From positions 1-64,000 of the forward strand of contig CACJJV010000003.1 of assembly GCA_902593845.1 (NCBI GenBank): a stretch of 64,000 nucleotides of DNA, read 5' to 3'. Under the pieces are notes generated by a model. It saw only the letters and a list, made by a program, of their open reading frames with translations. It was not told the DNA's origin and did not search any database. Origin of the DNA: an uncultured Pelagibacteraceae bacterium (lineage in GTDB: Bacteria; Pseudomonadota; Alphaproteobacteria; Pelagibacterales; Pelagibacteraceae). A program made the position numbers and the translations under genes. Every line of letters begins with the position of its first letter. Positions within the stretch are counted from its first letter, which is position 1. Below, one piece after another: positions 1 to 64,000 of the stretch.

Positions 1-2
1 TT

Positions 3-1391
3 TCAAACAAAGGTGATAATATTTCAAAACTTATAAATAGTTATAATATTAAAAAACACATATGCTTACAAAATCAGAATTTATTTTTTAAAATTAAAAT
101 TTATTGCAAAACTATTTATTATATCAATAAAATAAAAAATATTAGCCAATTATATAGATTTAAATTAGATAAAATTTTTATAGGTAAAATTGTAATTGAT
201 CATATACAAAGACATTCGGGTGAAAACATTATAAAAGACTTAAACTTCAAGGTATTTTACCATTTGTATGAAGCTTTATACGCGCATTATTTTTTTTTAA
301 AGATTATAAAAGAAAAAAATATTAAGTATGTAGTTCAATCAGAAACACAATTTATCCCATGTGGAATAATTTTTCAAAATTGTTTAATGAATAATATTAA
401 ATTGTTTGCTAGGCAGGGCGCCGGGAATTGGATAACTACTACATTTTATTCAAGAAAAAATGAGATTTACACAGCTAGAGATGAAATAGATCAAGATTTA
501 TTTAAATATACTAAAAAATATTTTTCTAAAAGAACCTCAAAAGAAGGTCATAAGATTATCAATAATAGATTTATTTACAAAAAAGATAAAATAAATAATT
601 GGTTAGTCTCCACCAAGCAAAATAAAAACAAAAATAAAACCGTCAATTATTCTAAAAAGGAAATTTGTGATCTTTTCTCATGGGACAAAAGAAAAAAAAT
701 TGTTTGTGTATTTGCCCACCTTTTAACTGATGGAAATTTTATAATGGGTAAAAGGTTATTTAAAAGTAATTTACATTGGCTTCAATATACACTTGAAACA
801 ATAACAAAAAATAATTCTGTTAATTTTTTAGTCAAACCTCATCCTCAAGAAGCTGATTATAATACTTCAACTAATACAATTAAAGAACTTAAGAAAATTG
901 GAAATTTTAATCATGTAAAATTAGCACCTGAAAATATTTCTCAAATTTCTTTAGCAAAATCAATCGATGTATTGATTTCTTCTCATGGCACAGCTCCACT
1001 TGAATATGCTTGTTATGGTATCCCAGCCTTGATAGCAGGTAGAGTAAAATTTAGTTATCTAGATTTTTTTGTTTTACCTTCAAAAAAAACCAATTATAAA
1101 AATATGATTTTAAAGATACATTTATTAAAAAGATTAAGTCGTAAGCAAATAATGGATGCAAAAATATTTGCTTACATAATTTATAAATTAACAAAAGTTA
1201 AGTGTCCTTTTATTCCTTTTTACGATTGGAAACATGCTTGGTTTGATTACAAAAGTAATTTTTGGAAAAAGGAATGTGTAAAACTTTTGAATATTTACGA
1301 TTTTAAAGAAGATTATTTTAGAAAAATGTTATTTTTACAAATAGATAATAAAAAAAGAAATATTGTTAATTATAAACTTTTTAAAAAATGA
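3..1391 (+). CDS. capsule-type glycosyltransferase, 5' end outside window
   Basis: The reading frame is open from the first bases of the window, so the gene starts upstream and is truncated here; an in-frame TTG at 264 is not a convincing start. The C-terminal half resembles GT-B-like enzymes of the capsule/CDP-glycerophosphotransferase type. A KPHPQ segment is followed about 40 residues later by an SSHGTAPLEYACYG segment, the usual acceptor/donor site pattern (His-Pro, then Ser-Ser...Glu). It probably transfers a sugar or sugar phosphate onto a surface glycan in the cytoplasm or at the inner membrane. Its stop codon overlaps the start of the next gene (ATGA), suggesting translational coupling. 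The family call is by motif only and the donor is unknown. Confidence 0.6.
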   Translation, partial: SNKGDNISKLINSYNIKKHICLQNQNLFFKIKIYCKTIYYINKIKNISQLYRFKLDKIFIGKIVIDHIQRHSGENIIKDLNFKVFYHLYEALYAHYFFLKIIKEKNIKYVVQSETQFIPCGIIFQNCLMNNIKLFARQGAGNWITTTFYSRKNEIYTARDEIDQDLFKYTKKYFSKRTSKEGHKIINNRFIYKKDKINNWLVSTKQNKNKNKTVNYSKKEICDLFSWDKRKKIVCVFAHLLTDGNFIMGKRLFKSNLHWLQYTLETITKNNSVNFLVKPHPQEADYNTSTNTIKELKKIGNFNHVKLAPENISQISLAKSIDVLISSHGTAPLEYACYGIPALIAGRVKFSYLDFFVLPSKKTNYKNMILKIHLLKRLSRKQIMDAKIFAYIIYKLTKVKCPFIPFYDWKHAWFDYKSNFWKKECVKLLNIYDFKEDYFRKMLFLQIDNKKRNIVNYKLFKK

Positions 1392-2251
1392 ACCCTAGAA
1401 AAATTGTAATTGGGACTGCGAATTTTGGTATGAAATATGGTTTAGGTTATAAAAACCTTAATCCAAAGGAGATAAAAAAAATTCTAAGTTTCAGCAAAAA
1501 AAATGGAATTAGGACACTAGATACTGCACCTAGTTATAAAAATGCATTTAAAAATTTACGAAATAATAAAATTGAAAATTGGAATATAATATCGAAAATT
1601 CCATCAATACCAAAAAATACAGATAATATAAGTCATTATGTACAAAAAATTTTATTTTCTAATTTAAAAAAAATAAATTTATCAAAAATTCACACAATTT
1701 TAATACATGATGAAAAGGATATTTTAAATGTCACAAAAGGTAAAAAAATTCTTGAGATATTAAATCATTTTAAAAAGGAAAAAATTGTCAAAAGAGTTGG
1801 TTGTTCTATTTATGATTCTTATAAAGTAAAACGTGTAATAAAGAATTACGATTTTGATGTAATACAATGTCCTTATAACATTTTTGATAAAAGATTAGTA
1901 GACTCTGGACTTTTTAGATTATTAAAAAATAGAGAAATTAATATTCATCTAAGATCAATTTTTTTACAGGGTTTATTATTGAAAGATAAAAAAGATATAC
2001 CAGTTCAATTTAAGAATAATAAAAAAATTAATAAATATTATAAATTTCTTGAAAAGTATAATTTGTCAAATATTGAGATTTGTCTATCCGAATTAGATAA
2101 AATTGAATACGAAAAAGTTATAATTGGTGTAGGCCATTTAAATCAATTAAAAGATATTATTAATTTTAATAAACACTTAAATAAATCAACAAATATTCTT
2201 AAAACCAAAAACTTGAAATTGATTGATCCTAGAAAGTGGAATTATAGATAA
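1388..2251 (+). CDS. aldo/keto reductase family protein
   Basis: This is a 287-residue protein with the aldo/keto reductase TIM-barrel signature. It has an N-terminal IGTANFGMKYG segment, the catalytic Asp and Tyr in TLDTAPSYKN, a Lys in the following strand (SKIPS) and the active-site His in ILIHDEKD. Members of this family would use NAD(P)H to reduce a keto-sugar or aldehyde. It overlaps the preceding gene by four bases and lies in a run that leads into pseB and pseC, so a role in sugar-nucleotide modification is likely but inferred. Related reductases occur in spore-coat and nonulosonic-acid clusters. The substrate cannot be read from the sequence. Confidence 0.8.
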   Translation: MNPRKIVIGTANFGMKYGLGYKNLNPKEIKKILSFSKKNGIRTLDTAPSYKNAFKNLRNNKIENWNIISKIPSIPKNTDNISHYVQKILFSNLKKINLSKIHTILIHDEKDILNVTKGKKILEILNHFKKEKIVKRVGCSIYDSYKVKRVIKNYDFDVIQCPYNIFDKRLVDSGLFRLLKNREINIHLRSIFLQGLLLKDKKDIPVQFKNNKKINKYYKFLEKYNLSNIEICLSELDKIEYEKVIIGVGHLNQLKDIINFNKHLNKSTNILKTKNLKLIDPRKWNYR

Positions 2252-2258
2252 TTCTTTT

Positions 2259-3479
2259 ATGAAAAAAAAAATTATTCATCTATCTTCATTTGAAAATCTT
2301 GGAGTTTTGCACACTGCTTTTAAAAGTCTATTTACCTTATTAAACAGGAATTTTGATGAAATAGTTATAGTAAATATTGATAATCTAAAGATATTTAAAA
2401 AAAAAAAGTTTAATTATTATGATCCAAAAATTAAAAAAAAATTTCCCAAGAAAGTGAGATTTTTTAACCCAAAAAATTTTAGAGAATTTCAAGCTAAATT
2501 AGACTTTAAAAACTCAGTTTTAATAAATAATATCAACGCAACCTTTGATAAATATAAGATACTACGTTTTTTAAAAAAAATGAATGTACCACAGATTGCC
2601 ATAGCCAACATTGGCAATATACAAGGTTCGGTTTTTTATTATATGAAAAAGAACTATAGGTACTATCTCCAAATGTTTACAATTTATTTTCCAAAAAAAT
2701 TAGCAGTTATTTTGTCCTCAATAGGTTTTTTCTCAAAAATAGATATTCGGTTCACAAGTAATAAAAAACTTTTAGATAATTTTGAAAAAAACAAAAAAAA
2801 ATTTTTAAAACGACCAAGCATTTATAAAGAGATGATTTTGGTAAAAAGTAAAGCCTTTGACAATTTTAAAAAACAAAAATTGAATGAGGAATATATAACT
2901 TTATTAGATTTTGAACCTGATTATCGAGAAATGGTTGAAAGCACTGGTAAATTAAGTCAAACAGATATAGATAAGCATTATATAAATTCAATTATTTTTT
3001 TAAAAAAAATTAAAAAAATATTTAACAAAAAAATTGTCATTTGTATTCATCCAAAGTACGATTTAAAAAAAATTTCTAAGATTTACAATGAATTTGAGGT
3101 TAAACAATTTAAAACAAAGTATTTTATTGAAAGGTCATTTATAGTGTTATTTTACGATTCAAGTGCAATAGTCGATGCAATTGTAAATAAAAAAAAAATA
3201 ATTTCGCTCAAATCAGATTTGTACAAAGGAAAGAAAAATATGGCAGATACTATTAGAGATATAATTCCTTTTAAATCAATGAATATCTCAAATACTAAAG
3301 GTTTACCAAATAGAGATATAATAATTAAACAATTAAATAATAAAATAAATCTCTATGATAACTATTTAAATGATTTTGGAGCAAAAAACCTTGATGAAAT
3401 TGGAACTCAAAAGATTATAGATATAATAAAATTAAGATATTTTAAAAAAAAAGATAATAATAGCTTATCTAAAAAATGA
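2259..3479 (+). CDS. putative surface-glycan glycosyltransferase (capsule type)
   Basis: A longer frame starts at 2223 inside the preceding gene, but the ATG at 2259, just after the upstream stop, gives a cleaner start (MKKKIIHLSSFENLG) and is chosen here. The product is about 406 residues, basic and without clear membrane segments. The C-terminal part has IHPKYD followed by FYDSSAIVDA, a pattern like the His-Pro and Asp-Ser-Ser motifs of capsule and glycerophosphate transferases and like the gene at the left edge. The N-terminal part is not recognised. It most likely modifies or polymerises the surface glycan made by this locus; the exact reaction is unknown. Confidence 0.45.
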   Translation: MKKKIIHLSSFENLGVLHTAFKSLFTLLNRNFDEIVIVNIDNLKIFKKKKFNYYDPKIKKKFPKKVRFFNPKNFREFQAKLDFKNSVLINNINATFDKYKILRFLKKMNVPQIAIANIGNIQGSVFYYMKKNYRYYLQMFTIYFPKKLAVILSSIGFFSKIDIRFTSNKKLLDNFEKNKKKFLKRPSIYKEMILVKSKAFDNFKKQKLNEEYITLLDFEPDYREMVESTGKLSQTDIDKHYINSIIFLKKIKKIFNKKIVICIHPKYDLKKISKIYNEFEVKQFKTKYFIERSFIVLFYDSSAIVDAIVNKKKIISLKSDLYKGKKNMADTIRDIIPFKSMNISNTKGLPNRDIIIKQLNNKINLYDNYLNDFGAKNLDEIGTQKIIDIIKLRYFKKKDNNSLSKK

Positions 3480-3507
3480 TATAACTAACTGAAAGAGCAA
3501 ATAAAAT

Positions 3508-4506
3508 ATGTTTAAAAACAAGTCAATTTTGGTAACAGGTGGAACAGGTTCATTTGGTAAAAAATTTGTTGAAATTGTCTCAAAAAAATACAGCAATCAA
3601 ATAAAAAAACTAATTATTTTTTCAAGAGACGAGCTTAAACAGCATGAAATGTCTCAAGTTTTTAATATTGATAAATATCCTTTTATACGATTTTTTATAG
3701 GCGATGTTAGAGATAAGGAGAGACTCAATAAGGCATTTAAAGATATTGATTATGTAATTCATGCAGCGGCACTTAAACAAGTTCCGACGAGTGAATACAA
3801 CCCATTTGAAACAATAAAAACTAATATTTTAGGTACCCAAAATGTTGTAGACGCTTGCATTGATAATAATGTAGAAAAATTAGTTGCATTATCTACGGAT
3901 AAAGCAAGCTCTCCAATAAACTTGTATGGTGCAACTAAGTTATGTTCAGATAAACTTGTAGTTGGATCTCAAAATACCAAAGGTAATATAAAATTTACAG
4001 CTTGTGTTGTAAGATATGGAAACGTTCTAGGCAGTCGTGGGTCTGTTTTACCGGAATTTATTAAACAGAAAAGGAAAAACTTATTTACAATAACAAGTGA
4101 AGAAATGACAAGATTTAATATCCTACTTGAAGATGGAATTAAATTAGTTTTATGGAGCCTAAAAAACTCAAAAGGCGGTGAAATATTTATACCAAAAATA
4201 CCAAGTTTTAAAGTTATTGATCTCGCAAAGGCAATTGACAACAAATGTAAAATTAAAATAATTGGAATAAGACCTGGTGAAAAACTTCATGAGGAAATGA
4301 TTTCTGTATCTGAAAGTTATAATACTGTTGATTTTGGTAATTATTATTCAATTCTTCCAAATTTTCATGATTATTCAAGAGATCAATACATTAAGAAATT
4401 TGGGGGAAAAAAGGTTAAAAAAAATTTTTCTTATAATAGTTTTGAAAATAAAGACTATCTTTCAATTACAGATTTAAAAAAACTCATTAAAGATTTTAAA
4501 TTTTAG
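3508..4506 (+). CDS. pseB: UDP-GlcNAc 4,6-dehydratase (inverting), PseB type
   Basis: This enzyme would convert UDP-GlcNAc to UDP-2-acetamido-2,6-dideoxy-L-arabino-hexos-4-ulose, the first step of pseudaminic acid synthesis. The 332-residue length is normal for PseB. The Rossmann motif GGTGSFGKKF is at residues 11-20. The active site shows STDKASSPINLYGATK, with Asp131, Lys132, Tyr140 and Lys144. The C-terminal region with its Tyr-rich HDYSRDQY stretch and terminal Leu-rich helix is also PseB-like. It lies 28 bases after the previous gene and one base before pseC, which strongly supports the assignment. Confidence 0.92.
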   Translation: MFKNKSILVTGGTGSFGKKFVEIVSKKYSNQIKKLIIFSRDELKQHEMSQVFNIDKYPFIRFFIGDVRDKERLNKAFKDIDYVIHAAALKQVPTSEYNPFETIKTNILGTQNVVDACIDNNVEKLVALSTDKASSPINLYGATKLCSDKLVVGSQNTKGNIKFTACVVRYGNVLGSRGSVLPEFIKQKRKNLFTITSEEMTRFNILLEDGIKLVLWSLKNSKGGEIFIPKIPSFKVIDLAKAIDNKCKIKIIGIRPGEKLHEEMISVSESYNTVDFGNYYSILPNFHDYSRDQYIKKFGGKKVKKNFSYNSFENKDYLSITDLKKLIKDFKF

Positions 4507-4507
4507 T

Positions 4508-5677
4508 ATGATACCTTATGGTCGTCAAAGTATAGGTAGGCAGGACATTAAAAACCTAAATAAAGTTTTAAAGTCTAATTGGCTAACTCAAGGACCTTTA
4601 GTAGAAAAGTTTGAAAGAGAAATTTGTAAATTTGTGGGTGCAAAATACGCGGTAGCAACAAATAGTGCTTCAAGCGCGTTACATATCTCATGTTTAGCCC
4701 TCGGGTTAAAGTCAAATCAATATTTTTGGACGGTTCCAAATTCATTTGTAGCTTCGGCAAATTGTGGACTGCATTGTAAAGCTAAAGTTGATTTTGTGGA
4801 TATAGATAAAGATACATGGAATTTATCACCGGAAATTTTAAAGAATAAATTAAAAAAAATTAAAAATAAAAAAAAAATACCTAAAATTATAATTCCTGTC
4901 CATTTTTCAGGTCAATCCACTGAACAAAAAGAAATAAAAAATTTATCAAAAAAATATAAATTTAAAATTCTTGAAGATGCATCACACTCGTTGGGAGGAA
5001 TGTATAAGGGAGAAAAAATTGGAAGTTGTAAATGGTCAGATGTGACAGTTTTTAGTTTTCATCCTGTCAAAACAATTACAACGGCAGAAGGTGGAATGGC
5101 AGTAACAAATAATAAGAAGATTTATAAAGAGCTTTTAAAGTTAAGAAATAATGGGATAACAAAAGATATAGGTGATTTTGAAAAAAAAATAAAATCCATA
5201 TGGTATTATGAGCAACAATCTCTTGGATTTAATTATCGTATGAACGAGCTTGAAGCATCCTTAGGTCTTACTCAACTAAAAAGGATAAAAAAATTTATAA
5301 AGGAACGAAATCTTATATCTAAAAGATATATGTCTTTGCTTAAAGATACCCCTTTACAATTACCTTCGATAAGAAGATATAACTACTCAACCTTTCATCT
5401 TTTTGTTGTTAGATTCAAATCAAAGTTATTAAAAAAATACTCATATGATAAGTTTTTTAATTATATAAGAAAATTAGGAGTAGGTATTAATCTTCATTAT
5501 TTACCTATACATCTTCAGCCATACTTTAGAAATTTAGGTTTTAAGGAAAATTATTGTGTGAATGCTGAACAGTTCAGTAAAGAAGCAATAAGCCTTCCAA
5601 TTTATTATGGCTTAAAAATTAAAGAGCAAAAAAAAGTTGTAAAAATAATTAAGGATACTTTTAATAATTTTAAATAA
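4508..5677 (+). CDS. pseC: UDP-4-amino-4,6-dideoxy-AltNAc transaminase, PseC type
   Basis: This is a DegT/DnrJ/EryC1-family PLP aminotransferase of 389 residues. It starts IPYGRQSIGRQD and continues with NWLTQGPLVEKFE, the typical PseC opening. The PLP pyridine-binding Asp is Asp157 in KILEDASHS, and the Schiff-base lysine is Lys188 in FSFHPVKTITTAEGG. It should aminate the PseB product at C4 using glutamate. It directly follows pseB with one intervening base, so the pair is surely co-transcribed. The next step of the canonical pathway, PseH acetyltransferase, is not present nearby. Confidence 0.92.
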   Translation: MIPYGRQSIGRQDIKNLNKVLKSNWLTQGPLVEKFEREICKFVGAKYAVATNSASSALHISCLALGLKSNQYFWTVPNSFVASANCGLHCKAKVDFVDIDKDTWNLSPEILKNKLKKIKNKKKIPKIIIPVHFSGQSTEQKEIKNLSKKYKFKILEDASHSLGGMYKGEKIGSCKWSDVTVFSFHPVKTITTAEGGMAVTNNKKIYKELLKLRNNGITKDIGDFEKKIKSIWYYEQQSLGFNYRMNELEASLGLTQLKRIKKFIKERNLISKRYMSLLKDTPLQLPSIRRYNYSTFHLFVVRFKSKLLKKYSYDKFFNYIRKLGVGINLHYLPIHLQPYFRNLGFKENYCVNAEQFSKEAISLPIYYGLKIKEQKKVVKIIKDTFNNFK

Positions 5678-5679
5678 AT

Positions 5680-5760
5680 TTGCGTTATGAAGTTGACTCT
5701 GGTACTGCTTCAGAGATGATAAAAGAGATGATAAATAAGAATATAAATTTTACAATATAA
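5680..5760 (+). pseudogene. possible 3' remnant of a lost gene between pseC and the methylase
   Basis: The 102-base gap after pseC holds a 26-codon stretch ending in TAA that reads like a protein C-terminus: LRYEVDSGTASEMIKEMIN and then seven more residues. It has no good start codon or ribosome binding site, and the same frame meets a stop just upstream. The balanced, amphipathic composition differs from typical AT-rich intergenic sequence here. It may be the tail of a gene lost by recombination in this variable region. The parent family was not recognised, and chance coding appearance remains possible. Confidence 0.3.
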
Positions 5761-5779
5761 TAAAAATACAAGAAAATTA

Positions 5780-6409
5780 GTGAGTTCTAAAGTGTCTAAT
5801 AAATTAAATGAGCAAGAAAAATTTTGGCTTGGTGACTTTGGTAAAAAATATATCAAAAGAAATTATTCAAAAAAAATACAAAAAAATACAGATATTTTTT
5901 TTAAAAAAATATTTAAAAAAAAAAAGAATATTAAAACAATAATTGAACTTGGGGCCAATGTTGGAAATAACATAAAAAGTCTATCAAAAATATATCCAAA
6001 ATCCAAAATTACAGCTGTTGAAATAAATGAAAGAGCATGCAAAATATTGAGAGAAAAATTTGATAATATAAAAGTTGTTAACTCAAATTTAGCATCATTA
6101 AAGATTAAAGAAGATTATGAGTTAGTTTTATGTAAGGGGATTTTAATACATATTAATCCAAAGCAGCTAAATAAAATTTACAATAAAATTTTTACATTAT
6201 CTAAAAAATATATTTTAATTGCTGAATATTATAGTCCATCACCAACAAAAATAATTTATAGAGGAAAAAAAAATAAGCTTTTCAAGAGAGATTTTGCAGG
6301 TGATTTAATGAATAGGTATAACTTGAAATTAGTAGATTATGGTTTTAGCTATAGATACGAAAAATATCCACAAGATGATCTGACATGGTTTTTACTTAAA
6401 AAAAATTAA
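5780..6409 (+). CDS. pseudaminic-acid-associated methylase (SAM-dependent)
   Basis: This is a class I SAM methyltransferase of about 209 residues. Its N-terminal QEKFWLGDFGKKYIKRN matches the FWxGxFGxxYxxRN opening of the methylase family associated with pseudaminic acid loci (TIGR03587). The SAM-binding motif is IIELGANVGNN near residues 54-64, with an acidic AVEINE at the end of the next strand. The annotated start is GTG at 5780; a second in-frame GTG at 5792 is equally possible, so the first four residues are uncertain. Its place just after pseB-pseC supports methylation of a nonulosonic acid or its precursor. It is convergent with the hisF-like gene, overlapping it by four bases at the stop codons. 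Confidence 0.8.
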   Translation: MSSKVSNKLNEQEKFWLGDFGKKYIKRNYSKKIQKNTDIFFKKIFKKKKNIKTIIELGANVGNNIKSLSKIYPKSKITAVEINERACKILREKFDNIKVVNSNLASLKIKEDYELVLCKGILIHINPKQLNKIYNKIFTLSKKYILIAEYYSPSPTKIIYRGKKNKLFKRDFAGDLMNRYNLKLVDYGFSYRYEKYPQDDLTWFLLKKN

Positions 6410-7155
6410 ACTCTTAAATTTACTTTTTTTCTAATTTTTTGCTTTACAGAGTGAGGTGTTATTTGTGTATAAAAAAAAATACTTGAGGCACAGGCTCCCA
6501 TTACTTTTTTTTTAACTAAAATTTTTTCAAAATCTTTTATTTTACCACAGCCACCGTTTATTATAATTGGCTTATTAATATATTTGTAGATATAATCTAA
6601 TAAATCATAATTGTATCCATTCATCATTCCTTCATTATCAACAGATGTTAACAAAATTTCTCCAACATTCTGATCTTGAACAAACTTTATCCACTCAATC
6701 AAATCAATATCTTCATTATTGTTTCTTTTATTAAAAATCTTAAATTTTCCTCTATCTTTAATAATATCTATTCCAATTGTAATACTTTGACTTCCAAATA
6801 TTTTTACAGTGTGATTAATTAATTTAGGATTTTCCAAAAAACCTTTGTTAATAATTACTTTATCAAAACCAATATTTAATAATTCTTTGACCTCATCTCT
6901 AGAATTTATCCCTCCACCTATAGATAATGGTAGTGTGCATTCTGATATTATCTCCTTTAAAAAATGAATTTCAATCTTACCTCTTCCACGACTCGCATCC
7001 AAATCAATTATTGTAAGTTCATCACTTTCTCGTTTATTGAAAACTTTAATTGATTGTATTATATTTCCGATAACTCTGTCTGAGTTAAATTTTTTTGTTT
7101 TGACTAATAAATCATTGCTTATTAAAAGAACAGGTATTATCCTTTTTTTTAACAT
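6406..7155 (-). CDS. HisF-like cyclase subunit of a sugar amidination module
   Basis: This 249-residue TIM barrel is clearly related to imidazole glycerol phosphate synthase subunit HisF: opening KRIIPV, PLSIGGGI phosphate-site loop, EILLTSVDNEG and IIINGGCGK. The Asp at position 11 of histidine-biosynthetic HisF is replaced by Leu (VLLISND), while the second catalytic Asp is kept in IGIDII. HisF2-type proteins in O-antigen loci share this change as far as I recall. With the HisH-like glutaminase and the PP-loop amidotransferase that precede it, it probably delivers ammonia for making an acetamidino group on a surface sugar rather than histidine. It overlaps the hisH-like gene by seven bases. 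Confidence 0.82.
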   Translation of the reverse strand: MLKKRIIPVLLISNDLLVKTKKFNSDRVIGNIIQSIKVFNKRESDELTIIDLDASRGRGKIEIHFLKEIISECTLPLSIGGGINSRDEVKELLNIGFDKVIINKGFLENPKLINHTVKIFGSQSITIGIDIIKDRGKFKIFNKRNNNEDIDLIEWIKFVQDQNVGEILLTSVDNEGMMNGYNYDLLDYIYKYINKPIIINGGCGKIKDFEKILVKKKVMGACASSIFFYTQITPHSVKQKIRKKVNLRV

Positions 7156-7775
7156 ATTTTTTTAACAAAATTTTCAATTAATTTTATTCCAACGCCCATA
7201 CTTTTTTCTGGGTGAAATTGGACTGCAAAAATATTTTTTTGGTTAATAGATGAAACAATATTTTGATTATCTTTCAGAGTGGAGGTGATAATTTTCTTAT
7301 TCTCACAATTACAATAGTAGCTGTGATTAAAATAAAAATCTGAATTATCTTTAATATCTTGAAATAACAAATTTTTTTTAATTTGAATATTATTCCAGCC
7401 ATTATGAGGGCAGACTATGTTCTTTTCCGAGATTTTAAGTACCTTACCTTTGATTAAGTTTAATCCTTTTAAAGGTTTATGATAATTACTTTTTTCACTT
7501 TCCTCACTTTCTTTAAATAGTATTTGCATCCCAACACATATACCAAGATAAGGTATATTTTTTTTCACCAAAAATAAAATTTTTTTATCTAAATTGAATC
7601 TTTTTATATTTTCTGCTACTTTGTTAAAATTTCCAATTCCTGGGAAAATAATTCCACTTATACTACCAACATCCCAATTTTTTTGGTCAGAGAGAACAAA
7701 TTTTAATTCAAGCTTTTTTAATATATTAATCCATGCTCCTAAATTTGCAGTTTCAGATTTAATAAGAAGAATCAT
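7149..7775 (-). CDS. HisH-like glutamine amidotransferase of a sugar amidination module
   Basis: This class I glutaminase of 208 residues has the nucleophile Cys80 in YLGICVGMQ and the His188/Glu190 pair in FHPEKS near the C-terminus, so the triad is complete. It resembles HisH, but its position between a PseA/WbpG-type amidotransferase and a divergent HisF argues for a role in polysaccharide sugar amidination, releasing ammonia from glutamine. It overlaps the upstream gene by one base and the downstream hisF-like gene by seven. The three genes probably form one operon read leftward. Confidence 0.85.
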   Translation of the reverse strand: MILLIKSETANLGAWINILKKLELKFVLSDQKNWDVGSISGIIFPGIGNFNKVAENIKRFNLDKKILFLVKKNIPYLGICVGMQILFKESEESEKSNYHKPLKGLNLIKGKVLKISEKNIVCPHNGWNNIQIKKNLLFQDIKDNSDFYFNHSYYCNCENKKIITSTLKDNQNIVSSINQKNIFAVQFHPEKSMGVGIKLIENFVKKIC

Positions 7776-8908
7776 TAATATTTTTTGACCACACCGTATT
7801 TCCTCTTAATCAAATTTCCTGAATTATCACATTTAAATAATTTTTTGTTTGTAAATCTATCACAACAGTTTAAAAATTCTTCCATAGATACATCTATTTT
7901 CTTTAAAGTAATTTCAATATTTTCACCTAAATAAGTATATGGAAAAGATCCATCATGTTTATCAATATTTTTTTTTGCATCATTTTTTGAAATTAATTTT
8001 CTTCTTAATAGATTATTCATTATATCTGTAGTTCGACCGAATCCAAATTTCAAGTATTTAAAATAATCGTGTATTCCAGTTTGAAAATTATCTAAATTTT
8101 CATAAGAAACACCTGTCCCTTCAACTAATGTTTTATTAAATTTGAAACCATATTTTTTAGCATCTATTGCATTTCTGTAACCATCCCATTCAAAATAATG
8201 CCCTAAAAATAAACTTTTTAAATTAAGTTTTTTTAATTCTTTATTTTTTGGATATATATAAGGTGATAGTTCATCTATCTGAAAATTATAATGATTATGA
8301 AGATCTTCAACTCTCAATCCAAGCAGACCACCAAATTCCTCTAGCCAAGCTCTGTTTAATGATTTATTTTCTAAAGCAAATTTTGGTCCACCATATTCAT
8401 TTTGTGAATTTTCACCCCAAATCATAAATTGTATCTTAAATTTGACAGCAATGTTAAAGGGAATCGTAAACATAGATGCATGTTCAGGCCAAGATATATC
8501 TCCTACCTCTAGTAAACCAATTTTGTTTAATCTTCTCCTAATCTTTAGATTTGGTGCAACTTCAATAACATCAACACCTAGGGAGCGAATATTATCTAAA
8601 TTTTCTCTACCAAGTTGAGTAAGGTCGCAAGTTCGAGAGTTAACACACAAAGGTTTTAAATTATATTCTAAAGCTTTAATAACTTGCCACGTGCTATCCT
8701 TTCCCCCACTAACAGGGACAATACAATCATAATCACCTATTCTTTTTTTTTTAACAACGCTAACTATCTTTTGAAAATCTTTTTCCCTTTTTTTCCAATT
8801 TATTTTTTTTCTGTTAGCAAATGAAACGCATGCATTACAAATTCCATCTTTATTAAACTCAAGATCAGGCTTAGTTGATGGATAAAAACAATTTTTGCAG
8901 TAAATCAT
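7775..8908 (-). CDS. N-acetyl sugar amidotransferase (WbpG/PseA/WbuX family)
   Basis: This 377-residue protein opens with a Cys cluster (YCKNCFYPSTKP, then GICNACVSF) likely to bind zinc. It continues with a PP-loop ATPase motif VPVSGGKDST near residues 64-73. This arrangement matches the N-acetyl sugar amidotransferase family (WbpG, PseA, WbuX), which turns an N-acetyl group into an acetamidino group. The reaction needs ammonia supplied by the HisH/HisF-like pair that follows. The likely target is a nonulosonic acid or its precursor, since pse and leg genes flank the module. It is transcribed divergently from the SpsF-like gene across a 110-base gap. Confidence 0.88.
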   Translation of the reverse strand: MIYCKNCFYPSTKPDLEFNKDGICNACVSFANRKKINWKKREKDFQKIVSVVKKKRIGDYDCIVPVSGGKDSTWQVIKALEYNLKPLCVNSRTCDLTQLGRENLDNIRSLGVDVIEVAPNLKIRRRLNKIGLLEVGDISWPEHASMFTIPFNIAVKFKIQFMIWGENSQNEYGGPKFALENKSLNRAWLEEFGGLLGLRVEDLHNHYNFQIDELSPYIYPKNKELKKLNLKSLFLGHYFEWDGYRNAIDAKKYGFKFNKTLVEGTGVSYENLDNFQTGIHDYFKYLKFGFGRTTDIMNNLLRRKLISKNDAKKNIDKHDGSFPYTYLGENIEITLKKIDVSMEEFLNCCDRFTNKKLFKCDNSGNLIKRKYGVVKKY

Positions 8909-9018
8909 TTATTAGTCTTGATTTTTATATGTGTTCTTATTTGAACATAATTCATATATATGAAATGTATTCAAATATTGTATAAATACTTTATTAAACT
9001 TAAAAAGTACAGAAATTT

Positions 9019-9699
9019 ATGATTTTTGATATAATTACACAAGTAAGATTTAAATCAACTAGACTTCCAGGTAAAATTTTTTTAAAATTTTTAGACACTA
9101 ATTTTCTAAGTTTTTTTATAACTAATCTAAAAAAAATTAAAAATGTAAGAAAAGTCATTTTAGCCTGTCCTGATGATGAGTACAAAGATATTTTCGTTTT
9201 ATTTGCAAAAAAACTAAAGGTAGATGTTTTTTTTTTTAAGGGAGATCCAAATAATGTTTTGAAAAGATATTTTTATTGTGCTAAAAAATTTTCGTCTCCA
9301 AACATCATTCGTATAACATCTGATTGTCCATTTATTAACCCTTTCTTAGTATCTAAAATGATTAAAATTTACCGAAATAATAAGGTCAACTTTTTAACAA
9401 ATAATAAGCCTAGATTAATTCCTCACGGGTTTGACTGTGAGATTATAAAGTTTGACTTACTCAAGAAAACATACAACTCCGCAAAAAAAAAAGATGAAAA
9501 AGAGCATGTAACACCATGGATTTATAAAAATTATTTTGATAAAAAAAAAAATTATACAGGATTATTGAAAAAAAATTATTCTCATCTTAGACTTACTTTA
9601 GATACTCCAAGTGATTACTTATTCTTTTTGAAAAATTCAAAAATTCTTAAATCAATTGCTACAAAGAAAAAATTTCAACCATACTTTAATAAAATCTAA
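9019..9699 (+). CDS. SpsF-like cytidylyltransferase family protein
   Basis: This nucleotidyltransferase of 226 residues is of the SpsF (COG1861) type. The N-terminal ITQVRFKSTRLPGK corresponds to the nucleotide-binding QARxxSTRLPGK motif. ACPDDEYKD, the NVLKRYFYCA segment and IRITSDCPFINP follow in the usual order. Such proteins are found in spore-coat and nonulosonic-acid loci and may activate the sugar as a CMP or similar derivative. It is the only cytidylyltransferase-like gene seen in the nonulosonic region, so it could supply the activation step, though SpsF is distinct from the PseF/NeuA family. The next gene starts two bases after its stop. Confidence 0.75.
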   Translation: MIFDIITQVRFKSTRLPGKIFLKFLDTNFLSFFITNLKKIKNVRKVILACPDDEYKDIFVLFAKKLKVDVFFFKGDPNNVLKRYFYCAKKFSSPNIIRITSDCPFINPFLVSKMIKIYRNNKVNFLTNNKPRLIPHGFDCEIIKFDLLKKTYNSAKKKDEKEHVTPWIYKNYFDKKKNYTGLLKKNYSHLRLTLDTPSDYLFFLKNSKILKSIATKKKFQPYFNKI

Positions 9700-9700
9700 A

Positions 9701-10618
9701 ATGAAAAAATTGATCTACGATTTCTTATTTCAAAAATATCAAAATAGGAAATTATATATGATAGGTTTATCACATATACTTTTAATGAGAAAAAATTATT
9801 CAAAAGTAAATAAATTAAGTGATGTTGATTATAAAATTTTTTCTCAAAATGGTGAGGATGGAATATTAGATTATTTATTATATCAATTAAAAATTGAAAA
9901 GCCAAAATATATTGAGATTGGAGTAGGTGATTATACGGAGTCAAACACAAGATTTATATTTGAAAGATGTTCTCCAAAAGGAACAGTAGTAGATTGTTTG
10001 GAAAATTTAGAGGAAAAGATTAAAAAAAATTTTAGTCTATGGAAAAGTGAGTTAAAAATTGTAAATGATTTTGTAAATCCGAATAACATAATTAAAATTA
10101 TGAGAGAAGCTGATACTTTAAACAATCTTGATATTTTTAGTTTAGATATTGATGGTATTGACTATTGGATTTTGAAAGAATTACCTAAAGATTTTAGCAA
10201 AATTGCAATAGTAGAATTTAATCCAATATTTGGAAAAAATCTTAAGGTATCAGTTCCAAATATAATTAATTTTGATAGAAAAAAATATCATTATTCTAAT
10301 TTATGCTTTGGCATGTCATTACAGGCTGCAATAGAAATAATGAATGAAAAAAATTTTTATTTTGTGGGAACTAATTTATTAAGAAATAATGCTTTTTTTG
10401 TTTCTAAAAATTATAAAAAAGAGAAATATTTTAAGAATTTAATGATTAATAATATTGAAAATTCGACAGATGCAAATTTTACTGAAAGTAGAGATATTAA
10501 AGGAAATTTAAATTTTTTAAATTACCAAAAAAGAGTAAAAGAAATTTTGGAATGTGAAGTTATAGATTTATCAGTCAATTCAAATACTAAAATTAAGTTA
10601 AAAGATCTGCAAATATAA
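9701..10618 (+). CDS. FkbM-like/class I methyltransferase-fold protein of unknown substrate
   Basis: An upstream in-frame start at 9656 lies inside the previous gene; the ATG at 9701, two bases after the previous stop, is preferred and gives about 305 residues. FSQNGEDGILDYLL is followed by KYIEIGVGDYTESNT, a glycine-rich SAM-like loop, and by IFSLDIDGIDYWIL, which fits FkbM-like methyltransferases and related uncharacterised proteins of polysaccharide loci. No membrane segment is evident. It is convergent with the neuC-like gene, four bases away. Methyltransferase activity is plausible but not proven by the motifs. Confidence 0.5.
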   Translation: MKKLIYDFLFQKYQNRKLYMIGLSHILLMRKNYSKVNKLSDVDYKIFSQNGEDGILDYLLYQLKIEKPKYIEIGVGDYTESNTRFIFERCSPKGTVVDCLENLEEKIKKNFSLWKSELKIVNDFVNPNNIIKIMREADTLNNLDIFSLDIDGIDYWILKELPKDFSKIAIVEFNPIFGKNLKVSVPNIINFDRKKYHYSNLCFGMSLQAAIEIMNEKNFYFVGTNLLRNNAFFVSKNYKKEKYFKNLMINNIENSTDANFTESRDIKGNLNFLNYQKRVKEILECEVIDLSVNSNTKIKLKDLQI

Positions 10619-10622
10619 TGAT

Positions 10623-11783
10623 TTAGATATTTAAGTAAAATTTTTTAATTACATCTTTTTTTTTTGTGATGTGTAGAATTTTAGAGTATATTCTTGATGT
10701 AGTATTGAGTTTTTCATAAACATTATTAACTTTTTTTATTTTGTTTTGAAAGGATTTTGAATAAAGTTTTTTTATCGCGTTTTCAATAGTTTTTGTATTA
10801 ACTTTACAGTCTATGATAGACGAACTTTTTGATCTACCCTGCTGTCTATTACCAATATTAATTGTACCTTTTTTTAAAGTAGGAACTTCAATAATACCAC
10901 TTGAAGAATTACCTATTACTCCATCGCACAAATTTATTAAGGATAAGTAATTCTCATACCCAAGTGATTTAAAAAAAACAAAATTAGAATTTTTTTTTGT
11001 AAAATTGATAATGTTTTTCTGTATTTCTTCTGAACCTTTATCAAAGTTAGGAGAGGTAATAAAAAACTTAATGTCTTTGTATTTTTTGAGAGAATTAAGA
11101 ATCAAATTTATTTTTATTTTTTGATTTGTTTTTAAATATGTTTCAGGATGGTATGTGAAGACAAGATTTTTTTTGAAAAAATTTGTTTTTAGATTTTTTT
11201 CAATTTGCTTTTTACTATAAAATTTTATTTTTTTTATAGAGTCTACACTTAAAGATCCATAGTTATAAACATTTTTTGGATTTTCCCCCATTTGTATCAC
11301 TCTTTTTTTGTTAATTTCATTAGCTACAAAATGAAAATCAGAAAATTTTGTAATTGAATGTCTAATAGATTCATCTATTGCACCATATGTTACTTCTCCA
11401 CCATTAATGTGAATAATTTTAGATCTGTTTAAATAGGCTAAATATGCTAAAGGTATCATTTCAAACCTATCACCAAAAATAATATAAAAGTCTGGATTTA
11501 TTTTTTTAAAAATATTTTTGAAATATCTAAAAGTATTATTAACAATTTCAACATCATTAAGTTTATTTTTTTTACTATTTTTTAAAATATCAACTTTTTT
11601 GAAAATATTAATTCGATCTTTTTTAATTTCTTGAATTGTTTCACCGAAATCTTTAGAAAGATGAGTCCCAGATACCGCTAGATAAAAAATAATTTTTTTT
11701 GATGATTGAAGTAACGAAATTAAATTTTTACATGATCCATAATCTGACCTAGAAGTAGTTATAAAAAGAATTTTTTTTTTCAT
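10623..11783 (-). CDS. UDP-HexNAc 2-epimerase (hydrolysing), NeuC/LegG type
   Basis: This 386-residue protein starts KILFITTSRSDYG, the classic NeuC/LegG opening. It has IIFGDRFEMIPLAY, IIHINGGEVTYGAIDESIRHSITK and a C-terminal VIGNSSSGIIEVP with the UDP-binding Ser-Ser-Glu site. It should remove UDP and invert C2 of a UDP-HexNAc to give a mannose-configured precursor for NeuB-type condensation. It is the last gene of a four-gene leftward block (LegC-like, formyltransferase, NeuB-like, this gene) with overlapping ends. Context favours LegG over NeuC, because a LegC-type aminotransferase is present. Confidence 0.87.
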   Translation of the reverse strand: MKKKILFITTSRSDYGSCKNLISLLQSSKKIIFYLAVSGTHLSKDFGETIQEIKKDRINIFKKVDILKNSKKNKLNDVEIVNNTFRYFKNIFKKINPDFYIIFGDRFEMIPLAYLAYLNRSKIIHINGGEVTYGAIDESIRHSITKFSDFHFVANEINKKRVIQMGENPKNVYNYGSLSVDSIKKIKFYSKKQIEKNLKTNFFKKNLVFTYHPETYLKTNQKIKINLILNSLKKYKDIKFFITSPNFDKGSEEIQKNIINFTKKNSNFVFFKSLGYENYLSLINLCDGVIGNSSSGIIEVPTLKKGTINIGNRQQGRSKSSSIIDCKVNTKTIENAIKKLYSKSFQNKIKKVNNVYEKLNTTSRIYSKILHITKKKDVIKKFYLNI

Positions 11784-12814
11784 TTTATTTTTTTATAACT
11801 CAAAATTGAGTTTGTTTTTACGTCGCTCTTTAAAGTTTTTCCAATAATTTTTTTGTAATCAATTGGTGAAATTCCTTCAATTCGTGGTCTAAGAGCAACA
11901 AGGTCACTTTTTTTAATTTTATGATTTTTTTTTAAATTTTTAGAGAAATAAATTGATTTTTTTGCAATTTTTTTTGTTAAACTTTCTTTTATACTTATTG
12001 TATTTCTATTATCTTTAAGACTAATTTTAATATCACGAATATCTCTCACAAATTTGGCTAGTTTTTTACAATCTAAAGATGCATTATGATCTGGTCCTTC
12101 CATATTATTATCAAGGGTAATATGTTTTTCAATTATCACTGCTTCCTTAGCAATCGCCGCAATTGCTGCAGAAGAGCCTATTGTGTGGTCAGAAAAACCA
12201 ACTTGGTATCCAAACTCTCTAATTTGCTCAATTGCACCTAATTTTGTATCTTTTAAATTTGTTGGGTAATTGCTTACACAATGTAGTATTGCCAATTTAT
12301 TTTTTTTAAACTTAATTATTTTTAATATTTTTTTTAATTCATTTATTTTTGTCATCCCGGTAGAGAGTATGACTGGTTTGTTGAAACTTTTTATTGTTTC
12401 AATTAAGAAAACATTATCATTATCTGTCGAAGAAATTTTAAATGCAGGTACATTTATCCTATTTAAAAAATAAGCGCTATCTATATCAAAAGGCGTAGAT
12501 AAAAAAATGATACCTTTCTTATTACAATAATTTTTTAACTTAACAAAATCTGGATATTCCAAATTATATTTTTCAATTAAGTCATTCATGTTTTTGAATC
12601 TAGTTTTTTTTTGATATTTAGCTAGCGGTGTATTTTCAACCATTAAATTTTTAATGTTTATTGTTTGAAATTTGACTGCATCACACTTAGCGGCAACAGC
12701 ATAATCAATTAATTTGAAAGCGTTATTAATGTTTCCATTATGATTAATTCCAATCTCAGCAATTATAAAAGGTAAACTTTTATTTGAAATTATTTTATTA
12801 TTTATCTTAATCAT
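11780..12814 (-). CDS. nonulosonic acid synthase (NeuB/LegI family)
   Basis: This synthase of 344 residues condenses a 2,4-diamino or N-acetyl mannose-type sugar with phosphoenolpyruvate. The TIM barrel shows AEIGINHNGN at about 19-28, AVKFQT, LSTPFD and ILHCVSNYPT. VGFSDHTIG, EKHITLD and the metal-site GPDHNASLD follow. The C-terminal 60 residues form the antifreeze-like SAF domain (SIYFSKNLKKNHKIKKSDL, RPRIEGI). All core motifs are intact. It overlaps the formyltransferase gene by eight bases and the neuC-like gene by four. Neighbours suggest legionaminic- or pseudaminic-type rather than plain neuraminic acid. Confidence 0.9.
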   Translation of the reverse strand: MIKINNKIISNKSLPFIIAEIGINHNGNINNAFKLIDYAVAAKCDAVKFQTINIKNLMVENTPLAKYQKKTRFKNMNDLIEKYNLEYPDFVKLKNYCNKKGIIFLSTPFDIDSAYFLNRINVPAFKISSTDNDNVFLIETIKSFNKPVILSTGMTKINELKKILKIIKFKKNKLAILHCVSNYPTNLKDTKLGAIEQIREFGYQVGFSDHTIGSSAAIAAIAKEAVIIEKHITLDNNMEGPDHNASLDCKKLAKFVRDIRDIKISLKDNRNTISIKESLTKKIAKKSIYFSKNLKKNHKIKKSDLVALRPRIEGISPIDYKKIIGKTLKSDVKTNSILSYKKIK

Positions 12815-13508
12815 AATTAATCAAAAAATATTTTCTATTTTTAATTTTCAAAAAAGGTTTAAAGTTTTTTGTATATGTGGCTTTAATTATCTTATCTAAA
12901 TTTGATTTGTTCTTTACAACATTAATTTCATATAATTTCTCTAAATCTTTAGTGGTATATAATTTTTTAGACCACCTAAATTTAATTTTTTTGAGGTTGG
13001 AATAGTAATATTTCTTATTTTTTAAACAATTTTTAATTACTCTAATTGCTTGTGAGAACATTATTTGATGAGTTTTTCCTAAAATTTTTTCAATATTATC
13101 TTTATTACTTAATTTAAATTTAACAACATCAATTATTTTTCCATTATCTATTTTATGATCTATATAATGTGCAGTGCTTCCATAAAATTTACTATTTTTA
13201 TAAATAGCAAAATTTACTGCTCCGATGCCTCTAAAATTTGGAGGTCCAGGATGGAAATTAATAGCTCCATATTTTGATTGATTGATTAATTTTTTTTTTA
13301 AAATAAAATAACTCCTAAAACAAAAAATAAAATCAAATTTTTTATTTCTTATTTTTCCGATGTCAATTTTTTTATTTCTCTCTTTACTTTCAAGGTAAAT
13401 AAGTGTTTTAGAATTTTGATTTAAATATTCTTTTATTTTATTTGAATATATACAGTTTTCCCTCCCAAAAAATAATACACTTTCGAAACCTCTTTTGTTG
13501 TTGATCAT
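12807..13508 (-). CDS. sugar N-formyltransferase-like protein
   Basis: This 233-residue protein belongs to the methionyl-tRNA/GART formyltransferase fold. The catalytic triad is visible: Asn84 and His86 in INFHPGPPNFRG and Asp121 in HKIDNGKII. It is shorter than Fmt and lacks that enzyme's C-terminal tRNA-binding domain, as do sugar N-formyltransferases. It sits between a LegC-like aminotransferase and a NeuB-like synthase, where an acetyltransferase (LegH/PseH) would be expected, so it probably formylates the newly made amine using N10-formyl-tetrahydrofolate. The substrate is inferred from context only. Confidence 0.8.
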   Translation of the reverse strand: MINNKRGFESVLFFGRENCIYSNKIKEYLNQNSKTLIYLESKERNKKIDIGKIRNKKFDFIFCFRSYFILKKKLINQSKYGAINFHPGPPNFRGIGAVNFAIYKNSKFYGSTAHYIDHKIDNGKIIDVVKFKLSNKDNIEKILGKTHQIMFSQAIRVIKNCLKNKKYYYSNLKKIKFRWSKKLYTTKDLEKLYEINVVKNKSNLDKIIKATYTKNFKPFLKIKNRKYFLINYD

Positions 13509-14668
13509 CTTATTTTATAGCTACTACTAGGCAAATTGATAATTCTTTTATGTATTTTAATTGCATTATCTAAATTCATTTTAGGAAATTTTTTTAGATG
13601 ATTTAAAGTGTGCAGTAATTCCCACGCAGGCCTTAACATAATCTTATTTTCATAACTTTTCTTTAAAATTAGATCCCTAATATTTTGTTTTTTTTCATTT
13701 AGAATTAAAGTTTGAAGCCAAAAATTACTTTTACTAAATTTTGGTTGATCCATTATTTCTATGAAATTAAATTTTGAAAAATGTTTCTTATATTTTTTGT
13801 ATAATTTTCTTTTTTCGATTAAAATTTTTTTTAAATATTTTAATTGTAAAAATCCGACCGCAGCATTTAGATTCGGCATTCTATAATTATAGCCAATCTG
13901 ATCATATGAATATTTCCAAATATGAGGAATCTTTGAATTTGAAATTAAATACCTTGCTCTCTTTGCTAAAGTTTTATCTCCAGTTAGTATTGCACCACCC
14001 CCAGCCGTAGATATTGTTTTGTTACCATTAAAACTTAAAATTCCAATTTTTCCAAATGTTCCTAAATGTCTATTTTTATAAAAACTACCAATAGCCTCAG
14101 CTGCATCCTCTATTAAAATTAATTTATATTTTTTACAAAGCTTAAGAATATTTTGAATATCTGCTGAATGCCCAAATGTGTGTAGAATAATTATAGCTTT
14201 AATAATTTTACCTGTCCTTTTGTTAATACATTTATTTTTTTTTATAATGCTTATTTTTTCTAGATAATTGTCTAATTTTAAACAATCAACTCCTAATGAA
14301 TTTTTTTCAATATCTACGAAATGAGGGGTTGCACCACAATAAATGGTTGAATTTACACTAGATATATAGTGAAGAGTTGGAATTAAGATTTCGTCATTAT
14401 TTTTAACATCGATAAGCTTTAAAGATATATGTAATGCAGAACTTCCAGTATTAGTTGTTATAACATATTTTGATTTTGTTAATTTTATTAATTTATCCTC
14501 AAATTTTTTAACAAATGGACCTATCATAAATTTTTTATTATGCAGCGTTTTATTAATAAATTTAAATTCTTTTTTTGGTAAGAATGGCTCGTGCAATTCT
14601 TTAGATAAATTTTTAACAACCTTTAATATGGAATTAACTACTGCATTAATTAAAATCTTATTTTTCAA
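13505..14668 (-). CDS. LegC-type sugar aminotransferase (DegT/DnrJ family)
   Basis: This is a PLP-dependent sugar aminotransferase of 387 residues. ELHEPFLPKKE leads into the fold, TTNTGSSALH binds phosphate, Asp188 in LIEDAAEAIG contacts the pyridine nitrogen, and the Schiff-base Lys217 lies in SFNGNKTISTAGGG. The FNGNK context is that of the LegC subfamily, which aminates UDP-4-keto-6-deoxy-GlcNAc. It starts the leftward block, overlapping the formyltransferase by four bases. A matching LegB dehydratase is not in the window, so the 4-keto substrate may come from outside it or from another dehydratase. Confidence 0.85.
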   Translation of the reverse strand: MKNKILINAVVNSILKVVKNLSKELHEPFLPKKEFKFINKTLHNKKFMIGPFVKKFEDKLIKLTKSKYVITTNTGSSALHISLKLIDVKNNDEILIPTLHYISSVNSTIYCGATPHFVDIEKNSLGVDCLKLDNYLEKISIIKKNKCINKRTGKIIKAIIILHTFGHSADIQNILKLCKKYKLILIEDAAEAIGSFYKNRHLGTFGKIGILSFNGNKTISTAGGGAILTGDKTLAKRARYLISNSKIPHIWKYSYDQIGYNYRMPNLNAAVGFLQLKYLKKILIEKRKLYKKYKKHFSKFNFIEIMDQPKFSKSNFWLQTLILNEKKQNIRDLILKKSYENKIMLRPAWELLHTLNHLKKFPKMNLDNAIKIHKRIINLPSSSYKIR

Positions 14669-14980
14669 AATTTCTATATCCTTTGTTAACTCGTAACTGA
14701 ATAAAATTATTTCTTCTTATCTTAAAAGATTTTATTCTCATTATTTTGATTAATTTCAAGACAGTTCATTAATTTGTGTTCAATTATTGAACATTTAATA
14801 TATATAATTAATTATAACTGTAAAGACTTAAAACTTAACTGTTTCTTTATTACAAAAAACAATAGAAACCAACATAAATTCCATCAATAGACTAGTATGT
14901 TAGGATTAATTAATTTATATTAAATATTTTACAGGTATTTAAATCCATTTGTAAATTGCATTGAATAACATTAAGTAAAA
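14669..14980. other. 312-base intergenic region between divergent genes, with a 17-base palindrome
   Basis: This is the longest gene-free stretch of the window. It separates the leftward leg-type block from the rightward GT4 gene and should hold both promoters. Apart from the inverted repeat at 14777-14793 I see no RNA gene, ORF with coding character, or clear terminator. The sequence is very AT-rich, so promoter boxes cannot be assigned reliably by eye. Confidence 0.5.
14777..14793. promoter_or_regulatory. inverted repeat, possible operator
   Basis: TGTTCAAT and ATTGAACA are perfect inverted arms of eight bases around a single T. The short spacing is too tight for an RNA hairpin and fits a dimeric DNA-binding protein site better. 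It lies about 109 bases before the leg-type block start and 188 bases before the GT4 gene. Chance occurrence is possible in AT-rich DNA, though the arms include G and C. Confidence 0.3.
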
Positions 14981-16066
14981 ATGAAAATTATTTATGATCA
15001 TAAAATTTTTTGGAGTCAAAAATATGGTGGTATTTCTAGATACTTTGTAAATTTGTTTAAAAATTTAGATAATTTAGATATAAATTATAAAGTTATAGCT
15101 CCATTTTATAAAAATAACTTTTTAAAAAGAGAGATTAAGAAAGAAAAGATTGTTGGAACTCACTTAAATAATGTGTTTCCAAAAACCTCATTTTTACTAA
15201 GCTTGTATAATAATTTTTATTTTAATTATTCAATCAAAAAAATTAAACCAGATATAATTCACACAACTTATTACAATAAGTCTATTTATAATGATAAGAC
15301 GCCTCTCGTAACAACAGTTTACGACTTGATACATGAAAAAAAAATAGTTGCTGGCAGCAAATACAACCTTGTAAAAAAAGATGTACTAGATAAATCTGAT
15401 CAAATAATCTGTATATCAAAAAAAACTCAAGAGGATCTTATAGAAATTTATGGAATTTCTAATGACAAAATTTCAGTTATTTATCTAGGCTCAGATCATT
15501 TGATTGATAATATAAATATTCCTAATAATATTACTCAAAAACCATTCTTAATATTTATTGGTTCAAGAAAAAAATATAAAAATTTTTCATTATTACTCAA
15601 ATGTATTTCTCTATCTGAAAAAATTAAAAAAGAGTTTGATCTAGTTGTTTTTGGAGGTGAAAAAATTAATAATAAAGAAAAAATGTATATTAATGAATTA
15701 AAATTAAATCCAATGAAAATTTATTTTGAGAATGGAGATGACATTAAATTAAGTAATTTGTTAAAAAGATCCACATGCTTTATTTTCCCATCCTTACAGG
15801 AAGGTTTTGGTCTTCCGATACTAGAGTCAATGAGAAGTCAATGCCCAGTTTTTTGCTCTAATATTGATGTCTTTAAAGAAATTGCAGCAGAGAGTGCTGA
15901 ATACTTTAATCCATCAGACATCGATGAAATGAAGCATAAGCTGGAGAATTTAGTTTTTTCAACTTCTAGATTAGAAAATTTGAAAAAATTAGGTTATGAA
16001 AGATCTTTAAAATTTACTTGGCAAGAATGTGCAAAAAAAACTTTGGAGGTTTATAAAAAATTGTAA
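14981..16066 (+). CDS. glycosyltransferase family 4 (GT-B) protein
   Basis: This retaining glycosyltransferase of 361 residues has an N-terminal acceptor domain with QKYGGISRYFVNL. The C-terminal nucleotide-sugar domain contains FIGSRKKYKNF and an EX7E motif (EGFGLPILE) before a SNIDVFKEI segment. The set is typical of GT4 mannosyl- or rhamnosyl-transferases. It acts at the cytoplasmic face on the lipid-linked glycan. It stands alone between divergent and convergent neighbours and so likely has its own promoter in the 312-base gap upstream. Donor and linkage are unknown. Confidence 0.85.
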   Translation: MKIIYDHKIFWSQKYGGISRYFVNLFKNLDNLDINYKVIAPFYKNNFLKREIKKEKIVGTHLNNVFPKTSFLLSLYNNFYFNYSIKKIKPDIIHTTYYNKSIYNDKTPLVTTVYDLIHEKKIVAGSKYNLVKKDVLDKSDQIICISKKTQEDLIEIYGISNDKISVIYLGSDHLIDNINIPNNITQKPFLIFIGSRKKYKNFSLLLKCISLSEKIKKEFDLVVFGGEKINNKEKMYINELKLNPMKIYFENGDDIKLSNLLKRSTCFIFPSLQEGFGLPILESMRSQCPVFCSNIDVFKEIAAESAEYFNPSDIDEMKHKLENLVFSTSRLENLKKLGYERSLKFTWQECAKKTLEVYKKL

Positions 16067-16191
16067 ACCAGATTATATTTTGTTTTATCGTAGCATTTTA
16101 AAAATTCTATAGCGCAAAAAAAATTATCTTAATTACGGCAGAAAGTTAATTTCCCTCTTACTTGATATTGATATTATCTAATTTTATATTC

Positions 16192-16890
16192 TTAATTTTC
16201 AAAATATAATATAAATAAATTTTTTAATGTCCTAAAAATTTCGATTTTGGGAATTTTTGATTTACCTTGAGCTCTATTTTTGAATGTTATTGGAATTTCT
16301 TTTATCTCATAATTTAATTTATTTATTCTGTATATCGTTTCCATAAAAAAACTATAACCTTTAGAATTAATCAAATTAAAATTAAAATCTTTTAGTTTAA
16401 CAAGATTAAAACCTCTAAATGATGAGGTAAATTCGTTACAATTAATTCTTAAAAAATGTTTAAAAACTTTGTTTCCTAAAACACTTAATAAAAGTCTGAA
16501 TCCACTCATTTCACATTTCCCGCCAAGTGAATATCTGGAGCCGATAACAAACGGAAATTCATCTAAAAGATTTATTATCTTAGGAATTTCAGATGGATCA
16601 TGAGAAAGATCAGCATCCATCGAAACAAAGTTTGTGTAATTATTATTTTTGGCATATTGATATGCCAACTTATGAGCAGTGTCTAAACCAGATTTACCAT
16701 CTCTAACAATTACTTTTAAATTTGATAAATTTTTTTCTAATTGTTGTAAAACTTCCCATGTCTTATCTGGGCTGTTATCATCAATTACAAGTATATCAAT
16801 ATCTTTATTAATTTCATTTATATCATTAATAAGTTTTTTTATATTTTCTTTTTCATTGTAGGTTGCGGTAAATATTAATGTTTTACTCAT
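16192..16890 (-). CDS. family 2 glycosyltransferase, polyprenyl-phosphate mannosyltransferase-like
   Basis: This protein of 232 residues resembles dolichol-phosphate mannose synthase. It has FTATYNEKENIKKLI at the N-terminus, LVIDDNSPDKTW, the metal-binding Asp-Ala-Asp in FVSMDADLSHDPSEIP, and IGSRYSLGG. The C-terminus ends soon after the catalytic domain without a membrane anchor of any length. It would load a sugar, probably mannose or a hexose, onto polyprenyl phosphate for use by periplasmic membrane transferases such as the large membrane proteins in this island. It is flanked by non-coding stretches of 125 and 59 bases. Confidence 0.85.
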   Translation of the reverse strand: MSKTLIFTATYNEKENIKKLINDINEINKDIDILVIDDNSPDKTWEVLQQLEKNLSNLKVIVRDGKSGLDTAHKLAYQYAKNNNYTNFVSMDADLSHDPSEIPKIINLLDEFPFVIGSRYSLGGKCEMSGFRLLLSVLGNKVFKHFLRINCNEFTSSFRGFNLVKLKDFNFNLINSKGYSFFMETIYRINKLNYEIKEIPITFKNRAQGKSKIPKIEIFRTLKNLFILYFEN

Positions 16891-16949
16891 AAAAAAAATT
16901 GGTTTAATTAGTACTCTAAAAGTATTAAAAATAATTTCAAATTAAGTAT

Positions 16950-17909
16950 ATGAAATACAAAAAAACTGCAATTATCTTTGGAGTTACTGGTCAAGATGGT
17001 GCTTATTTATCACATTTTTTATTACAAAAAGGCTACAAGGTAATTGGAACAACTAGAAACAGATCAAATAAAAACTTGCATCGCCTTGAAAGACTGAATA
17101 TTAAAAAAAAAATTACTTTATTAACGGGAGTAGCACTAAATTTAAAGTTTTGTGAAAAAATTTTGAGGCGAAATATAAATGAAATTTATTATTTGGCTGG
17201 AGATTCCTCTGTAATCAAATCATTTGAAACACCTGATATTTCACTAAAAAGTAATACTGAGGGTATCTTAAATATATTGCAAACTTTAAAGCAAAAAAAA
17301 TATAAAACAAAATTATTTAATGCTGGTTCTGGACAATTTTATGGAGATAATGAAAAAAATTTTTATAATATTGATTCTAAAATAGAACCCCAAAGTCCTT
17401 ATGGGGTATCTAAAGCCGCAGCTTATTGGCTTATAAAAATTTACAGAGAGAAATACAATATTCATTGTTGTACAGGAATTTTATTCAATCACGAATCTCC
17501 TCTTAGATCAAAAGAATTTGTAACAAAAAAAATTGTTGATACAGCACTCAAGATGAAAAAAAAAAAGAGTTTAAAGCTAGAATTAGGAAATGTTGATATA
17601 TATAGAGATTGGGGGTGGGCACCTGATTATGTTGAAGCTATTTGGCTTATGATGCAAAGAAATAAGCCAAGAGATTTTATAATTGGATCTGGAAAAACTT
17701 ATTCTTTAAAAGAATTTGTGAACGAAGTATTTAGATATTTAAAATTAGATAAAAAAAATTTAAAAACAAATGTATCTAAATATAAGAGAAAAATTGATTT
17801 AAGAGGTTATAAGGCTAATATTACAGATACTCAAAAAAAACTTAAGTGGAAACCTAAGTTAAAATTTAAAACAATCATTCATAAGATGATAAACAATGAA
17901 TTATTTTAA
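16950..17909 (+). CDS. GDP-mannose 4,6-dehydratase-like SDR with Glu-to-Gln change
   Basis: This 319-residue short-chain dehydrogenase is clearly of the Gmd group: GVTGQDGAYL at 11-20, [36 protein letters not shown] and DFIIGSGKTYSL. The active-site Tyr151 and Lys155 are present (SPYGVSK). At the position where Gmd has Thr-x-Glu (as in the canonical copy at 34111), this protein has Ser127-Gly-Gln129, so the catalytic Glu is missing. It may be a reductase or an epimerase, or act on a different GDP-sugar. It overlaps the following methyltransferase gene by 14 bases and leads a four-gene run to an Fcl-like protein. Confidence 0.75.
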   Translation: MKYKKTAIIFGVTGQDGAYLSHFLLQKGYKVIGTTRNRSNKNLHRLERLNIKKKITLLTGVALNLKFCEKILRRNINEIYYLAGDSSVIKSFETPDISLKSNTEGILNILQTLKQKKYKTKLFNAGSGQFYGDNEKNFYNIDSKIEPQSPYGVSKAAAYWLIKIYREKYNIHCCTGILFNHESPLRSKEFVTKKIVDTALKMKKKKSLKLELGNVDIYRDWGWAPDYVEAIWLMMQRNKPRDFIIGSGKTYSLKEFVNEVFRYLKLDKKNLKTNVSKYKRKIDLRGYKANITDTQKKLKWKPKLKFKTIIHKMINNELF

Positions 17910-18543
17910 TTTAATATTTTCCAACAAATCAATTTTAAGAATATTTCAAATAGAAATTTTCAAAAAATTAAAAATAAATGGAGATATTATAGAATTTGGA
18001 GCATCTGAAAAAATTGATAAAAATTTTTGTAATAAGCAATTAAAGAATTGCAATATCACTTACTCGAATATTAATTCCTCAAATAAAAAATTTCTAAATA
18101 TTGATTTACAAAAAGAAATACATTTAGATACCAAATATGATTACGTTATTATTTTTAACGTTTTAGAGCATCTTCTTGATCCAAATTTAGCTTTTAACAA
18201 TTTATCAAAAATTTGTAAAAAAGACGGTAGAGTAATCGGATCTACGCCGTTTCTTTTCAGAGTACATGGTGCACCAAAGGACTACTCAAGATTTACAAAA
18301 GATCATCTTATAGAATTATTAAAAATCAATAACTTTAAAGATATTGAAGTCATAGAACTTGGCACGGGTCCATTTTTAGCTTGTATCTCTTTATTAAGAA
18401 GTTATTTAAAATATTTACCAATTTTCTATCAATTGTTAGTTTTGATGGCTTTAGTTTTTGATAAGTTTATAAAATTATTAATCAGAACGGATCCAAAAAA
18501 GATTTATCCTATTGGATACATTTTTTTAGCTACTAATAATTAA
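17896..18543 (+). CDS. class I SAM-dependent methyltransferase
   Basis: This 215-residue protein contains GDIIEFGASEK as motif I, DYVIIFNVLEHLLDP as motif IV and KKDGRVIGSTPFLFRVHGAPKDYSRFT, typical of methyltransferase domain 11/23 proteins of glycan clusters. It starts inside the upstream Gmd-like gene and ends three bases before the Fcl-like gene, so it is tightly coupled to GDP-sugar enzymes. A role in methylating a nucleotide sugar or glycan residue is likely but the target is unknown. A hydrophobic stretch near residues 160-190 may be a membrane-associated segment. Confidence 0.75.
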   Translation: MNYFNLIFSNKSILRIFQIEIFKKLKINGDIIEFGASEKIDKNFCNKQLKNCNITYSNINSSNKKFLNIDLQKEIHLDTKYDYVIIFNVLEHLLDPNLAFNNLSKICKKDGRVIGSTPFLFRVHGAPKDYSRFTKDHLIELLKINNFKDIEVIELGTGPFLACISLLRSYLKYLPIFYQLLVLMALVFDKFIKLLIRTDPKKIYPIGYIFLATNN

Positions 18544-18546
18544 AAT

Positions 18547-19452
18547 ATGAAAAATAAAATACTTGTTACTGGTGGGACTGGTCTAATTGGTAAATATTTG
18601 CAAAAAGAAATGCCTAATGCAACATATGTTGGATCCTCAGATTACAATTTGACTAAAAACGATCAAGTTATAAAGATGTTTCAAGACATAAAACCAAATA
18701 TTGTAATTCATCTTGCTGCATTAGTTGGAGGTGTTCATCATAATATTGAAGAACCTGTAAAATATTTTGAAGAGAATGTATTAATGAATACTTTTGTATT
18801 GAGAGAAAGTTATAAATTTAATGTAAAAAGATTTACTGGAATATTAAGCTCTTGTATTTATCCTGACAAGATCTCAAGTTACCCAATTAAAGAAGATCAA
18901 TTAATTGAAGGTGCACCTCATCAAGATTTATTTTCTTATTCATATGCCAAAAGATGTTTGGCTATTCAGGTTGATATGTATAATAAGAAATATAAAACAA
19001 ATTATAATTATTTAATTCCATGTAATTTATATGGAGAATTCGATAAATTTGATCAAATACGTGGACATTTTGTAGGTGCTTTAATTCATAAAATAATTAC
19101 TGCAAAAAAATCTAAACTAAATTCTATTGAGTTATTTGGGGACGGGAAACCTTTGAGACAATTTATGCATGCAAGAGATGTAGCCAAAGTGATTTGTACC
19201 ATGATACAGGAAAATAAATATCTAAATATGAATATTGCTACAGCTGAAAATTATTCAGTAGATAAAATTGCAAAAATTGCTTTAAAAGTTTGCGATGCAG
19301 AGCATTTAGAAATAAAATACAATCCTGAAAGACCAAACGGACAGATGAGAAAAGATATTGATACATCTATATTTGAAAAAAATTTTTCAAATTTAAAACT
19401 AATTTGCTTATCAGATGGAATTAAAGAAATATACAAAAAACTTAAAAAATGA
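18547..19452 (+). CDS. GDP-L-fucose synthase-like SDR
   Basis: This 301-residue NAD(P)-dependent epimerase/reductase has GGTGLIGKYLQ at the N-terminus, HLAALVGG, the LSSCIYPDKISSYPIKE segment and the Tyr-x3-Lys pair in SYSYAKR. CNLYGEFDKFD and MHARDVAKV follow. These are signatures of the GDP-4-keto-6-deoxymannose 3,5-epimerase/4-reductase (WcaG/Fcl) family. It follows the Gmd-like protein and methyltransferase, so it probably completes a GDP-deoxy sugar. Since that Gmd-like protein lacks its Glu, the actual substrate may differ from the fucose pathway. A second Fcl-like gene is at 26857. Confidence 0.82.
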   Translation: MKNKILVTGGTGLIGKYLQKEMPNATYVGSSDYNLTKNDQVIKMFQDIKPNIVIHLAALVGGVHHNIEEPVKYFEENVLMNTFVLRESYKFNVKRFTGILSSCIYPDKISSYPIKEDQLIEGAPHQDLFSYSYAKRCLAIQVDMYNKKYKTNYNYLIPCNLYGEFDKFDQIRGHFVGALIHKIITAKKSKLNSIELFGDGKPLRQFMHARDVAKVICTMIQENKYLNMNIATAENYSVDKIAKIALKVCDAEHLEIKYNPERPNGQMRKDIDTSIFEKNFSNLKLICLSDGIKEIYKKLKK

Positions 19453-20330
19453 CCAAAACACTTTTATTTGGAGGCAGTGGTTTTTTTGGACCAGTTATTT
19501 TATCTAAAAATAAAGATATTATTTCAGTAGGAAGGACCAAACCCCCTAAGCATTGTCAGAATAAACATATACAAATAAATGATTTAGACGAGTTATATAA
19601 ATTGGATGAATTAGATTTTGATAAAGTAATTTTTTTAATTGGTAGTTCTAACCATCATGATATTAACATTAATATTGACATGGGTATTGATTTTAATGTT
19701 TACCCATTAAACAAAGCACTTGATTATTTTTCAAAAAGAAATTTGAAAAAGTTTATTTGCTTTACAACAATACTTTTGTATGATCAAAAAAAATTAGTCA
19801 TCCCAGTTGATGAGAAACAAGAAATAAATCCTTTCGCTAATAAATATATATTTAGTAAATATTTGTCTGAACAAATAGTAAAGTTTTATCAAAATACAGT
19901 TCCATCAATAATTATTAGATTGAGTAACATCTATGGGTACACAGAATTAAGAAGACCAGATTTAATACCAACAATTATGCAGGATGTTTTTGAAAAGGAA
20001 AAAGTTGAAATATGGTCAAATAAACCAAAAAGAGATTTTATATTTACAGAAGATGCTGCAGATGCTGTTCTAAAAATATTAAATACTGATTTTACAGGTA
20101 TAATTAATTTAGGATCAGGGAAAATGTCATCATTAAAGTTAATTTCTGAAATAATTGAAAATCTATCAGGAAAAAAAATAATATCAAAAAATCAACCAGT
20201 TAGTGGACCAATGGAATTTAACACAGATATTAAAAAAATCTCAGAAATTACAGGTTGGGAGCCAAAGTTTGATATCCAAAAGGGTTTAGAAAAAACTTTT
20301 AACATAATGAAATCATACTATTCAAAATAA
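19449..20330 (+). CDS. NAD-dependent epimerase/dehydratase (SDR)
   Basis: This 293-residue extended SDR opens with FGGSGFFGPVIL, a shortened Rossmann glycine motif. It carries Tyr-x3-Lys in KYIFSKYLSE, RLSNIYGYTELRRPD and a C-terminal ITGWEPKFDIQKGLEKT, usual for sugar epimerases. It overlaps the Fcl-like gene by four bases (ATGA). It probably acts on a nucleotide sugar of this run as epimerase or reductase. The exact reaction cannot be deduced. Confidence 0.78.
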   Translation: MTKTLLFGGSGFFGPVILSKNKDIISVGRTKPPKHCQNKHIQINDLDELYKLDELDFDKVIFLIGSSNHHDININIDMGIDFNVYPLNKALDYFSKRNLKKFICFTTILLYDQKKLVIPVDEKQEINPFANKYIFSKYLSEQIVKFYQNTVPSIIIRLSNIYGYTELRRPDLIPTIMQDVFEKEKVEIWSNKPKRDFIFTEDAADAVLKILNTDFTGIINLGSGKMSSLKLISEIIENLSGKKIISKNQPVSGPMEFNTDIKKISEITGWEPKFDIQKGLEKTFNIMKSYYSK

Positions 20331-20335
20331 ATTTG

Positions 20336-21478
20336 ATGAAAATATTTTATTGGTCACCTTTTCTATCTAATATTGCGACCGTAGACTCTGTTATAAATTC
20401 GATAAATTCACTAAAGAGATATAGTTTAAAAAATAAATACAAAACTTTCATAATTGACTCAACAGGAGAATGGCAAGAAAAATTAGCGAAAATATCTGGC
20501 ATAGATATCATAAAATTGTATAGGAAAAATTATTACAAATTTTTACCTAAAGGTAATTTTTTTAAAAGTCGTCTATCACAAATCCTTATCTTTGGATTAA
20601 ATTTTAATTTATTAAGAAAATTATTACTTAAAGAAAAGCCTGATTTTTTAATTGCACACTTAATTATCTCTTTACCATTAATTCTATTTTTTTTTTTTAA
20701 ATTTGAAACAAAACTAATAATAAGAATTTCAGGGACACCAAAACTTAACGGACTCAGAAAATTTTTTTGGTCTTTGTTCTCAAAAAATGTGCATACTGTG
20801 ACTTGTCCCACTCGATCAACATTAAAAAGATTGGATGAATTAAAAATTTTTCCAAAGAAAAAATTAAAACTTCTTTATGATCCAATAATTAAAGTAAATT
20901 TAATAAACACTAAAAAAAGAGAAAAAATAGAAGATAGATTTATTGGAACTAATTATATTCTTAGTATAGGTAGATTAACAAAACAAAAAAATTTCCCTCT
21001 ACTTATAAAAGCATTTAAAAAAATATTAAAGTATTACCCAAACTTAAAATTAATTATTTTAGGAGAAGGTGAAGATAGAAAAAAAATTGAAAAATTAATC
21101 GAGAAATTAATATTAAGGGATTATGTATTTTTAGAGGGATATAAAAAAAACGTATTTAACTATTTACATAATTGTGAGTGTTATATTTCTTCATCTTTAT
21201 ATGAAGATCCAGGTTTTAGTTTAATAGAATCTGGATTTTTGAATAAGTTTGTAATTGCAGCTGATTCTAATACTGGTCCATCTGAGATATTAGATAGTTC
21301 TAATAATGGTCTCTTATTTAAAAACAATGATGAAACTTCTCTTGTAAATCAATTTTATGAATTTAAAAAATTAAGTATCCATGAACTTATGAAAAAAAAA
21401 ATAAACCTTAAAAAATTTTCTAAAAATTTTTCATCCTTTAATCATTATAAAAGTTTAGATAAAATTTTATCTATTTAG
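20336..21478 (+). CDS. glycosyltransferase family 4 (GT-B) protein
   Basis: The ATG at 20336 is used rather than the TTG three bases earlier. The product of 380 residues has a GT-B layout: acceptor domain with a hydrophobic FLIAHLIISLPLILFFFFKF patch, SIGRLTKQKNF at the start of the donor domain, ILGEGEDRKKIEKLI, and an EX7E motif (EDPGFSLIE) followed by ADSNTGPSEIL. It is a retaining surface-glycan glycosyltransferase. A run of 12 T at 20687-20698 encodes four Phe residues and may be a slippage site. It is convergent with the dehydrogenase gene and overlaps it by eight bases. Confidence 0.82.
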   Translation: MKIFYWSPFLSNIATVDSVINSINSLKRYSLKNKYKTFIIDSTGEWQEKLAKISGIDIIKLYRKNYYKFLPKGNFFKSRLSQILIFGLNFNLLRKLLLKEKPDFLIAHLIISLPLILFFFFKFETKLIIRISGTPKLNGLRKFFWSLFSKNVHTVTCPTRSTLKRLDELKIFPKKKLKLLYDPIIKVNLINTKKREKIEDRFIGTNYILSIGRLTKQKNFPLLIKAFKKILKYYPNLKLIILGEGEDRKKIEKLIEKLILRDYVFLEGYKKNVFNYLHNCECYISSSLYEDPGFSLIESGFLNKFVIAADSNTGPSEILDSSNNGLLFKNNDETSLVNQFYEFKKLSIHELMKKKINLKKFSKNFSSFNHYKSLDKILSI

Positions 21479-22667
21479 AGTAGTAAAAAAATGGATCTAT
21501 TATCTTTTTTTTACTTAATAAATTTGCAATATTTTCAAATTTCTCTCCTTTAGAAAGAAATATAAAAAAATTATATTTTTTTAGTTCATTATTATCTAAT
21601 TTATCTGAAGATTTAAGAAACGGGTCAAAACCTTTTGTAAATTTAAATTTTTTCCTAAAATATTTTAAAATTTGAATTTTTTGTGAATTTCTTATATCTG
21701 CTACTCCGTACTTATATGTGAGACCAACTACACAAATTTTTATTTTGTTTTTTTTAATTCGGCTTTTTTGAATAAAAAAATTAGCAAAATCAATCACGTA
21801 TTTTTTCATGTAATTATTAACATGCCTACCAGACAAAGTTACTTTTGGTTTATAACCCCTTTTTTTTGCAATATAAGTTAAATAGTATGGATCCACAGGT
21901 AGACAATGACCACCAACTAAACCAGGAGCAAAATTTAAAAAGTTCCATTTAGTTGAAGCTAAGCGAACAACCTCATTAAAATTTAATTTCAATTTATTGC
22001 AAATTATCAGTATTTCATTGAATAATGCTATATTCAGGTCCCTTTGAATATTTTCTATACCTTTTGCTGTCTCTGCTTCTCTAATATTTTTAGACAATAT
22101 TAGTTTTTTGCAAATTTTTTTATATACACTTTTTAATAAAATTTTAACTTTCTTATTATTACCTTCATAGGCAAGAACTTTATTTATATTGTTAAGATTT
22201 CTCTCCTTATCACCCGGGTTTATTCTTTCTGGACTATAACATGTGCTAAAATCACGATTATTTACTAATTTTGTTTTCTTTTCCAATTTGTTTATAAATT
22301 CCCCTGTAACACCGGGATAAACGGTAGACTCTAGAACTAGTATATCTCCCTTTTTTAAAATTTTTGACAGTAAAAGAAGACTTTTATTAATATATTTTAA
22401 ATCTGGCTGTTTAGAATTAGTTATGGGAGTTGGCACACAAATTATATAAAAATTACAATTATTTATGTCTTGAATATTTTTTGAAAAAAATAAGTTTTTT
22501 TTTTTAAGATCTTTTTTTTTAAACTCATCATTGAGGTCTATACCTTTTTTTAAAGAATTTATTCTTTCAGAATTGATATCAAAACCAACAATTTTATAAT
22601 TTTTAGCTAATTTAATGCAAATAGGTAAACCTACATAACCAAGACCAATTACACATATTTTTAACAT
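21471..22667 (-). CDS. UDP-N-acetylhexosamine 6-dehydrogenase (TviB/WbpO-like)
   Basis: This is a UDP-sugar dehydrogenase of 398 residues with GLGYVGLP near residues 8-15, FYIICVPTP, LESTVYPGVTG, YSPERINPGDKE and the catalytic Cys in GLVGGHCLPVDPYYL. The AETAKGIENIQRDLNIALFNE helix is typical of the TviB/WbpO group, which oxidises UDP-GlcNAc or UDP-GalNAc at C6 to a uronic acid. It is divergent from a UDP-uronate-epimerase-like gene across 51 bases that contain an 18-base palindrome, so the two are likely co-regulated and could make a UDP-HexNAcA pair. Confidence 0.86.
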   Translation of the reverse strand: MLKICVIGLGYVGLPICIKLAKNYKIVGFDINSERINSLKKGIDLNDEFKKKDLKKKNLFFSKNIQDINNCNFYIICVPTPITNSKQPDLKYINKSLLLLSKILKKGDILVLESTVYPGVTGEFINKLEKKTKLVNNRDFSTCYSPERINPGDKERNLNNINKVLAYEGNNKKVKILLKSVYKKICKKLILSKNIREAETAKGIENIQRDLNIALFNEILIICNKLKLNFNEVVRLASTKWNFLNFAPGLVGGHCLPVDPYYLTYIAKKRGYKPKVTLSGRHVNNYMKKYVIDFANFFIQKSRIKKNKIKICVVGLTYKYGVADIRNSQKIQILKYFRKKFKFTKGFDPFLKSSDKLDNNELKKYNFFIFLSKGEKFENIANLLSKKKIIDPFFYYSK

Positions 22668-22693
22668 GAAATATTTATATCGTTAATGAATTA

Positions 22694-22711
22694 ATATTGA
22701 TATATCAATAT
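22694..22711. promoter_or_regulatory. perfect 18-base palindrome between divergent sugar genes
   Basis: ATATTGATATATCAATAT reads the same on both strands. It lies midway between the start codons of the 6-dehydrogenase and the epimerase, eight bases before the latter's ATG. It could be an operator or an overlapping promoter element for both genes. Low complexity makes chance a serious alternative. Confidence 0.3.
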
Positions 22712-22718
22712 CATTTTT

Positions 22719-23681
22719 ATGCAAATATTAATTACAGGGTCAGCAGGTTTCATTGGATTTAATCTTGCTAAATATTTACTAGAAAAATCCAATGTTAGAA
22801 TAATTGGAATTGATAGTTTAAACAATTATTATTCTAAAAAATTAAAGAAAGATCGTATTAAAGAACTTTTAAAATTTAAAAGATTTTCTTTTTTTCATAC
22901 AAATATTTTAAATAAAAAAAAGGTCGAAAAAATTTTTAAAATAAAAAAAATAGATTATGTAATAAATCTTGCTGCTCAAGCAGGTGTACGCTATTCTCTG
23001 GAGAAACCAAACGAGTTTGTAGATAACAATATACAAGGATTTTATAATTTAATTGATGTAGCCAAAAATTTTAAGATTAAAAAATTTATTTATGCTTCTT
23101 CTAGCTCAATTTATGGTGATTCTAAAAAATTCCCATTAAAAGAAACCCAAAATGTAAAACCAAAAAATATTTACGCTTTATCAAAAAAAATAAATGAAGA
23201 AATGGCAGAAGTATTTTCTAAACAATATAATATTCCTTTTATAGGTTTAAGATTTTTTACAGTTTATGGAGAGTGGGGTAGGCCAGATATGTTTATGATG
23301 AAATATTTAAACTCAAGTTATAAAAAAAGAATAAATTTTTATCTAAACAATTATGGCAAACATACTAGAGACTTTACATATATTTTAGACGCATGCAGAA
23401 TTATTGAAAAATTAGTTTTGTCAAAAAAAAATATTAGACATGAGATTTTTAATATTTGTTCCAATAACCCTAAGAAATTGACTGATATAATTAAAAGTAT
23501 TAATAATCTAACATTAAAAAAACCAAAATTATTTAAAAGGAAATTACAGCAAGCAGATGTTGTTAAAACTCACGGGAGTAATAAAAAAATTAAAAAGTTT
23601 TTGGGAAATCAACATTTTACATCAATCAATCAGGGCTTAAGAATTACAGTTAATTGGTTTAGGAAATATTATAATCTTTAA
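22719..23681 (+). CDS. UDP-glucuronate/UDP-HexNAcA 4-epimerase-like SDR
   Basis: This 320-residue extended SDR has GSAGFIGFNLAKYL, IGIDSLNNYYSKKLKKDR (typical of UDP-glucuronate epimerases), NLAAQAGVRYSLEKP, SSSSIYGDSKKFP, Tyr-x3-Lys in YALSKK and GLRFFTVYGEWGRPDM. The last motif distinguishes UDP-glucuronate 4-epimerase and WbpP-like enzymes. With the divergent 6-dehydrogenase it probably interconverts a UDP-uronic acid for the surface glycan. The substrate could be UDP-GlcA or UDP-GlcNAcA. It is convergent with a GT4 gene, overlapping it by four bases. Confidence 0.85.
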   Translation: MQILITGSAGFIGFNLAKYLLEKSNVRIIGIDSLNNYYSKKLKKDRIKELLKFKRFSFFHTNILNKKKVEKIFKIKKIDYVINLAAQAGVRYSLEKPNEFVDNNIQGFYNLIDVAKNFKIKKFIYASSSSIYGDSKKFPLKETQNVKPKNIYALSKKINEEMAEVFSKQYNIPFIGLRFFTVYGEWGRPDMFMMKYLNSSYKKRINFYLNNYGKHTRDFTYILDACRIIEKLVLSKKNIRHEIFNICSNNPKKLTDIIKSINNLTLKKPKLFKRKLQQADVVKTHGSNKKIKKFLGNQHFTSINQGLRITVNWFRKYYNL

Positions 23682-24778
23682 ATTCCAATTAAAATTTTCT
23701 CAAATCTAGCGACATGGTTTTTTAAATTAAAATGAGAAGAATTTTTTTTTGCGATTATAGATTTTTTTAAAAATATTTTTGGATCATCTATAAATTTTTC
23801 TATCGATTTTTTTAATTCATTTGAGTCTCTATAAATCGTACCTCCTTTTCCTTTTAATAAAATTTCATTTATACCTCCGTGACTTTGTGAGGCTATAATA
23901 GGTAAACCTATATGAGCTGCCTCAACAACTGAGTTTGGGAAACCCTCGAAATAGGAAGAGTTAATATATAGATCTGCTTTCAGCAAATAATTGAAAGGAT
24001 TTTTTTTATAACCAATTAACTTTACTTTTGACTCCAAATTTTGAGATTTTATAAATTTAGCGATCTCTTTTTTTTCTGATCCAATACCAATAATATAAAA
24101 ACTTATCCTTTTTTTTATTTCACTTATTGCTTTAATAATTTCGTAAATATTTTTTTCTTTAGATAATCTACAGACTGTAATAATTTTTACTTTTGAATTT
24201 TTAAAATTTTTCTTAATATTTTTTTTGTTGGTATTTTTTATGATTGAAATTGACGGTGGAAATAAAGTTTTTGATGAGATAGCATATTTTTTTTTTAGAT
24301 ATTGTCCTAAATATTTTGAGTTACAAATGATTAAATCAAATTTTTTATAAAAATATCTTATTAAAAGTCTCATCAATGTTTTTTTAATTCTATCAATAAA
24401 ACTAAAATAAATTTCTAATTCCTTAAAAGGTGTCCTTTCAATAGCAATAAATTTCAAATTTTTCTTTTTTTTTATAAAAATTGAACATAATAAATTTGTA
24501 TAATTTATATTTGAGATAAGATAATTTTGATCGTTATTTGCAGTTATTTTTGAAATTATTTTACGAAGAAAAAAAATTGCAAAAAAGGCTCGACTAGAAT
24601 TTATTATTTTTACTTTAATACCTGCTTTTAAAAATTCTTTTTCATATGCACAATGGTTCATACAAATTATAAAAATATTATATTTTTTTTTATTTAACGA
24701 ATTACAAAGTCTAAAAACTGAATTTCCAGCTCCGCCTCTCCCAAATCTCGCTAAAAAAAAAATAAGATTTTTTTTCAT
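23678..24778 (-). CDS. glycosyltransferase family 4 (GT-B) protein
   Basis: A longer frame starts at 24796, but the ATG at 24778 overlaps the stop of the upstream gene by one base (TAATG) and gives the natural start MKKNLIFFLARFGRGGAG. The product has about 366 residues. Donor-domain motifs are IITVCRLSKEKNIYEI, GIGSEKKEIAKFI and the EX7E motif EGFPNSVVE followed by GLPIIASQSHGGINEIL. It is a retaining glycosyltransferase acting on the nascent surface glycan. Translational coupling to the membrane protein upstream suggests they work in the same pathway. Confidence 0.85.
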   Translation of the reverse strand: MKKNLIFFLARFGRGGAGNSVFRLCNSLNKKKYNIFIICMNHCAYEKEFLKAGIKVKIINSSRAFFAIFFLRKIISKITANNDQNYLISNINYTNLLCSIFIKKKKNLKFIAIERTPFKELEIYFSFIDRIKKTLMRLLIRYFYKKFDLIICNSKYLGQYLKKKYAISSKTLFPPSISIIKNTNKKNIKKNFKNSKVKIITVCRLSKEKNIYEIIKAISEIKKRISFYIIGIGSEKKEIAKFIKSQNLESKVKLIGYKKNPFNYLLKADLYINSSYFEGFPNSVVEAAHIGLPIIASQSHGGINEILLKGKGGTIYRDSNELKKSIEKFIDDPKIFLKKSIIAKKNSSHFNLKNHVARFEKILIGI

Positions 24779-26637
24779 TAATTTGTTTCCTGACATTCAT
24801 ATTTATTTTTTTGTTTATAAAGAATGTAATTTTGACCTTTATACTCCAAACAATAATCAATTAAATTCAGTTCGTTTATTTCATAAAAATTATCATTTTT
24901 ATCTAATATTAAAAAATTTGGATTTGGGTCTAAATTGATGAAATTTTCAAATTCATTTTTCAGTCTTTTAAGCTCCAATTGTGGAATGATTGATTGTTGA
25001 TGAAGAATTGGCGAACTTTTTTTTAAAAACTTTAATTCCTCATCAGTAAATTCCTTCATATTTTTAAATGTTATCATGGAGTTAGCTTGATATTTGTAAA
25101 AGAAAAAAGTTGAAATATTCAAATTCAAATATCTCCAACTTGATTTGTTGTTTTCATTATTTAGAAACTTATCAAAATTTTCATTACTTAGATTAAGTAA
25201 TTTAAAGGCTGAGAAAATATCCTCCTCAATCATTATGTCTGTTTTTGAGCTAAAGAGACCATTAATTAAAGATAGATATTTAACGTCATTCATTATTGCC
25301 CAAATCATAAAATCTGTATTAAAAGTAAGAATTGATATATTTTTAATTTTATCGATGCTTCTTATTTTTTTTGTGACATTATTAAATTCTTTTCTTGAAG
25401 TTTTATAATTAGAGTCTGCGAAATTATTAAGATTTAATGAATAAAAAGAATAACATAAAAAAAATATCAAACTTAAATTAATAATTTTATCAAATTTGAA
25501 AAAAAGAAAGGAATTAAAAAATTTTTCTAAATAAATCATTACAAAAAAAATAAAAAATAATATTCCATTAATTATCATTAAATTATTGAAATGATAAAAA
25601 ACGCATGCTTTGTTAGATATCAATATAAAGAATAAAGGGTTTAAGACTGATGCAACAAATAATATACAAAATAGATTTAAAAATTTCTTGTTTTTATGAT
25701 TTTTAAAATTTATCCAAATTGTTGATAAAATCACACTAAAAAATATGATTATAAAAGTTATTTCAGTAAATTGACTTAAATAAAATTTAAGCAATGTTTG
25801 TTTATACTCCAACGATAAGCCATACACGCATTGTCTAGTAGTAAAATCTTTTTCGTGTAAATATAGATTAATTAAAAAAGGAAGAGAACTTACGAAAAAA
25901 GTAAAGATAAGATATTTATAATATTTAAATTGAGTAATAATATTTTTGATTAAATTTTGTTTATATTTATTAAACAGGATTACTGCTAAAGTTAAACTTT
26001 CTAGAAAAAAATAGTAGTAAAAACTAGATAAACTAAGACCCATTACTAACCCAATTAATGCAAAATTTTTCACATTATATTGATTTTTAAAATACATTTT
26101 TAAAGCTAGGTAAATAAAAGCTAATAAAAATAAATTTGAAATCATTGGCCTGGGAACTCTAAAATTATAAAGATTATCACCATAAATTTTCAAAAATTGA
26201 ATTTCATTTAAAAAACTTAAATTAATTAAAGAGGGAGAAACAAGTATCAATAAAGAACAAAATAATGAAATTTTTTTTGAGAATATAAAGCGATTTATTT
26301 TATAAAGTAATGATATAAAAATAGTTAAAGACAAAAATTCTAAAAAGATAAAAGAATAAAAATTAAATATCTTTAGGAAAATCGCATGTAACAATAAACT
26401 AGAAATTGGAATAGGTATAATTTTTAAATCTTCAATAATTGGATCAAAACTTGAAGTAAAATTTAAGTCTGAGAGGTACTTAATTAATGGATAATAGTAT
26501 TTACCATCTGTAACACTTTCAAATAAAATTTTTACGTCAATTTCCTCTTGAAAAAAATAGAAAGATAAAAACCATTTTACTAAAATTAGAAATAAAGAAA
26601 TATATATAATATATAATTTTTTTAATTTATTAATCAC
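24778..26637 (-). CDS. large polytopic membrane protein, possible lipid-linked-sugar transferase or polymerase
   Basis: This 619-residue protein has about ten or more hydrophobic segments in its first 400 residues, then a soluble C-terminal portion. EIDVKILFESVTDGKYYYPLI between the first two segments resembles the acidic periplasmic loop of GT-C glycosyltransferases. No family is recognised. A polymerase or GT-C transferase using a polyprenyl-phosphate sugar is a reasonable guess in this context. It is followed by the coupled GT4 gene and preceded by a 219-base gap to the divergent fcl-like gene. Confidence 0.5.
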   Translation of the reverse strand: MINKLKKLYIIYISLFLILVKWFLSFYFFQEEIDVKILFESVTDGKYYYPLIKYLSDLNFTSSFDPIIEDLKIIPIPISSLLLHAIFLKIFNFYSFIFLEFLSLTIFISLLYKINRFIFSKKISLFCSLLILVSPSLINLSFLNEIQFLKIYGDNLYNFRVPRPMISNLFLLAFIYLALKMYFKNQYNVKNFALIGLVMGLSLSSFYYYFFLESLTLAVILFNKYKQNLIKNIITQFKYYKYLIFTFFVSSLPFLINLYLHEKDFTTRQCVYGLSLEYKQTLLKFYLSQFTEITFIIIFFSVILSTIWINFKNHKNKKFLNLFCILFVASVLNPLFFILISNKACVFYHFNNLMIINGILFFIFFVMIYLEKFFNSFLFFKFDKIINLSLIFFLCYSFYSLNLNNFADSNYKTSRKEFNNVTKKIRSIDKIKNISILTFNTDFMIWAIMNDVKYLSLINGLFSSKTDIMIEEDIFSAFKLLNLSNENFDKFLNNENNKSSWRYLNLNISTFFFYKYQANSMITFKNMKEFTDEELKFLKKSSPILHQQSIIPQLELKRLKNEFENFINLDPNPNFLILDKNDNFYEINELNLIDYCLEYKGQNYILYKQKNKYECQETN

Positions 26638-26856
26638 TTATTTTTCAAAGTAGTAAATTCTAAATCTTTTAATTCGTATTCGATATTTTATTTTTATTTC
26701 ATTGCTAAATGAGTGGCTAGAGCATTTATTGTTTTTTATAATTGTCATAGCTTATAATTTAGAAAATTTTATTTAAATTGTTTATTTTTGTATTAAAAAA
26801 AAAATATATTTTTTAAATTAAAAATATATAACATTTACAAGTATTTTTAAATAATA

Positions 26857-27828
26857 ATGAAAAGTAAAACCTTAAAAAATTTCAGAATATATGTGGCTGG
26901 ACATAATGGTATGGTTGGCAGAGCGGTAATTAGGTATTTAAAAAAAGAAGGTGTTAAAAATATAATTTTTGCTGACAGAAAAAAAATCAATTTGTTAAAT
27001 AGCAAGGACTTAGAAAAATTTATTAAGTTGAGTAAACCAAATATAATTATAAATTGTGCTGGAAAAGTTGGGGGAATATTGGCAAACGCAAGCTATCCTG
27101 TTGAATTTATAAATGAAAACATCTTTATTCAATTGAATTTGATCAATCTTGCTTATAGGTTCAAAATTAAACATTTTATAAATTTAGGAAGTTCTTGTAT
27201 ATATCCAAAAAATTCTAAACAACCTATTAGAGAACAATATCTGTTATCGAATGAGCTTGAAAAAACTAACGAGGCTTATGCACTTGCAAAAATTGTTGGA
27301 TTGAAAGTTTGTGAATTTTATAATCTACAATATAAAACAGATTTTTTCACTCTTATGCCATGTAATTTATATGGTCCATACGATAATTTTCATTTAAAAA
27401 ATAGTCACTTTATACCCGCATTAATAAAAAAATTTATTGAAGCAAAAAGAAAAAAGAAAAATGTAGTTGAAATTTGGGGCTCAGGTTTACCCCGACGAGA
27501 AGTAATGCATGTAGATGATTTGGCAAATGCAATAGGATTTTTGTTAAAATTAAAGATTAATAATGACAAAAAACTCAAAAAAATTATTAAAACTAATTCA
27601 TTAATAAATGTAGGATCTGGCCAAGAATACCAGATAAAAAGGTTTGCTGAAATTATAAATAAATTAACTTTCTCAAACAAAAAATTAAAATTTAATAAAA
27701 AATTTCCAGATGGCACAAAAAGAAAAATTTTAGATATTTCAATCTTAAAAAAAATTGGATGGAAATCTAAAATTAATCTTTATGATGGTCTAAGAAATAC
27801 AATTAATTGGTACAAAATAAATTACTAG
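26857..27828 (+). CDS. fcl: GDP-L-fucose synthase (WcaG/Fcl family)
   Basis: This 323-residue SDR shows the canonical family motifs: VAGHNGMVGRAVIRYL, NCAGKVGGI, LGSSCIYPKNSKQPIREQ, Tyr-x3-Lys in EAYALAK, MPCNLYGPYDNF and EVMHVDDLANA, with FPDGTKRKILD near the end. Such enzymes epimerise at C3 and C5 and reduce C4 of GDP-4-keto-6-deoxymannose to GDP-L-fucose. The product of gmd at 34111 is a likely substrate. A ColC-type role in the GDP-colitose pathway is an alternative, given the His-type dehydratase at 37559. Length and motif completeness are normal. Confidence 0.86.
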   Translation: MKSKTLKNFRIYVAGHNGMVGRAVIRYLKKEGVKNIIFADRKKINLLNSKDLEKFIKLSKPNIIINCAGKVGGILANASYPVEFINENIFIQLNLINLAYRFKIKHFINLGSSCIYPKNSKQPIREQYLLSNELEKTNEAYALAKIVGLKVCEFYNLQYKTDFFTLMPCNLYGPYDNFHLKNSHFIPALIKKFIEAKRKKKNVVEIWGSGLPRREVMHVDDLANAIGFLLKLKINNDKKLKKIIKTNSLINVGSGQEYQIKRFAEIINKLTFSNKKLKFNKKFPDGTKRKILDISILKKIGWKSKINLYDGLRNTINWYKINY

Positions 27829-27864
27829 TGAATATAATTTAATTAGAATTAGTAGATTATAGAT

Positions 27865-28695
27865 TTGAAAAAAAAAGAATTAAAAAGAAAATTTAGTAAA
27901 AAAGCTAGATTAGGTGGTTTATGGTTAAGATCTTTCAAGAAAAAAGATAAAAAAAAATTTCCTTTAATTTCAATAATAATGCCAAATTTCAAATCTAAAA
28001 ATTTGGAAGATTCAATTAAATCAGTTTTGAAGCAAAGTTATAAGAATGTAGAGTTAATCTTAGTAGATGGAGACTCTGGAAACAAAACTATAAAAATTCT
28101 TAAGAGATATAATAATAAGATTGATTTTTGGATTAGTGAAAAGGATAAAGGTATGTGGGATGCGTGGAATAAAGGTTTAAAATTGGCTACGGGCAGGTTT
28201 GTAGGAATAGTCGACTCATCTAATAAACTATATCCAAATGCAATGAAAACTCTTTCTAATTATATTAAAAAATATAAAGATTTAGATTTTGTTTGCGGAA
28301 CAGTCAAAAAAGATGGAAGGATTTATGCTGGTTTTAATCCAAAAAAAATAACAATAAAATTTAATATAATACCGTCCTCAGTGGTTGGTTTTTATATTAA
28401 AAAATCCTCTTTAAAAAAAGTAGGATATTTGAATCTAAAATATAAGATACAAGCAGATTATGATTTATTATATAGAATGATTGTAAAACATAATCTTAAA
28501 GGAATTCATTCCTCTGGAGATGAAGTTTTTGGTGATTTAGGAGAAAGTGGTTTTTCTAAAAAACACAATTTTTGGGAAGTGTTGTCTAATGAAATTATTA
28601 TTAGAAATGATAATGGCCAAAATAAGTTAGTTTTGTTGTACATAATCGTAGGCAGAAGTTTGAGAAAATTTTTTAATATTTTATTTAGATTGTGA
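27865..28695 (+). CDS. family 2 glycosyltransferase with altered DxD motif
   Basis: The start is a TTG at 27865. The 276-residue protein has the GT2 opening SIIMPNFKSKNLEDSIKSVL and ELILVDGDSGNKTIKIL. It closely parallels the paralogue at 29758 up to the C-terminal IQADYDLLYRMI. Where the paralogue has Asn-Ser-Asp-Asp (the metal-binding DxD region), this protein has Asp117-Ser-Ser-Asn120, so the key acidic residue is lost. It may be catalytically impaired, have a changed metal site, or act as a partner. It overlaps the next gene by four bases (GTGA). Confidence 0.75.
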   Translation: MKKKELKRKFSKKARLGGLWLRSFKKKDKKKFPLISIIMPNFKSKNLEDSIKSVLKQSYKNVELILVDGDSGNKTIKILKRYNNKIDFWISEKDKGMWDAWNKGLKLATGRFVGIVDSSNKLYPNAMKTLSNYIKKYKDLDFVCGTVKKDGRIYAGFNPKKITIKFNIIPSSVVGFYIKKSSLKKVGYLNLKYKIQADYDLLYRMIVKHNLKGIHSSGDEVFGDLGESGFSKKHNFWEVLSNEIIIRNDNGQNKLVLLYIIVGRSLRKFFNILFRL

Positions 28696-29771
28696 GTAAA
28701 AAGGTAATTTTTTATATTCCTTCAATTGAAGGCGGCGGTGTTGAAAAAAATTTATATTCATTAATTAAATATTTACCTAAACATATCGGGAAAATTTGTA
28801 TTGTTACAGCAAATAAGAAGAGTCATAATTTTAAAGATATAAAATATATTTGTCCTAACTCAAATTATTGGAATAAAAAAAGTCGAATTTTAAAAAATAT
28901 TATTTGTATTTATTTGTTAATTAAAAATTTTTGGTATTCAAAAGCTATAATTTTATCTTTTCAATCAAACATAACTTCTATAATTATATCCAAATTTTTT
29001 AGGTTTAAGGTACTAATAAGACTTAATACAAGTCTGAATAAATATCTAAATAATTACTATAAAAGAATTTTTTTTAAATTTTTCTATTCTTTATCTGACG
29101 CTATAATTGTAAATTCAAAATTTTTTCAGAAAGAATTAAATGAACTTAATTTAAAATCTCATTTGATCTATAATATGAACAATTACGATAAGAAGAAAAA
29201 AAAATTGGATTTTTTTAAAAAATTTAAAGGATTAAAAATATTAAATATTGCTAGATTAACTGATCAGAAAGATCAAATTACACTAATCAAAAGTTTAAAA
29301 ATTTTAAAGAAAGGTAATATAGATTTTAGATGTAGTATTATTGGAAGAGGTGCAAATAAACATATATTAATAAATGAAATAAATAAGCTCAAGTTAAATC
29401 AAAATATCAAACTCATTGGTTATAAAAATCATGCTGAACAATTTATTTCTCAATCTGATATTTTTGTTTTGTCCTCAAAATTTGAGGGTCTTCCGAATGT
29501 ACTTATTGAATCTCAAAAATATGGTGTGCCTATTATATCAAGTAATTGTCCGACAGGACCAAAAGAAATATTAATGAATGGTAAGCTGGGAGAATTATTT
29601 CCAGTTGGTAATTATGATGTCTTAGCAAAAAAACTGTTGAATTTTTACAAAAACAGAAAAATTTTAAAAATAAAATCCTCTAATGCAATAAAGTATTTGA
29701 AAAGATTTGATCCAATAATAAATTCAAAAAAATATTCTAATTTGATTTTAAAAGAGTATGAAAAACTTTAA
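28692..29771 (+). CDS. glycosyltransferase family 4 (GT-B) protein
   Basis: This 359-residue protein starts at a GTG that overlaps the previous stop. GGGVEKNLYSLIKYL is a typical GT4 N-terminal loop. ILNIARLTDQKDQITLI, IIGRGANKHILINEI and the EX7E motif EGLPNVLIE followed by GVPIISSNCPTGPKEIL mark the donor domain. The latter segment is common in N-acetylgalactosamine transferases such as PglA/PglJ-type enzymes. It lies between the two GT2 paralogues in a tightly packed run of four transferase genes. Confidence 0.86.
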   Translation: MSKKVIFYIPSIEGGGVEKNLYSLIKYLPKHIGKICIVTANKKSHNFKDIKYICPNSNYWNKKSRILKNIICIYLLIKNFWYSKAIILSFQSNITSIIISKFFRFKVLIRLNTSLNKYLNNYYKRIFFKFFYSLSDAIIVNSKFFQKELNELNLKSHLIYNMNNYDKKKKKLDFFKKFKGLKILNIARLTDQKDQITLIKSLKILKKGNIDFRCSIIGRGANKHILINEINKLKLNQNIKLIGYKNHAEQFISQSDIFVLSSKFEGLPNVLIESQKYGVPIISSNCPTGPKEILMNGKLGELFPVGNYDVLAKKLLNFYKNRKILKIKSSNAIKYLKRFDPIINSKKYSNLILKEYEKL

Positions 29772-30495
29772 AATATCTATTATCACTGTAACGAAAAATT
29801 CAGAAAAGTTTTTACTTCAAAACATTTTAAGCGTTAAATCCCAAAATTATAGAAATTTTGAACATATAATCGTTGATGGTAACTCTATAGACAATACAAT
29901 CAAAATCATTAATTCTCATAAAAGATCTGTAAAACTTATAAAAAATAAAAATGATAGGGGTTTATATCATGCAATGAATGTTGGGATAAAAAATTCAACT
30001 GGAGATATTATAGGTATACTAAACTCTGATGATATTTATTTTAAAAATACATTAAAAATAGTCAATCAGTATTTTAATAGACATAAAGATTTAGATTTTT
30101 TATTTGGAAGTGTTTATAAATACAAACTTTTATCAGGCTATAATCCAAAAATCATTAATTGGAGTTTCGGATTTTATACTACTCATTCTGTAGGTTTTTT
30201 TATAAAAAAAAAATCTCAATTAAATGTAGGTCTTTATAATTTAAAATATAATTATTCTGCAGATTATGATTTGTTTTTGAGAATGATAAAAAAATTTAAA
30301 TTAAAGGGATTATCAACAAAAAAAAATGAGATTTTTGGGAAGTTTAGACCAGGAGGCCTCTCATCAAAAATAAATTTTTTAGATTATTTGCGAGAATGCA
30401 ATAAGATTAGACTTAATAATGGTCAAAATCCATTCCAGGTTTACATAATTTTTATATTAAGAATTTTAAAAAATTTAAAAAAAGTTATAATATGA
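29758..30495 (+). CDS. family 2 glycosyltransferase
   Basis: This 245-residue WcaA-like transferase has SIITVTKNSEKFLLQNILSV, HIIVDGNSIDNTI, DRGLYHAMNVGIKNSTGDI and the complete Asn-Ser-Asp91-Asp92 metal site in GILNSDDIY. The ADYDLFLRMI acceptor-side motif is present. It starts 14 bases inside the upstream GT4 gene and overlaps the next GT2 by four bases. It is the intact counterpart of the gene at 27865. It should add a hexose or HexNAc from a nucleotide sugar in the cytoplasm. Confidence 0.87.
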   Translation: MKNFKISIITVTKNSEKFLLQNILSVKSQNYRNFEHIIVDGNSIDNTIKIINSHKRSVKLIKNKNDRGLYHAMNVGIKNSTGDIIGILNSDDIYFKNTLKIVNQYFNRHKDLDFLFGSVYKYKLLSGYNPKIINWSFGFYTTHSVGFFIKKKSQLNVGLYNLKYNYSADYDLFLRMIKKFKLKGLSTKKNEIFGKFRPGGLSSKINFLDYLRECNKIRLNNGQNPFQVYIIFILRILKNLKKVII

Positions 30496-31376
30496 ATATC
30501 TATATTTGCTCTCTTCTAAGTAAAAAAAATTTAAAATTTTTAAAATCTCATCTAAATTCATTAAACAGTTTAAAGATACCAAGTAATTGTAATCTCAATA
30601 TGGTATTCGTCATAAATCCAAAAATTTATTTTACCAGAAATCTACTTAAAAATTTATTAAATGATAAAGATTATTCTATTCTTTTAAGTGTCAAAGATAA
30701 TATTCCAGATTCTCGTAATGTTTTTCTTAAATTTATAAAAAATAAAGATTTCCAATATGCTGGATTTTTAGACGACGACTGTTTAGTAGATATAAATTGG
30801 CTTCTTAATATGATGAAGTTTGTTAATCAAAATGATTGTGACATAGTTGGTGGTCCCCAAAAACACAAAGTTAAGAATGATATTTTCACAGATTATTATA
30901 ATTGTTTAGAGCCAGATAGATCTCATGGTAAATCAGTAAAGTGGATTGCAACAAATAATTGTTTTTTTTCGAAAAAAATTTTTATTAAGACAAAAGTTTT
31001 TTTTAATCCAAAACTTGCTAGAGTAGGTGGGAGCGATCAATTATTTTTTAGTCAGTTAAATAAAAAAAGATTTATAATCAAGTGGAATAAAAAATCATTT
31101 ATTACTGAAAATTTTAGTCATGAAAGAGAAAAAAGGGCGTGGTTTTTGAGGAGAAATTTGAGGTATGGATATTCTGGAAATATAATTGATAAAGAAATAT
31201 ATGGGAAAATAAGTATAATAATGATCTTATTTAAATTAGTATATTTAGTAGGCAGTGCATTCTTACTAATAATAATTCCATCTCGTAAAAATTATATTAA
31301 AGCTCTTTTTTTATTACTTAAAGCTTTAGGAAGATTGATAGGATTGCTTAATTACAAACCTAAAAAATATATATAA
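30492..31376 (+). CDS. family 2 glycosyltransferase with C-terminal membrane segment
   Basis: This 294-residue protein resembles rhamnosyl/glucosyl GT2 enzymes. It has an N-terminal ICSLLSKKNL loop, FVINPK, the triple Asp motif in AGFLDDDCLVD, GGPQKHK and GGSDQLFFSQL. A basic region with RRNLRYGYSGNI precedes a hydrophobic segment near residues 245-265 that probably anchors it to the inner membrane. It overlaps the previous gene by four bases and converges with a membrane protein gene, overlapping it by 25 bases. Confidence 0.8.
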   Translation: MNIYICSLLSKKNLKFLKSHLNSLNSLKIPSNCNLNMVFVINPKIYFTRNLLKNLLNDKDYSILLSVKDNIPDSRNVFLKFIKNKDFQYAGFLDDDCLVDINWLLNMMKFVNQNDCDIVGGPQKHKVKNDIFTDYYNCLEPDRSHGKSVKWIATNNCFFSKKIFIKTKVFFNPKLARVGGSDQLFFSQLNKKRFIIKWNKKSFITENFSHEREKRAWFLRRNLRYGYSGNIIDKEIYGKISIIMILFKLVYLVGSAFLLIIIPSRKNYIKALFLLLKALGRLIGLLNYKPKKYI

Positions 31377-32695
31377 TTCGATGCAAAATAATAAATACAG
31401 AAATAAAAAAAGATTATATAATTACTTTTTCTTATTGATTTTGAAATTTTATATTTATCAAAAAAGTTTAAAAAAATAATATAAAACATTGGCTCAAAAT
31501 ATTTTTGAAAAATATAAAAGCCTGTACTAAAAGTAACTAATAACAAAACTACCAGAATGTAATTTGATATTGTATTTTGACTAAAATATAAAATAAAATA
31601 GATTCCGAAAAAAGCAATTGGAATAACTAAATAAGGATTATTTAATAAAAAATATGAAATTTTTAAAATTATTCCACCTCCAACATTACCATTATAAATA
31701 AAATTTATACTACATAGAAATGTAACGATTAAACTTATAAAAAAAATTTTTTTATCAAAAAGATAGTATAAGTTAAATTTGGGATTATTATCATTATTTA
31801 TAATTGTCTGTATAACAAATGGCACTAGATAAAAAAAAATCATTGAAGCACTAACTAAAATAGCAGAATTAAAGTTTGTAATATTTTGTTTTACACCAAA
31901 GAATAAAAGGGGGTTCAAGAATAAAAAATACACACCTGGAATTGCACAAAAAATAATAAATAATAATATATAGGTAAATCTCTTTAAACTTATCTTGTTT
32001 ATTAAAAAAATTAAAAGGTACACAAAGAAAAAAACATAAAATTGTTTTGTATAACAAGCTAAAGCAAAGAAAATTATAGAAATAACTAATTTAAAATTTT
32101 CTTTAAAATTTGTTTTAATAAAAGAATTTAAATAAAAAATCCCAAAAGAGAAAAAAATCAGAGCAGTATTGTGGTTATTACCCCATATTGCAGAGTATTG
32201 AAAAACGGGAAAAATCAATATTAGTGAAGATAATGTAAGAATTATTGATCTATCTAAATTTTCAAAACGCTTTTTAAGTGAAAAGTATAATATTAAAGGC
32301 AGAGATAATGAAATTACTAGTACAGTAATTAAGTAAACATTTAAAGAATTGATAAAACTAAATTGTGAAAATATTAAGTGATGTAGAGGATAATTAATCA
32401 AATTTGTGTCTTCACCTAATGATAAAATAAAAAGATTATTCAGATCTTTTTTTAAAGAAATTATGTACTTCCAGTGAGTAGCTAAATCATTTACAACTCC
32501 CCCAGCTTTTGTTTGAATATCTTGGTCAAGCAAGTATTGATTATAAGCAAATGTTCCAAGAATATTTGATAAATTGATTTTTAATAAAAAACTTAATAAT
32601 AATGTTGTAATAAATAGAGTTGTAAATATCCAAATAAAATATCTATTTATTAAGATTTTATCTATTATGTTAAAAAAAAATTTCATATCAATCAT
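31352..32695 (-). CDS. polytopic membrane protein, GT-C-like transferase candidate
   Basis: This 447-residue protein is mostly hydrophobic with about ten membrane segments. A soluble loop after the first segment holds DIQTKAGGVVNDLATHWKYI, an Asp-containing stretch reminiscent of the first periplasmic loop of GT-C enzymes. No specific family is recognised. It may transfer a sugar from polyprenyl phosphate to the glycan or act in export. Its start codon lies within the start region of the divergent GT2 gene (32667), so the two 5' ends overlap by 29 bases. Confidence 0.5.
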   Translation of the reverse strand: MIDMKFFFNIIDKILINRYFIWIFTTLFITTLLLSFLLKINLSNILGTFAYNQYLLDQDIQTKAGGVVNDLATHWKYIISLKKDLNNLFILSLGEDTNLINYPLHHLIFSQFSFINSLNVYLITVLVISLSLPLILYFSLKKRFENLDRSIILTLSSLILIFPVFQYSAIWGNNHNTALIFFSFGIFYLNSFIKTNFKENFKLVISIIFFALACYTKQFYVFFFVYLLIFLINKISLKRFTYILLFIIFCAIPGVYFLFLNPLLFFGVKQNITNFNSAILVSASMIFFYLVPFVIQTIINNDNNPKFNLYYLFDKKIFFISLIVTFLCSINFIYNGNVGGGIILKISYFLLNNPYLVIPIAFFGIYFILYFSQNTISNYILVVLLLVTFSTGFYIFQKYFEPMFYIIFLNFFDKYKISKSIRKSNYIIFFYFCIYYFASNYIYFLGL

Positions 32696-33440
32696 TATAC
32701 CTTATCACAAAAAAAAAATTTTTTTTAAAGAAACAATCCAGTCTATTAATAAACAATCTTATAAAAATTTTGAAGTAATAATTATTTATGACGATTCTGA
32801 TAAGTCAGAATTAAACCATGTAAAGAAAATAATGAATAATTTTAAGTTTGAAAAAAAATTATTAATAAATGATAGAATTTTAGGCGCTGGACTATCTAGA
32901 AATAAAGGAATTAAAGTTTCGAAGGGTGAATATATAGCTTTTTGTGATGCTGATGATTTATGGAATAAAGATAAACTTAAAATACAACTAGATTTTATGA
33001 AAAAAGAAAATTTATTATTTTCACATTCAAATTACTTTATAATTAATAATACCTCTAAAAAAATTGGTAGTTTTAAAGTCCCAAAAATTATTTCATATAA
33101 TCAATTAATTAAGAGCTGTGATATCGGATTATCATCAGTCATGATCTCTAAATCATTGATGAAAAAAAACAGCTTTTCTAATTTAAAAACTAAAGAGGAT
33201 TATTTATTATGGATAAAATTAATTAGGCATTTAAAAAATTTTAAAAGTATCAATAAAAACTTAGTTTATTGGAGATATTTAAAAAATTCTCTTTCATCTT
33301 CAAGTATCCAAAAAATAATAGATGCATTTAGGTTATATAGAAATTATTTAAACTTTAGTTTTTTATTTTCAATATTCTGTATGTTAAGATTGAGTTTTTA
33401 TGCTTTAATAAAAAAAATTATCATGTATTTAAAAGTTTAA
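32667..33440 (+). CDS. family 2 glycosyltransferase
   Basis: The frame extends back to 32574, but that part lies in the divergent gene and lacks GT2 character; the ATG at 32667 (MLKKNFISIIIPYHKK) is chosen. The product is about 257 residues, with NFEVIIIYDDSDKSE, a GAGLSRNKGIKVSKGEYIAF segment and the metal site Asp-Ala-Asp-Asp in FCDADDLWNKDK. TKEDYLLWIKL supplies the acceptor-side motif. All core GT2 features are intact. A hydrophobic C-terminal stretch may associate with the membrane. The stop overlaps the next start by one base. Confidence 0.82.
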   Translation: MLKKNFISIIIPYHKKKIFFKETIQSINKQSYKNFEVIIIYDDSDKSELNHVKKIMNNFKFEKKLLINDRILGAGLSRNKGIKVSKGEYIAFCDADDLWNKDKLKIQLDFMKKENLLFSHSNYFIINNTSKKIGSFKVPKIISYNQLIKSCDIGLSSVMISKSLMKKNSFSNLKTKEDYLLWIKLIRHLKNFKSINKNLVYWRYLKNSLSSSSIQKIIDAFRLYRNYLNFSFLFSIFCMLRLSFYALIKKIIMYLKV

Positions 33441-34114
33441 TGAACAATTTAACTTTAGTAATTCCAGCAAAATTTGAGTCTACAACGCTTCCAATAGTTT
33501 TAAAAGAAATCAGTGAGCTTAACCTTAATTGTAAAAAAATTGTAGTAGTGCCAAAATATGATGAAGAAACATTGAAAGTTTTAGAGAAAAGTGATTGTCA
33601 GATCTTAATACAAAAGGGAGAGGGATTTGGTAATGCTCTTATTGAGGGTCTTAATCATTCCACTACTGAGTATTCTTGTATATTTAATGCTGACGGATCA
33701 TTTGATCCAAAATATTTAAATCAAATGTTGAAAAGAAATGAGGATAATTTTGAATTTGTATTTAGTACTAGATATAAAAAACCTGGGGGAAGTGATGATG
33801 ATACTTTCTTGACATTTATTGGAAATTACTTTTTTACTTTTTTATGTAAAGTTTTATTCAGACTTAATATTTCAGATGTCCTTTATACTTATGTTATGGG
33901 TAAAACGACTGCATTCCAAGATTTAAATTTAAAGTATAATGATTTTACTTTTTGTATAGAACTGCCAATAAAGGCTAAATTTAAATCTTTAAGAATGTGT
34001 GATATCCCATCTTACGAAAGACCAAGAATTAGTGGAAAAAAGAAAGTAAATGAGTTAAGGGATGGATTTCTAATTTTAATTTCTATATTAAGATTATTTA
34101 TATTTAAAAAATGA
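33440..34114 (+). CDS. family 2 glycosyltransferase, polyprenyl-phosphate sugar synthase-like
   Basis: This 224-residue protein has [33 protein letters not shown] and the metal site in [15 protein letters not shown], where the usual Asp-Ala-Asp reads Asn-Ala-Asp. [14 protein letters not shown] and a weakly hydrophobic [14 protein letters not shown] follow, as in DPM1-like enzymes. It may load a sugar onto polyprenyl phosphate for the large membrane transferases nearby. It overlaps the gmd gene by four bases, suggesting co-translation with GDP-sugar synthesis. Confidence 0.78.
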
Positions 34115-35166
34115 AAAAAATAGCATTAATAACTGGAATTACAGGACAGGATGGTTCTTATTTGGCAGAGCTTTTATTGAAAAAAAATTATGTGGTTCAT
34201 GGTTTAATTAGAAAATCTTCAACTTTTAATACAAAAAGAATTGATCATATTTATATAGATCCACACAATAAAACTAATTTTTTTTTACATTATGGAGATT
34301 TAACAGATACTAATAGCGTATACAACATTATCCATAAAATTAGACCAGATGAAATATATAATTTAGGTGCTCAAAGTCATGTTGGTGTTTCATTTGAAAA
34401 TCCAGAATATACATCAGAGGTTTCAGGAATAGGGACATTAAGATTGCTGGAGGCAATTAGATTTTTAAAAATTAAGAATATTAAGTTTTATCAAGCTAGC
34501 ACTTCAGAACTTTTTGGAGAAACGTATGGAAAGAATATTTTTAGTGAAAAATCTAAATTTCATCCAAAATCTCCATATGGTGTAGCTAAATTATATTCAT
34601 ACTGGATTACATCAGTTTATAGAGAGTCATATGGTATCTTTGCATCAAATGGTATCTTATTTAATCACGAAAGTCCAAGAAGAGGTGAAACTTTTGTTAC
34701 AAGAAAAATCACGAGATTTTTAGCAAAAAAAAAACTTGGAAGTAAAGATATATTATATCTAGGAAATCTTAATGCAAAAAGAGATTGGGGACATGCAAAA
34801 GATTATACTGAAATGCAATGGCGAATTTTACAACAAAAAAAACCAAATGACTTTGTAGTAGCAACCGGTCAAGCTTTTTCAGTAAGACAATTTGTAGAAA
34901 TAGCATCTAAATTTTTAAATCTTAAAATATATTGGCAAGGTAAAGGATTGAATGAAGTTGGATATTTGAAAAGAGGATCAAAAAAAGAGATAATTATCAG
35001 AATTGATAAGAATTACTTTAGACCTAATGAAGTTGAATATTTAAGAGGTGATGCTAGAAAAGCCTTTAGACTTTTAAGATTCAAACCGAAATATACTTTT
35101 AAAGATTTAGTTAAAGATATGATTGAAAGTGATTTAAAAAAGGCGAAAGACGAATTACAAAAATAA
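34111..35166 (+). CDS. gmd: GDP-mannose 4,6-dehydratase
   Basis: This 351-residue SDR is canonical: [15 protein letters not shown], the [11 protein letters not shown] cofactor segment, [18 protein letters not shown] and STSELFGE with Thr131 and Glu133. Tyr156 and Lys160 in [25 protein letters not shown] and [14 protein letters not shown] follow, with the [16 protein letters not shown] segment near the C-terminus. It converts GDP-D-mannose to GDP-4-keto-6-deoxy-D-mannose. The product can feed the GDP-fucose synthase genes and probably the ColD-type dehydratase at 37559. No GDP-mannose-forming enzyme is in the window. Confidence 0.95.
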
Positions 35167-35168
35167 AA

Positions 35169-36182
35169 ATGTTAGAGATTTATGTAATCTTTTTTACATT
35201 ACTTTTAATTTTATCGTTTAATTATATATCAGAAAAAAAACAGTTTTTAATTGACAAGAAGTTTAATATTCATAAATCTTTTGCTACCAAAAATATAGTC
35301 CCAATTACTGGTGGCTTAACAATATTAATTTCAAGTTTGTTTTTTTTAAAATTAGACAGCCAGTATATAAAATTTTTTTTAATATTAATTTTTTTGGTAG
35401 GTTTTTTGTCAGATATCAATTATTTATTTTCACCTGTAAGAAGGCTATTTTTACAGATATTAATTGTTATAATATTTATCTATTCTGAACAGATTTTTAT
35501 AAATTCTATTAGGATACAAATGTTTGATAACCTTCTAGAAAATATCTATTTTAAATATTTATTTACCATATTTTGTTTTTTAGTTTTAATGAATGGTTCT
35601 AATTTTATGGATGGAATAAATACCCTATTAGTAGGTTATTTTTTAAGTTTGTCATTTATAACTCTTATCTCTATACAGAAATTTAATTTACCTTACGATA
35701 ATTATAATTTCAAAATTTTATTATGTATTCTATTTGTTGTCATATTATTTAATTTTTTTGGAAAATTAATTTCAGGAGATAGCGGCGCATACCTAATCTC
35801 GTTTATTTTTGGATATTTTTTAATAGAGCTTGTGGATGCATCTGATAGAGTATCCCCTTACTTTGTTGCATGTCTCTTATGGTATCCAGCATATGAGTGT
35901 CTTTTTTCAATTATACGAAAAATAAGAATAAAAAAATCAGTCGCTGAACCAGATAACCGTCATTTACATCAACTAATATTACTATTTTTCAAGCGAAAAC
36001 TAAACTTAAAAGGTAATTTTTTAAACACATTTTCAGGAATGATAATAAATTTATTTAATCTAACAATTTTTTATGCAGCTTTTGAAAATGTTTCACAAAC
36101 AAAAAATCTTATACTGATAAATATTTTATGTTTATTAGCATATAACTTATTATATTTCTGTTTAAACAAATTTCTTAAATAG
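35169..36182 (+). CDS. WecA/MraY-family polyprenyl-phosphate sugar-1-phosphate transferase
   Basis: This polytopic protein of 337 residues has about ten membrane segments. The motifs of the family are NGSNFMDGINTL (Asn145, Asp148), GDSGAYLISFIFGY and the cytoplasmic PDNRHLHQLIL near residues 258-268, like the PDRxHLHH loop. The first aspartate-rich motif reads Ser81-Asp82 (GFLSDINYLFSP) instead of Asp-Asp. It would attach the first sugar phosphate to undecaprenyl phosphate and start glycan assembly. Co-orientation with gmd, two bases upstream, supports a role in this locus. Confidence 0.85.
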   Translation: MLEIYVIFFTLLLILSFNYISEKKQFLIDKKFNIHKSFATKNIVPITGGLTILISSLFFLKLDSQYIKFFLILIFLVGFLSDINYLFSPVRRLFLQILIVIIFIYSEQIFINSIRIQMFDNLLENIYFKYLFTIFCFLVLMNGSNFMDGINTLLVGYFLSLSFITLISIQKFNLPYDNYNFKILLCILFVVILFNFFGKLISGDSGAYLISFIFGYFLIELVDASDRVSPYFVACLLWYPAYECLFSIIRKIRIKKSVAEPDNRHLHQLILLFFKRKLNLKGNFLNTFSGMIINLFNLTIFYAAFENVSQTKNLILINILCLLAYNLLYFCLNKFLK

Positions 36183-37449
36183 TTTTAAGTAAAGTTTTTT
36201 TTATGTTTCCAATTGAAAAAATAATCCAAAAAAGAGTACCATTAAAAGTAGAAAAAAAAGACCCACTTGGTAGAATTGGAATTAAAAAAATCATTAGATA
36301 TAGTACAGACGATAGATAAAATATACTCTTCGTAGCAATATAATTATGATAAATTTTTTTTAATCCAGTAAAAATTATTACAAAGAAAAATATATAACCA
36401 ATTATTCCATGTTCAGACAGAAGTTCAAAATGTATTTGGTGTGGGTGTGTATTACATCTTACGTTTGATAATTTGATTTTTTCGTCAAAATATTTTTTAT
36501 TATTACACTCATGTCTAAAATTTTTGTTAGCAACACCAAAAAGTGGATACTCTTTAAAAATTTTTAAAGAAACATCGTAATGAACAAAATACCTAATTTT
36601 TTGAAACCTATTAAAAAAGTCGCTTCCCTCAATAAATTCATTCTCTATTTTATTAACATCAATTGCCCTTTTAAAAAATTCCATTTGTTTATTATAAATA
36701 TTTGGATTTAGATAAATTAAACTTAAAAATGATAGCAAAATCAAAATTATAAAATTTCTTTTTTTCAAAATCAATTTTTGTTGATTTATGAAAATAATGA
36801 TAAATGAAAATATTATTAAACTTTTAATAAAATTTGACCTCTCACCAGTGATTAATATTGTTACAGGTATTAATAATAATAAAAAGTTAATTATAATATT
36901 ATTTTTAACTTTTAAATTTTGACTAAGATAATATGTTGTAATTGCGTACCCAAAACATAAAATTAAACTACCGACCACAAGTTCATCCTTAAAAAAACTA
37001 ACTATTCTAGTTCCATCAGGACTTTCGTTTCCTATGATATTGTTCCCAAAAATGCTCTCAAAGAATACATCAAAGATGACAACTGCAATTATACAACTCC
37101 AATAAATCATTATTTTATTTAATGTCTTTGAGTCCACAACTAGTATTTTAAAAGAGTAAGCAAATATAATAAATTTTATAAATGTTAGTGATCTAATCAA
37201 ACCCGAGTTAGTTTCATGGGTTGAGAAGTAATAAGAGTATAATGAATTAAATATAAGAAAAATGTAAAAGATTATAAGAAATTTGAAAAATTTTTCTTTG
37301 GTCCAGTCCCAATTTTTTTTAATAAAACAAAGATACAGAGTAAGAATATCTATAATTAATATATTTAAGTTAACGGCAAAATTTCCTAAAATTAAAGAGA
37401 TAGGAAGAAGAGTAAACAAAAATATAGATATTTTGTTAAACATGTGCAT
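36175..37449 (-). CDS. O-antigen ligase/polymerase-like membrane protein (Wzy_C family)
   Basis: This 424-residue protein has about eleven hydrophobic segments and a large periplasmic loop. The loop carries RFQKIRYFVHYDVSLKIFKEYPLFGVANKNF and NTHPHQIHFELLSEHGIIGYIFF, the His-rich HPHQIHxELLxExGxIG motif of WaaL/Wzy_C proteins. It would transfer the finished glycan from undecaprenyl diphosphate to lipid A core, or polymerise it, in the periplasm. The start codon ATG at 37449 is followed by another at 37443; either may be used. It overlaps the WecA-like gene by eight bases, tail to tail. Confidence 0.85.
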   Translation of the reverse strand: MHMFNKISIFLFTLLPISLILGNFAVNLNILIIDILTLYLCFIKKNWDWTKEKFFKFLIIFYIFLIFNSLYSYYFSTHETNSGLIRSLTFIKFIIFAYSFKILVVDSKTLNKIMIYWSCIIAVVIFDVFFESIFGNNIIGNESPDGTRIVSFFKDELVVGSLILCFGYAITTYYLSQNLKVKNNIIINFLLLLIPVTILITGERSNFIKSLIIFSFIIIFINQQKLILKKRNFIILILLSFLSLIYLNPNIYNKQMEFFKRAIDVNKIENEFIEGSDFFNRFQKIRYFVHYDVSLKIFKEYPLFGVANKNFRHECNNKKYFDEKIKLSNVRCNTHPHQIHFELLSEHGIIGYIFFFVIIFTGLKKIYHNYIATKSIFYLSSVLYLMIFLIPILPSGSFFSTFNGTLFWIIFSIGNIKKTLLKTI

Positions 37450-37558
37450 TTATGAATTTAAAAGTCTAATTTGATCAAATTTTAATAACTTCTAAACTTA
37501 TTTGTTTATTTTACAATTGTATTTTTTATATTATTAACTTACTTGAAATATATTTTAT

Positions 37559-38821
37559 ATGAAAAAAAAAAAACAAAAAATTACCAATTTAATAAACAGA
37601 AAATATAAATATCAATTATTGGAAAATGGTTTTTCCAAAGAAGACATTTTAATTGGTAGAAAGATCTTAAATTCAAGACAAATTACAATGGCATCTTATA
37701 CAAGGAAATTCGAAATATCGTTTGCAAAGAAGATTGGTGCGAAATATGCTTTGATGGTAAACTCCGGATCTTCTGCAAATCTCATCGCAACTTTCGCCGC
37801 TGGAAATTTGATGAGAAAAAATGCTCTTAAGAGAGGAGATGAGGTTTTAGTTCCAGCTTTATGTTGGTCCACCTCTATCTGGCCTTTAGTTCAATTTGGA
37901 TTAAAATTAAAGTTTATCGACATTGATATAAAGACACTTAATATTAAAATTGATGATTTAAAAAAAAATATCTCAAAAAAAACAAAAGCAATTATGCTTA
38001 TAAATGTTTTAGGAATTAGTTCTGATCTTTTTGAAATAACAAAATTAGCAAAAAAAAATAATTTAATAATAATAGAGGATAATTGTGAATCATTAGGCTC
38101 TAAATTAAAAAATAAATATTTAGGCACTTTTGGTGATTTTGCAAGTTTCTCATTTTATTATTCTCATCAAATAACGTCTGGTGAGGGGGGCATGGTAGTT
38201 TGTAAAACTAAAGAAGATTATGATATTCTTTTTGCATTAAGATCTCATGGTTGGTTAGGTGGGACCAGGTTCTATAAGAGAAATCTTGGATTATATAAAT
38301 CTTATGCAAAAAAAAATCCTCATTTAGACCCAAGATATATTTTTATAAACTCTGGTTTTAATCTTAGACCAACTGATATTCAAGGTGCCATTGCTCATAA
38401 TCAATTTAAAAGATTAAATTTATTGATGAGACAAAGAAATCAAAATAGAAATATAATTATCAAAACTTTAAAGTCCTCAAAAAAATGGAATAATCAATTT
38501 AATTTTATAGATGTACCTCACAATATTAAACCAAGTTGGATGGGTTTCCCAATTTTATTGGCAAAAAGATTTAGATATAAAAAAAAGAAATTTATGAATT
38601 ATCTAGACTCAAAAGGAATAGAAACTAGACCAATAATAAGTGGAAATTTTTTAAATCAACCTGCAGCAAAACTTTATAATTTAAACAAAGATAGACGAAA
38701 ATTCAGAAATACTCAGGAGGTACAAGAGCTTGGATTTTTAATTGGCCTACATACAAAAAGAATTAATAAAGATAAGTTAAAATTAATACAAGACTCTTTT
38801 TTTAAAATAGAAACAATTTAA
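37559..38821 (+). CDS. ColD-type PLP sugar 3-dehydratase (His replaces catalytic Lys)
   Basis: This 420-residue DegT/DnrJ-fold protein has MVNSGSSANLI for phosphate binding and Asp174 in IIEDNCESLGS. The Schiff-base lysine position instead holds His203 in SFYYSHQITSGEGG. That substitution is diagnostic of the 3-dehydratases ColD and RfbH, which remove the C3 hydroxyl. The four Cys residues of the RfbH iron-sulfur site are not seen, so ColD (GDP-4-keto-6-deoxymannose 3-dehydratase) fits better. With gmd nearby it could lead to a GDP-3,6-dideoxyhexose such as colitose. A run of 12 A follows the start codon, a possible slippage site. Confidence 0.82.
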   Translation: MKKKKQKITNLINRKYKYQLLENGFSKEDILIGRKILNSRQITMASYTRKFEISFAKKIGAKYALMVNSGSSANLIATFAAGNLMRKNALKRGDEVLVPALCWSTSIWPLVQFGLKLKFIDIDIKTLNIKIDDLKKNISKKTKAIMLINVLGISSDLFEITKLAKKNNLIIIEDNCESLGSKLKNKYLGTFGDFASFSFYYSHQITSGEGGMVVCKTKEDYDILFALRSHGWLGGTRFYKRNLGLYKSYAKKNPHLDPRYIFINSGFNLRPTDIQGAIAHNQFKRLNLLMRQRNQNRNIIIKTLKSSKKWNNQFNFIDVPHNIKPSWMGFPILLAKRFRYKKKKFMNYLDSKGIETRPIISGNFLNQPAAKLYNLNKDRRKFRNTQEVQELGFLIGLHTKRINKDKLKLIQDSFFKIETI

Positions 38822-38834
38822 CAATAATTTTGAA

Positions 38835-40487
38835 ATGATTACTTTGTTAGTATTTTTCTTTGGCTATCTAACAATTTTATTTTCAATTATTGGGTATGGA
38901 TATATTTCATCAAAAATTCTCTCTGTTAGATTTTCTTTAGGAGAAATGGGTATAAGCGGTATTTTATTCTTAACAATTCTCTCATACCTAACCAATTTTA
39001 TTTTTGCGCATAATTTTGTGCATAATTCTATTTTTTTATCAATTGGATTGATTGCTTTTTTTTTGTTGTTTAAAAAAAGTTTATTTAGAAAAAAAATTAT
39101 TTTAATTTTATCAATTTCGTCAGTATTATTTATTGGACTTCTAATTTATAAAACTCATGATGATTTTTTTTACTATCATTATCCATATACTTTATCTTTA
39201 ATTGAATTTAAAAAAATATTTGGTCTAGGAAATTTAGAGCATGGATTTAGAACACCATCATCAATATTTTATTTAAATTCTTTATTTTATTTACCAATTT
39301 TGAACAAATTATTGATAAATAGTGGAGCTATATTTTTTGTAATTTTCTCAAATATATTCCTTATTCAAAAAATATTTAATCAATTAAAAAACAGAAAAAT
39401 TGATTTCATATTAATATTGTCTTTATTTTCATTAATATTTATTAATACAATTTTTTATAGATTGGCAGAACATGGAACAGACAGATCAGCATTAATTCTT
39501 ATATTCATTTTATCAATTTATTATCTTGAAGGAATAAACAAAAAATTAACTGCAATCAATTTTAATTATTACTATCAGAGAATATTAATTATTACTCTTC
39601 TGATAGCTTCTTTAAAAAGCTTTTATCTAATCTACATAATATTTATATTGTCTCTACTTTTTGAGTTCAGAAATATTTTATTTAAAAAAATTTTTTTTAA
39701 AAAGTTACTTTTTCAAAAAGTAGGATATTATTTTTTATTTGGTGTATTAATTATCATATTTACCAACTTTTCGAATACTGGCTGTTTTATTTATCCTGCA
39801 AGTTTTACATGTTTTGAGTCATTTTCTTGGTCGATACCAAAAAAAGAAGTTGTTCAAATGAAAACATGGTATGAGCTTTGGTCGAAAGCAGGCGCAAGTC
39901 CTACTTACAGAGTAGAGAATATTGATCTTTATTTATCCGGTTTTAATTGGGTTTCTAATTGGGTCCAAAATCATTTTTTTAATAAGATTTCAGATTATTT
40001 GTTATCTTTGTTTTTTATTATTGTTATATGTTACTTTTTTTTAGCAAATTCAAAAAAAGCTACATCTCAAAAAAAAAAATTTTATCTTTTCTATTTTGTT
40101 TTACTAATTTTATTGATCGAATGGTTTCTAAATCACCCAGCCTTAAGATATGGTGGTTTTACATTAATCGCTCTCTCTATATTTATTCCATTAAGCTTAT
40201 ATACGGTGAATAAGATTAATTTTAATCTAAAATTAAAAAAAAAGATTACTTTTTTAATCTGTTTATCTTTTGTCATTTTTTCTTTTAAGAATTTCGATAG
40301 AATATTCAAAGAATATAAGAAATATAACTACAATCCTTTTATTAATGCCCATTATTTTGTTAATGATAATTCTAATCATTTTAAAGAGTTATTTTTTCTT
40401 GCAGAAAGAAATAGGATTAAAGATGGAGAGAAATTTTATATTGTTTTAAATAGAGATTTAATTAAAAAGATCCAATTAAATGAATAA
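38835..40487 (+). CDS. large polytopic membrane protein, uncharacterised
   Basis: This protein of 550 residues has about twelve membrane segments. It begins with TILFSIIGYGYISSKILS and contains KTHDDFFYYHYPYTLSLIEF after the third or fourth segment, an acidic loop of the GT-C kind, followed by GLGNLEHGFRTPSS. Similar proteins occur in polysaccharide loci of other bacteria (LIC_10190-type), as I recall, without a known function. It may transfer or polymerise sugars in the periplasm. It overlaps the following epimerase gene by eight bases. Confidence 0.5.
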   Translation: MITLLVFFFGYLTILFSIIGYGYISSKILSVRFSLGEMGISGILFLTILSYLTNFIFAHNFVHNSIFLSIGLIAFFLLFKKSLFRKKIILILSISSVLFIGLLIYKTHDDFFYYHYPYTLSLIEFKKIFGLGNLEHGFRTPSSIFYLNSLFYLPILNKLLINSGAIFFVIFSNIFLIQKIFNQLKNRKIDFILILSLFSLIFINTIFYRLAEHGTDRSALILIFILSIYYLEGINKKLTAINFNYYYQRILIITLLIASLKSFYLIYIIFILSLLFEFRNILFKKIFFKKLLFQKVGYYFLFGVLIIIFTNFSNTGCFIYPASFTCFESFSWSIPKKEVVQMKTWYELWSKAGASPTYRVENIDLYLSGFNWVSNWVQNHFFNKISDYLLSLFFIIVICYFFLANSKKATSQKKKFYLFYFVLLILLIEWFLNHPALRYGGFTLIALSIFIPLSLYTVNKINFNLKLKKKITFLICLSFVIFSFKNFDRIFKEYKKYNYNPFINAHYFVNDNSNHFKELFFLAERNRIKDGEKFYIVLNRDLIKKIQLNE

Positions 40488-41361
40488 AAAAATTATTGTA
40501 GTAACAGGCGGCGCTGGTTTTGTTGGCTCAAATTTAATTTTTAAATTATTAGAAAATACTAACTATAAAATTGTTAGCATTGACAATTATAGTTCTGGAT
40601 CAATTAAAAATCATTTCAAAAGCTCAAGATTAAAATATATAAAAGACTCTTCGTCTAATATTTCCAAATTACTCAACAAACATAAATCCAATATACATAC
40701 CATTTTTCATTTTGGTGAATTTTCAAGAATATATCAAAGTTTTTTAAAAATGGATGAATGCATAAAATCAAATTCAATAGGATCTCATGCTGTATTTAAT
40801 TTCTGTTTATCAAATAACATAAAATTAGTTTATTCAGCAACATCTGCAAGTATTGGAAATAAAGGTAAAGATAAAAATTTATCTCCATATGCTTTTACAA
40901 AAGCTAAAAATTTAGAAATGTTAGAAAATTTAAAAAATTGGTTTAATTTTAAGTACGAAATTTTGTATTTTTATAACGTATACGGACCTAAACAAATCTC
41001 AGTTGGAAATATGGCAACTGTAATAGGTATTTTCGAAAACCAATATAAAAATAATAAATCTTTGACAGTTGTCAAACCAGGAAGTCAATCTAGAAGATTT
41101 ACCCATATTGATGACACGATTGATGCATGCTTTTATGCCTGGAAAGAAAATAAATGTCGACATTACAGTATCTCAAATAAAAAAAGTTACACAATTTTAG
41201 AAGTTGCCAAAATGTTCAATACTAAAATTAGATTTGTAAATGCTAGAAAAGGTGAAAGGTATGCATCTGCTTTGACAAATATGAATTTATCAAACAAAGT
41301 TTATAAAATATTTGGCAAAATAAGCCTGAAAAATTACATCAAAACCATCATAAACAGTTAA
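40480..41361 (+). CDS. NAD-dependent nucleotide-sugar epimerase (SDR)
   Basis: This short extended-SDR of 293 residues has GGAGFVGSNLIFKLL, DNYSSGSIKNHF, FHFGEFSRIYQSF and Tyr-x3-Lys in SPYAFTK. NVYGPKQISVGNMATVIGIFENQ and RRFTHIDDTIDA follow, matching UDP-glucose/GlcNAc 4-epimerase-like proteins. The usual Ser-Ser-Ala stretch reads SATSASIG. It is the last gene of the polysaccharide island, ending about 50 bases before the 5S rRNA gene. The substrate is unknown; as last gene it may be the conserved edge of the island in related genomes. Confidence 0.8.
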   Translation: MNKKIIVVTGGAGFVGSNLIFKLLENTNYKIVSIDNYSSGSIKNHFKSSRLKYIKDSSSNISKLLNKHKSNIHTIFHFGEFSRIYQSFLKMDECIKSNSIGSHAVFNFCLSNNIKLVYSATSASIGNKGKDKNLSPYAFTKAKNLEMLENLKNWFNFKYEILYFYNVYGPKQISVGNMATVIGIFENQYKNNKSLTVVKPGSQSRRFTHIDDTIDACFYAWKENKCRHYSISNKKSYTILEVAKMFNTKIRFVNARKGERYASALTNMNLSNKVYKIFGKISLKNYIKTIINS

Positions 41362-41410
41362 AACAAAGGTTTAAATAGTTTACATTGAAGTTATTTTATG
41401 TATAAACCTT

Positions 41411-41528
41411 CTGCCGGTGATTATTGCGAGAGAGTTATACCCGACACCATTCCGAACTCGGAAGTCAAGCCTTTCTGCGCCGATGATACTTTGTCTTAAG
41501 ACATGGGAGAGTAGGACGTTGCCGGCAT
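41411..41528 (+). rRNA. rrf: 5S ribosomal RNA, separated from 16S-23S
   Basis: The sequence begins and ends with complementary TGCCGG (41412-41417) and CCGGCA (41522-41527), forming helix I. Inside are CGACACCATTCCGAACTCGG, the near-invariant 5S loop, and GGGAGAGTAGGACGTTGCCGG at the 3' side. Length is normal for bacterial 5S. No 23S or 16S gene is present in the 41 kb upstream within this window, so the gene is transcribed apart or reads out of the island. The ends are estimated to within a few bases. Confidence 0.93.
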
Positions 41529-41541
41529 TTTAATAAATGTT

Positions 41542-41667
41542 ATGAAAGTTAAAAGTTCACTAAAGTCTCTAAAAAAAAGAGATCTAAATTCTAAACTTGT
41601 AAGAAGAAGAGGCAGAATTTATATAATCAACAAGACAAATCCAAAATTTAAAGCAAGACAGAAATAA
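41542..41667 (+). CDS. rpmJ: 50S ribosomal protein L36
   Basis: This 41-residue gene starts with [20 protein letters not shown] and then has [21 protein letters not shown], matching the alphaproteobacterial L36. It is the type without zinc-binding Cys residues, as expected for C-minus L36. It lies 13 bases after 5S and five bases before the oxidase subunit gene. Its product joins the large ribosomal subunit near the peptidyl-transferase region. Confidence 0.93.
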
Positions 41668-41672
41668 TCCAT

Positions 41673-41783
41673 ATGGACAATGAAAGTCATAAAAATACTT
41701 GGAATAATTTTACAAAGTTCGTTCTGTGGGGAACTGTCGCTGTTATAGTCGTATTGGTTTTAATGGCTATTTTCTTATTGTAA
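41673..41783 (+). CDS. aa3-type cytochrome c oxidase subunit IV-like microprotein
   Basis: This 36-residue protein has a short polar N-terminus (MDNESHKNTWNNFTKF) and a single transmembrane segment (LWGTVAVIVVLVLMAIFLL). It resembles the small subunit IV of aa3-type oxidases in alphaproteobacteria, which is often encoded just before pntA. The trailing stop is 9 bases before the pntA start. It is too short for a firm homology call; the conserved neighbourhood supports the assignment. It would sit in the inner membrane with the terminal oxidase. Confidence 0.7.
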   Translation: MDNESHKNTWNNFTKFVLWGTVAVIVVLVLMAIFLL

Positions 41784-41792
41784 GTTCCTACT

Positions 41793-42881
41793 ATGAGAAT
41801 CGGATCTGTTTTAGAAAATCAGAATATTGAAAAAAGGGTATCTATTACTCCAGATATAGTAAAAAAATATATTTCATTAGGTTTTGAGATTGTTTTAAGT
41901 GAAAATTATGGTCAACACATCGGAATAAATGATGATGAATATTTAAAATTAGGTGTAAAAATTTCTAAAGATGAAAAGGAAGTATTAAGCTCTTCAGATA
42001 TAATTGTTCAGCTAGGGATGCTCCCTGATGATAAAATCTCAATAATTAAAGAGAGCCAAACATTAATTGGGGTCTTAAATCCTTATGAGAATAAAGATAA
42101 ATTAATAAGCCTAGTAAAAAAGAAAATTAATCTTTTCTCTTTGGAATTACTTCCAAGAATTACAAGAGCACAATCCATGGATATATTGTCATCACAAGCA
42201 AATTTAGCTGGATATAAAGCTGTGATCGAGTCTTTTGCTAACTTTGAAAAAGCAATACCAATGATGATGACTGCAGCAGGAACAATTCCAGCTGCTAAAG
42301 TTTTAGTAGTGGGTGCTGGAGTTGCTGGGCTTCAAGCAATTGCAACAGCCAAAAGAATGGGTGCAATAGTATTTGCTACAGATGTTAGAATGGCCTCTAA
42401 AGAACAGGTTGAAAGTCTAGGAGGAAAATTTTTAACTGTAGAAGGCTCTGAAAATCTTGAAACTGAAGGCGGGTATGCAAAAGAAGCTTCAGAAGATTTT
42501 AAAAATAAGCAAGAACATTTATTGTCTGAAACTTTAAAAAAGATTGATATTGTGATTTGCACAGCTTTAATTCCTGGAAAAAAAGCTCCATTGATAATAA
42601 AAAATTATATGATTGATGATATGCAACAAGGTTCGGTAATTTATGATTTAGCAGCAGTGCAAGGTGGCAATACTGCTTACACAGAGGCTGATAAAATTAT
42701 TGAAAAAAATGGGGTCAAAATTATGGGAGAAAGCAATATATTAAATAAATTACCAATTTCTTCATCTAGCTTATATGCAAAAAATGTTTTTAATTTTGTT
42801 GATAATTTATTCGACAAAAAAGACAAAAAAATAAATATTAATTTGGAAGATGAAATAATAGAAAAAACTTTAATCAAATAA
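41793..42881 (+). CDS. pntA: proton-translocating NAD(P) transhydrogenase subunit alpha part 1
   Basis: This 362-residue protein corresponds to domain I of the transhydrogenase. It opens MRIGSVLENQNIEKRVSITP and has the NAD-binding fold VVGAGVAGLQAIATAKRMGA with FATDVRMAS, and the RNA-like loop segment GGYAKEASEDF. It binds NADH and passes hydride to NADP in domain III of PntB while protons cross the membrane. In this three-subunit form the membrane part of alpha is the next gene, starting one base after the stop. Confidence 0.94.
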   Translation: MRIGSVLENQNIEKRVSITPDIVKKYISLGFEIVLSENYGQHIGINDDEYLKLGVKISKDEKEVLSSSDIIVQLGMLPDDKISIIKESQTLIGVLNPYENKDKLISLVKKKINLFSLELLPRITRAQSMDILSSQANLAGYKAVIESFANFEKAIPMMMTAAGTIPAAKVLVVGAGVAGLQAIATAKRMGAIVFATDVRMASKEQVESLGGKFLTVEGSENLETEGGYAKEASEDFKNKQEHLLSETLKKIDIVICTALIPGKKAPLIIKNYMIDDMQQGSVIYDLAAVQGGNTAYTEADKIIEKNGVKIMGESNILNKLPISSSSLYAKNVFNFVDNLFDKKDKKININLEDEIIEKTLIK

Positions 42882-42882
42882 T

Positions 42883-43191
42883 ATGGAAATAGATCCTTTA
42901 ATTTTTAGATTGAGCATATTTATCTTATCAATATTTGTTGGATATTATGTTGTTTGGAGCGTCACTCCATCACTGCATACACCTCTTATGTCAGTTACAA
43001 ATGCAATTTCATCTGTAATTATTGTAGGGGCTATAATTGCAGGACTGTCTGGAAATCCAGATAGTGTATTTAATACTTCAAGTATTTTTGGTTTTCTGGC
43101 AATAGCATTAGCTGCAATAAATATTTTTGGTGGCTTTCTAGTGACTCAAAGAATGTTAGCAATGTATAAAAAAAAGAAAAAGGACAAATAA
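42883..43191 (+). CDS. pntA2: NAD(P) transhydrogenase subunit alpha part 2 (membrane)
   Basis: This 102-residue protein has three hydrophobic segments: FRLSIFILSIFVGYYVVWSV, AISSVIIVGAIIAGL and a third near FGFLAIALAAINIFGGF. It includes SVTPSLHTPLMSVTNAISS, characteristic of the membrane domain of PntA. It forms part of the proton channel with PntB. It lies between pntA and pntB with single-base spacing or overlap, so the three are co-translated. The short Lys-rich tail is usual. Confidence 0.93.
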   Translation: MEIDPLIFRLSIFILSIFVGYYVVWSVTPSLHTPLMSVTNAISSVIIVGAIIAGLSGNPDSVFNTSSIFGFLAIALAAINIFGGFLVTQRMLAMYKKKKKDK

Positions 43192-44588
43192 TGATATCTG
43201 CAAATTTATCAGCAATTTTTTACTTAATTTCTGGAGTTCTTTTTATATTAGCATTAAGGGGATTGTCTTCACCTGAAACTTCAAGACAGGGTAATTTTTT
43301 TGGAATTTTAGGAATGATTATTGCAATAACAGTAACATTTTTATCCATAGGAAATTTTTCAACAGGTTTTATTTTTGTCTTCATATTTATTTTGTTAGGA
43401 GGGTCAATAGGAGCATTTATAGCCTACAGGATACCAATGACTGCAATGCCAGAACTAGTTGCTGGATTTCACAGTTTAGTTGGTTTAGCAGCAGTTTTTG
43501 TTGCAATTTCAGCTTTTCTAAATCCTGAAGCATTTAATCTTGGAACAAAAGGTAATATTAAACTTGGTAGTTTGATTGAAATGTCTATTGGAGCAGCAGT
43601 TGGTGCGATAACTTTTTCTGGATCTATAATAGCTTTTTTAAAACTTCAAGGAATCATGTCTGGATCCCCCATTGTATTTAAGGGCCAACATCCTTTGAAT
43701 GCAATGATACTCATTTCAATAGTTGTTTTAATTTACTTGCTGTGTGCATCTCAATCCTCAAATCTATTTTGGATATTATTAACAGTTTCATTTCTAATTG
43801 GATTTCTTTTAATTATTCCAATTGGAGGAGCAGATATGCCAGTTGTAATCTCAATGCTAAATTCTTATTCAGGATGGGCAGCCGCAGGAATCGGATTTAC
43901 ACTTGAGAATACTGCATTAATAATTACAGGAGCTCTTGTAGGTTCGTCCGGAGCAATATTATCCTACATAATGTGTAAGGGCATGAATCGTTCATTCTTT
44001 AATGTTATTTTAGGAGGATTCGGAGCAACAGATAGCGGTTCCGGCTCCGCAAATAAAGAACAAAGACCAGTCAAAAGTGGTAATGCTGATGACGCTGCAT
44101 TCTTAATGAAAAATGCCTCATCGGTTATAATCGTTCCTGGTTATGGAATGGCAGTTGCACAAGCTCAACATGCCTTAAGAGAAATGGTGGATACATTGAA
44201 AAAAAATGACATAAAAGTTTCTTATGCAATTCATCCAGTAGCGGGGAGAATGCCAGGACATATGAATGTTCTATTAGCTGAAGCAAACGTTCCATATGAT
44301 GAAGTTTTTGAATTAGAAGAAATAAATAATGACTTTGCTAATGCAGATGTAGCTTTTGTAATTGGTGCAAATGATGTTACAAACCCAGTTGCCAAAACAG
44401 ACCCACAAAGCCCAATTTATGGAATGCCAGTTTTGGACGTTGAGAAATGTAAATCAGTTTTATTTGTAAAAAGAAGTCTATCACCAGGATATGCAGGAAT
44501 TGATAATGACTTGTTCTACAAAGAAAATACTCTTATGTTATTTGCTGACGCGAAGAAAATGACTGAAGATATAACTAAAAATTTATAA
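43191..44588 (+). CDS. pntB: NAD(P) transhydrogenase subunit beta
   Basis: This 465-residue membrane protein has about nine N-terminal segments and a C-terminal NADP-binding domain. The latter shows IIVPGYGMAVAQAQHALREM, SYAIHPVAGRMPGHMNVLLAEA, VIGANDVTNPVAKTDPQSPI and FVKRSLSPGYAGIDN, all standard for PntB. It completes the proton-translocating transhydrogenase, which makes NADPH. It is one base overlapping the preceding gene. Length and motifs are normal. Confidence 0.96.
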   Translation: MISANLSAIFYLISGVLFILALRGLSSPETSRQGNFFGILGMIIAITVTFLSIGNFSTGFIFVFIFILLGGSIGAFIAYRIPMTAMPELVAGFHSLVGLAAVFVAISAFLNPEAFNLGTKGNIKLGSLIEMSIGAAVGAITFSGSIIAFLKLQGIMSGSPIVFKGQHPLNAMILISIVVLIYLLCASQSSNLFWILLTVSFLIGFLLIIPIGGADMPVVISMLNSYSGWAAAGIGFTLENTALIITGALVGSSGAILSYIMCKGMNRSFFNVILGGFGATDSGSGSANKEQRPVKSGNADDAAFLMKNASSVIIVPGYGMAVAQAQHALREMVDTLKKNDIKVSYAIHPVAGRMPGHMNVLLAEANVPYDEVFELEEINNDFANADVAFVIGANDVTNPVAKTDPQSPIYGMPVLDVEKCKSVLFVKRSLSPGYAGIDNDLFYKENTLMLFADAKKMTEDITKNL

Positions 44589-44598
44589 CAAATTTTTG

Positions 44599-45294
44599 AT
44601 GAGCACAAAAATATTTTGTGATATTGCAGAGATAAAACAAATTAAGAAGTTTGCTAAAAAAAAAATTGTTAAAGGCTTTACAACGAACCCTAGTCTAATG
44701 AGGTTAGCTGGAGCTAAAGATTATCAAAAATATTCAAAAGAAATACTTAAAGTTTGTAAAAAACCTTTTTCATTTGAAGTTTTTGGTGATGATTATAATT
44801 CTATGAAAAGACAAGCATTGATTATCAATTCATGGGGAAAAAATGTTTATGTGAAAATACCAGTTATTAACTCAAAAGGCATTTTTATGGGTAGAATTAT
44901 TAAGGAGTTAAATAGAAGAAATATTAAATTAAATATCACTGCTGTATATAACTCAAATCAAACAAAAAAAATTTTAAAATGTTTAAATAAAAAATCTAAA
45001 GTGATAATTTCAATTTTTGCAGGAAGAGCAGCAGATGTAGGAAAAGACCCTATACCAGAATTTAAAAAAAGTATTTCAATGTCTAAAAACTATAAAAATG
45101 TTGAAATTTTGTGGGCCAGTGTTAGAGAGCCTTATAATTATTTACAAGCAAATCAATTAGGCTGTCATATTATTACTGTTCCACCGAAAATAATTGAAAA
45201 AATTGAAAAATTTGGAAAAACGTTCTCTCAACTTTCAACTGAGACCGTAAAGGGTTTTCTTAAAGATAGTAAAAAATCAAAATTTAAACTTTAA
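44599..45294 (+). CDS. transaldolase/fructose-6-phosphate aldolase family protein
   Basis: An in-frame TTG at 44596 precedes the ATG at 44599, which is preferred. The 231-residue TIM barrel has FCDIAEIKQIKKF, GFTTNPSLMR, the Schiff-base lysine in NVYVKIPVIN and KLNITAVYN. FAGRAADVGKDP, LWASVREPYN and CHIITVPPKII follow. The short length and motifs resemble the TalC/FSA-type transaldolase. It would act in the non-oxidative pentose phosphate pathway, in line with a transketolase further right. It follows pntB by ten bases and ends three bases before the convergent methyltransferase gene. Confidence 0.85.
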   Translation: MSTKIFCDIAEIKQIKKFAKKKIVKGFTTNPSLMRLAGAKDYQKYSKEILKVCKKPFSFEVFGDDYNSMKRQALIINSWGKNVYVKIPVINSKGIFMGRIIKELNRRNIKLNITAVYNSNQTKKILKCLNKKSKVIISIFAGRAADVGKDPIPEFKKSISMSKNYKNVEILWASVREPYNYLQANQLGCHIITVPPKIIEKIEKFGKTFSQLSTETVKGFLKDSKKSKFKL

Positions 45295-45297
45295 AAT

Positions 45298-45963
45298 TTA
45301 TTTTGTGATATGAACATTGTAAAATAAATTTAAATCAATAAGTTTTATTTTAAAAGGTAAATAAAACTCCTTAATTTTATTTTTATAATGAAATTTGATA
45401 AGTGATTTTAACGCAAAAATTGAATTTATGTGTTCAGTTGCATTCATGTAATCAAATTCCTCTTTTGTAATTTGATAATTCTTTTTGATTGAAAAGATTT
45501 TTAGATAAAGTCTACCTAATCTAAAAAGAAGACCAGGATCTGTTGGTAATGAGATAGATAAGACTCCACCTTGTTTGAGCTTATTCATCATTTCAAATAA
45601 AAATTTTTCTGGAAAAGGAATGTGTTCTAAACAATGCGATATAATAATTCTATCAAATGTCTCATTTGGATAAGGAATTATTTTTCCGTCATATTTAGAA
45701 ATTTTTATTTTTGAATTTCCAAAATCTTGACTTGCTGCATAATCAGAAGTTTCAATTATATGGTATTCATCAAAATTATGTTTAATATATTCTATGTGAG
45801 GTGCATCACCAGCACCAATCTCCAAAACTTTCGATATATTTTTTGGGAAATTATACTTTTCGAGATTTTTATGACAGATTTTCATGAAAAAACCCATTAG
45901 TCCCTCATAAGCATGGGTCTTATATCGTTTGTCTAGTTTTTTAAAATTTTCTTTTTTAAACAT
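45298..45963 (-). CDS. class I SAM-dependent methyltransferase (tandem copy A)
   Basis: This 221-residue protein has VLEIGAGDAPHIEYIKHNFD as SAM motif I, FDRIIISHCLEHIPFPEKF as motif IV and KLKQGGVLSISLPTDPGLLFRLGRLYLK. ITKEEFDYMNATEHINS is conserved with the upstream gene. The two share most of their motif blocks and must be paralogues. It overlaps that gene by one base. The substrate is unknown; proximity to asnB and glycan genes suggests modification of a surface molecule. Confidence 0.8.
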   Translation of the reverse strand: MFKKENFKKLDKRYKTHAYEGLMGFFMKICHKNLEKYNFPKNISKVLEIGAGDAPHIEYIKHNFDEYHIIETSDYAASQDFGNSKIKISKYDGKIIPYPNETFDRIIISHCLEHIPFPEKFLFEMMNKLKQGGVLSISLPTDPGLLFRLGRLYLKIFSIKKNYQITKEEFDYMNATEHINSIFALKSLIKFHYKNKIKEFYLPFKIKLIDLNLFYNVHITK

Positions 45964-46634
45964 TATTTTTTATATATTTGGTAAAAACTAAAAATATTGA
46001 ATTCAGCAGGTAAAAAATTAAAGGGATAGTAGTATTGTTTTAAATTATTAAAATGATAATTGATGATCGCTTGATTGTTATAATAAGAGTTAATGTGCTC
46101 TATTGCATTTATATAATCATATTCTTTCTCTGAAATTCTGTATTGCGAAAAAAATTTTTTTTTAAAAAAACGTAACATTCTGTACATTAAAGCAGGATCA
46201 GTTGGTAGAGCTATAGATATTATTCCATTTTTCTTTAACAATGTGAATAATTTTTTTAATAGGGACTCTGGTTTATAAATATGCTCTAGCGAGTGAGAAA
46301 GAATTATTCTATCAAATTTTAATTTTGTATTAAAATTATCATTTTTTGAAAATATTGTTTTTATATTAGGATAATTTTTTTTTAAAAATTTTATTGCAAA
46401 ATCGGAATTTTCTAAACAATAGTAGTCTTTAAATTTGTGATTGATATAATCTATGTGTGGATGAGCACCAGCTCCCACCTCCAGTACATTTTGATATTCT
46501 CTATCAGTGATATTTTTCTCCATAAGTTCATGGCTTTTTTTAAAAAGATATGAAGTGGCCCCACTGTAGCATTCATTATTATATTCTTTTTCTAATTTTT
46601 TTGTTAATTTTGGGTCAAATCTGCTTGAATACAT
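45963..46634 (-). CDS. class I SAM-dependent methyltransferase (tandem copy B)
   Basis: This 223-residue protein mirrors its downstream neighbour: VLEVGAGAHPHIDYINHKFK, FDRIILSHSLEHIYKPESL, LKKNGIISIALPTDPALMYRMLRFFKK and ISEKEYDYINAIEHINS. Both start with a similar Lys/Tyr-rich helix. The Cys of motif IV in copy A is Ser here. They probably arose by tandem duplication and act on related substrates or as a heterodimer. It starts 26 bases downstream of the asnB stop. Confidence 0.8.
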   Translation of the reverse strand: MYSSRFDPKLTKKLEKEYNNECYSGATSYLFKKSHELMEKNITDREYQNVLEVGAGAHPHIDYINHKFKDYYCLENSDFAIKFLKKNYPNIKTIFSKNDNFNTKLKFDRIILSHSLEHIYKPESLLKKLFTLLKKNGIISIALPTDPALMYRMLRFFKKKFFSQYRISEKEYDYINAIEHINSYYNNQAIINYHFNNLKQYYYPFNFLPAEFNIFSFYQIYKK

Positions 46635-46660
46635 AAAAGTTTTTATTTTTTTTTGTTAAT

Positions 46661-48478
46661 TTATACAAAATTTTTAATTATCTCACTACAATGAAAAAAA
46701 TTTCTAAATTCTTTTTTATTATTTAAATGATCATTTTTCATCTTTAAAAATTTAGAGTCAATCATTGGATCAATTGAATTAGAATTTGAGACCTTCAACC
46801 ATTTTTGAATTGGATAGGTAAAACCACCTTTTTTTTTATTAAAAAAGTTGAAATTAAATTTTTTTAACATTATTTTTTTTAGAATTGTCTTATTTTTTAT
46901 TAAATATGATTTATTAGATGGAATACTTAACATCATTTCTAATATTTTGGAGTTTAAAAATGGAGATCTAATTTCAAGGGAGTTCAGCATACCTGCTTTA
47001 TCTGCTCTTGCTGATATTAAGTCTGGTATATAAAAATTGACAAAATATAGATAACTTTTATCTTTATAATCAACATTTGAATTGTTATTTTCAAATTCTT
47101 CGATTTCATTCAAAATTTCCTCAAATTTTAATTTCTCATCAAATAACTCCTCATAATCTTGCATTGATAAAGTTGATAAAAAAAAGGTATTCTGAAACTT
47201 TTCATTTACTTCCATACCTTGACAAAATCTTCTTAATTTAAAATCTAAACTTAAATTATTTTTTGAAATAGGAATAAAATTAAAGATGTTTTTGGTTTTT
47301 GATATTAGTCTATTTAATTTTAATAAATTTATATATCTAAATATACTTATATAATTAAAATTTTCATAACCTCCAAAAATTTCGTCGGCCCCATCACCTG
47401 ATAAAACTGATTTTACATGAGTAGAAGTTAATTGCGATAAAAAATACATGGGTACGAAAGTTGGAGCACCAACAGGCTCATCAAGTAATTTTATGACTTT
47501 ATCAAATTCGTATTGAAATTTATTCTCATCTAATTTTGTTTGGTAAAGTTTCATATTTAATGAGTTGCTCATTTTTTTTGCCTGATCAATCTCATTGAAT
47601 GATTTTTCATCAACAGATATTGAGTAAGACTCAAGATTTTTGTTATGGTTTAGGGCGTACAAGCTTATTAAGCTACTATCTAAGCCTCCACTCAAAAATA
47701 CACCTATTTTGCTATCTGAGAGCAAACGAGATTTAACACTTTCCATGATTAAGGAGTCTAATTCTTCTACAAAGTCATTTTCTTTGTATTTAAAATTTTT
47801 TTCTATCCTTGGTCTGTAATATATATTTTTTGTTATTTTTTTAGATAATAAATCTATTTTTACACATTCTGAATGTTTTACTTTATATATCTTTTTATAA
47901 ATTGTTGTTGGTGCAGGTATAAATGAGTAAATAAAATATTTTTTAACGCCAGTTTTATTTATTTGAAGATTTAGATTTTTGAATTCTTTGTATATTTTAA
48001 GCTCAGATCCAATAATGATTTTTTTTTCATCAACAAAATAGAATACTGGTTTTTCTCCAAATTTATCTCTGCTAATTATTATTTTATTTTTTTTAAGATC
48101 AATAATTACAATTGCAAATTGTCCATCAATTTTTTTAAATAAATCTTCACCCCAAGTAATGTATCCTTTAAGAACAACTTCTGTATCTGAACTTAAACTT
48201 TTAAAATTTACATTTTGTTCAATAAGTTTTTTTCTTAAATCAAATTGATTGTAAATCTCACCATTGTAAGCAACAATAATTTCTTTATCATCTGACAAAA
48301 GAGGTTGTCTTCCATATTCTGGATCCATAATAGACAGTCTATTATGACCTACAAAAATTTTTTTATTTTTATCAATATGATAGTTTGTTTCATCAGGTCC
48401 TCTATATTTAATTATCTCAGTAGCTTTTTTAAGGTGGCTTTCATCTACATCTCCTAAAGAAACAACAAATCCACACAT
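46661..48478 (-). CDS. asnB: asparagine synthetase (glutamine-hydrolysing)
   Basis: This 605-residue protein begins MCGFVVSLGD, so Cys2 can act as the N-terminal glutaminase nucleophile. YRGPDETNYH, HNRLSIMDPE, YNGEIYNQ and SSDTEVVLKGY define the glutaminase domain. The synthetase domain has IGVFLSGGLDSSLIS with the PP-loop, VLSGDGADEIFGGYEN and ADKAGMLNSLEIRSPFLN. Size fits AsnB-like proteins. Homologues in glycan clusters sometimes amidate sugar acids instead of aspartate, and the methyltransferase and PhyH neighbours make that a real alternative. It is divergent from the PhyH gene. Confidence 0.88.
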   Translation of the reverse strand: MCGFVVSLGDVDESHLKKATEIIKYRGPDETNYHIDKNKKIFVGHNRLSIMDPEYGRQPLLSDDKEIIVAYNGEIYNQFDLRKKLIEQNVNFKSLSSDTEVVLKGYITWGEDLFKKIDGQFAIVIIDLKKNKIIISRDKFGEKPVFYFVDEKKIIIGSELKIYKEFKNLNLQINKTGVKKYFIYSFIPAPTTIYKKIYKVKHSECVKIDLLSKKITKNIYYRPRIEKNFKYKENDFVEELDSLIMESVKSRLLSDSKIGVFLSGGLDSSLISLYALNHNKNLESYSISVDEKSFNEIDQAKKMSNSLNMKLYQTKLDENKFQYEFDKVIKLLDEPVGAPTFVPMYFLSQLTSTHVKSVLSGDGADEIFGGYENFNYISIFRYINLLKLNRLISKTKNIFNFIPISKNNLSLDFKLRRFCQGMEVNEKFQNTFFLSTLSMQDYEELFDEKLKFEEILNEIEEFENNNSNVDYKDKSYLYFVNFYIPDLISARADKAGMLNSLEIRSPFLNSKILEMMLSIPSNKSYLIKNKTILKKIMLKKFNFNFFNKKKGGFTYPIQKWLKVSNSNSIDPMIDSKFLKMKNDHLNNKKEFRNFFHCSEIIKNFV

Positions 48479-48539
48479 ATTTATATACTTTATAATAATT
48501 TTATTTAAAATTTTGATTTATACTATTATAATTTTTTTT

Positions 48540-49421
48540 ATGAATAACCAAGATATAAATGTTAAATTAAATGAGGGAGGATATCTTTTTCCAATAAAAG
48601 TTTTAGAACCAAAAGAAGCTTTAGATTTAGGCCGTTATTATAATCAAACTAAAAATAAGATTATGAAAAGAAATTTAATTCTTGAACATAAATTTAAATC
48701 ACACCTAATATTTAAAAGAATAAATGATCTTATTAGAAATAAAAAAATGCTAGATATTGCAGAGAGCATTATTGGGCCGAATATACTTTGTTGGAATTCT
48801 ATTATTTTTTATAAAAAAAAAAATAGTAAAACATTTGTAGGTTGGCATGAAGATAAAACTTATTGGAATTTAGACAATGATAAAGTTTTAACTTTTTCTA
48901 TTGCTTTGAGTAATTCAACTACCAAAAACGGTTGCCTGAAATTTTTAAAGAAAAAGAGAAAAGTACGCTATGAGATATTAAAAACAAATTATAACATGTT
49001 AGCAAGAGGTCAGAACGCAATTCTTAATAATGACGATGAGTTTGAAGAAATTGAACTTAATCCAGGAGAATCTTGTATTTTTAGACAAGATGCTGTTCAT
49101 GGGTCAGGTGAAAACAATTCGGATGAAGATAGGTTTTTACTTGCAATAAGATATATAGCTACTGATAACAAAACTAGAAAAAATCATACTTCTGCTACTT
49201 TAGTAAGAGGCACCGATGAATATAATTTTTATGACCATGAGCCCGCTCCATTAGAGGATTTTGATAAAAAAAGTATGAAATATCATCAAAAATTGATGTC
49301 AAAACAAACACAGGTATTCGCAGAGTATAAATTAAAAAAGTTTAGATTAAATTTTTTATCCTTTTTAGTCAAAATTCCATTAGTGAGATATATATATTAT
49401 TGCTTGGCAAAAAAAATATAA
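48540..49421 (+). CDS. phytanoyl-CoA dioxygenase (PhyH) family protein
   Basis: A frame starting at a TTG at 48513 is possible, but the ATG at 48540 (MNNQDINVKLNEGG) is preferred, giving 293 residues. The Fe(II)/2-oxoglutarate site is visible as His-x-Asp/Glu in FVGWHEDKTYWN and the distal His in FRQDAVHGSGENNS, with RFLLAIRYIA supplying the 2-oxoglutarate Arg. It would hydroxylate an unidentified substrate, perhaps a lipid or sugar of the surface. It shares a 61-base divergent promoter region with asnB. The C-terminal basic, hydrophobic end may touch the membrane. Confidence 0.82.
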   Translation: MNNQDINVKLNEGGYLFPIKVLEPKEALDLGRYYNQTKNKIMKRNLILEHKFKSHLIFKRINDLIRNKKMLDIAESIIGPNILCWNSIIFYKKKNSKTFVGWHEDKTYWNLDNDKVLTFSIALSNSTTKNGCLKFLKKKRKVRYEILKTNYNMLARGQNAILNNDDEFEEIELNPGESCIFRQDAVHGSGENNSDEDRFLLAIRYIATDNKTRKNHTSATLVRGTDEYNFYDHEPAPLEDFDKKSMKYHQKLMSKQTQVFAEYKLKKFRLNFLSFLVKIPLVRYIYYCLAKKI

Positions 49422-49432
49422 TATTAAAATTA

Positions 49433-51538
49433 ATGCTCAAAGTAAGGACGGAAACTTTATTTATTCACTTAATTTATATATTTATATCAATAATAATTTC
49501 AATTTATCTAATAGGTTTTAATAATTTAAATCCATTCAATTTAGATTGGCTATTAACAAATGATCAAGTTGGTGAATTAATTGGTTGGCTAGACTATAAA
49601 AATTCAAAATTTTCTTTCCCCCTCGGAAATTTTGAAAAACCTGGTTTAGGGTTAAGTTCAATTATTTTTCATGGAACTATTCCTTTGTTTGCCATTTTTT
49701 TTAAAACTTTTTTTTCACACATCGAAAATTTTCAGTATTTTAGTTTATGGATATTTATTTGTATCTATTTACAGGGTTTTTTGTCTTTTTTAATATTAAA
49801 AAAATTTATCAATGAGGATGTAATATGTTTAATAGGGAGTATTTTTTTCGTTATAAGTCCAATTTTTGTTTACAGAATAGGAATTCATCTTTCTTTAGCT
49901 GCACATTGGTTAATATTGATATATTTTTTAAATCATTTAACAAAAAATAGAAATTATCATTTATATAATATATTAATAATTACTATTTCCTCTGGTATTC
50001 ATTTTTATTTTACGGCTATTTTACTAATAATTAATACAATCTATTATTTTTTTAATTATAAAAAAATTTTCTTTATAAAATTTTTTCTTTTAAATTTGAT
50101 TATTTTAAGTTCATTTATGTATTTGCTAGGATATTTTGTTTTACCTCCACAAGATGTAATTGGTTTTGGATATGGTCAATATAAAATGAATTTGCTATCT
50201 ATTATTGATCCAGGAGTTACGTCAATGGGAGACAAAATTAACTGGTCAATTCTTTTACCTGATATTCACAGTAATTATGGTGAACATGAGGGTTTTAATT
50301 ATCTTGGCGTAGGAGTAATTCTAACTTTTTTGATCTCATTAATTATTTTTTCAGATACTTTTACAAAATATAAATGTAAAGAAAATTATGTAATCTTACT
50401 CATCGGAATAATTCTATTTTTTTTGGCAATTTCAAATAATATTCATTTTGGAAAATTTGAAATTTTTTCATTCACTTTAAACAAATTTATCTATGGCTTT
50501 TTTGGAATGATAAGAGCAAGTGGTAGATTATTTTGGCCAATTTATTATTTTATCATTATTTTTTCTTTAATTTTTATATACAAAAAATATAAAGCAAAAA
50601 GTATTTTCATAATAAGTATCTTATTAACAATTCAAATTATAGATTTGTCATTAGGTTTCAAATATTATGAATTTGGAAAAATTTTTACAAAAGATAGAAA
50701 AATTTTAAAAGATGATATTTGGAATGAGATTGATCAAGAGTTTAAAGTTATAAGCCAAACTTTTGTTAAAAATCAAAGCAATGACTTTTATAATATTACT
50801 CATTATTTAGTAAAATCAAAAATCATGTCAGAGATTTTTTATTCTGCAAGATATAATAGAAAAAATATGACTTCTTTAAGATATAAAAATTATACAGATT
50901 TATATAATGGAAAATTAAAGGATAAAATTTTTTTAGTAAGTTCTTTAAGTCATTTAAATCATTTAAAAAATTTATATTTAGATCAAAAAGATATAAAATT
51001 TGTTAATAGAGATAACATTTGGATGTTGTTTAAATCAAATCGTATTGAAATAAAAAAAGATGATTTAGAAAAACTTGAGAAAATCAAAAACAAAAAAATT
51101 TTTTTAAAAAAAAAAATTGAAATGAAATATCCAATAAATTCAAGTGAAATCTCTTTTTTAGGTATGGGATGGGAAAAATACAACAATGAAAATGAGCCTT
51201 GGACAGATGGACCAAACTCATCATTAATTATTGAATTGCCAGATCTAGATTTAGAAAAAGATTATTTTCTTGAAATGGAATTAGAAAATAAAAAAAATAT
51301 TAAAGGAGAAAAAATTACTTTAGAAGTATTTTCATTAAATTTAGACAAAGTTTATAAATTTGATTTTGAAAATACTAACCAGACAATAAGGTTAAAATTA
51401 AAAAACAAAGAAAATGTTAATAAAATACTTCTTATAGATTTAAAATTGAAAGGGATGTTATCCGAATTTGATCAAATGATTTCACCAGACGAAAGGAAAA
51501 TAGGTTTAAAATTAAAGAGTATAGAGTTAGTTAACTAA
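49433..51538 (+). CDS. DUF6311-like membrane protein with C-terminal soluble domain
   Basis: The start is set at the ATG at 49433, 11 bases after the previous stop, because the longer frame begins inside that gene. The product has about 701 residues. About eleven membrane segments fill the first 400 residues, including WLLTNDQVGELIGWLDYKN, FPLGNFEKPGLGLSSIIFHG and FISGIHFYF-like stretches typical of DUF6311. A soluble C-terminal part contains ISFLGMGWEKYNNENEPWTD, which looks like a small beta domain. Such proteins are probably GT-C glycosyltransferases acting in the periplasm. The substrate is unknown. Confidence 0.6.
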   Translation: MLKVRTETLFIHLIYIFISIIISIYLIGFNNLNPFNLDWLLTNDQVGELIGWLDYKNSKFSFPLGNFEKPGLGLSSIIFHGTIPLFAIFFKTFFSHIENFQYFSLWIFICIYLQGFLSFLILKKFINEDVICLIGSIFFVISPIFVYRIGIHLSLAAHWLILIYFLNHLTKNRNYHLYNILIITISSGIHFYFTAILLIINTIYYFFNYKKIFFIKFFLLNLIILSSFMYLLGYFVLPPQDVIGFGYGQYKMNLLSIIDPGVTSMGDKINWSILLPDIHSNYGEHEGFNYLGVGVILTFLISLIIFSDTFTKYKCKENYVILLIGIILFFLAISNNIHFGKFEIFSFTLNKFIYGFFGMIRASGRLFWPIYYFIIIFSLIFIYKKYKAKSIFIISILLTIQIIDLSLGFKYYEFGKIFTKDRKILKDDIWNEIDQEFKVISQTFVKNQSNDFYNITHYLVKSKIMSEIFYSARYNRKNMTSLRYKNYTDLYNGKLKDKIFLVSSLSHLNHLKNLYLDQKDIKFVNRDNIWMLFKSNRIEIKKDDLEKLEKIKNKKIFLKKKIEMKYPINSSEISFLGMGWEKYNNENEPWTDGPNSSLIIELPDLDLEKDYFLEMELENKKNIKGEKITLEVFSLNLDKVYKFDFENTNQTIRLKLKNKENVNKILLIDLKLKGMLSEFDQMISPDERKIGLKLKSIELVN

Positions 51539-51542
51539 ATTA

Positions 51543-52262
51543 CTATCTTAGTAGTTTAGTAATTCTATAATATTGTCTAGAAAATCTGAAAGTAAAAGCA
51601 TCTAGCATGAAAAATAACATCATTTTTAAACTTACCATCCTTTTATTATCACTAACATTAACAGGAATGGATAAATAGTCTACTTCATATAATTTTGTTA
51701 AAATAAAAAACTCAGCGTCATGAAACAGATTTCTATCTGATAAAAATTTTGTAATTTTAATTTTTTTTTTATTAAAAAATTTAATGCATTGTGTGTCTTG
51801 ATCAATTTTATTACCAAATAGAATTTGAAGATAAAACGAGCATATTATTGAAATAATTTTCCTGACTCCTGGTCTTTTGATTTTAGAGTTCAAATGAGTC
51901 TTAGGTCCATATATTAAATCAAAATCAGAGTTTTTAATTATTCTATAAGCTTTGGTATAAAAATTTAAATCCCAAGCATTGTCAATTGCACATATGGCGT
52001 TCAAATCATATTTTGATTTTTTTATACCCAATTTAATAGCAGATCCTCTAGATGCTTTTTTAATTTGGAAGACTTTTAGATATTTATTTCTTTGATAAAG
52101 TTTTTTTAGTATTTCATTGGTTCCATCAGTAGATCCGTTTGAGATAATTAAAATTTCAAATTTTTTTACTTTTTTTGATTTGATCCAATCGAAAAAGTAA
52201 TTGATGTTATGTAATCTTTTTTCTTCATTATAGATTGGAAATATAAAAGAAATTTTATTCAT
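51543..52262 (-). CDS. family 2 glycosyltransferase
   Basis: This 239-residue protein has SFIFPIYNEEKRLHNINYFF, ILIISNGSTDGTNEIL, KASRGSAIKLGIKKSKYDL and IYGPKTHLNSKIKRPGVRKI. The QILFGNKIDQDTQCIKFF segment is typical of DPM1/DpgS-like transferases. The usual Asp-Ala-Asp is replaced by Ala-Ile-Asp (CAIDNAWDLN), so the metal site is atypical. It may build a polyprenyl-phosphate sugar for the DUF6311-like neighbour, with which it converges. It is the last accessory gene before the tRNA. Confidence 0.8.
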   Translation of the reverse strand: MNKISFIFPIYNEEKRLHNINYFFDWIKSKKVKKFEILIISNGSTDGTNEILKKLYQRNKYLKVFQIKKASRGSAIKLGIKKSKYDLNAICAIDNAWDLNFYTKAYRIIKNSDFDLIYGPKTHLNSKIKRPGVRKIISIICSFYLQILFGNKIDQDTQCIKFFNKKKIKITKFLSDRNLFHDAEFFILTKLYEVDYLSIPVNVSDNKRMVSLKMMLFFMLDAFTFRFSRQYYRITKLLR

Positions 52263-52286
52263 TCATAAATTAAATTTTATCAAATT

Positions 52287-52363
<77 letters not shown>

Positions 52364-52369
52364 ATATCA

Positions 52370-52576
52370 TTAAATTCTGTTTTTAAGTTTATTTAATTTT
52401 TTAACTCTTTTAATATTCTCTTGAAGTATTCTCTTTTTTTTTTCTGATGGCTTTTCGTAAGTATTTTTAAGTTTTATTATTTTAAAAAAACCATCACGTT
52501 GAAGTTTTCTTTTTAAAACTCTAAGTGCTTGTTCGACATTATTATCTTTAACTTCTATTTTAATAACTACCTCCAA
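52370..52576 (-). CDS. rpsU: 30S ribosomal protein S21
   Basis: This 68-residue basic protein has VKDNNVEQALRVLKRKLQRDGFFKIIK and ends in RVKKLNKLKNRI, typical of S21 in alphaproteobacteria. It is part of the platform of the small subunit and takes part in initiation. The downstream neighbour on the same strand is the initiator tRNA, also concerned with initiation; they may be co-transcribed. Confidence 0.93.
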   Translation of the reverse strand: MEVVIKIEVKDNNVEQALRVLKRKLQRDGFFKIIKLKNTYEKPSEKKKRILQENIKRVKKLNKLKNRI

Positions 52577-52633
52577 AAAAACGGTTAATTAACATTTTTA
52601 AAATTTTATGTCTATAAGTTTTATTAAATAAAC

Positions 52634-53203
52634 TCATTGGTTCTTTAAGGCTTTTTCTTTCTCTTTTTTCTCTCTTTTTATTCTTCTTTGAGCTTTCTCA
52701 TCTGCCTCAATCAAATCTTTTTGTGAAAAAAGACCTAAAGCTACCGGATCCTTTGAATTTAGATTATTAAAATTCCAATAACTTTTATTTCTGATAGACG
52801 AAACAGAATTTTTCGTCATTCCAATCAATTTTGCAATTTGTGAGTCTTTTAGTTGAGAATAGTGCTTTATTAACCACAAAGCTGAGTCAGGTTTATCTTG
52901 TCTTTTAGATAATGGAATATATTTCTTATTCTTTTTTTCAGTAAAAGATATTTCAACATCAGTATTTTGAATTTTTAGAGGTCTATTTTCATCTTCTGAG
53001 GACAAGTTAATCTCATCTCTAGTGAGCTGACCAGCGATTATAGGATTATATCCTTTGATACCTTTAGCAACTTCTCCATCAGCTATCCCTTGAATTTCAA
53101 CAACATGTAGTTTGCAAAACTCTGCAATTTGCTTAAATGTTAATGTGGTATTTTCTAAGAGCCATACGGCTGTAGCCATTGGCATTAATGGTGCGTTTGA
53201 CAT
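52634..53203 (-). CDS. DUF1013 protein, TrcR-like cell-cycle transcriptional regulator
   Basis: This 189-residue protein matches the DUF1013 family of alphaproteobacteria. It opens PLMPMATAVWLLENTTLTFKQ, then has EFCKLHVVEIQGIADGEVAKGIKGYNP. The middle part, SALWLIKHYSQLKDSQIAKLIGMTKN, repeats the helix-turn-helix-like pattern. The C-terminus is a charged helix. TrcR was described as a regulator of the cell cycle in Caulobacter-like bacteria; the role here is inferred by family. It lies three bases after rpmE. Confidence 0.85.
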   Translation of the reverse strand: MSNAPLMPMATAVWLLENTTLTFKQIAEFCKLHVVEIQGIADGEVAKGIKGYNPIIAGQLTRDEINLSSEDENRPLKIQNTDVEISFTEKKNKKYIPLSKRQDKPDSALWLIKHYSQLKDSQIAKLIGMTKNSVSSIRNKSYWNFNNLNSKDPVALGLFSQKDLIEADEKAQRRIKREKKEKEKALKNQ

Positions 53204-53206
53204 TAA

Positions 53207-53431
53207 TTACTTTTCACTCTTAAAGTTTTGAAATTTCTTATTAAATTTACTTATTCTACCTTTGTCCATTAATTTTTGTTTCCCACCAGTCCATGCAGAG
53301 TGAGACTTTGGATCAATCTCTAATTTAAGTAAATCACCTTCTTTTCCCCAAGTTGATTTAGTCTCAAATTGTGTCCCATCGGTCATCTCGACTTTTATTG
53401 AGTGATAATTTGGATGAATTTTTTTTTTCAT
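53207..53431 (-). CDS. rpmE: 50S ribosomal protein L31
   Basis: This 74-residue protein begins [19 protein letters not shown] and has [23 protein letters not shown] and [15 protein letters not shown], standard for alphaproteobacterial L31. The zinc Cys residues of the C-plus form are absent. It belongs to the large subunit. It is adjacent to the DUF1013 gene, three bases away. Confidence 0.94.
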
Positions 53432-53465
53432 GTGAGACTTATAGCAAAAGTTTTTTTTAAAACAA

Positions 53466-54209
53466 TTAAAAGTTACTTATTTTTTTAATAAATTTGTCAT
53501 TAATATTGGGACTTGATGCTATCACATTTAAATTTTTATGAGTACTAAGGTCGATATCATTAATTACGCCTCCAGCCTCTCGAAGAATAATTAATCCTGC
53601 TGCTATATCCCAAAGATTAAGGTTATTTTGACAGTATCCATCATATCTTCCAGCGGCGACATAAGCCAAATCTAAAGCTGCACAACCAGATTTTCTTGTG
53701 GAAATTTCATTTATAGAATTATATTTTTTTCCACCTGTTGCAAACAAACACTCTGATAATTCATTTTTATTTGAAACTCTGATTCTTTCATTATTAAAAA
53801 AGGCACCATTATTTTTTTCTGCATAAAACATTTCATTTTTTATTGGATCAAAAATTAAACCAGATTTTATTTCACCTTTCGACAATAAACCAATTGAAAT
53901 AGCAAAATGAGGTATCCCATGTAAAAAGTTTATAGTCCCATCTATTGGGTCAATAATCCATGTATTTTCACTATCTTTATTTTTTTTAAAACCATTTTCC
54001 TCACTTAAGATTGAAAAATTTGGTTTACTTTTTATTAATTCATCAATGATTATTTTTTCAGCCTTTAAGTCTGCGTTAGTAACAAAATCGGAGGGACCCT
54101 TTTTTTTTACCTGAAGTTTTTCGATTTCTCCAAAGTCTCTGATTAAAATTTTTGATGCTTTTTCAGAAGCTTTAATCATAATATTCAAATTAGCAGAAAT
54201 GGAGTTCAT
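53466..54209 (-). CDS. suhB: inositol monophosphatase family protein
   Basis: This 247-residue protein has [25 protein letters not shown], the metal-binding [19 protein letters not shown] and [14 protein letters not shown] with [15 protein letters not shown]. All metal ligands of the Li-sensitive phosphatase family are present (Glu, Asp-x-Ile-Asp-Gly-Thr, Trp-Asp). It dephosphorylates inositol phosphate or related sugar phosphates and may, as SuhB, join antitermination complexes. It follows efp by two bases. The substrate is not certain. Confidence 0.88.
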
Positions 54210-54211
54210 AA

Positions 54212-54772
54212 TTAATTTTTCTTAATATATTCAAGATTTTTAGTATCTATAATTACTTCGTCTCCAGCTTCAATAAAAGGAGGCACTTGAATATTTAAAC
54301 CATTATTTAATGTTGCGGGCTTATAAGATGATGAAACAGTCTGTCCTTTTAAAGCAGCATCAGTAGTTTCTATTTTACATACAACTTGTTTTGGTAAATC
54401 TACTGAAATAGGTAATTCATTATAGAAGCTAACAGAAACTTCTAAATTTTCAGTCAATAATTTTCCCTTCTCTCCAATTAAACTTTTTTTAATTTCAATT
54501 TGCTCAAATGACTTTGGTTCCATAAAAAAATAGTTATTTTCATCTTTATAAAGATAATTATAATTTATTTCCTCTAATGATGCCTTTTCAACAGTTTCAC
54601 TTGATCTAAATCGCTCATTCAATTTGGTATTTTTATTTAAACTTTTCATTTCAACCTGTGCAAATGCACCACCTTTTCCAGGCTTCACATGTTGTGTTTT
54701 TAGTACTTGCCACAAGTCATTTCTATGTTCTAGCAACATACCCACTCTAATTTCTCCAGCATTTATTTTCAT
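54212..54772 (-). CDS. efp: translation elongation factor P
   Basis: This 186-residue protein has the three-domain EF-P layout: MKINAGEIRVGMLLEH, the loop HVKPGKGGAFAQ with the modifiable Lys33, and EYIKKN at the end. FRSSETVEKASLEE and ATLNNGLNIQVPPFIEAGDEVIIDT are also standard. EF-P relieves stalling at polyproline stretches. The genes that would modify the lysine are not in view. It overlaps the thiE gene by four bases. Confidence 0.95.
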   Translation of the reverse strand: MKINAGEIRVGMLLEHRNDLWQVLKTQHVKPGKGGAFAQVEMKSLNKNTKLNERFRSSETVEKASLEEINYNYLYKDENNYFFMEPKSFEQIEIKKSLIGEKGKLLTENLEVSVSFYNELPISVDLPKQVVCKIETTDAALKGQTVSSSYKPATLNNGLNIQVPPFIEAGDEVIIDTKNLEYIKKN

Positions 54773-55383
54773 TTTAAAATCTTAATTGCCTGTATTGGTT
54801 TCAATTTATCGTTATTCCAAATGTAGCCTGAAATAGCTAAAAAGTTTGCTTTATTCAATAAAAGATTTTTATAATTGTTTGAATTAATGCCACCAATTGC
54901 AACTACGGGAGTTTTTGTGATTTTTTTGACTTTTCTAAGTAAATTAATCGAGGCTCTGTATTTTATTTTTTTGGTTTTTGAACTATTAAAAGCTCCTAAG
55001 GCTATGTAGTCAGCCTTATTTTTTACAGCAATTTTTGATAATTTTATAGAGTTATGACAAGTAACACCTATTATCTTGTTACCAATTAATTTTCTTGCTT
55101 TTATAATATCCATATCTTTTTGACCCAAATGACAACCATCAGCATTTAATTTTTTAGCAATTAAAACATCATCATTAATTAAAAATTTGACCTTAAATTT
55201 TTTACAAATTTTCATAATTTTTCTACCGATGATCAATTTTTTTTTAAAAGTTTCTTTTTTTAGCCTCAACTGGAAAAAACTCACTTTTTTTTGTTGAAGG
55301 ATCTTAGTTAAATCTTGATAGAATGACTTATAAATTTTTACTGGTGAAATGAGATAAATGAATTTTTTTTTTTTAATTCTCAA
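54769..55383 (-). CDS. thiE: thiamine phosphate synthase (ThiE/TenI family)
   Basis: This 204-residue TIM barrel has FFQLRLKKE, FLINDDVLIAKKLNADGCHLGQKDMD, IIGVTCHN, DYIALGAFNSSKTK and TPVVAIGGINSNN in the order of ThiE/TenI. The Asp-Arg pair of ThiE reads Asp-Asp (INDD), and GPIFPTxTK reads GAFNSSKTK, so TenI-like function is possible. It would couple thiazole phosphate with HMP diphosphate. A run of 12 T at 55363-55374 encodes the Lys-rich N-terminus. It overlaps the end of fba by 11 bases. Confidence 0.78.
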   Translation of the reverse strand: MRIKKKKFIYLISPVKIYKSFYQDLTKILQQKKVSFFQLRLKKETFKKKLIIGRKIMKICKKFKVKFLINDDVLIAKKLNADGCHLGQKDMDIIKARKLIGNKIIGVTCHNSIKLSKIAVKNKADYIALGAFNSSKTKKIKYRASINLLRKVKKITKTPVVAIGGINSNNYKNLLLNKANFLAISGYIWNNDKLKPIQAIKILK

Positions 55384-56380
55384 GTTCTTTAGACCATTTA
55401 CCCTGAGCAGCTAATGTATTCATTTTTGCTCTCTGGTTAAAAATTTTTTGGGTGCCCTCAATATTTTTTGTGTCTTGTGACCAAAATTTTAATGCACTGT
55501 GTTGAAGAGCTCGTCCATAAGAGAAACTCATTATAAAGCTGGTATTATTGTATTTATTTATCAAATTTAAATTTTCTGTTGCCTCTATTTCTGATTGACC
55601 ACCAGATAAAAATGCTATTCCTGGTACCTCTGATGGAACGGAGTCTTTTAAACATTTAAGAGTTAACTTTGCAACCTCTTCGTTTGATATTTTGTTTTTA
55701 CATTTATTACCAGCTAAAATCATATTTGGCTTTAATATAATTCCTTTCAAATCAACTTTATGCAAGATTAATTCTTCAAAACATTTTTTTATTACTTCAG
55801 AGGTCTTTTCATAACATTCTTTTGCTGAATGTTCACCATCCATTAAGACTTCAGGTTCAACAATTGGAACCATATTAGATTCTTGAACTAATGCAGAATA
55901 TCTAGCTAACGCATGTGCATTAGATTGAATTGAGAGTTTACTTGGATGTTCTTTTGATATGCTATAAACACCTCGCCATTTTGTAAACTTGGCTCCTAAT
56001 TTATAATATTCTTTTAATCTTTCTCTTAATCCATCCAAACCCTCAGTGATTTTTTCATTTGGAGAACCTGCTAAAACTTTTGCTCCAGTATCAACTTTGA
56101 TACCTGGAGCACTCCCCATTTCAGAAATTAATTCTGGGATTTTATTTTTTTTTGAGGTTATTTGTTTTATTGTTTCATCGTATAAAATTACTCCTCCAAT
56201 ATATTCAGTCATTCCAGACGCACTAAACAATATTTCTCTAAATAATAATCGGTTTTCAGCTGTTGATTGAACTTTAACTGACTCTAATCTTTTAGTCATA
56301 GTTGCAGTACTCTCGTCAGCAGCAAGAATACCCTTTCCATTATTAAGTATTTTTAATGCAATGTTATTTAATTCAGACAT
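55373..56380 (-). CDS. fba: fructose-bisphosphate aldolase, class I
   Basis: This 335-residue class I aldolase opens ILNNGKGILAADESTATMTKRL. It has YDETIKQITSKKN, KWRGVYSI, IVEPEVLMDGEHSA, the Schiff-base lysine in GIILKPNMIL and IAFLSGGQSEIEATENL. MSFSYGRALQHSALKFW is the C-terminal active-site region. It cleaves fructose 1,6-bisphosphate in glycolysis or makes it in gluconeogenesis. It stands between pgk and thiE in a leftward carbon-metabolism operon. Confidence 0.95.
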   Translation of the reverse strand: MSELNNIALKILNNGKGILAADESTATMTKRLESVKVQSTAENRLLFREILFSASGMTEYIGGVILYDETIKQITSKKNKIPELISEMGSAPGIKVDTGAKVLAGSPNEKITEGLDGLRERLKEYYKLGAKFTKWRGVYSISKEHPSKLSIQSNAHALARYSALVQESNMVPIVEPEVLMDGEHSAKECYEKTSEVIKKCFEELILHKVDLKGIILKPNMILAGNKCKNKISNEEVAKLTLKCLKDSVPSEVPGIAFLSGGQSEIEATENLNLINKYNNTSFIMSFSYGRALQHSALKFWSQDTKNIEGTQKIFNQRAKMNTLAAQGKWSKELEN

Positions 56381-56381
56381 A

Positions 56382-57560
56382 TTAATTTAAAGCTTTTATA
56401 CCAGGTAACTCTTTACCTTCAAGATATTCTAAAAATGCTCCACCGGCAGTTGAAACAAAGTTAAAATTTTCTAATAATTTAATTTTATTGATAAGAGCTA
56501 TCGTATCTCCACCTCCTACAACTGAGTAAATTGAATTATTTTTATTTTTATTTGTGATAGCTTTTGCAATATCGTAACTGCCATTAGCAAAATTTGGATT
56601 TTCAAAATATCCTGCTGGTCCATTCCAAAGAACTGTTTCGCTATTTTCAATAATACTTTTTATCTTGTCTAATGTCTTAGGACCAATATCCAAAATGATA
56701 TCATCATCTTTAATATTAGTAATTTCTTTGATTTGAGGCTCATCATCTAAATTTTTTCCAATCAAAACATCATCTGGGAAAATTATTTTACAAGAATGAC
56801 TTTTTAAAGTTTCAAAAATCTCTTTTATCATTAGATCACAATTTTCCTCTTTAATTGATTTACCTATTGGGTTTCCTTTGTATTTAATTATGTTATTAGC
56901 CATTCCACCAACAATGATAATATTATCAAATTTAGATATTAAATTTTTTATTATTCCAATTTTAGTTGAAATTTTTGATCCCCCAATAATACAAGTGATT
57001 GGTTTTTTGATTTCTGTTGTAACTTTTTTTAAAGCACTAATTTCTGTTTCCAACTGCAATCCAGCAAAAGAGGGAAGAAATTCGGTTATTTTACTTACAG
57101 AGGCGTGTGCTCTGTGAGAGCAAGAAAAAGCATCGTTTACATACAAATCAGCAAGTTTAGCTAAATGTTGTGCAAAATTAGTGTCATTTTTTTCTTCCTC
57201 TTTGTAAAATCTAATATTCTCTAAAAAAACTATTTGATCATTTGGGTCTTCGAACAAATTTTCTTTTTTTAATTTAAAAATATCTTCTTTAACTAATCTA
57301 ATTTTCTTATTTATTTTTTTTTCCACATTTTCACAAATTGGTTTAAGTGAAAGGTCCGTAATTACCTTACCTTTTGGCCGTCCTATGTGAGAAATTATTA
57401 TAATCTTTGATTGTTCTTTTATTAGAAAATTTATAATTGGAATAATCTTATCTATCCTTGTTTCGTCAGTAATTAATCCTTTTTTTAATGGAACATTTAA
57501 ATCCAACCTTAATAAAACTTTTTTTTTATTAAGATTTTTCTGGTCTTTTATACTATTCAT
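56382..57560 (-). CDS. pgk: phosphoglycerate kinase
   Basis: This 392-residue protein has KKVLLRLDLNVPLKKG, IIISHIGRPKG, FLENIRFYKEEEKND and NDAFSCSHRAHASV in the N-domain. CIIGGSKISTKIGII, DDVLIGKNLDDEP, LWNGPAGYFENPNFANG and SVVGGGDTIALINK follow in the C-domain. All ligands for 3-phosphoglycerate and ADP are present. It ends one base before the fba start region and overlaps gap by one base, so the genes are co-transcribed. Confidence 0.97.
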   Translation of the reverse strand: MNSIKDQKNLNKKKVLLRLDLNVPLKKGLITDETRIDKIIPIINFLIKEQSKIIIISHIGRPKGKVITDLSLKPICENVEKKINKKIRLVKEDIFKLKKENLFEDPNDQIVFLENIRFYKEEEKNDTNFAQHLAKLADLYVNDAFSCSHRAHASVSKITEFLPSFAGLQLETEISALKKVTTEIKKPITCIIGGSKISTKIGIIKNLISKFDNIIIVGGMANNIIKYKGNPIGKSIKEENCDLMIKEIFETLKSHSCKIIFPDDVLIGKNLDDEPQIKEITNIKDDDIILDIGPKTLDKIKSIIENSETVLWNGPAGYFENPNFANGSYDIAKAITNKNKNNSIYSVVGGGDTIALINKIKLLENFNFVSTAGGAFLEYLEGKELPGIKALN

Positions 57561-58558
57561 TAAGAAATTTTATGAAGGTGTTCAGCTATATCACACATCC
57601 TATTTGAAAAACCCCACTCATTATCATACCACGCTGAGATTTTTCCCATATTCTTACCAACCACATTTGTTAAACTTGCATCAATAATTGATGAGGCAGG
57701 ATTATGATTGAAATCGATTGAAACAAGTTTTTCTTTTGTGATTTCAACAACTTTATTTTTTTTACTAAAATTCTCAAATGCTGAATTTATTTTTTCAATA
57801 TTCAAATCTTTTTTCGTACAAAAGACGAGTTCAATTAATGAAACATTCGGGGTTGGTACTCTCATTGCAATACCTTCCAGTTTTCCTTTTAGGGAAGGAA
57901 TTATTTCACCTATAGCTTTAGATGCACCAGTAGAAGTTGGTACGATTGATTGACTAGCAGATCTAGCTCTCCTAGGATCTTTATGTGAATTATCTAAAAT
58001 TCTTTGATCGCTCGTGAATGCATGTATGGTTGTCATAAAACCTTTCTCTATTCCAAAATTTTCATTTAAAATGTGAGCAACTGGCGCCAGGCAATTTGTT
58101 GTGCAAGATGCAGCAGAAACAATTTTATCCTCTTTTTTTAATTCAGATTCATTTACTCCAAAGACAATAGTTTTATCTGCATTTTTACATGGAGCTGAGA
58201 CAATCACTTTTTTCGCTCCATTATTAATATGTGGTTGTAATTTATCTTTAGAATTAAATTTTCCAGTGCACTCAAAAACATAATCAACACCATATTTTTT
58301 CCAATTAATTTTATTTAAATCTGTTTCTTGACCAAAAGAAATTTTTTTTTTATTTACAATAAGATTATTTTCATCATAGCTTATATCAGCTTTAAATTTT
58401 CCATGAATTGAGTCATATTTTAAAAGGGTCGAACAAGTTTCAGAATTTGTTCTATTATTAATATGTATAATTTCTATTTCTTTATTTCCCTCGTAAATTG
58501 AGCGAAGAATCATTCTTCCTATTCTCCCCATTCCATTAATACCAATTTTTATTTTCAT
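57560..58558 (-). CDS. gap: glyceraldehyde-3-phosphate dehydrogenase
   Basis: This 332-residue protein has the NAD motif [15 protein letters not shown], the catalytic Cys in [46 protein letters not shown] and [14 protein letters not shown]. All are standard for type I GAPDH. It overlaps pgk by one base and tkt by four, within the carbon-metabolism run. Length is normal. Confidence 0.97.
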
Positions 58559-60489
58559 AATTTTTCTTTGATTCTTTTTACAATACTTTCGGTATTTAAC
58601 TTGAAATGGTCATAAATTTTTTTATATGGTGCGCTCTTTCCAAAGTCATTTATTCCAAAATTTAATCCATTTGTGCCAGTATATTTTTTCCAATAACTCG
58701 TTTCAGAGGCCTCTATAGATACTACAAGTTTAGTTTCGCCTAATATTCTTTTTTTATATTCTTCACTTTGATGATCAAATAATTTTTGACAAGGCATTGA
58801 TATGATTTTGGAATAAATACCATCTGTGGCTAATTTATGACCCACATCACTTGCTAAACTTGTTTCAGACCCAGTTGCTAAAATTGTTACACTTATATTA
58901 TCATCCCCAGTTCTCAAAACTTCATAAGCACCAAAAGACGATTTATTTTTAAGAGACTTTTCAAATCTAACAGGATTGACACCTTGTCTAGTTAGCGAAA
59001 TTACACTAGGAGTATTTTTACTTTCAAGAGCTAATTCCCAACACTCAAAAGTTTCAATGGTGTCTGAAGGTCTAAAAACGTTTAAATTCGGAATAGATCT
59101 TAAACTTGTTAATTGTTCTATTGGCTGATGGGTTGGTCCATCCTCACCTAAGCCGATAGAGTCATGAGTAAAAACATAAATAACTTGTTGTTTCATCATC
59201 GCTGCTAGTCTGATAGATGGTTTACAATAGTCGCTAAATATTAGAAACGTTCCGCCATAAGGAATTAAGCCACTGTGTAATGCTATACCATTCATTATTC
59301 CACACATCGCGTGCTCTCTAACTCCATAATGAATATAATTTCCTGAAAAATCCCCTGGTTTGATTATTTTATGATCTTTAGTTTTAGTATTATTTGATCC
59401 AGCTAAATCAGCTGAACCACCAATTAAGTAAGGAAATTTTGCTATAATGTTCAAAAATATTTCAGATGATTTCCTTGTAGCAATTGGTTTAGTATTTTTA
59501 GTATATTCAACTTTTAGTTTTTCAATTAATTTTTTAAATGAATTTAAATTATTAAAATTCAAAAAGTTTACTTTATTTTTCTGAGCTTTTTGTGAAGCTT
59601 TTTCTCCAATTTTTCTCCATTCACTTAATAATTCAGTCGGAATATTGAATGGCTCATATTTCCATTTTAGTTTTTTTCTAACCAGTTTTATTTCCTCATC
59701 ACCTAACGGACTTCCATGAGATGAAGCCTTACCCCCTTTATTTGGAGATCCATAACCGATTGTTGTTTTACACGAAATTGCGATAGGTTTTTTTGATTTC
59801 TGTGCTTTTTTTAAAGCTTTAGATATTTCTTTAAAATCATGACCATTAATTTTTAAGAAGTCCCATCCGTAGCTCTTAAATCTTTTTTCGTGATCATCTG
59901 AAACAGCTAAGTTAGTAGGACCATCGATTGATATAGAATTATTATCAAATAACAAAATAAGATTCTTTAATTTTAGATGTCCAGCTAAGCTCAATGACTC
60001 GTGACTAATACCCTCCATTAAGCATCCGTCTCCAGCGAGAACGTAAGTTTTATGATTAATCTTTTTTTTCCCTAATTGTTTTTTTAAAATTTCTTCTGAT
60101 ATTGCAAACCCAACTGCATTTGAGATTCCTTGTCCCAATGGACCTGTAGTGGTTTCAATACCAGTATTTGGATGATATTCAGGATGTCCAGCGCATATAG
60201 ATTCCAATTGTCTAAAATTTTTAATATCATTTAAAGAAACACTTTTGTAACCAGTTAAATAAAGAAGAGAGTAAAGTAACATTGATCCATGCCCAGCAGA
60301 AAGAACAAATCTATCTCTATTAATCCAGCTGGGATTTTTCGGATTAAATTTTAAAAAATCTCTAAAAAGCACTGTAGCAACATCTGCCATTCCCATTGGC
60401 ATTCCAGGGTGACCTGAGTTCGCTTTTTGAACAGCATCAATTGAGAGAAATCTAATACAATTAGCTAATTCTTTATAAAATTTACTCAA
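58555..60489 (-). CDS. tkt: transketolase
   Basis: This 644-residue protein has the thiamine diphosphate motif [38 protein letters not shown], the [16 protein letters not shown] segment and [12 protein letters not shown]. The C-terminal half has [36 protein letters not shown] and [15 protein letters not shown]. It interconverts pentose and triose/hexose phosphates and links to the transaldolase seen at 44599. It is the first gene of the leftward run and diverges from a DUF4164-like gene across 53 bases. Confidence 0.97.
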
Positions 60490-60542
60490 ATTTATCCTGT
60501 CTAGACTTAGAAGATTCTATTTAATAATATAAACATATATAT

Positions 60543-60866
60543 ATGAATTCTATTCTTGAAAAAGAAAAAAAGCTAAATTTAGCATTAACGAAACTAAAAA
60601 ATTTAAACCTAGAAAATCCAGACATAAAAAAAAATATTGAAATTCTTGGAGAACAAAAAAATCAATTAGAAATTGAAAAATCTGAAATAGAGAAAAAATA
60701 CCAAACTTTAGTAGATGAGCATGAAAATTTATCGAGAAAGTTAGAAGAATTGCAAAATAGAGAAAAAATTGAAGAAAAAAAAAGATTAGAATTTTCAGAA
60801 AAAATAGATGAATTAAATCAAGAAACTAATACTTTAATGGATGAAATCGATAAATGGCAAACGTAA
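60543..60866 (+). CDS. small coiled-coil protein, DUF4164-like
   Basis: This 107-residue protein is almost entirely a charged coiled coil: LEKEKKLNLALTKLKNLNLE, then repeats of Glu/Lys-rich helix ending NQETNTLMDEIDKWQT. It has no signal or membrane segment. It resembles DUF4164-type proteins that lie before zapA in alphaproteobacteria. It overlaps zapA by 13 bases, suggesting a link with cell division, but the function is unknown. Confidence 0.65.
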   Translation: MNSILEKEKKLNLALTKLKNLNLENPDIKKNIEILGEQKNQLEIEKSEIEKKYQTLVDEHENLSRKLEELQNREKIEEKKRLEFSEKIDELNQETNTLMDEIDKWQT

Positions 60867-61300
60867 CTATAAAATTCAATGGCAAAGAGTTTTTGTTGTC
60901 ATGTGACGATGGACAAGAAGAACATCTTGAAGAATTATTAATACAAATCAATCAAAAGTTTAATGATTTAAAAAATGATTTAGGAAATATTGGTGAAAAT
61001 AAACTTTTATTGATTACTGCAGTAAAAGTAATGGATGAATACCATGAAACCAAAAAAAAAGTTGTGCAGAAAAAGACAGAATTAAAAGAGCTCTCAAATA
61101 AATTTAGAGAGTTAAAATCATTAGTTTATGAATATAAAGATAGAAAAGAGGAAGAAATTAAAAATTTGAGTAAAAATCAAATAGAATTAAAAGATGAAAT
61201 TGAGCAGAATCAAAAACATTATGAAAAGTTAATTGATGCAGCTGCTGATGAGATTTCAAATTTTGTTGAAAAAGCAAATATAGATAAAATATCTCAATAG
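60854..61300 (+). CDS. zapA: cell division protein ZapA
   Basis: This 148-residue protein begins MANVTIKFNGKEFLLSCDDGQE with LEELLIQINQKFNDLKN, typical of ZapA, and continues as a long coiled coil to DAAADEISNFVEKAN. ZapA bundles FtsZ filaments at mid-cell. It is somewhat longer than enteric ZapA (about 109 residues), as in other alphaproteobacteria. It precedes the 5-formyl-THF cyclo-ligase gene by six bases, the widespread zapA-fau order; there is no room here for the 6S RNA gene found between them in many bacteria. Confidence 0.88.
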   Translation: MANVTIKFNGKEFLLSCDDGQEEHLEELLIQINQKFNDLKNDLGNIGENKLLLITAVKVMDEYHETKKKVVQKKTELKELSNKFRELKSLVYEYKDRKEEEIKNLSKNQIELKDEIEQNQKHYEKLIDAAADEISNFVEKANIDKISQ

Positions 61301-61306
61301 AACTTT

Positions 61307-61840
61307 GTGAATAAATCTCAAATTAGAAAAAAAATATTAAAAATAAGAAAACAAAAAAGAATTAAAAAATTCACTTTTAATTTTGATTTAATTTTGAAAA
61401 TTTTAAAAAAAAAAAAAGTTCTGGGTAAAATAATTGGTGGTTATTACCCATATAATTATGAATTAGATATTTTGCAAATCTTAGAAAAACTTGAAAAAAG
61501 AAAATTTATTGTAACATTACCCAGAATAAAGAAAAATTCACAAATGAGCTTTTACCAATGGTCAACAAATGATCCTTTGGCTATAAATAAATTTGGAATA
61601 CCAGAACCAATTTCAAAAATGGTAAAATATCCAGATGTTTTGTTAGTGCCCATTGTAGCATTTGATAAAAATTTTAATAGGATTGGCTACGGCGGAGGAT
61701 TTTATGATAGGTATATTAAGAAAGTTAGAAAACGAAAAAAAATTTTAACAATTGGATTTGCCTACTCTTTTCAAAAAGTAAAAAAAATACCAACTAATAG
61801 TTATGATATTGGTTTAGATTTTATTATAACAAATGAATAA
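61307..61840 (+). CDS. fau: 5-formyltetrahydrofolate cyclo-ligase
   Basis: This 177-residue gene starts with GTG (61307). KSQIRKKILKIRK is the N-terminal helix of the family. IIGGYYPYNYELDI, PRIKKNSQMSFYQW, FGIPEPIS and the nucleotide-binding loop GYGGGFYDRYIKKV follow. It converts 5-formyl-THF to 5,10-methenyl-THF with ATP. A run of 13 A at 61405-61417 in the coding region is a possible slippage site. The gene is packed between zapA and ymdB-like. Confidence 0.9.
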   Translation: MNKSQIRKKILKIRKQKRIKKFTFNFDLILKILKKKKVLGKIIGGYYPYNYELDILQILEKLEKRKFIVTLPRIKKNSQMSFYQWSTNDPLAINKFGIPEPISKMVKYPDVLLVPIVAFDKNFNRIGYGGGFYDRYIKKVRKRKKILTIGFAYSFQKVKKIPTNSYDIGLDFIITNE

Positions 61841-61846
61841 TTTTTT

Positions 61847-62650
61847 ATGAAAATTTTATTTTTAGGTGATGTTGTTGGATTGTCAGGATGTAGAAAGATA
61901 ACTAATGATTTATTAGATCAGATTCAAAAAAATAATATCGATTTTGTAATTATTAATGCTGAGAATGCTGATGATACCGGTGTTGGTTTAACAAAAGAAA
62001 TTTGTCAAAATTTCTTTGAGAATGGAGTTGATGTTATTACAACTGGAAACCATGTTTGGGATCAAAAAGACATAATGAATTTTATCGATAAGGAGAATAG
62101 ATTATTAAGACCCAAAAATTTATTTGAACCTGCTCCTGGTAGAGGATTTGAGATTTATAAATCAAAAAAAAATTACAAGGTGGGAGTTTTAAATTTAATG
62201 GGAAATGTTTTTATGAAAAAGTGTGATGATGTTTTTAAAATTTCAAAAGATTTTTTAGAAAAATATAATTTAAAAAAAGATTATGATTTCCTGATTGTTG
62301 ATTTCCATGGAGAAATAACAAGTGAAAAAAATGCTATCGGTCATTATTTTGATGGAAAAGCAACACTCGTTATTGGAACTCACACTCATATACCCACTAA
62401 TGATGCAAGAATTTTAAAAAATGGCACTGCTTATCAAACAGACGCGGGAATGTGTGGAGATTATGACTCAGTTATAGGTATGAATAAAGATAATTCTATT
62501 AATAGATTCATGAAAAAGGATTCAACTAAACATTTTCCAGCTGATGGAGAAGCTTCATTGAGTGGAGTTATAGTAAATTGTAATTTAGAAACTGGCTTAG
62601 CAGATAGTATCGATAGTTATATATTTGGAGGTCTTTTAAAAAATACTTAA
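61847..62650 (+). CDS. ymdB: YmdB-type metallophosphoesterase (TIGR00282)
   Basis: This 267-residue protein starts MKILFLGDVVGLSGCRKI with the Gly-Asp metal motif. It has INAENADDTGVGLT, ITTGNHVWDQKDIM, LIVDFHGEITSEKNAIGHYFDG and VIGTHTHIPTNDARIL. These are the metal ligands of the YmdB/TIGR00282 family. The substrate is thought to be a cyclic nucleotide in Bacillus but is unknown here. It lies six bases after fau and six bases before yebC. Confidence 0.9.
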   Translation: MKILFLGDVVGLSGCRKITNDLLDQIQKNNIDFVIINAENADDTGVGLTKEICQNFFENGVDVITTGNHVWDQKDIMNFIDKENRLLRPKNLFEPAPGRGFEIYKSKKNYKVGVLNLMGNVFMKKCDDVFKISKDFLEKYNLKKDYDFLIVDFHGEITSEKNAIGHYFDGKATLVIGTHTHIPTNDARILKNGTAYQTDAGMCGDYDSVIGMNKDNSINRFMKKDSTKHFPADGEASLSGVIVNCNLETGLADSIDSYIFGGLLKNT

Positions 62651-62656
62651 TTTTTT

Positions 62657-63379
62657 ATGGCAGGACATTCTCATTGGGCAGGTATAAAACACAAAAAAGG
62701 TAAAGCTGATAAAGAAAGATCGAAAATTTTTTCTAAGCTATCTAAAGAGATTACCGTTGCAGCTAAGTTAGGTGATAAAGATCCAGCTATGAACCCGAGA
62801 TTACGTTCTGCTGTTCAAGCTGCTAGGTCAGCAAATATGCCTAAAGACAATATAGCGAGAGCTATAGATAAGTCTTCAATTAGCAATCAGTCAAATTTTG
62901 AAAATTTGAGATATGAAGGTTTTGGACCCGAAAGAGTTGCTGTTATAGTTGAGACTTTAACTGATAATAAAAATAGAACTGCTTCGAATATAAGAACAAT
63001 TTTTCAAAAATCAGGAGGAAGTTTGGGAACTCAAGGTTCAGCATCACATAATTTTTCTCAATTAGGAGTAATTAAAATTGAAAAAAATGAAATTTCGGAT
63101 GAAGATATATTAGAACTTGCTATTGAGGCTGGTGCAAATGAGTGTAAATCAGATAAAGAATTTCATGAGATACAGTGTTCAATAAATGATATTTACAATG
63201 TTAAAAAAGAGCTGGAGAAAAAAATAAGTAATTTTATTTCGACAGGAATAGAGTGGGTGCCTCTAAACGCAGTTGAAATTTCAGAGGAAAAAAAAAAGGA
63301 GCTAATTAGTTTTTTTGAAATATTGGAAGATGATGATGACGTGCAAAATATTTATTCAAATGCTAAATTTTTAATCTAA
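62657..63379 (+). CDS. yebC: YebC/PmpR-family regulatory protein
   Basis: This 240-residue protein begins MAGHSHWAGIKHKKGKADKE and has RSANMPKDNIARAIDK, YEGFGPERVAVIVETLTDNKNR, SGGSLGTQGSASHNF and EWVPLNAVEISEE. It matches YebC throughout. The family binds DNA or helps translation of polyproline proteins; TACO1 is the mitochondrial relative. It is followed directly by ruvC, the widespread yebC-ruvC order, here with nine bases between. Confidence 0.96.
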   Translation: MAGHSHWAGIKHKKGKADKERSKIFSKLSKEITVAAKLGDKDPAMNPRLRSAVQAARSANMPKDNIARAIDKSSISNQSNFENLRYEGFGPERVAVIVETLTDNKNRTASNIRTIFQKSGGSLGTQGSASHNFSQLGVIKIEKNEISDEDILELAIEAGANECKSDKEFHEIQCSINDIYNVKKELEKKISNFISTGIEWVPLNAVEISEEKKKELISFFEILEDDDDVQNIYSNAKFLI

Positions 63380-63388
63380 ATATAGAAT

Positions 63389-63880
63389 ATGCTTATAATT
63401 GGTATAGATCCAGGTATTTCGGGCTCAATTTGTTTTTTTAAAGATGGAAGAATTCTTGAAGTAATTGAAATGCCAGTCATGACAGAGGGAAAAAAAAATA
63501 AAAAACAAGTTAATGGTGCCCAAATTTATAACGAATTTTTAAAAAGAATTAATAAAAAAGAGGATGAAATTAGAGTTGTGATAGAACAAGTTTCTGCAAT
63601 GCCAGGACAAGGCGTAACTAGTATGTTTAATTTTGGTCAGTCTTTTGGGATTTTAAAAGGGATATGTTCTGCAATGCAATTGCCAATGTTTTTTGTAAGA
63701 CCAGCTAAATGGAAAAAATATTTTAATTTAATTAATTCTCAAAAAGATGCTAGTAGAACAAGAGCAATTGAAATATTTCCTTATTTCTCAACACAACTTT
63801 CAAAAAAAAAAGACTCTAACAAAGCTGATGCTATTCTAATTGCGAGTTTTTACTATGAAACTCACCAAAAAGAGGATTAA
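63389..63880 (+). CDS. ruvC: RuvC-family Holliday junction resolvase
   Basis: This 163-residue RNase H-fold nuclease has the first catalytic Asp in LIIGIDPGISGSICFF, Glu in RVVIEQVSAMPGQGVTSMFNFG and Asp in SNKADAILIASFYY. The MPGQGVTSMFNFGQSFGILKG loop corresponds to the RuvC FxxHNxxxAxKLG region but is closer to phage-like crossover nucleases. It lies after yebC, the usual place of ruvC. It may be a divergent, family-specific RuvC form. RuvA and RuvB are not in view. Confidence 0.8.
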   Translation: MLIIGIDPGISGSICFFKDGRILEVIEMPVMTEGKKNKKQVNGAQIYNEFLKRINKKEDEIRVVIEQVSAMPGQGVTSMFNFGQSFGILKGICSAMQLPMFFVRPAKWKKYFNLINSQKDASRTRAIEIFPYFSTQLSKKKDSNKADAILIASFYYETHQKED

Positions 63881-63882
63881 TC

Positions 63883-63901
63883 TTTGACTTTTGAAGTCAA
63901 A
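63883..63901. other. 19-base inverted repeat after ruvC
   Basis: TTTGACTT and AAGTCAAA form a perfect eight-base inverted repeat around TTG, starting two bases after the ruvC stop. It could form a small hairpin in the mRNA between ruvC and tolQ. No run of T follows, so it is not a classic intrinsic terminator. Confidence 0.35.
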
Positions 63902-63932
63902 TTCATGACACATTTAAGTGTGAGAAGATCTT

Positions 63933-64000
63933 ATGGAAGCTGATATTTCATCCCAAGCAGTAGGACTTGCATCAAGCGCTGACTTTTCGCTTATGAACTT
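63933..64000 (+). CDS. tolQ: TolQ-like protein, N-terminus only
   Basis: An ATG at 63933 with an upstream AGAAG purine stretch opens a frame that runs off the window: MEADISSQAVGLASSADFSL and then MN. Polar N-termini of this kind precede the first membrane helix of TolQ. In SAR11 and other alphaproteobacteria the tol genes often follow ruvC, which is the main support. Only 22 codons are visible, so the call is tentative. Confidence 0.45.
   Translation, partial: MEADISSQAVGLASSADFSLMN

Follow-up and report, generated by a model that had tools for sequence, protein, structure and literature searches.

The locus analyzed here resembles the known Leg pathway (LegB-C-H-G-I-F): LegC and NeuC/LegG are common to its operon and that pathway, next to a NeuB/LegI-like gene, and LegB-, LegF-, PtmE- and PtmA-like genes lie on a second contig (C1). 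The Leg pathway has the acetyltransferase LegH, whereas no LegH was found in the present assembly and a sugar N-formyltransferase (hereafter FT) occupies the LegH slot. PseJ is a formyltransferase that takes its name from the Pse route. In Anoxybacillus kamchatkensis it reportedly adds a formyl group to the 4-amine where PseH would otherwise act, an observation attributed to Reimer et al. in 2018. PseJ (PDB 6ci2, 6ci4, 6ci5 and 6edk) belongs to the Pse (L-altro) branch, in contrast to the Leg context here, and stands in for PseH, whereas our FT stands in for a NeuD/PglD-type enzyme. The two proteins are connected by a distant profile match (1.6e-8) that ranks after WbkC, ArnA, WlaRD and others, so PseJ is not the closest solved formyltransferase.

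Three further systems bear on the comparison. In Halorubrum sp. PV6, Leg genes share a cluster with the formyltransferase gene HrrPV6_1050, and N-formylated Leg is described on the S-layer glycan (PMC6137143). This system is archaeal, and in the published description the formyl group is reported at 5-N, LegH and NeuD homologues are also assigned, and the formyltransferase is assigned as possible only (PMC6137143). Flagellin glycosylation islands of Geobacillus carry formyltransferase genes, one of which, fmt3, sits at the place of the acetyltransferase gene fdtC of other bacteria; from this position the authors infer formylation instead of acetylation (PMC5109656). As described there, fmt3 is a published precedent for the same kind of slot argument as ours, although it concerns the dTDP-3-oxo-6-deoxy-D-galactose route and not Leg, with a role deduced from gene position (PMC5109656). 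The marine bacterium Pseudoalteromonas distincta is described as having 7-N-formyl pseudaminic acid, a 5-acetamido-7-formamido nonulosonic acid that differs in its Pse (L-glycero-L-manno) stereochemistry (PMC3210612).

We analyzed a 64,000-nt stretch of DNA from an uncultured Pelagibacteraceae bacterium (the window). A first-pass annotation had read four overlapping genes at 10623-14668 as LegC-like, FT, NeuB/LegI and NeuC/LegG, and an ORF check of the window confirmed all four there on the minus strand, in the order LegC, FT, NeuB, NeuC (Table 1), with overlaps of 4 bases (LegC/FT), 8 bases (FT/NeuB) and 4 bases (NeuB/NeuC). The residues it had named, Lys217 of LegC and Asn84, His86 and Asp121 of FT, are present at those positions.

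Table 1. Features of the nonulosonate operon and the surrounding surface island. Coordinates refer to the window unless a locus is given.
Feature	Coordinates	Strand	Evidence
LegC-type PLP aminotransferase, first operon gene	13505..14668	-	TIGR04181, PDB, Lys217
Sugar N-formyltransferase (FT), in acyltransferase slot	12807..13508	-	PF00551, triad, model, folds
NeuB/LegI-type nonulosonic acid synthase with SAF domain	11780..12814	-	TIGR03569, PF03102, PF08666, PDB
NeuC/LegG-type hydrolysing 2-epimerase	10623..11783	-	TIGR03568, PDB
PseB, second nonulosonate route of island	3508..4506	+	TIGR03589 473.4, cut-off 407.75
PseC, second nonulosonate route of island	4508..5677	+	TIGR03588 480.9, cut-off 423.5
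CTP_transf_3 cytidylyltransferase-like gene, candidate CMP-nonulosonate synthase	9019..9699	+	PF02348 81.7 bits
5S rRNA, one island border	41413..41527	+	Rfam RF00001 74.7 bits
23S rRNA, other island border, contig C1	L009:11301-14053	-	Rfam RF02541 2700 bits

LegC scores above the TIGR04181 cut-off (426.7 bits against 420), and its best PDB match is the sugar aminotransferase 7b0m (4e-59). Lys217 is the PLP lysine provided that translation begins at the assumed TTG; residue numbering is conditional because the start is taken as the first TTG of the frame, which is unproved. NeuC lies well above the TIGR03568 cut-off (411.1 bits against 235.9), and its best PDB match (5xvs/5zlr, 2.1e-64) is a hydrolysing GDP/UDP-N,N'-diacetylbacillosamine 2-epimerase, the LegG reaction; a bifunctional UDP-GlcNAc 2-epimerase ranks lower (1.6e-33). 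NeuB carries the Pfam domains PF03102 and PF08666 and matches NeuB/SiaC best in the PDB (1xuu, 7.7e-53). It scores 349.3 bits against TIGR03569, under the cut-off of 399.65 but far more than the 241.7 it reaches with the PseI profile. We considered and rejected Pse in place of Leg for this operon, as the NeuC and LegC scores favor Leg.

FT exceeds the gathering threshold of Formyl_trans_N (PF00551, 47.5 bits against 26.1), while its seven NCBIfam matches (PurN, Fmt, ArnA, dTDP-Qui4N FT and others) all fall far under their cut-offs. On these scores we rejected assignment as PurN, Fmt or PurU; separate genes whose length and matches point to PurN and Fmt occur elsewhere in the genome, so the formyl donor is likely available. 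The catalytic motif of N10-formyl-THF-dependent sugar N-formyltransferases is Asn-x-His ... Asp. N84, H86 and D121 of FT do not vary across 12 aligned FT sequences (A1), and the triad letters match those of 6nbp and WbkC in the profile alignment; FT profile matches in the PDB also include WlaRD, VioF and PseJ. The predicted model is confident (pLDDT 89.7), and its top structural matches are the 4-amino-sugar N-formyltransferases WbkC, acting on GDP-perosamine, and VioF, acting on dTDP-Qui4N. These closest folds share 12-20% identity with FT in structure alignments and, unlike the proposed FT product, their sugars are not destined for nonulosonates. With the triad intact, no stop and a confident model, we rejected a broken gene. 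By family, triad and fold, FT appears to be an intact sugar formyltransferase, with formyl transfer to an NDP-amino-sugar as its predicted activity.

We consider it likely that the operon serves a Leg-type route in which N-formylation replaces the N-acetyltransferase step, with FT formylating the 4-amine made by LegC and 7-N-formyl-legionaminic acid as the outcome. The LegB-like enzyme encoded on C1 would supply NDP-4-keto-6-deoxy-GlcNAc, which LegC would aminate at C4; FT would then transfer a formyl group from N10-formyl-tetrahydrofolate onto the new amine. NeuC/LegG would remove the nucleotide and invert C2, and NeuB/LegI would condense the resulting 2-acetamido-4-formamido-2,4,6-trideoxymannose with phosphoenolpyruvate. 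Because N4 of the hexose becomes N7 of the nine-carbon acid, the product would be 5-N-acetyl-7-N-formyl-legionaminic acid. The LegF-like CMP-transferase of C1 would activate this acid, and island-encoded glycosyltransferases would attach it to a surface glycan. We infer the substrate of FT, its nucleotide (GDP or UDP), the stereochemistry at C2 and C8, the product and its surface location. The sugar thus probably carries formyl at the position where related sugars carry acetyl.

The four genes form an incomplete pathway, and the LegB-, CMP-transferase- and PtmE-like genes sit on another contig, on the opposite side of the island. The layout fits an rRNA-flanked surface island like SAR11 HVR2, as defined in PMC2217521, with the adjacency of C1 and C3 deduced. 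The LegB-like gene on C1, outside the operon, gives a full-length match of 446 bits, under the cut-off of 475. C1 also encodes a PseI-like synthase (NeuB2; 332.2 bits, cut-off 340.25) and, near it, two further FTs, both of which lack the catalytic Asn.

The first-pass annotation had seen no GNAT at the locus and had proposed searching the rest of the genome for LegH or PseH. Genome-wide searches for GNAT (PF00583) and NeuD (TIGR03570) gave no match on the contig of the window, which bears out the former. The assembly is 87.9% complete, and within the surface island a gap separates the start of C1 from that of C3; an acetyltransferase could lie there. Within this assembly, PseH gave no match even at E<=1 and NeuD/PglD-type enzymes none at E<=1e-25. 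Of three NeuD-like matches to TIGR03570, the two stronger were judged CysE and DapD from their neighbor genes, and the third had E 0.02. Two GNATs elsewhere in the genome were rejected as LegH since they lie among apparent housekeeping genes. A PseG search of the genome returned a single weak place (42.9 bits, cut-off 153.55). No N-acetyltransferase of the LegH, PglD or PseH type was found in the assembly, and the slot after LegC holds FT (PF00551).

LegC scores above the cut-off in 49 of 397 genomes of the family, a number that rises to 98 for matches at E<=1e-90. Nonulosonate genes are thus not unusual in this family, whereas the first-pass annotation had called the formyl sugar uncommon for an open-ocean oligotroph; FT is rarer (12/397 at E<=1e-20). 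For neighborhood analysis we took 64 LegC loci: 60 by LegC score (47 above the cut-off and 13 just under) and 4 through FT (L041-L043 and L045, the last of which would qualify by LegC score too), leaving out the partial LegC match in G337. Because an ORF filter dropped the real LegC frame of L111, its row describes another gene and 63 loci are readable; the other 59 LegC-chosen rows matched in the frame check. Operons were defined by same strand and gaps <= 300 bases. Genes were labeled by their best BLAST match to proteins of our genome, so that a label in a relative identifies no more than the family; the exceptions are the genes of L045 that were tested further, four NeuD genes and single representatives.

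The gene directly after LegC encodes a NeuD/PglD-type acetyltransferase in 20 of the 63 readable loci and FT in 5. All four NeuD genes tested exceed the TIGR03570 cut-off, and one compared with the PDB is nearest to PerB, a pilin glycosylation protein, VioB and PglD, PerB and VioB being the acetyl counterparts of WbkC and VioF. The first-pass annotation had expected a GNAT; going by the genes found in the slot, the enzyme displaced by FT in this family is of the hexapeptide NeuD/PglD type, not a GNAT. Its broader reading, that FT takes the place of an N-acetyltransferase between LegC and the epimerase, is supported by the genome search, the slot in relatives and the WbkC/VioF fold. The relative L045 carries the whole set in one eight-gene run (PtmE-LegC-FT-NeuB-NeuC-LegB-LegF-PtmA), with LegC (472.5), NeuB (446.4) and NeuC (442.7) above their cut-offs and LegB (432.7) under 475; no PseB, PseC or second NeuB lies in this run. 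None of NeuD, FT and an ATP-grasp gene occurs in 16 of the 63 loci, which indicates that some routes take their acyl group from another source or have none, and that an empty slot is no proof.

We searched for NeuD in 80 genomes, leaving out 20 genomes with weaker LegC matches. Among the 17 FT genomes (the 12 of alignment A1 and those of L086, L088, L127, L129 and L137), 3 have NeuD, compared with 42 of the remaining 63 (Fisher p 0.0006). Adding two genomes outside this first test whose FT keeps the Asn, G351 (L110) and G257 (L113), gives 4/19 against 41/61 (p 0.0005); both tests ignore relatedness, and several genomes are incomplete. The counted FTs keep the catalytic Asn-His-Asp, come from more than one tree group and are not in all 17 genomes in the slot itself. 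The three FT genomes with NeuD somewhere are G016, where it lies ~44 kb from FT, G241 and G288. At the locus level, NeuD is present in 4 of 15 FT loci; L093, L096 and L141 have NeuD plus an Asn-less FT beside PIG-L, and in L110 NeuD adjoins an FT of another type with the catalytic Asn. Judged by gene presence, genomes with an FT of these kinds tend to lack NeuD, and vice versa.

We weighed other explanations for the operon. FT could act on a different amino-sugar, with LegC and FT yielding free 4-N-formyl-QuiNAc (formyl-bacillosamine-like) for a surface polysaccharide and NeuC and NeuB separately making Neu5Ac or another nonulosonate. Perosamine and Qui4N, the sugars of WbkC and VioF, enter O-antigens directly, and the products of many LegC/DegT enzymes are used as free 4-amino-sugars; both facts speak for this explanation, as do the location of LegB on another contig and the FT loci L044 and L051, which have no NeuB in the fetched stretch. 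The other 10 of the 12 FT loci do have a NeuB-type gene there, however, and FT is embedded between LegC and NeuB, both of which it overlaps, in a gene order that recurs in L045. Together with the best PDB match of NeuC to the N,N'-diacetylbacillosamine epimerase, this leads us to regard a separate sugar as unlikely.

An ordinary N-acetyl route, with an acetyltransferase that is promiscuous or missing from the assembly and an FT that is inactive or decorates something else, we regard as quite improbable. The incomplete genome with its break inside the island leaves room for such an enzyme, the 16 loci without the three acyl genes make trans-acting enzymes possible, and the distant NeuD of G016 also speaks for this route. 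The PseH and NeuD searches, the retained FT triad and the depletion of NeuD in FT genomes argue against it. We give very little credence to the idea that FT serves the second nonulosonate route of the island, a Pse-type one with PseB, PseC and NeuB2, yielding 7-N-formyl-Pse in the manner of PseJ while the Leg route receives another acyl group. PseB and PseC are above their cut-offs, a PseI-like synthase is at hand on C1 and no PseH was found in the assembly for this route either; but the window FT overlaps LegC and NeuB and not Pse genes, L045 keeps the same order with no Pse genes in its run, and two FTs lie near the PseI-like gene itself, though they lack the catalytic Asn.

If the N-formyl Leg route is correct, a member of a very abundant ocean group makes N-formyl nonulosonic acids, and a folate-dependent step replaces acetyl-CoA-dependent acetylation. 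Slot comparison would then provide a simple rule by which a genome sequence reveals the group at N7 of such sugars. Because the surface island that holds these genes changes fast, surface chemistry could be predicted in this way for SAR11-like genomes at large and compared with phage pressure. More tentatively, the acyl step of nonulosonate operons in this family may be an exchangeable cassette on a LegC-NeuB-NeuC core, filled by NeuD, by an FT from one of two or more separately placed groups, or by an ATP-grasp ligase and a 2-hydroxyacid dehydrogenase that would attach an amino or hydroxy acid; our genome would hold the formyl version. Such a swap, perhaps a response to phages, would alter a single small group of an exposed sugar and keep the rest of the route.

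A search of phage records returned five distant matches, and one scan of wider genome contigs found a single weak relative with no nonulosonate genes around it. At E<=1e-15, matches of mixed kind were found in 33 of 337 genomes class-wide and 21 of 398 phylum-wide, our genome included. Among eight of these class- and phylum-wide stretches that we inspected, two (L174 and L176) contain a NeuB-like gene.

All four open reading frames of the LegC-formyltransferase-NeuB-NeuC run lie on the minus strand where the first-pass annotation had placed them, and the residues it named (Lys217 in LegC; Asn84, His86 and Asp121 in the formyltransferase, hereafter FT) are correct, with the Lys217 numbering depending on a presumed LegC start at the first in-frame TTG. 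The gene ends overlap at all three junctions: LegC/FT, FT/NeuB and NeuB/NeuC. Judged by its two profile scores, the synthase clearly groups on the NeuB/LegI side rather than with PseI.

Features of the four-gene run and of the island, in the window (which lies on contig C3) and on C1, another contig of this genome (stretch L009)
Feature	Location	Strand	Evidence
LegC	window 13505-14668	-	TIGR04181 426.7 bits, cut-off 420, passed
FT	window 12807-13508	-	PF00551 47.5 bits
NeuB	window 11780-12814	-	TIGR03569 349.3 bits, below cut-off 399.65; PseI score 241.7
NeuC	window 10623-11783	-	TIGR03568 411.1 bits, cut-off 235.9, passed
5S rRNA	window 41413-41527		Rfam
23S rRNA	L009:11301-14053 (C1)	-	Rfam
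16S rRNA	L009:14447-15921 (C1)	-	Rfam
LegB-type dehydratase	C1, first 9 kb		446 bits, cut-off 475
EPS-type MarR regulator	C1, first 9 kb
CMP-transferase, read as LegF-like	C1, first 9 kb		98 bits to PseF, cut-off 205.7
PtmE-like nucleotidyltransferase	C1, first 9 kb		our reading; no cut-off passed
PtmA-like reductase	C1, first 9 kb		our reading; no cut-off passed
Two further FTs and PIG-L deacetylase	L009:5904-7946 (C1)
PseI-like synthase	C1		332.2 bits, cut-off 340.25

Pfam assigns the FT solely the N-terminal formyl-transfer domain. Its AlphaFold model (pLDDT 89.7, pTM 0.86) is nearest to the GDP-perosamine 4-N-formyltransferase WbkC (E 1.1e-13, TM 0.72), and the dTDP-Qui4N 4-N-formyltransferase VioF is also among the nearest folds, at 12-20% identity to these two; methionyl-tRNA formyltransferases follow with weaker E-values. 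Against solved structures, the FT profile also matches ArnA, WlaRD and PseJ (1.6e-8); PseJ offers an enzyme precedent from the Pse pathway. At E≤1e-20 the FT is matched in 12 of the 397 family genomes, including the window's own, and N84, H86 and D121 are invariant across the 12 aligned FTs. Matches at E≤1e-6 occur in 314/397 genomes, nearly all beyond the 12 being far weaker and presumably mainly PurN. In the fetched stretches, a NeuB-type synthase accompanies ten of the 12 FT genes (the window's and those of L041-L043 and L045-L050), and none was found around the FTs of L044 and L051. In G145, the genome from which L044 comes, a NeuB-NeuC-LegF-PtmA-LegB-LegC run lies about 27 kb from the FT; this genome, 60% complete, gave no NeuD match.

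In the established Leg pathway, LegB and LegC yield NDP-4-amino-4,6-dideoxy-GlcNAc, which an acyltransferase then acylates at N4. Hydrolysis and epimerisation by LegG follow; LegI condenses the sugar with phosphoenolpyruvate, which turns N4 into N7, and LegF activates the product with CMP. With the FT in place of the acyl step, the pathway would lead to 5-N-acetyl-7-N-formyl-Leg. What the analysis shows is the genes with their families and position, the active-site residues and the predicted fold; the FT substrate and this product we infer.

The first-pass annotation had proposed searching the rest of the genome for LegH/PseH. No PseH match was found even at E≤1, by a search that was positive in 14/14 control genomes, and no match of the NeuD/PglD type (acetyltransferase profile TIGR03570) was found at E≤1e-25; the latter search gave three weaker matches, the third at E 0.02. 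Two of these three were considered and rejected as the acetyltransferase of the route: a 189-aa gene (locus L055), judged to be CysE, adjoins an apparent cysteine synthase gene, and a 275-aa gene (locus L170), judged to be DapD, adjoins a DapE-like gene. GNAT domains (PF00583) occur in two places, one adjoining a PurK-like ORF and the other between LolA-like and HIT-like ORFs, as read from translations. The absence of ACETYLTRANSFERASE from this genome is well supported, and is not final because the assembly is 87.9% complete.

N-formyl nonulosonates as such are already known, with 7-N-formyl-Pse reported from marine Pseudoalteromonas distincta (PMC3210612) and 5-N-formyl-Leg from Halorubrum (PMC6137143). 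The Halorubrum leg genes include a putative FT, as here, but also LegH. A formyltransferase in the acetyltransferase's place has been proposed in Geobacillus, but for another sugar route (PMC5109656). Among the matches listed from the open-licence literature, we found no description of a bacterial Leg route in which an FT stands in for the acetyltransferase, and nothing on SAR11 with nonulosonic acid except work on coccolithoviruses; nothing was found in that literature on SAR11 with legionaminic acid.

Among relatives, we compared the gene directly after LegC in 63 loci (60 LegC loci taken by score plus four FT loci, with L111 left out as unreadable; on checking, the remaining 59 loci taken by score proved correct). 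This gene is a NeuD-family acetyltransferase in 20 loci and an FT in five (L045, L086, L088, L129 and L137); the others have NeuC (9), PtmE (8), NeuB or NeuB2 (6) or something else (15). All four acetyltransferases tested from LegC loci score above the NeuD cut-off, and the solved structures nearest to one of them are PerB, a pilin glycosylation protein, VioB and PglD. Since the acetyltransferase lies near PerB and VioB and the FT fold near WbkC and VioF, the exchange mirrors the acetyl/formyl pairs VioB/VioF and PerB/WbkC, each acting on one amine. Locus L045 carries PtmE-LegC-FT-NeuB-NeuC-LegB-LegF-PtmA as a single run without NeuD, its LegB scoring 432.7 bits, below cut-off.

NeuD is present in none of eight LegC+NeuB operons with an FT and without PIG-L, in three of five with both, and in 18 of 33 with neither (L111 left out); the first and last differ at p 0.006, or at p between 0.02 and 0.05 for LegC-chosen loci alone. 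By genome, NeuD occurs in 3/17 with an FT, which occupies the position after LegC in some but not all of them, versus 42/63 others (p 0.0006), and in 4/19 versus 41/61 (p 0.0005) when two more genomes with Asn-bearing FTs are added; all p values treat genomes as independent, though they are related. Against clean exclusion, an FT of another type with the catalytic Asn adjoins NeuD in L110.

The FTs are of several kinds. In a tree of 30, those of the window and L045 belong to a nine-member group (support 98/90), those after LegC in L086, L088 and L129 form a separate group with that of L127 (99/99), and that of L137 stands apart, beside the PurN of the window's genome (86/85, long branches). 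Asn-x-His and Asp are kept in all of these. The catalytic Asn is absent (Gly, Gln or gap) in six FTs adjacent to PIG-L deacetylases within nonulosonate clusters: two on C1, and those of L093, L096, L119 and L141. Because NeuD is kept alongside in L093, L096 and L141, the Asn-less FTs seem to have a different job from those following LegC; perhaps the other amine is de-N-acetylated and then re-acylated. L129 has a PIG-L gene further down from its FT.

Ten LegC/NeuB clusters (L097, L098, L100, L101, L103, L104, L107, L113, L143 and L144) carry an ATP-grasp ligase of a single BLAST cluster, represented by L107 (PF02655, PylC-like N-terminal domain). Eight of them also have a 2-hydroxyacid dehydrogenase (PF02826 in the representative, L104), and L113 has an FT further off. 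NeuD was found in 0/10 of these loci and 0/10 of their genomes, versus 45/70 other genomes (p 0.0001). The ligase may offer a third way of acylating, by adding an amino acid or a hydroxy acid. Its occurrence in place of NeuD in these ten clusters suggests, tentatively and with more doubt than confidence, that NeuD, FT and ligase are exchangeable with the same LegC-NeuB-NeuC core; 16/63 loci have none of the three.

The window's contig (C3) seems to carry the 5S side of an rRNA-flanked surface island like SAR11's HVR2, and C1 the 23S side; the starts of C1 and C3 would face each other across a gap. Together with the AT-rich DNA, this arrangement is the ground for assigning the genome to SAR11 or its vicinity. 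Island parts absent from the window lie in the first 9 kb of C1. PseB, PseC, a Pse-associated methylase and an N-acetyl-sugar amidotransferase score above cut-off in the window. A Pse-type set at 3508-9699 comprises PseB, PseC, the methylase, WbuX- and HisH/HisF-like genes and a cytidylyltransferase; neither PseH nor a clear PseG for this set was found in the genome. With Leg-type and Pse-type genes on the window and C1, the island by gene content holds both sets.

In L048 (9086-10453), one 455-aa frame joins a nucleotidyltransferase domain (PF00483) to a window-type FT that follows it. In four FT/NeuB clusters without a NeuC match, similar-looking genes adjoin NeuB (L046:6335-7183, L047:11694-12557, L048:11492-12358 and L050:6153-7025); that of L047, the one tested, is a xylose-isomerase-like TIM barrel (PF01261), making these genes candidates for a different epimerisation or isomerisation step. 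Outside the family, the best relative of the FT (G473:C162:6181-6852, locus L173; 206.7 bits) comes from the same class and adjoins apparent sodium-pumping NADH dehydrogenase genes, read from translations, rather than nonulosonate genes. The small plasmid pLO2 of Vibrio anguillarum serovar O2 carries a formyltransferase-family gene (L172:3305-4021) sharing 31% identity with the window FT across 94% of its length; the annotations of the plasmid's eight other genes name no sugar gene. On viral contigs L182-L185 and L187-L190, an FT relative adjoins a gene of about 200 aa resembling a shortened DegT-type aminotransferase (Pfam run for L187 alone), and these contigs also carry an NDP-sugar epimerase-like gene.
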